From: a candidate division NC10 bacterium CSP1-5
Lineage (GTDB): Bacteria > Methylomirabilota > Methylomirabilia > Methylomirabilales > CSP1-5
DNA: 17,400 nucleotides
Direction: 5' to 3'
Assembly (NCBI GenBank): GCA_001443495.1
Contig: LDXR01000028.1
Location: 1-17,400, forward strand
In this document: one piece after another, positions 1 to 17,400 of the stretch
How the letters are laid out: every line of letters starts with the position of its first letter
How positions within the stretch are numbered: the stretch's first letter is position 1
The notes under the pieces: generated by a model
What the model was told of the DNA's origin: nothing
What the model saw: only the letters and a program-made list of their open reading frames with translations
Database searches by the model: none
Position numbers and translations under genes: made by a program

Positions 1-671
1 TCGGCGATGGCAAAGCCCATCTTGCCGGAGGAGCGGTTGGACAGGTATCGAACGGGGTCGAGCGGCTCCTGGGTCGGCCCAGCGGTCACCAAGACCGTCT
101 CACCTTTGAGATCCCCTTGGCGGTGGAGGAGATCTTCCACCGCCTGGAGAATGGCCGAAAGCTCGGCCAGCCGTCCCCGGCCGATCATCCCCGATGCGAG
201 CTCTCCGAACTCCGGCTCCACAATGGAGACCCCTCGGGCCTTCAGGGTGCCCAGGTTTCCCTGGACCGCGGGATGCGCGTACATCTCCAGATCCATGGCG
301 GGGGCGAGCACGACGGGACAGGTGCTGCTGAGATAGATGTTGGAGAGGAAGTCGTCGGCCAGGCCATGGGCGAATTTGGCGATGGTGTTGGCGGTTGCGG
401 GGGCGACCAGGAGGAGGTCGGCCCGCCCAGCCGAGGCCACATGGCCGATCTGTTTGTCGTACTCAAGAGTGAAGAGGTCGGTCAGGAGGGGGCGCCGGGA
501 CAGCGTCTCGAAGGTGAGGGGGGCGACAAACCGCTGCGCGCTCTCGGTCATCACCACCGTGACGGCCGCCCCTCGCCTCGTGAGCTCCCGCAGAATCTCC
601 ACCGCCTTGTACGCGGCGATGCTCCCGGTCACCCCCAGAATGATCTCTTTCCCTTCCAAGCTCCGCTCCAT
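1..671 (-). CDS. coaBC: CoaBC: phosphopantothenoylcysteine decarboxylase / phosphopantothenate-cysteine ligase, 3' part cut by window edge
   Basis: Bifunctional coenzyme A biosynthesis enzyme: the CoaB part ligates cysteine to 4'-phosphopantothenate and the CoaC flavoprotein part decarboxylates the product to 4'-phosphopantetheine. 223 residues are visible. The flavoprotein domain has GSIAAYK (16-22), the decarboxylase His (H77 in [10 protein letters not shown]), [10 protein letters not shown] (91-100) and [12 protein letters not shown] (123-134). The CoaB domain then begins with [20 protein letters not shown] and SSGKMGF near the edge. Two positions differ from E. coli-type Dfp: Asp127 replaces the catalytic Asn of PAMN, and Ser160 (GELASG) replaces the catalytic Cys of ACG. 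From memory, this Asp/Ser pattern occurs in a natural subgroup, for example in Bacteroidetes, so the gene is not necessarily inactive. The ATG at 669-671 lies 5 bases after the thiD stop, so the two genes are co-transcribed. The C-terminus is outside the window. Confidence 0.95.
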
Positions 672-676
672 ATGAC

Positions 677-1480
677 TCAGTCCTCAGTCCTCAGCCCTCG
701 GACCTTCACGAGATGGTTCACCGGACCCTTGCCTTTCCCGATCTTGATCCCTGACGCAATTGCCGCGTGGATGTATCGCTGGGCCGTTTCAACGGCCTCC
801 TTGACCCCATAGGCCTTGGCCAATCCTGCCGCGATGGCCGCGGAAAGAGTGCAGCCGCTGCCATGGGTGTTCTCGGTCAAGATCTTTGGGGCATCCCGGA
901 CCTCAAAGCGTTTTCCGTCGTACAGGACATCGAAGACCCTCGGACCGGCGAGGTGCCCTCCCTTCACCAGCACGTACTGGGGCCCCAGGGCCTTGACGGC
1001 GCGCGCGGCCTCCTTCATCCCGTCGAGATCCTCGATCTTCTCGCCCCAGAGGATCGCGGCTTCGTCGAGATTGGGGGTCACGACCGTGGCCAAGGGAATG
1101 AGGAGCGTCTTCACCGCCTCAACCGCATCCTCGTCGAGGAGGCGATGGCTGGTGGCCGACACCATGACCGGGTCCACCACGAGATTCCGGAGCCGAAACG
1201 CCCCCACCTCGCGGGCGACGGCCCCGACGATCTCCTTCGTAGCTAGCATGCCGGTCTTGCCCGCGTCGGCGCCGATATCCGAGAGGACAGACCGGATCTG
1301 GAGCGTGACGAAGTCGGGGGCAAGGACCTGGACGCCCTGCACCCCGAGGGTGTTCTGCGCGGTGATGGCGGTCAGGACGGACAGGCCATACACCCCGAAG
1401 GCACTGAAGGTCTTGAGATCCGCCTGGATCCCCGCCCCTCCGCCAGAGTCGGAGCCGGCAATGGTGATGGCCCGTCGCAT
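677..1480 (-). CDS. thiD: ThiD: hydroxymethylpyrimidine / phosphomethylpyrimidine kinase
   Basis: Cytoplasmic ribokinase-fold kinase that phosphorylates HMP and HMP-phosphate to HMP-PP, the pyrimidine half of thiamine. The 267 residues match the usual length. Visible motifs are [19 protein letters not shown] at the N-terminus, [13 protein letters not shown] in the middle, [17 protein letters not shown], and the anion-hole/catalytic loop [12 protein letters not shown] with Cys210. The frame stays open upstream to 1609, but the ATG at 1478-1480 is chosen because family homology starts exactly there ([13 protein letters not shown]) and a GGAGAGG ribosome-binding site precedes it. A candidate promoter lies just upstream, so thiD-coaBC can be transcribed independently of mtnA-slt. 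The coaBC start follows 5 bases after the thiD stop. Pairing of thiamine and CoA genes looks like simple housekeeping clustering. Confidence 0.95.
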
Positions 1481-1504
1481 CGCGCCTCTCCGTATCTCAG
1501 CACC

Positions 1505-1533
1505 ATTATGCCCGACGACTGAACTGCGCGCAA
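1505..1533 (-). promoter_or_regulatory. Candidate sigma-70-type promoter for thiD-coaBC
   Basis: Read on the minus strand, TTGCGC (1528-1533) is followed by exactly 17 bases and then CATAAT (1505-1510), which matches TATAAT at 5 of 6 positions. The -10 box ends 24 bases before the thiD ATG. The 95-base gap between slt and thiD is the only real gap in this minus-strand gene run, which makes an internal promoter plausible. The -35 match is weak (3 of 6). Confidence 0.45.
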
Positions 1534-1574
1534 GCCTTGTGGCCACCGTACGACGAGGGCGGATTCCGCGCCTC

Positions 1575-3713
1575 CTACGGCCGGCCGTAGAGGGTGCGGT
1601 AACGGTCATAGCTCCCCAGGACCCGTTTCACGTAGCGGCGCGTTTCAGGATAGGGGATCTCTTCGATGAATATCTCTGGGTCCTGGGATGGCTGAAGCGT
1701 ATCGAGCCAGCGTCGGACGACGTGCGGTCCGGCGTTGTAGGAGGCAAGGGTCAGGACCAGATTTCCTCCGAACTCCTCATGGAGCTTGGCCAGGTAGCGG
1801 GTTCCGAGCGCGATGTTGGGAGCGGGGGTGTCGAGGTCCGGGAGGTTCCGAAGATTGTTCTCCTTGGCCACCTGCGCCGCGGTGGCCGGTAAGAGCTGCA
1901 TGAGTCCCCTCGCTCCCGCCCTGGAGAGGGCCTTGGGAGCAAAGGCACTCTCTTCGCGGATGACGGCGATCACCAGATACGGGTCGAGACGGCTCTCGCC
2001 TGCATAGTGATCGACCCATGCCCAGAAGGCCCGAGGGTAAAGAAACGTCCAGAAGGAGGACAGGACCCCGTCCTGTCCGGCCGTCTTGAGCGGGCCGCGA
2101 GCGGCACGCCGTGCGAGGCTGATGCAGCGCTCGAACTGGCTCGCCCGGCTGAGCGCCTCGCAGGCCTCCCGTTGGAGCGGCAGCTCACGGGGGTGCGCCC
2201 TGGCAATCTCCCAGTACTCGTGAGCGGCCTCGTCCCAGAGTCTCAAGAAGGAGAGCTCTCGAGCCTTGGCCACGACCGGGGACGCGGAATTGTCGGGGGG
2301 CAGAAGAGAGTTAACAGATAATCTCGCGGGCTTCAGGGCGAGGCGCTGACGGGCGGCCTGGAGGTAGTACGGGTCGTCGCCCGCCTCCTTGAGCAGTCGG
2401 TGGTACGTCTTGGTGGCGAGGGTCTTATCCCCGAGCTCCTCCAGCATGCGCCCGCGCCAGTAGAGCGCCTGGGCCTTGAGGGGCGATTGGGGGTACTTCT
2501 CCAGGAGGTGCGACAGTTCATGAACGGCCGGCGGGAGCTTTCCCTGGCGATAGAGCAGCCACGCGCGCTGCCAGCGTGCGGTGTCGCCGAGATTCTCATT
2601 GGGATACAGGCGAAGCAGGCGGGCGTAGGCCTCCAGCGCCGGGTCCTCCTCCCGCCGCTCTTCGTAGTTTAGGCCGATCAGATGCAGGGCGTCAGCGGCC
2701 AGATGGCTCCCGGGGAATAGAGCAGGGATGCGCTCCAAAGTGGCGATCGCCTGGAACGTGTCGCCCGATCGGAAGAAAGCCCTTCCCACCAGGAGCAGCG
2801 CCTCTGCCTGAAGGGCAGAGGGTTCGGTCGATTCGGTGAGCGGATGGAGCGTGGTGATGGCCTGGGCATACTCCTTGAGGGCGAACTGGCTTCGCCCCAG
2901 AAGGAGACGCACCTCTCCGTTCTCAGGGTGACCCTTGAGGAGTGGGGTCAGGGCCGCGACTGCGTCGCGGTACCTGTCTGCCTGGAAGAGGGCCCTCGCC
3001 CGGAGCAGGCGGTCTTCGGCAGTGATGGTGACGAGATCCGGATTCGCCAGGAGGAGGCGCTCTGCCTCGACGGCCATGGGGTCGGCCGGGAAGCTGATAT
3101 ACAGGCGCTTGAGGAGGGGCACAGCCTCCTGCGGACGCTCGAGTGTCAAGAGCAGCTTGCCGAGAAGCAGGGAGGCCTGAGAGGCCAGGGGCGATGCCGG
3201 ATACCGATCCAGAAAGGCGAGCAAGGTTCTTCTGGCGTCCTCGGGCTGCTGTATCTCTAGATAGGTCATGCCGAGTTGGAAGTGGGCCTCTTCGGCGAGG
3301 CGGCTATTCGGGTACCGGGCAAGGAGGCGGGACAGGAGGGCAGTACTTTTGTCCGGGTCTTGGAGGGCGTGGGCCGCCTTGGCGGCGTAAAAGGTCGCGT
3401 AGTCGGCCAGGAGGTCGTACTCTGCCGCCGCCTGCTCGAGCAGGGCAAGGGCCTCGGCCGGTTGTTGGGTCTTGAGAAGGCAGAACCCGGTGATGAAGCT
3501 CACGCGATGCCGGATCGCGTCGGGCGGCGGCTGTGGAATCGCTTGCAGTGCCCCGAGCGCCGCAGGGCAGCCGTTCGCTTCCAGGGTCATCAGGGCCTGG
3601 CTGAAGCCGGGTGGAAGATCGGCGGTGGATGCGTGCACGGGCCCGGGGAAGAAGCCAATGAGGACAAGGCAGACCTTCCAGCGGCCTGCCCGCACTGTTG
3701 CCCGTTTTCTCAT
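1575..3713 (-). CDS. slt: Soluble lytic murein transglycosylase with TPR repeats (Slt family)
   Basis: Periplasmic peptidoglycan-cleaving lytic transglycosylase: it cuts the MurNAc-GlcNAc bond and leaves a 1,6-anhydroMurNAc end. The 712 residues start with a basic stretch (MRKRATVRAGRWK), then a hydrophobic core (VCLVLIGFF) and a likely signal-peptidase site after PVHA. Roughly residues 35-460 are repeated TPR/TolA-like helices, with many copies of spacing such as FQLGMTYLEIQQPEDA and RYPNSRLAEEA, forming the superhelical scaffold typical of the family. The catalytic domain lies at about 565-705: AVIREESAFAPKALSRAGA with catalytic Glu588, GLMQLLPATA, LGTRYLA and LASYNAGPHVVRRW. The ATG at 3711-3713 overlaps the mtnA TGA as ATGA, implying translational coupling. 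No functional link with methionine salvage is evident. Confidence 0.95.
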   Translation of the reverse strand: MRKRATVRAGRWKVCLVLIGFFPGPVHASTADLPPGFSQALMTLEANGCPAALGALQAIPQPPPDAIRHRVSFITGFCLLKTQQPAEALALLEQAAAEYDLLADYATFYAAKAAHALQDPDKSTALLSRLLARYPNSRLAEEAHFQLGMTYLEIQQPEDARRTLLAFLDRYPASPLASQASLLLGKLLLTLERPQEAVPLLKRLYISFPADPMAVEAERLLLANPDLVTITAEDRLLRARALFQADRYRDAVAALTPLLKGHPENGEVRLLLGRSQFALKEYAQAITTLHPLTESTEPSALQAEALLLVGRAFFRSGDTFQAIATLERIPALFPGSHLAADALHLIGLNYEERREEDPALEAYARLLRLYPNENLGDTARWQRAWLLYRQGKLPPAVHELSHLLEKYPQSPLKAQALYWRGRMLEELGDKTLATKTYHRLLKEAGDDPYYLQAARQRLALKPARLSVNSLLPPDNSASPVVAKARELSFLRLWDEAAHEYWEIARAHPRELPLQREACEALSRASQFERCISLARRAARGPLKTAGQDGVLSSFWTFLYPRAFWAWVDHYAGESRLDPYLVIAVIREESAFAPKALSRAGARGLMQLLPATAAQVAKENNLRNLPDLDTPAPNIALGTRYLAKLHEEFGGNLVLTLASYNAGPHVVRRWLDTLQPSQDPEIFIEEIPYPETRRYVKRVLGSYDRYRTLYGRP

Positions 3714-4786
3714 GGCTCGCTGCTATCGCCGGGCGGAGAAGATCCGCGGAGGGTCTCGATGGCCCGGGCGAGCGGGGGATAGAGCACCCCTCGGTCGGTG
3801 ATGAGGGCACTCACCAGTGCTGCCGGCGTGACGTCGAAGGCAGGGTTGGACGCCGGGAAGCCCTCGGGAGCAATCGGAATCCCTGCGATGGTTGTGATCT
3901 CCTGGGGAGCCCGCTCTTCAATAGGAATCTGGTCGCCGGTGGCCAAAGCGAGATCCACGGTGGAAAAGGGGGCCGCGACGTAGAACGGCACCTGATGGTA
4001 CCGGCAGAGGATCGCCAGCGTGTACGTCCCGATCTTGTTCGCCACATCCCCGTTCATGGCGATCCGATCGGCCCCCACGATCACCGCCTGCACCTCGCCG
4101 CGCCGCATGAAATCGCCGGCCATGCTGTCGGTGATGAGGCGGGAGGGGATTCCCAATCGGGTGAGCTCCCAGGCGGTGAGGCGGGCCCCCTGCAGCACCG
4201 GCCGCGTTTCATCCACGAGGACCTGAATCTGTTTCCCCCGTTCCCAGGCAGCGCGGATGACTCCCAGCGCCGTCCCGTAGCCGACCGTTGCCAGCGCGCC
4301 CGTGTTGCAGTGGGTGAGAATGGTGTCGCCGTCTTTGATGAGCTGCTGGCCGTGCGCCCCCATCGCGCGGTTACAGGCGAGATCCTCCTGATGCATCGTG
4401 ATGGCTTCCTCGACCAGGCACCGTTTCAGGGCGGGCAGAGAGAGGTCACGGTGCTTCTCGGCCACGGTCAGGATCCGCTCCAACCCCCAGAAGAGGTTTC
4501 TCGCCGTCGGACGCGTTCGGGCCAGCATAGCAGCAACCTCTTTGAGGTCGCGGAGGAAGGAAGCGACATCGGTAGCCTGGAGTCTCTGAGCCCCCAGGGC
4601 CAGTCCCATCGCTGCGGCCACCCCAAGCGCCGGGGCCCCTCGGATGCGGAGATTTCTGATTGCCTCCGCCACCGCCTCTGCGTCGCGGCACTCGACGTAG
4701 ACCTCTTCGCGGGGGAGGCGGGTCTGGTCGAGGAGCCGGACTCCCCCCTCGGGCAGCCACGTGAGCGTCTGAATCTCTTGGATCAC
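3710..4786 (-). CDS. mtnA: MtnA: S-methyl-5-thioribose-1-phosphate isomerase
   Basis: Methionine-salvage isomerase converting methylthioribose-1-phosphate to methylthioribulose-1-phosphate; fold shared with eIF2B-alpha. With the GTG start chosen here the protein has 358 residues. Motifs: LDQTRLP and YVEC near the N-terminus, NLRIRGAPALGVAAA, THCNTGALATVGYGTALG with catalytic Cys160, DETRPVLQGARLT, LITDSMAG, and IVGADRIAMNGDVANKIGT with catalytic Asp240. Those are the numbers I recall for the B. subtilis enzyme. The frame is open to a TTG at 4832-4834, but that TTG is itself the -35 hexamer of a good promoter, and family homology begins at IQEIQTLTW. The GTG at 4784-4786 has AGGGG about five bases upstream. 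No other methionine-salvage gene (mtnK, mtnP, mtnB) is visible. slt follows with an ATGA overlap. Confidence 0.95.
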   Translation of the reverse strand: MIQEIQTLTWLPEGGVRLLDQTRLPREEVYVECRDAEAVAEAIRNLRIRGAPALGVAAAMGLALGAQRLQATDVASFLRDLKEVAAMLARTRPTARNLFWGLERILTVAEKHRDLSLPALKRCLVEEAITMHQEDLACNRAMGAHGQQLIKDGDTILTHCNTGALATVGYGTALGVIRAAWERGKQIQVLVDETRPVLQGARLTAWELTRLGIPSRLITDSMAGDFMRRGEVQAVIVGADRIAMNGDVANKIGTYTLAILCRYHQVPFYVAAPFSTVDLALATGDQIPIEERAPQEITTIAGIPIAPEGFPASNPAFDVTPAALVSALITDRGVLYPPLARAIETLRGSSPPGDSSEP

Positions 4787-4806
4787 ACCTTCCCCTTTCG
4801 GACCAT

Positions 4807-4834
4807 ACAGTAGCAGTCCCCCCTTCACTGTCAA
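4807..4834 (-). promoter_or_regulatory. Candidate sigma-70-type promoter for mtnA-slt
   Basis: On the minus strand a perfect TTGACA (4829-4834) is followed by 16 bases and TACTGT (4807-4812; 3 of 6 matches to TATAAT). The -10 box ends 20 bases before the GTG start at 4786. The site lies inside the longest possible open frame, which argues that the extra 16 residues of that frame are not translated. Confidence 0.5.
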
Positions 4835-4980
4835 CGGAAATATGCCCTCGTCTCCGGAGTGCCTCGAAAGGCCTTCACCATCTCCGTTCTGGTGCAGTTT
4901 TTCCGGTCACTCGGTCGGGTCTTCGTGATCCATCCGGTCCTCTATCTGCATAAGGCATTGATTCAAAAGGAACATCATCC

Positions 4981-4996
4981 TGGCACGCTCCTTGCC
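4981..4996 (+). promoter_or_regulatory. Sigma-54-type (-24/-12) promoter upstream of the 43-residue microprotein
   Basis: TGGCACGCTCCTTGCC matches the sigma-54 consensus TGGCAC-N5-TTGCW at all positions except the last W (C here). The GG and GC dinucleotides are separated by the required 10 bases. Transcription would start near 5007, leaving about 60 bases of leader before the ATG at 5068. The element also forms an inverted repeat TGGCA-N7-TGCCA, so a fortuitous palindrome or another binding site is possible. The minus-strand match is weaker. No clear paired enhancer (bEBP) site was found upstream. Confidence 0.6.
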
Positions 4997-5002
4997 ACAG
5001 AA

Positions 5003-5020
5003 GCCTACGAACCCTTAGGC
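5003..5020 (+). other. Small stem-loop in the leader of the microprotein gene
   Basis: GCCTA (5003-5007) and TAGGC (5016-5020) can pair around an 8-base loop, starting about where the sigma-54 transcript would begin. Five base pairs is short; it may stabilise the 5' end of the transcript or mean nothing. Confidence 0.25.
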
Positions 5021-5067
5021 GGTCTCAAGCATAAACAAGCTGGGAGGGGGGGAAGGAAGAAGGAAGG

Positions 5068-5199
5068 ATGGAAGGTTTGTACTATAAAGTGATCTGGAGC
5101 ATTCTGCTCTTCCCGTGGTCCCTCGTGGGCCTGATGGTCCTGGGGGCCCTGCGGCAAAACCGCCGGAAGGCCCACGCGCGCGTCCAGAGCCGCCCGTAG
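5068..5199 (+). CDS. 43-residue single-pass membrane microprotein, unknown function
   Basis: Not recognised as any named family. ATG at 5068-5070 to TAG at 5197-5199. The layout is a short polar head (MEGLYYK), one hydrophobic helix of about 21 residues (8-28, containing WSILLFPWSLVGL) and a strongly basic tail (RQNRRKAHARVQSRP), so it is probably anchored with the tail in the cytoplasm by the positive-inside rule. A purine-rich ribosome-binding region (GGAAGGAAGAAGGAAGG) runs directly up to the ATG. Support for reality: a sigma-54-type promoter 71 bases upstream, a strong terminator starting 6 bases after the stop, and a coherent membrane-protein composition. The gene stands alone between divergent mtnA and convergent groEL. 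No conserved motif could be named. Confidence 0.65.
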   Translation: MEGLYYKVIWSILLFPWSLVGLMVLGALRQNRRKAHARVQSRP

Positions 5200-5205
5200 A
5201 GATGC

Positions 5206-5237
5206 AAAAACCCCCAGGGGGCGTCCTGGGGGTTTTT
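5206..5237. terminator. Strong bidirectional intrinsic terminator
   Basis: A perfect 13-base-pair inverted repeat, AAAAACCCCCAGG (5206-5218) and CCTGGGGGTTTTT (5225-5237), encloses a 6-base loop (GGGCGT). Each strand gives a GC-rich stem ending in five T's, so it can stop transcription from the microprotein gene (stop at 5199) and from groEL, whose stop lies 40 bases away on the other side. Confidence 0.9.
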
Positions 5238-5277
5238 GGCGAAAAGGATCGGGTCGGCAGAGCGGTATTCGCGCCGA

Positions 5278-6909
5278 TTAATACATGTCACCCATTCCGC
5301 CGCCGGGGCCGGGCATCGGCGCCTTCTCCTTCTTCTCTGGAATCTCAGTGACGAGGGCCTCCGTCGTCACCATCAACCCCGCAATGCTCGAGGCGTTCTG
5401 CAGGGCAATCCTGGTGACCTTGGTCGGATCGATGATCCCCGCCTCCACGAGATCCTCGTATTGCTCGGTCTCCGCATTGAAGCCGTAGGCGCCGCTCTTT
5501 TCGAGAACCTTCTGGACGACAATGGAGCCTTCGGCCCCGGCGTTCTCGGCAATCTGTCGGATCGGCTCCTCGAGGGCGCGCCGGATGATGTCGACGCCAA
5601 CCTTCTCGTCCCCGTGCAGCTTGAGGGTATCCAAGGCCTTCCGGGCTCTGAGATAGGCCACGCCCCCACCGGCGACGATCCCTTCCTCGACCGCCGCGCG
5701 CGTGGCATTCAGGGCATCCTCGACTCGAGCCTTCCTCTCTTTCATTTCGACCTCGGTCGCCGCCCCCACCTTGATGACGGCCACGCCGCCGGCCAGCTTG
5801 GCCAACCGCTCCTGGAGCTTTTCGCGGTCGTAGTCCGAGGTGGTGTCCTCGATCTGGGTCCGGAGCTGCTTGATGCGCCCCTCGATGACCTTGGGGTCGC
5901 CCGCCCCCTCGATGATGGTGGTGTTCTCCTTGTCGATGATCACCTTCTTACAACGCCCGAGATCCTCCAGACGGATGTTCTCCAGCTTGATTCCGAGCTC
6001 CTCGGCGATCAACTCGCCGCGGGTCAGGACGGCGATGTCTTTGAGCATCTCCTTTCGGCGCTCGCCAAACCCCGGGGCCTTGACCGCCGAGGCGCTCAAC
6101 GTTCCCCGCAGCTTATTGACGACCAACGTCGCCAGGGCCTCCCCCTCGACGTCCTCGGCGATGATCACGAGAGGTCTGCTCAGCTTGGCGATCTGTTCCA
6201 GCACCGGGAGGAGATCTCGCATGTTCGAGATCTTCTTCTCATGAATCAGGAGGTAGGGGTTTTCGAGGACGCACTCCATCCGCTCGGGGTCCGTGACGAA
6301 GTAGGGGCTGAGGTAGCCCCGATCGAACTGCATCCCCTCGACCACCTCCAGGTTGGTCTCCATCACCTTGGCCTCTTCGACGGTGATGACCCCGTCCTTG
6401 CCGACCTTCTCCATGGCCTCGGCGATGAGGTTCCCAATGGTCGCATCGTTGTTGGCCGAGATGGTCGCCACCTGGGAGATCTCTTTCTTCCCCTTGGTCG
6501 CGATACTGAGCTTCTTGAGTTCGGCCACCACCACCTCGACCGCCTTGTCAATCCCCCGCTTCAGGGCCATCGGATTGGCCCCGGCGGTCACGTTCTTGTG
6601 CCCCTCCCGATAGATGGCTTCGGCGAGCACCGTGGCGGTGGTGGTTCCATCCCCCGCCACGTCCGAGGTCTTGGAGGCCACCTCTTTCACCATCTGGGCC
6701 CCCATGTTCTCGAAGGGGTCCTCCAGCTCGATCTCTTTGGCCACCGTGACCCCGTCCTTGGTAATGGTCGGTGCGCCCCACTTCTTATCCAGGACGACAT
6801 TGCGCCCCTTGGGGCCCAGGGTCGCCTTGACGGCCTTGGCCAGCTTGTCTATGCCTTTCATCGTCGCCCGTCGCGCCTCTTCATCGTACAAAATCTGTTT
6901 TGCCGGCAT
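5278..6909 (-). CDS. groL: GroEL chaperonin (Hsp60)
   Basis: ATP-driven double-ring chaperonin that folds cytosolic proteins together with GroES. The 543 residues match the family. Landmarks: [37 protein letters not shown], the ATP-binding loop [14 protein letters not shown], the apical domain with [13 protein letters not shown], and [16 protein letters not shown]. It ends in a short Gly/Met tail (GGGMGDMY) rather than a long run of GGM repeats. The frame stays open upstream to 7029 through groES, but the ATG at 6907-6909 starts the family sequence ([13 protein letters not shown]) and has GGAGG five bases before it. It lies 31 bases downstream of groES in the same operon and ends 40 bases before the shared terminator. 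Confidence 0.98.
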
Positions 6910-6940
6910 TGATGCCTCCCTCCTCTCCCGGGACCTCTGT

Positions 6941-7234
6941 TCACTTGAGAATTGCGAGGATTTCGCTGTCTCGCACGAAGAGATATTCTTCGTCGTCGAT
7001 GCGAACCTCGCTGCCGGAGTATTTTCCAAAGAGGATCTTGCTTCCGACCTTTACATCGATGGGGATGCGCTTCCCCTCATCGGTGACCTTGCCGGGCCCG
7101 ACGGCGATCACCTCCCCTTCCTGGGGCCTCTCTTTCGCCGTGTCGGGAATGATGATTCCGCCCTTCTTGACCTCCTTCTCTTCGAAACGCCTGACCAGGA
7201 TATAATCGTGCAGCGGTTGAATCCTCACGGCCAT
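6941..7234 (-). CDS. groS: GroES co-chaperonin (Hsp10)
   Basis: Heptameric lid of the GroEL chamber. The 97 residues match the usual length. Visible features are [30 protein letters not shown] split across the N-terminal strand and mobile loop (the part around [12 protein letters not shown]), the roof-loop region, [11 protein letters not shown], and the C-terminal [12 protein letters not shown] and [20 protein letters not shown] at 7232-7234 preceded by AGGAGGGGGGAAGGG. First gene of the groES-groEL operon, directly behind a CIRCE operator. Confidence 0.98.
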
Positions 7235-7279
7235 CCCTTCCCCCCTCCTTCTGCGGTTGAGGTCCCTTCTTAGCGCCTG

Positions 7280-7306
7280 TTAGCACTCAACTAACGTGAG
7301 TGCTAA
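7280..7306. promoter_or_regulatory. CIRCE operator (HrcA repressor site)
   Basis: TTAGCACTC (7280-7288), 9-base spacer, GAGTGCTAA (7298-7306): a perfect match to the CIRCE consensus, and the repeat extends by one more G:C pair on each side. HrcA bound here represses groESL until heat or protein-folding stress. It lies 45 bases upstream of groES. No hrcA gene is in the window. Confidence 0.97.
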
Positions 7307-7314
7307 CAGCCTGT

Positions 7315-7343
7315 ACGTTAATCGACCGCCAATCCTTATGCAA
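7315..7343 (-). promoter_or_regulatory. Candidate groESL promoter
   Basis: On the minus strand TTGCAT (7338-7343), 17 bases, TAACGT (7315-7320). Each hexamer matches the vegetative consensus at only 3 positions, but the predicted transcription start (about 7308) puts CIRCE at the very beginning of the transcript, the usual position for that operator. Confidence 0.4.
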
Positions 7344-7414
7344 GGTGTATCTTGGCCTGATTCCTGAAATGTTTCGCATGGAAACGACGAAAATAAAACA
7401 TACGTTCTTTTTTC

Positions 7415-7433
7415 TACGAAATTCTTACGAAAT
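7415..7433. repeat. Short direct repeat TACGAAAT x2, 11-base period
   Basis: TACGAAAT occurs at 7415-7422 and 7426-7433, one helical turn apart, within an unusually AT-rich stretch (about 7360-7470) between groES and alr and about 40 bases upstream of the alr -35 box. It could be a tandem binding site for an activator or simply an AT-rich upstream element. Confidence 0.35.
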
Positions 7434-7472
7434 CGTTGTTTATCTCGATAAATTGCCATTCAAGATAGCCCG

Positions 7473-7501
7473 TTGCGAGATAGAGGCGGTCCTGGTATCA
7501 T
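7473..7501 (+). promoter_or_regulatory. Sigma-70-type promoter for alr
   Basis: TTGCGA (7473-7478; 4 of 6), exactly 17 bases, TATCAT (7496-7501; 5 of 6). The predicted transcript starts near 7508, giving a leader of only about 11 bases that still includes the AAGGTG ribosome-binding site. Confidence 0.6.
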
Positions 7502-7518
7502 CCCCAAGAAGGTGTCCC

Positions 7519-8658
7519 ATGAGACAGAGAGCGACGTACGCCGAGGTCTCCCTCGATGCTATCGTCCGGAACCTTGACCGGGTCCGGGCTTGCACGGGGA
7601 AAGAGACGGAGATCATGGCGGTAGTCAAGGCCGACGCCTATGGCCACGGCGCCTTGCCTGTTGCGCGAGCGCTCGTGGAGGCCGGCGCAGGGTGGTTGGG
7701 TGTGGCCCTCCCCGAGGAGGGGGTGGAACTCAGGAGGCAAGGCCTGCAGGTGCCCATACTGGTGATGGGCCCCACCCCCGCCGATCAGGGTCCCATCCTC
7801 TCTGAATACCATCTGGATCAGGTCATCTACCATACGCTTCATGGCCGTGCCCTTGCGTCGAGCGCCGAAGGCTCGAGCGCCCGGGTCAGGGTTCATCTCA
7901 AGATCGACACCGGGATGGGGCGATTGGGCATTCATCCCTCCGAGGCACCCGTTGCGGCGAAGGCGATTACCCGGCTGCCCACACTGGAATTCGGAGGGGT
8001 GATGACCCATTTTGCCGCAGCCGATGCGGCCGATAAGGGCCATGCCCGCGAGCAGCTTCGGCGGTTTCTCGAGGCGATCCGGGAAATAGAGGCGGCAGGG
8101 ATTTCAGTCCCGCTGCGGCATGCCGCCAACAGCGCGGCCGTCCTGGACCTTCGCGAGGCCCACCTGGACATGGTGCGGCCGGGGATTGTCCTCTACGGCT
8201 ATCCGCCGTCCCCGTCGGGTGCGCGCGATGGGGGCTGGGAGCATGCGCTGACCCTCAAGACCTGCATTGCCCAGATCAAGAAGGTGCCGAAGGGCGGCAC
8301 CGTGAGCTACGGCTGTACGTACGAAGCCCCACGGGATATCCTCGCCGCCACGCTCCCCGTGGGATACGCGGACGGCTACAATCGCCTCCTCTCCAACCGG
8401 GGACAGGTGCTCATCCGGGGACGCCGGGCCCCGCTGATCGGCCAGGTGTGTATGGACATGATCATGGTGGACGTGACCGATCTGGTCGGGGTGAGGGAGG
8501 GGGAGGAGGCGGTGCTCCTCGGACGCCAGGGGGACGAGACGCTCCTCGCTGATGAGTGGGCGGTGCGGCTCGGGACGATTTCCTATGAGGTGTTATGCAA
8601 TATTAGCAAGCGAGTTCCTCGGTCCTACCTCTGGCACGGAAAGGCCGTCAACTCCTAG
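7519..8658 (+). CDS. alr: Alanine racemase, PLP-dependent
   Basis: Makes D-alanine from L-alanine for peptidoglycan. 379 residues. The PLP lysine is Lys37 in VVKADAYGHGA; the second catalytic base is Tyr264 in TVSYGCTYEA. Other family marks are KIDTGMGRLGI, GGVMTHFAAAD, HAANSAAVL, MVRPGIVLYGYPP, LPVGYADGYNR and IGQVCMDMIMVDVTD. The frame is open from 7300, but the added part would run through the promoter and part of CIRCE. The ATG at 7519 begins the family sequence (MRQRATYAEVSLDAIVRN) and has AAGGTG four bases upstream. It is transcribed divergently from groES; what follows on the same strand has a separate promoter. Confidence 0.97.
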   Translation: MRQRATYAEVSLDAIVRNLDRVRACTGKETEIMAVVKADAYGHGALPVARALVEAGAGWLGVALPEEGVELRRQGLQVPILVMGPTPADQGPILSEYHLDQVIYHTLHGRALASSAEGSSARVRVHLKIDTGMGRLGIHPSEAPVAAKAITRLPTLEFGGVMTHFAAADAADKGHAREQLRRFLEAIREIEAAGISVPLRHAANSAAVLDLREAHLDMVRPGIVLYGYPPSPSGARDGGWEHALTLKTCIAQIKKVPKGGTVSYGCTYEAPRDILAATLPVGYADGYNRLLSNRGQVLIRGRRAPLIGQVCMDMIMVDVTDLVGVREGEEAVLLGRQGDETLLADEWAVRLGTISYEVLCNISKRVPRSYLWHGKAVNS

Positions 8659-8771
8659 GGTTTCTCCTCACCCCACCCTTGCGGAATTCCGCCCACACTC
8701 CTTTCTCGTCTCGTTGGTTAGAATCCCCACACCGGTGAAGATTCCGGGCACCCCCCCCGCAGCGGTCTCCC

Positions 8772-8815
8772 CCTGTCATGGCGCAAGGGCCTGTTTTTGC
8801 AGCGTTGGGGACAGG
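8772..8815. repeat. Spaced inverted repeat CCTGTC / GACAGG upstream of the second sigma-54 site
   Basis: CCTGTC (8772-8777) and GACAGG (8810-8815) are inverted copies 32 bases apart, ending 18 bases before the -24 element. An enhancer-binding protein site is conceivable, but the arms are short and close to the promoter. The rest of the 261-base gap between alr and the next gene shows only a C8 run and the palindrome GCGGAATTCCGC (8681-8692). Confidence 0.2.
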
Positions 8816-8833
8816 TATGGTATCTCGCGCGTC

Positions 8834-8849
8834 TGGCATACGGCTTGCA
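8834..8849 (+). promoter_or_regulatory. Sigma-54-type (-24/-12) promoter for the Ycf46-like ATPase gene group
   Basis: TGGCATACGGCTTGCA matches TGGCAC-N5-TTGCW at every position but one (T for the final C of TGGCAC), with GG and GC separated by 10 bases. The predicted start is near 8860; the first start codon lies 70 bases after the element, almost the same spacing as at the other sigma-54-type site (71 bases). Transcription from here would need RpoN and an AAA+ enhancer-binding protein, neither of which is in the window. Confidence 0.7.
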
Positions 8850-8919
8850 GCGAAATAGGATAAGGACAATGACTCGAGCCGACCGACAGGGGTAAAGGGA
8901 GATTATACAGGAGCAGTCG

Positions 8920-9129
8920 ATGGCGAGGACCGAGCACAATCCTAAGCTTGCGGTGCAGGATCTGAAGGAATTCGATGAACAGGACCTACGGCAGCTTGAG
9001 AAATCGGGAATCACTCCGTACCACCTGGCCAGTTTCCTCGATTCCCTGCGGAACAATGTGAATCCCCGCTGCCTCACGGGGTGTGACGAGATGCAGGCTC
9101 AAGAGGAGTACTGCTGTACGTTCGTGTGA
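8920..9129 (+). CDS. 69-residue hypothetical protein with Cys-rich C-terminus
   Basis: Not recognised. The first two thirds are charged and helical (QDLKEFDEQDLRQLEKSG), followed by ITPYHLASFLDSL and a tail with four cysteines (Cys51, Cys55, Cys65, Cys66; CLTGC and a CC pair four residues from the end). The spacing could bind a metal or form disulfides, but no known finger pattern fits. ATG at 8920-8922 with CAGGAG seven bases before it, and a sigma-54-type promoter 70 bases upstream. First gene of a likely unit with the membrane protein at 9210 and the AAA+ ATPase at 9600. The protein has even, non-repetitive composition, which favours a real gene. Confidence 0.65.
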   Translation: MARTEHNPKLAVQDLKEFDEQDLRQLEKSGITPYHLASFLDSLRNNVNPRCLTGCDEMQAQEEYCCTFV

Positions 9130-9209
9130 TTCCTGCCTCCACCATGGTTCGATACGGGGTGCCTCGAGCGGCACTGGTGAACTGCGGGTTCGGAAAGGAG
9201 AAGAGGTCC

Positions 9210-9482
9210 ATGGGTAGTGTGGCAAGACGTGGCGTCGTGATGGGCGGGCGGACCGTATTCCCGGGGCGTAGGAGAGCTAGGGGTGCGAGTCGGATGAGGG
9301 CACGTCCAGTCTCTACCGTCGCCGGTATCATCGAGAGGGCCTTGGAGGCAGCCGGAAAGAACGAGCACGCGGAGGCCCTTCTGGTTGGGCTTGGCGCAGC
9401 CGCCCTCTGTGTTCTTCTCGGGTATGCCATCGTGGCTCTCTCCAAATTCCAGGTGGGTCTCTTCGCCATCGTCCTCGGCTGA
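9210..9482 (+). CDS. Small Arg-rich single-pass membrane protein, hypothetical
   Basis: Not recognised. 90 residues with the ATG at 9210-9212, chosen because AAGGAG lies nine bases upstream; the same frame is open from a GTG at 9126 that overlaps the previous stop but has no usable ribosome-binding site. Residues 6-32 hold about ten arginines. Residues 36-55 look like an amphipathic helix (STVAGIIERALEAAGKNEHA), and 56-78 form one transmembrane helix (ALLVGLGAAALCVLLGYAIV) followed by a short hydrophobic end (LFAIVLG). Codon third positions are GC-rich from about residue 35 but less so before, so the true start could be the ATG at 9294. It lies between the Cys-tail protein and the AAA+ ATPase, probably in one operon. 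Confidence 0.5.
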   Translation: MGSVARRGVVMGGRTVFPGRRRARGASRMRARPVSTVAGIIERALEAAGKNEHAEALLVGLGAAALCVLLGYAIVALSKFQVGLFAIVLG

Positions 9483-9599
9483 CGCGGGCCGCCTTCGAAC
9501 CTGGCGTAGAGGGCCGTTGAAGGGCCGACCGTCCTCCACCACCCTCCCCCAGCAGAAACCACTCCGGGGAAGCGGAGAATCTGAGGGGCTCACGCTGGC

Positions 9600-11078
9600 A
9601 TGGAAGTCCTGAAGGATCTCGAACTGCTCGTCCTCTCCCGCTATTCGATCATCGCCGTCGAGACCTACGAAGAGGAGCGCATCGAGGAGATCCTGAGGCG
9701 CATTGCGGCCAAACTGGGGATCCCCCTCTTCATGTGGACCGTCACCAGAGGGCTCGAGCGGGTCGGGGCGGGGAACCCGATCTACGACAGCCAGCATCCC
9801 CTGAAGGCCCTGGGCAATCTGGCCGCCATCCCGGACGAGGGGATCTACCTCTTCAAAGATCTCCACCGGTATCTGGGGGAGGCCGACGTGGTCCGCAGGC
9901 TTCAGGACCTCGCCAGGCCCTTCGCCAAGGATCGCAGGGCCCTCGTCCTCGCGGCACCACAAATCACGCTTCCACCCGAGCTGGAAAAAATCACAGCCTT
10001 CTTCAGGCTTGACCTCCCCACGGAGCATGAGCTGAAGATTCTTGCCAAGAACGTCGTCAAGAACCTCTCCCAATCTCACAAGATCAAGGTGGCGCTTTCG
10101 TCGGATGAGTTCGACCGGCTGGTGGAAGGCATGAAGGGACTCACCCTTTTCGAAGCGGAGCGAGCCCTGACCAAGGCTGTCATCGAGGATCTGGCGCTGA
10201 CACTGAAAGACCTGGACAGCATCCTCGAAACTAAGAGGGCGCTCCTCGAAAAGGACGGGGTCCTGGAGTACTTTCCCGCTGAAGAGGGGATGGGCGAGAT
10301 CGGGGGACTCGAGAATTTGAAGCGGTGGCTGGCCAAGCGAAAGAAGGCCTTCACCCCGGAGGCCAAGCGGTTCGGCATCCCGGCCCCCAAGGGGATCATC
10401 CTCTTGGGAGTCCAGGGCTGCGGCAAGAGCATGGCCGCCAAGGCCATCGCCAGGGAGTGGGGGCTGCCCTTACTCACGATGGAGCCCGGACGACTTTACG
10501 ACAAGTATGTGGGCGAGTCGGATAAGAACCTCGAGAAGGCCCTGACGCAGGCCGAGCGGATGGCCCCGTGTGTGCTGATGATCGATGAGATCGAGAAGGG
10601 CTTTGCCTACGGGGGCAGCTCGGAGGCCGATGCCGGGCTCTCCAAACGGATCTTCGGCCGGCTCCTGGGGTGGCTCCAAGAGCGCAAGACCTCTGTGTTT
10701 GTCGTTGCCACCTGTAACCAAATTGAGGCGCTGCCGCCGGAGTTGATACGGAAAGGGCGCTTTGACGAGATTTTCTTTATTGATCTTCCGAGGCAGGATG
10801 AGCGGAAGGAGATCTTCAGGGCCCACCTCAGAAAGCGGAAGCGCGAACCGGCCGCTTTTGACCTTGACGGGCTCGCTCACGCCTCGGAGGGATTCAGCGG
10901 CGCCGAGATCGAGCAGGCGGTCGTTTCCGCTCTCTACACCGCCTTTGCTCATGGTGCCGACCTCGATACCCCCTTGGTCCTCGACGAGATCAAGGCGACC
11001 AGGCCCCTCTCGGTCACCCGGCAGGAGGAGGTCGCGGCGCTCCGCGCGTGGGCCAGTGGCCGGGCCGTACCCGCCTAG
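9600..11078 (+). CDS. Ycf46-like AAA+ ATPase
   Basis: 492 residues. The N-terminal half (about 1-220) is a degenerate ATPase-like domain seen in the Ycf46 family: no P-loop, but GIYLFKDLHRYL (81-92) sits where Walker B would be and LVLAAPQITLPPELEK (115-130) where sensor 1 would be. The C-terminal AAA+ domain is complete: Walker A GVQGCGKS (270-277), Walker B VLMIDE (325-330), sensor-1 Asn373 in VVATCNQ, Arg-finger region ELIRKGRFDE (R384, R387) and sensor-2 helix SGAEIEQA (433-440). Ycf46 is conserved in cyanobacteria and some plastids, where a role in inorganic-carbon use has been proposed; its role in other bacteria is unknown. The ATG at 9600 fits the family N-terminus; GAGGGG is a distant ribosome-binding site. 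It lies 117 bases after the membrane-protein gene, with no terminator seen. Confidence 0.88.
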   Translation: MEVLKDLELLVLSRYSIIAVETYEEERIEEILRRIAAKLGIPLFMWTVTRGLERVGAGNPIYDSQHPLKALGNLAAIPDEGIYLFKDLHRYLGEADVVRRLQDLARPFAKDRRALVLAAPQITLPPELEKITAFFRLDLPTEHELKILAKNVVKNLSQSHKIKVALSSDEFDRLVEGMKGLTLFEAERALTKAVIEDLALTLKDLDSILETKRALLEKDGVLEYFPAEEGMGEIGGLENLKRWLAKRKKAFTPEAKRFGIPAPKGIILLGVQGCGKSMAAKAIAREWGLPLLTMEPGRLYDKYVGESDKNLEKALTQAERMAPCVLMIDEIEKGFAYGGSSEADAGLSKRIFGRLLGWLQERKTSVFVVATCNQIEALPPELIRKGRFDEIFFIDLPRQDERKEIFRAHLRKRKREPAAFDLDGLAHASEGFSGAEIEQAVVSALYTAFAHGADLDTPLVLDEIKATRPLSVTRQEEVAALRAWASGRAVPA

Positions 11079-11080
11079 CC

Positions 11081-11113
11081 TGTTGGGTCTCCGGTTTGTT
11101 GGATCTGTTGGGG
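11081..11113. repeat. TGTTGG short direct repeats after the ATPase gene
   Basis: TGTTGGGTCT (11081-11090), TGTTGGATCT (11097-11106) and TGTTGGGG (11106-11113) are three imperfect copies of one motif in the gap between the ATPase gene and suhB. No hairpin or terminator is visible there. Confidence 0.35.
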
Positions 11114-11149
11114 TTCACGGCAACGCGAGCGCCTCACCCGGGGCGACCC

Positions 11150-11178
11150 TTGAGGGGGCTTGCCCCCTGTGGTACAGT
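11150..11178 (+). promoter_or_regulatory. Candidate sigma-70-type promoter for suhB with a palindrome in its spacer
   Basis: TTGAGG (11150-11155; 4 of 6), 17-base spacer, TACAGT (11173-11178; 4 of 6), ending 20 bases before the chosen start. A perfect inverted repeat AGGGGGC-TT-GCCCCCT (11153-11168) overlaps the -35 box and fills most of the spacer, a position where a repressor would block RNA polymerase. The palindrome could also act as a weak hairpin behind the ATPase gene. Confidence 0.45.
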
Positions 11179-11198
11179 CAGCCGGCGAGAGACGACAA

Positions 11199-12002
11199 AT
11201 GATCTCGGCGGACCGGGAACACTGTGAGGCGGCACGGGTCGCGGCGAAGGAGGCGGGCCGGATCCTGATGGAGGGGTTCGGGCGCCGTCCCCAGGTGTAC
11301 TACAAGGGGCGGATCAATCTGGTGACCGACGTGGACCGCCGCTCGGAGGCCGCCATCGTCGACTTCCTTCATCGGCGGTTCCCCGACCACACCATTCTCT
11401 CCGAGGAGGGTCAGGGCCATACAGGAAAGGGTGAAGCCCGCTGGATCGTCGATCCCCTGGACGGGACGACGAACTACGCCCACGGCTTCCCCATCTTCTC
11501 GGTCAGCATCGCCCTGGAGCAGCGAGGCGAGATCCGCTGCGCGGTCGTGTACGATCCACTCAGAGAGGAGTGGTTCACCGCGCTGCGGGGAGGGGGAGCC
11601 TGGCTGAATGAAGAGCCGATTCACGTCTCGGATACCGACCGGATGACCGAGGCCCTTTTGGCAACCGGCTTTCCGTATGACGTGAAAGAATCTCCCGAAA
11701 ACAACCTGAACCACTTTCAAAACTTCATGGTGCGGGCGCAAGCGGTGCGGCGCCCCGGCGTCGCTTCTATAGACCTGGCCTATGTGGCGGCCGGTCGGCT
11801 CGACGGGTTTTGGGAGTTCAAGCTCAAGCCGTGGGATATCGCCGCTGGGGTCCTGCTGGTCAGCGAGGCGGGGGGCACCGTCACCGACTTCAGGGGAGGA
11901 CCCCTCGATCTCTTTCGGGCAGAGATCGTCGCCTCCAACGGCCTGATCCATCACGCCATGCTTCAGGTCCTCGCCCTCGCGGACTCTGACACCGGACCCT
12001 GA
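11199..12002 (+). CDS. suhB: Inositol-1-monophosphatase family protein (SuhB-like)
   Basis: Mg/Li-sensitive sugar-phosphate phosphatase of the IMPase/FBPase superfamily; the substrate could be inositol-1-phosphate or another phosphomonoester, and SuhB proteins also have RNA-related roles in some bacteria. 267 residues. Metal-binding motifs: ILSEEG (Glu70), IVDPLDGTTNYAHGFP (Asp85, Asp88) and KPWDIAAGVLLVSEAGG near the C-terminus. An in-frame TTG at 11160 exists, but it lies inside the promoter spacer, so the ATG at 11199 is preferred; its ribosome-binding site is weak (GAGAG). The gene follows the Ycf46-like ATPase by 120 bases and ends where the polX relic begins. The exact substrate cannot be told from sequence. 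Confidence 0.93.
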   Translation: MISADREHCEAARVAAKEAGRILMEGFGRRPQVYYKGRINLVTDVDRRSEAAIVDFLHRRFPDHTILSEEGQGHTGKGEARWIVDPLDGTTNYAHGFPIFSVSIALEQRGEIRCAVVYDPLREEWFTALRGGGAWLNEEPIHVSDTDRMTEALLATGFPYDVKESPENNLNHFQNFMVRAQAVRRPGVASIDLAYVAAGRLDGFWEFKLKPWDIAAGVLLVSEAGGTVTDFRGGPLDLFRAEIVASNGLIHHAMLQVLALADSDTGP

Positions 12003-12091
12003 CCTCTTTCTTCTCGACCCAGAGACGACGTGGTGGCGACAATGAGGTGGATCTGACCCAGGTTGGCCAGGCTGTCGGCGTGGATGACGAG
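12001..12091 (-). pseudogene. Relic of a polX 3' end (PHP domain C-terminus), frameshifted
   Basis: On the minus strand this 91-base stretch aligns with bases 13195-13293 of the intact polX: about 68 of 91 positions identical in a hand alignment, with one 2-base gap and one 6-base gap. Translation gives LVIHADS--LANLGQIHLIVAT, then after a frameshift RRLWVEKKEV, against LVINTDTHALAEFDHIHLGVAT and RRAWIEKKDV in PolX residues 524-553. The 6-base gap removes the metal-ligand His of the DTH motif, and the other gap breaks the frame. It starts in the suhB stop codon and ends nine bases before the amidohydrolase start. It is a remnant, not a working gene. Confidence 0.8.
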
Positions 12092-12099
12092 GTGCGAAG

Positions 12100-13119
12100 G
12101 TGAGCCTCATCATCGATATGCACATCCATATTGCATCCAAGGAGCGGCCTGACTGCAAGATCTCGAACGCGATGCTCAGTTTGCCCGCCTTCGCCTATAT
12201 GGTGGTGGCGAATGGAATTAATCCTCTCGACCTCGCGCAGCGTTTTGACCAGACCATTCGAGAGCATATCCTGGGCGTGTTGAACACCTCCGCTACGGTC
12301 CAGAAAGGGGTTCTCTTGGCCCTCGATGCCATCTACAGCGAGGACGGGAGGCGGCTCGAGGAAGAGAGTCATCTTATTGTGTCCAATGATTATGTCCGCG
12401 AGCTGGCGGCTACTCATGCCAAGGTCCTTTTCGGTGCCTCGGTGCATCCCAATCGGGGGCGCAAAGCCGGTCTGGATGAAATCAATCGATGTCTCCAACA
12501 GGATCCCCGCACTGTCCTCTTCAAATGGATCCCCAATTCCCAAGTCATAGATCCCAGTGATCGCCGACACACCTGGTTCTATGAAAGGTTAGCGGAGCTC
12601 GGAGTGCCGCTCTTATCCCACGCCGGTCCGGAGTATGCGATTCCCCTCCCGAATCCCCAGGCAGATCATCAACGGCTGGGCGACCCGAGGAAACTCAGGC
12701 TGGCACTCGAGGTCGGGGTGACGGTCATCGTAGCGCATGCGGCCACACGATTCTTCCCCCTTGAGCCGTATCACTATTTGGATGAGCTGGCAGCAATGAT
12801 GCAGGAGGCGGATCGGAATGGGCAGTGGAAACTCTATGCAGATATCTCCGCGATGTGCGTGCTATGCCGTGTCGGCACTGTTGGGCAGGTGCTGGAAAAG
12901 ATTCCTCCTCACCGGATGGTGCTCGGAAGCGACTATCCCGTTCCTGTCAACGATATGCCACCCGTCTTGGTCAGGAATCTGACCTTCGAGGAGTATCTCG
13001 AGATCATCACAATCCAAAACCCTATCGAGAAGAATTATCATCAACTCCTGGCGATGGGTTTCCCGGCCTCGGCCGGTACAAAGGCCGCCGAACTCCTCCC
13101 GCCCTGGGCCTTGGGCTGA
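12100..13119 (+). CDS. Amidohydrolase-2 family metal-dependent hydrolase
   Basis: 339-residue TIM-barrel hydrolase of the amidohydrolase-related (PF04909-type) family, which includes decarboxylases and lactonases; substrate unknown. Metal/catalytic marks: DMHIH (His8, His10), GASVHPNRG (His116), LFKWIP (Lys142), LLSHAGPE (His174), IVAHAAT (His213) and VLGSDYP (Asp278). The GTG at 12100 is chosen because family strand 1 (LIIDMHIH) begins right after it and GAGG lies seven bases upstream. GC content is clearly lower than in the neighbours: two 60-base lines inside it have 30 and 31 G+C, against 39 and 40 in sample lines of suhB and polX. With polX-derived sequence on both sides, this suggests insertion from elsewhere. 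It converges on polX with 27 bases between stops. Confidence 0.88.
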   Translation: MSLIIDMHIHIASKERPDCKISNAMLSLPAFAYMVVANGINPLDLAQRFDQTIREHILGVLNTSATVQKGVLLALDAIYSEDGRRLEEESHLIVSNDYVRELAATHAKVLFGASVHPNRGRKAGLDEINRCLQQDPRTVLFKWIPNSQVIDPSDRRHTWFYERLAELGVPLLSHAGPEYAIPLPNPQADHQRLGDPRKLRLALEVGVTVIVAHAATRFFPLEPYHYLDELAAMMQEADRNGQWKLYADISAMCVLCRVGTVGQVLEKIPPHRMVLGSDYPVPVNDMPPVLVRNLTFEEYLEIITIQNPIEKNYHQLLAMGFPASAGTKAAELLPPWALG

Positions 13120-13146
13120 CCATAGGAGGTATGCAGACCCCGCGGT

Positions 13147-14862
13147 TCAGCGGGCGAGACGCTTCAGGAGCTGTTTCAGCGGGAGGGTGTTCAGGACGTC
13201 TTTTTTCTCGATCCAGGCGCGACGGGCGGTGGCGACGCCGAGATGGATGTGATCGAACTCTGCGAGGGCATGGGTGTCGGTATTGATGACGAGGGGGACC
13301 CCGGCCTCCTTGGCCCGGCGAGCGTGCGCGTCGTTGAGATCGAGGCGTAACGGAGAGGCGTTGATTTCCATGGCGAGCTGATGTTGCCGTGCGGCGTCCA
13401 GCAGCCGATCGAAATCGAGGTCGTAGGGCTCGCGCTCACCCAGGAGTCTACCGGTGGGATGGCCGAGCACCCGCACATACGGGTTACTGACGGCACGCAC
13501 GATCCGCTCGGTCATCGTCTGTTGGTCCTGACGGAAGGCGGAATGGACCGAGGCGATTACAAAGTCCAGTTTCGCCAAGACGCCATTGGGGAGATCCAGA
13601 GTCCCGTCGGCCCGGATATTCGCCTCGATGCCGGTGAGAATCCGAAAGTCCCTGAGGCCCTGATTCAGCCGGTTGATCTCTTCCGATTGCTTTGTCAGAT
13701 CCTCCGCTGCGAGGCCGCGGACAATCCCTAGGCCCTTCGAGTGATCGGTGATGGCGATGTAGCGATAGCCTCGCCTCCGGGCGGCTTCCACCACCTCTTT
13801 GATGGTATGGGCCCCATCGCTCCATGTGCTGTGGACATGGAGATCCCCCCGGATATCGTCCGCCGTGATCAGGTCCGGCAGTTGCCCCTTCAGAGCCGCC
13901 TCGACCTCACCGGTGTCCTCGCGGAGCTCCGGGGCGATGTACGGGAGGCCGAGGGCCTCATAGATCTCTTCCTCCTCTCTGCCGGCGATCCGCTTGCCGG
14001 TTCGCTCCGCAAAGACGCCGTACTCGCTGATCTTCAACCCCTTCTTCTTTGCCATGTCCCGCAGGTGGATATTGTGGGCTTTGGACCCGGTGAAGTACAC
14101 CCAGGCCGCCCCGAAGGCCTTGGGATCGACGACCAGAACATCCGCTTGGATGCCCTGCCGGGTCATCACACTCGACTTCGTCTCCCCATGGGCGAGAACC
14201 TCGCGGACCAGGGGAAGGGCGACGAAGGCGTCCATGACCTTGCCCGGAGCGGCCGAGACGGCCAGGATGTCGATGTCTCCGACAGTGTCCTTCATCCGCC
14301 GGACACTACCCGCGCATTCGATCCGCGTCACTCCCTTGACCTGCCTGAGGCGGGCGATGATCTCCCGGACCAGGGGGAGGGCGAGGCCGAGCGGCATGCG
14401 CCCCGAGGCACGCTTGAGCATCTCAATGCCTCGAAGGATATTCTCTTCGGTCTTGGCCTTGATCCCAGGAAGGCCCCGAAGTTCATTGGCGCGGGCGGCC
14501 GCCTCGAGTCTCGCGATGCTATCGATCCCCTTCCTCTCATAGAGGAGCTGCGCAGTCTTGGGGCCTACCCCCGGGATCTTGAGGAGCTCAACCACGCCCG
14601 AAGGAATCTGTGCCTTGAGTCTTTCGTACTCCTGAAACGTACCGGTGGTGACGATCTCGCGAATCTTGGACGCCAGGTCCTTGCCGATTCCCGGGATCTC
14701 TTCGAGCGTTTGTTGGACGATGAGGGTCGAAACGTCTTCTGCCAGCCCCTCGATGTTTTGCGCGGCCAGGCGGTACGCCCGGATCCGGAAGGGATTATCA
14801 CCCTTGATTTCGAGCATGTCGGCCATGGTATTCAAGATGCGTGCGACTTCCCCGTTGTCCAT
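13147..14862 (-). CDS. polX: PolX: family X DNA polymerase with C-terminal PHP domain
   Basis: Gap-filling repair DNA polymerase with 3'-5' exonuclease activity, acting in base-excision repair. 571 residues, the normal length. The N-terminal 8-kDa-like domain (1-150) has helix-hairpin-helix motifs IPGIGKDLA (56-64) and IPGVGPKTA (96-104) plus LRGLPGIKAKTEENI. The nucleotidyltransferase palm has GSVRRMKDTVGDIDI (Asp196, Asp198) and ADVLVVDP (Asp241). The YFTGSKAHNIHLR and EYGVF region follows. The PHP domain (about 337-571) has GDLHVHSTWSDG (His342, His344), ITDHSKG, GIEANI, ASVHS, LGHPTGR and INTDTH. The ATG at 14860-14862 has GAGGG upstream and follows the family start (MDNGEVARILNTMADMLEIKGDNPFRIRAY, given in part). 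Its 3' end is duplicated as a relic at 12001-12091. Confidence 0.97.
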   Translation of the reverse strand: MDNGEVARILNTMADMLEIKGDNPFRIRAYRLAAQNIEGLAEDVSTLIVQQTLEEIPGIGKDLASKIREIVTTGTFQEYERLKAQIPSGVVELLKIPGVGPKTAQLLYERKGIDSIARLEAAARANELRGLPGIKAKTEENILRGIEMLKRASGRMPLGLALPLVREIIARLRQVKGVTRIECAGSVRRMKDTVGDIDILAVSAAPGKVMDAFVALPLVREVLAHGETKSSVMTRQGIQADVLVVDPKAFGAAWVYFTGSKAHNIHLRDMAKKKGLKISEYGVFAERTGKRIAGREEEEIYEALGLPYIAPELREDTGEVEAALKGQLPDLITADDIRGDLHVHSTWSDGAHTIKEVVEAARRRGYRYIAITDHSKGLGIVRGLAAEDLTKQSEEINRLNQGLRDFRILTGIEANIRADGTLDLPNGVLAKLDFVIASVHSAFRQDQQTMTERIVRAVSNPYVRVLGHPTGRLLGEREPYDLDFDRLLDAARQHQLAMEINASPLRLDLNDAHARRAKEAGVPLVINTDTHALAEFDHIHLGVATARRAWIEKKDVLNTLPLKQLLKRLAR

Positions 14863-14901
14863 CCTGCCCTCTCACATGAAGGGGAATCCTTCTACGATCC
14901 T

Positions 14902-14930
14902 ATTATGGCGTCAGCGGCAGCTGGGCACAA
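14902..14930 (-). promoter_or_regulatory. Candidate sigma-70-type promoter for polX
   Basis: On the minus strand TTGTGC (14925-14930; 3 of 6), 17 bases, CATAAT (14902-14907; 5 of 6), ending 39 bases before the polX ATG. The remaining gap up to the aldehyde dehydrogenase stop at 15049 shows no clear terminator. Confidence 0.4.
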
Positions 14931-15048
14931 GGGAGCCGGGCTTATGAAGGGACAAGAATTGGACAATGCTCTTGCGGGCGACTGGGACAGGTGGGATGCA
15001 GCGTCAGGTGTGCTGCGCGAGGGAATCGGGTGAGCTATCGCCCTTCCC

Positions 15049-16497
15049 TCAGGCCTCCTGGATGTGCACGCTCTTGATATCGGTATAGAAATTGATCGTG
15101 TCGTCGCCGACCTCTCGGGCGCCGTAGCTCGAATACTTGAATCCGCCGAAGGGCATATGGGAGAAGCCTCCGAGTCCCGGCCGGTTCACATGGATCATGC
15201 CGGCATCAATCTTGTCGATAAAGGTGAAGGCCCGACCGATATCCCTGGTGAAGATTGAGGCGCACAGGCCGTAGTCCACCGCGTTGGCGACCGTGAGGGC
15301 CTCTTCGATGTCGTCCACCTCGATAAAGCTCAGGACGGGCCCGAAGACCTCCTCCCGGGCGATCTCGTGCTCGGGCCGCACGTCGACGACGGTGGGCGCG
15401 TAGTAGTGGCCGTCCCGAAGCCCCTCGGGCTCGCACCCCCCGATGACCACCGTTGCGCCCTGCGCCCGCGCGCGGTCCACAAAGCCCTTGACCTCGCGCA
15501 GCCGCAATTCGTCCACGAGCGGACCCATCGTGATTTCGGGGCGGTCACCGGGACCCACGCGGATGGCTTTCGTCCCCGCCACCAAACGCTCGGCGACCTG
15601 CGCGGCGACTTTCCGTTCCACGATGGCTCGGCTGGTGGCTGAGCACCGCTGTCCGGTGGCGCCGAACGCCGCGGTGAGCAGGGACTTCACGGCGCTGTCG
15701 AGATCCGCATCTCTCAGGATGATCTGGGGGTTCTTTCCCCCCATCTCCAACTGGACCTTGGCGAGACGCCGGGCCGCTGCCATGTGGATGGCCATGCCCA
15801 CCTTCGTCGAGCCGGTGAAAGAGATGCCTCGGATCAGCGGGTGGTTGACGAGTTCGCCGCCGACCTGGGCCCCGCCATGCACCAGGTTCAACACGCCCGG
15901 AGGGAGCCCCGCCTCTTCGAAGATCTCGACCACCCGAGTCGCTGTGGCGGGTGTCAGGGGGGAGGGCTTGCAGACCACGGTGTTGCCGCAGACCAGGGCC
16001 GGCGCGATCTTCCAGCAGGGGATGGCGACCGGAAAGTTCCAGGGGCTGATAGCAGCCACCGGGCCGATGGGCTGCCGCGTCGTAAAGCAGAAGACGTTCG
16101 GCACCTCGGTTGGCAGGGTCTGCCCGCCCAACCGGCGCCCCATGCCCGCGGCGTACTCCATGATATCGATGGCGCGCTTGACCTCACCCCGCGACTCGCT
16201 GACGATCTTCCCCTCTTCCCGGGTGAGAAGCTGGGCGACCTCCTCCAGCCGCGATTCGAGGAGCTGAGCCGCCCGGAGCACGATCTTGCCACGCTCGGGG
16301 GGGATGGTCCGCCGCCAGCGCTGGAACGCCTCTGCTGCCGCCTCAATGGCGCGGCGGGCATCCTCGGCTGAGGAGTCCGGCGCGGTGGCCACCACATCGC
16401 GGATGTTGGCGGGATTGAGTCGCGTGATGCCGTTCGCCCCGCGCTGCTCCCACTTGCCCCCGATGAGATTACCGCACTGAATCGTCTTCTCTCCCAT
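15049..16497 (-). CDS. NAD(P)-dependent aldehyde dehydrogenase, alpha-ketoglutarate-semialdehyde type
   Basis: 482 residues, the usual length. Motifs: ISPWNFPVAIP with Asn154, CKPSPLTP with Lys177 (cofactor), SFTGSTKVG, LEMGGKNPQI with the general base Glu251, FGATGQRCSATSR with nucleophile Cys285, and EEVFGPVLSFIEVDD. The sequence around Cys285 and Glu251 resembles alpha-ketoglutarate-semialdehyde dehydrogenases of oxidative pentose or sugar-acid pathways more than betaine-aldehyde types, but succinate-semialdehyde or another aldehyde is possible. The frame stays open to 16689; the ATG at 16495-16497 is chosen for its AAGGAG seven bases upstream and the family start. It lies 67 bases after the sugar-type ABC permease and is probably in the same operon, consistent with oxidising a breakdown product of the imported sugar. 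Confidence 0.92.
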   Translation of the reverse strand: MGEKTIQCGNLIGGKWEQRGANGITRLNPANIRDVVATAPDSSAEDARRAIEAAAEAFQRWRRTIPPERGKIVLRAAQLLESRLEEVAQLLTREEGKIVSESRGEVKRAIDIMEYAAGMGRRLGGQTLPTEVPNVFCFTTRQPIGPVAAISPWNFPVAIPCWKIAPALVCGNTVVCKPSPLTPATATRVVEIFEEAGLPPGVLNLVHGGAQVGGELVNHPLIRGISFTGSTKVGMAIHMAAARRLAKVQLEMGGKNPQIILRDADLDSAVKSLLTAAFGATGQRCSATSRAIVERKVAAQVAERLVAGTKAIRVGPGDRPEITMGPLVDELRLREVKGFVDRARAQGATVVIGGCEPEGLRDGHYYAPTVVDVRPEHEIAREEVFGPVLSFIEVDDIEEALTVANAVDYGLCASIFTRDIGRAFTFIDKIDAGMIHVNRPGLGGFSHMPFGGFKYSSYGAREVGDDTINFYTDIKSVHIQEA

Positions 16498-16564
16498 GGC
16501 ACTCTCCTTCAACCTTATCCCGCTTCCTTGGGCCCTTGTGTCGTTTCTCTCACCACTCCCCGTG

Positions 16565-17400
16565 TTACTTGACTGCCCCAACCGTGAAGCCGGCGATGAA
16601 CCGATCGACAAAGAAATTATAGAGGATGGCGATGGGAACGCTGGCGATGAAACAGCCGGCCATGAGCGAGCCCCAGAAATAGACGTCACCGTGAACCAGG
16701 AAGGTCGGCACCCCCACGCTGACCGTATACTGGGATGCCGTCGTGATGAAAGTAAGGGCGTAGACGAATTCCTGCGTCACCAGGGTGAAGGTGAAGATGA
16801 CGACCGTGAGGATGCCGGCGACGGAGATGGGGATCACGATCTTCACGAACGCCCCGAGCCGGCTGCAGCCGTCGATCATGGCCGCCTCCTCGAGGTCGGG
16901 AGGGATGGCCTTGAAGAACCCCATCAGGAGCCACGTGCAGAACGGGATGGTGAAGCTTGGGTAGACCAGCACCAGAGACCAGAGCGAATCCTGCAACCCC
17001 AGGTCCGCGATGACCCGCGACAGGGGGATGAATAGCAGGGTCGGCGGAACCAGATACGTCAGGAAGATGCCGATGCCGAGCTGCTCTCCCCATCGGCCCG
17101 TCAGTCTGGCCAGGGCGTACCCCGCGGGGACCGCGAGCAGCAGCGTGATCACCACCACGATCACGCCGACCCAGGCGGTATTCCAAAGCCAGCGCCCGTA
17201 CAGGGTGTCGTAGAACAGCACCCTCAAGTGCTCCAGGGTTGGAGGCTGATTCAGGAGGAAGGGATTATTCTCCCGCTTCATGAGGTCAGAGGTCTGCTTG
17301 AAGGTGGTGATGAGCATCCAGTAAAAGGGGAAGGCGGTGAAGAGGGTGAACGCTAACACTGTGGCGATGTGAGCGCCGCTGGCCCCGAGTCGCTTTGCCT
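16565..17400 (-). CDS. Carbohydrate ABC transporter permease, MalG type, 5' end outside window
   Basis: Inner-membrane permease of a sugar importer (binding-protein-dependent transport, CUT1 family), normally the second permease after a MalF-type partner. 278 residues are visible and the frame is still open at the edge (AKRLGASGAHIATVLAF), so the true start lies beyond 17400; a GTG at 17357-17359 falls inside the first membrane helix and is not credible. Visible features: first helix ATVLAFTLFTAFPFYWML, four or five further hydrophobic helices (WVGVIVVVITLLLAVPAGYA, FLTYLVPPTLLFIPL, WSLVLVYPSFTIPFC and a C-terminal pair), and the cytoplasmic EAA loop EEAAMIDGCSRLGAFVKIVIP that contacts the ATPase. 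The C-terminus NFFVDRFIAGFTVGAVK is typical of MalG/LacG-like permeases. The substrate is not determinable here. Confidence 0.93.
   Translation of the reverse strand, partial: AKRLGASGAHIATVLAFTLFTAFPFYWMLITTFKQTSDLMKRENNPFLLNQPPTLEHLRVLFYDTLYGRWLWNTAWVGVIVVVITLLLAVPAGYALARLTGRWGEQLGIGIFLTYLVPPTLLFIPLSRVIADLGLQDSLWSLVLVYPSFTIPFCTWLLMGFFKAIPPDLEEAAMIDGCSRLGAFVKIVIPISVAGILTVVIFTFTLVTQEFVYALTFITTASQYTVSVGVPTFLVHGDVYFWGSLMAGCFIASVPIAILYNFFVDRFIAGFTVGAVK

Follow-up and report, generated by a model that had tools for sequence, protein, structure and literature searches.

A conserved sigma-54 unit of two small genes next to a Ycf46-like ATPase gene in a genus of NC10 bacteria

Phage-shock (Psp) operons are sigma-54-driven units with small membrane proteins. 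The unit described here, from a candidate division NC10 bacterium, is like them in its sigma-54 drive and its small membrane protein, but its small proteins have no Pfam or NCBIfam family and the AAA+ protein encoded beside it is not among the Sigma54_activat matches of the genome. On the scale of whole regulons, sigma-54 has been associated with a 'bacterial exterior' theme together with nitrogen (Francke et al. 2011, PMC3162934). The RpoN exterior regulons of that study resemble the present case in their TGGCAY-N5-TTGC promoters of the -24/-12 type, in having RpoN and multiple activators, and in their envelope, pilus and signalling targets. The RpoN regulon of Geobacter sulfurreducens (PMC2725144) is also among the closest known systems. 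Compared with known RpoN regulons, several of the targets here are undescribed small proteins. The literature searched contained no description of such a sigma-54 regulon for NC10 bacteria.

The AAA+ protein itself is like the Ycf46 / COG0464 ATPases, with 37-39% full-length identity to cyanobacterial homologues and an active AAA domain that may, as in that family, come after an N-terminal domain with no Walker A. Ycf46 of Synechocystis has been linked to CO2 utilisation (Jiang et al. 2015, as cited in PMC12172450). The present ATPase differs from this family in that its gene follows a sigma-54 unit in the genus and has no photosynthetic context. The locus at 8834-9482 is likely, with some reservation, to be a sigma-54 unit for two small proteins within a cell-exterior regulon, the ATPase gene possibly receiving read-through from it and not being needed by it.

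The promoter and the sigma-54 machinery

The sequence TGGCATACGGCTTGCA (TGGCAT-ACGGC-TTGCA; 8834-8849, forward strand) is the sole perfect match to TGGCAYN5TTGCW in the window, which is the whole 17,400-nucleotide stretch of DNA that was analysed; by chance, 0.51 matches would be expected there with one mismatch permitted. It has the -24 GG and -12 GC elements at their fixed spacing and near consensus, and it lies in the gap between the end of an alanine-racemase-like ORF (8658) and a 69-aa ORF. The transcription start is predicted near 8860. In an alignment of the upstream region from seven genomes of the genus, the two elements are invariant, and no other unbroken invariant block is as long as TGGCA or TTGCA; most of the aligned sequence has diverged, with invariance otherwise limited to isolated columns and some short stretches. 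The near-consensus -24/-12 promoter recognised in the preliminary description is therefore confirmed. In this species a palindrome, CCTGT-N16-ACAGG, can be seen by eye 5' of the promoter. It is absent from some of the genomes, and no role in binding an activator is proposed for it.

The window comes from a 2.77 Mb draft genome. It was proposed at the outset that rpoN be looked for, and the gene is present (PF00309, E 2e-17, in a 472-aa open frame), as are 12 Sigma54_activat domains that are full-length or nearly so, along with some partial domains. The motif TGGCAYN5TTGC has 67 matches in the genome, part of which are inside coding frames and may be due to chance, against 3 for the mirror pattern. 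The six congeners have 28 to 97 matches, against 1 to 7 for the mirror pattern. The motif is thus far above chance both in this genome and in its congeners. Many of the sites in the genome are 20-120 nt 5' of a start codon that has a Shine-Dalgarno sequence.

Other sigma-54 sites in the genome precede genes for PilZ, pilin-like, bactofilin, MlaC, BON and BamE-like proteins, as well as histidine-kinase, GNAT and PII genes (PII by eye), a set in keeping with the exterior and nitrogen theme of sigma-54 (PMC3162934). Taken together, the comparisons argue for a large sigma-54 regulon in an NC10 genus.

The two small genes

The first gene behind the promoter (8920-9129, forward strand) encodes a small protein of 69 aa, predicted to be helical, with a variable tail. 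The second (9210-9482, forward strand) encodes a predicted 90-aa single-pass membrane protein with its TM helix at about residues 57-77. Both proteins belong to genus-restricted orphan families. They had been called unrecognised and this stands, as neither family has anything above cut-off in Pfam or NCBIfam; a match to DUF1133 (E 0.27) is below the cut-off and was rejected. Across 95 NC10 genomes both families are confined to the genus, and the 88 genomes outside it have no member of either, one weak membrane-family match (E 9e-5) having been discounted since it is inside a 591-aa frame. By the Nei-Gojobori method, informative pairs of small-gene homologues have dN/dS values of approximately 0.3-0.45; another three pairs, which show just 4-8 differences, are uninformative. 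Both ORFs look coding and fast-evolving.

The 69-aa family has a conserved core, EF-x7-L-x3-GI[TS]PYH[LI]A-x-FL-x2-LRNN-x2-P. Its AlphaFold model consists of helices at low confidence (pLDDT 66), and a fold search with this model gave no matches. In species-wide scans the single sequence also gave no matches, and an alignment query run against approximately 85,000 species matched NC10 MAGs only. The named relatives of the gene are all MAGs of Candidatus Methylomirabilota, the NC10 phylum. Ankyrin-like PDB matches of the profile were rejected because they sum a 15-20-residue G-TP-HLA motif across repeats; almost no single stretch passes.

A cysteine-rich tail had led to the suggestion that the 69-aa protein binds a metal or thiols. 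Six homologues have 4, 2, 2, 2, 0 and 0 cysteines, with no fully conserved column, and the four in the tail are found in this species only. Because cysteine is not conserved in the family, and two members are entirely free of it, such binding is unlikely and the suggestion was dropped.

The start of the 90-aa gene is an ATG with a conserved Shine-Dalgarno sequence; stop codons in the sister genome, G002, shut off an alternative start at a GTG further upstream (9126). The protein contains a single, strongly hydrophobic helix and is conserved in its C-terminal half, and the net charge of its N-terminal part varies from +8 to -5 among homologues. The N-terminal half is Arg-rich in this species and has net charges of -3 and -5 in two homologues. 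The Arg-rich character noted in the preliminary description is therefore not general to the family, and an Arg-rich tail was rejected as a functional feature because it is not conserved. Both the number of cysteines and the richness in arginine are confined to this species and its closest relatives.

The ATPase gene and its association with the small genes

The ATPase (9600-11078, forward strand; 492 aa) has an AAA domain (PF00004, 7e-30) with the Walker A and B sequences GVQGCGKS and LMIDEIEKG in conserved columns. Its earlier assignment as a Ycf46-like AAA+ ATPase is supported by cyanobacterial homologues in Pseudanabaena, Planktothrix and Geminocystis that align over 98-100% of its length; their records are annotated only as 'AAA family ATPase', which makes the Ycf46 name itself putative. 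Full-length homologues with 37-44% identity are also found on plasmids of cyanobacteria, actinobacteria, a spirochaete and Paenibacillus, and the family is a broader one, present in many phyla. In Foldseek the whole model (mean pLDDT 68) aligns to tandem p97 D1-D2 chains with a large rmsd. From this weak model, the alignment suggests that the protein begins with a degenerate AAA-like domain that has no Walker A and that its second AAA domain is the active one. Identity as an IetA/TRIP13 anti-phage ATPase was rejected, since the PADLOC models match the AAA domain only; the score against the IteA model is 86.7 bits, with a cut-off of 510.

The order alr, promoter, 69-aa gene, membrane gene, ATPase gene is kept in this species (G000) and in G002, G003 and G006. 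An inositol-monophosphatase-like ORF (IMPase) follows the ATPase on the same strand in these genomes where the contig extends that far; alr and IMPase are named by eye. Wherever in the genus the ATPase is present and its flanks can be read, as in these four genomes, both small genes lie directly 5' of it and in the same order. In G005 the promoter and the ATPase are kept and an assembly N gap covers the small-gene region. The distance from the membrane gene to the ATPase is 118-150 nt, with no T-run longer than 3 in any of the four genomes, which bears out the earlier statement that no terminator separates them. Because none intervenes, the ATPase can receive read-through, and transcription from the sigma-54 promoter may run on into it.

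A single functional operon, along the lines of the preliminary description, could explain these observations: under sigma-54 control, the membrane protein, alone or together with the 69-aa protein, would bring the Ycf46-like ATPase to the membrane or regulate it there. The kept order, the promoter and ATPase on either side of the gap in G005, and the terminator-free interval all agree with it. However, this explanation is unlikely in view of two congeners, G001 and G004, that retain the promoter and the membrane gene without the ATPase. At this locus both lack the 69-aa gene as well, the interval being filled by an opposite-strand ORF that is SAM-methyltransferase-like by eye (VLDVASGTGF), and no match to the ATPase is found elsewhere in either genome. 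In an MtnA tree rooted on the f7 family, G003 falls outside G001, G000 and G002 (support 88/93), which makes loss in G001 and G004 the likelier direction, with moderate support. G001 and G004 are not paired in a midpoint-drawn Alr tree. The joint absence of the 69-aa gene and the ATPase, with loss suggested, would fit a functional link between these two and in that respect favours the operon.

Each of the small genes also has a stand-alone paralogue, which again argues against a single machine. A second 69-aa gene is found alone behind the promoter TGGCATAAGG(A/C)TTGCC in G003:C79 and G006:C30, and G003 has a second membrane gene alone, with what seems to be a partial 69-aa gene 5' of it. Outside the genus, ATPase homologues of the f7 family are 60-70% identical where full-length and have no small partners. 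There is no sigma-54 site just upstream of them, and several are near proC-, divIVA- and mtnA-like ORFs (mtnA by tblastn, the others by eye). No ATPase orthologue from another genus of the class is accompanied by the small genes. The expectation that the small genes stay beside the ATPase therefore holds for the four genomes of the genus in which it can be assessed and fails for orthologues outside the genus; the occurrence of the ATPase without the small proteins, which the preliminary description gave as counter-evidence to its reading, is seen outside the genus and not within it. Added to this, the Arg-rich tail varies, as described above, and in G003 and G006 an extended -10 (TGGTATGAT) is present 52 nt 5' of the ATPase.

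This extended -10 raises the converse case, that the ATPase is transcribed only from a housekeeping promoter of its own and shares nothing but its location with the sigma-54 unit. The ATPase has dN/dS values of 0.15-0.21 against those of the informative small-gene pairs, indicating that selection differs. Yet no sigma-70-like promoter was recognised between the membrane gene and the ATPase in G000 or G002, and nothing there would terminate read-through, which leaves complete independence quite unlikely. It is very unlikely that the two genus-specific small proteins are sigma-54-switched adaptors that bring a p97-like tandem Ycf46-family ATPase to the inner membrane; if they were, they would be the first known membrane adaptors for this poorly understood family. 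A machine linking the ATPase and the small proteins is possible and is not the favoured explanation. Two adjacent fast-evolving small genes, one of them for a TM peptide, might also call to mind a toxin-antitoxin or defence pair with the ATPase as effector. This is barely credible given that each small gene is found without the other, contrary to obligate pairing, that the small proteins have no match in PADLOC and the ATPase matches IetA/TRIP13 through its AAA domain only, and that the chromosomal address is fixed within the genus.

The ATPase is probably a positional neighbour of the small genes rather than their obligate partner. The conserved sigma-54 unit at 8834-9482 is itself well supported in this NC10 genus, and its gene content is mix-and-match. 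In such a two-small-protein unit, a sigma-54 activator would fire and RNA polymerase with sigma-54 would transcribe both genus-specific genes, predicted to share a single transcript, yielding a soluble helical 69-aa protein and a 90-aa protein with a single pass through the inner membrane. The membrane protein is the likely core product because its gene is the only one to accompany the promoter in all readable genomes; it would most likely insert by its single helix and modulate an envelope process. The 69-aa protein would be an accessory, one that is also encoded as a stand-alone sigma-54 gene, and the downstream ATPase would be dispensable to the unit even if reached by read-through. The unit would be part of an RpoN regulon that covers the cell surface, pili, c-di-GMP effectors, and envelope lipid and outer-membrane maintenance. 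It is this company, together with one TM helix, that points to a possible role in the envelope. That the ATPase has been loosened from the small genes is a caution against operon-based guesses on the function of Ycf46.

Two side observations concern the paralogues. A perfect inverted repeat, CTTTCTGT-N20-ACAGAAAG, is present 5' of the promoter of the stand-alone 69-aa paralogue (L030, approximately 7810-7860; L035, approximately 5090-5130) and is a possible activator site. The lone membrane gene copy (L031, 3400-4099; G003:C169) is also preceded by a possible 30-aa TM ORF with a degenerate sigma-54 site, TGGCATGTAGTGTGC.

Other small proteins behind sigma-54 sites

A second sigma-54 promoter in the window, TGGCACGCTCCTTGCC (4981-4996, forward strand), precedes an ORF for a putative 43-aa membrane microprotein of the same regulon with an LLFPWSL motif (5068-5199, forward strand; MEGLYYKVIWSILLFPWSLVGLMVLGALRQNRRKAHARVQSRP). 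A strong hairpin terminator follows, and the whole (4981-5237) has mtnA and groEL on either side. G001, G002, G003, G004 and G005 retain both the promoter and the ORF. The 17 of 95 NC10 genomes with relatives that carry the LLFPWSL motif are spread over several families of the order; a canonical sigma-54 site is present 72-100 nt 5' of the matched stretch in 11 of 19 places. This makes a conserved microprotein under RpoN control a testable proposition.

Conserved small ORFs of 43, 46, 55, 69 and 69 aa are found behind sigma-54 sites, are shared with G003 or G004 neighbourhoods and have no family. Part of the targets of the regulon are thus undescribed small proteins missed by family libraries. 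A 46-aa ORF (L080, 1541-1678) and a 69-aa ORF (L078, 1272-1478, reverse strand), both with paired CxxC, and a 55-aa ORF (L069, 1290-1454, reverse strand) are each preceded by a sigma-54 site, lack a Pfam family and have a sigma-54-preceded relative in G003 or G004. Another sigma-54-preceded gene (L102, 1024-1410, reverse strand) encodes a protein with a signal-peptide-like start, in which the stretch LTDTELDAVTGG resembles a double-glycine leader. In L060 there are tandem paralogues of 116 aa with a single TM helix (1086-1433 and 2252-2599, both on the reverse strand), each with its own sigma-54 site.
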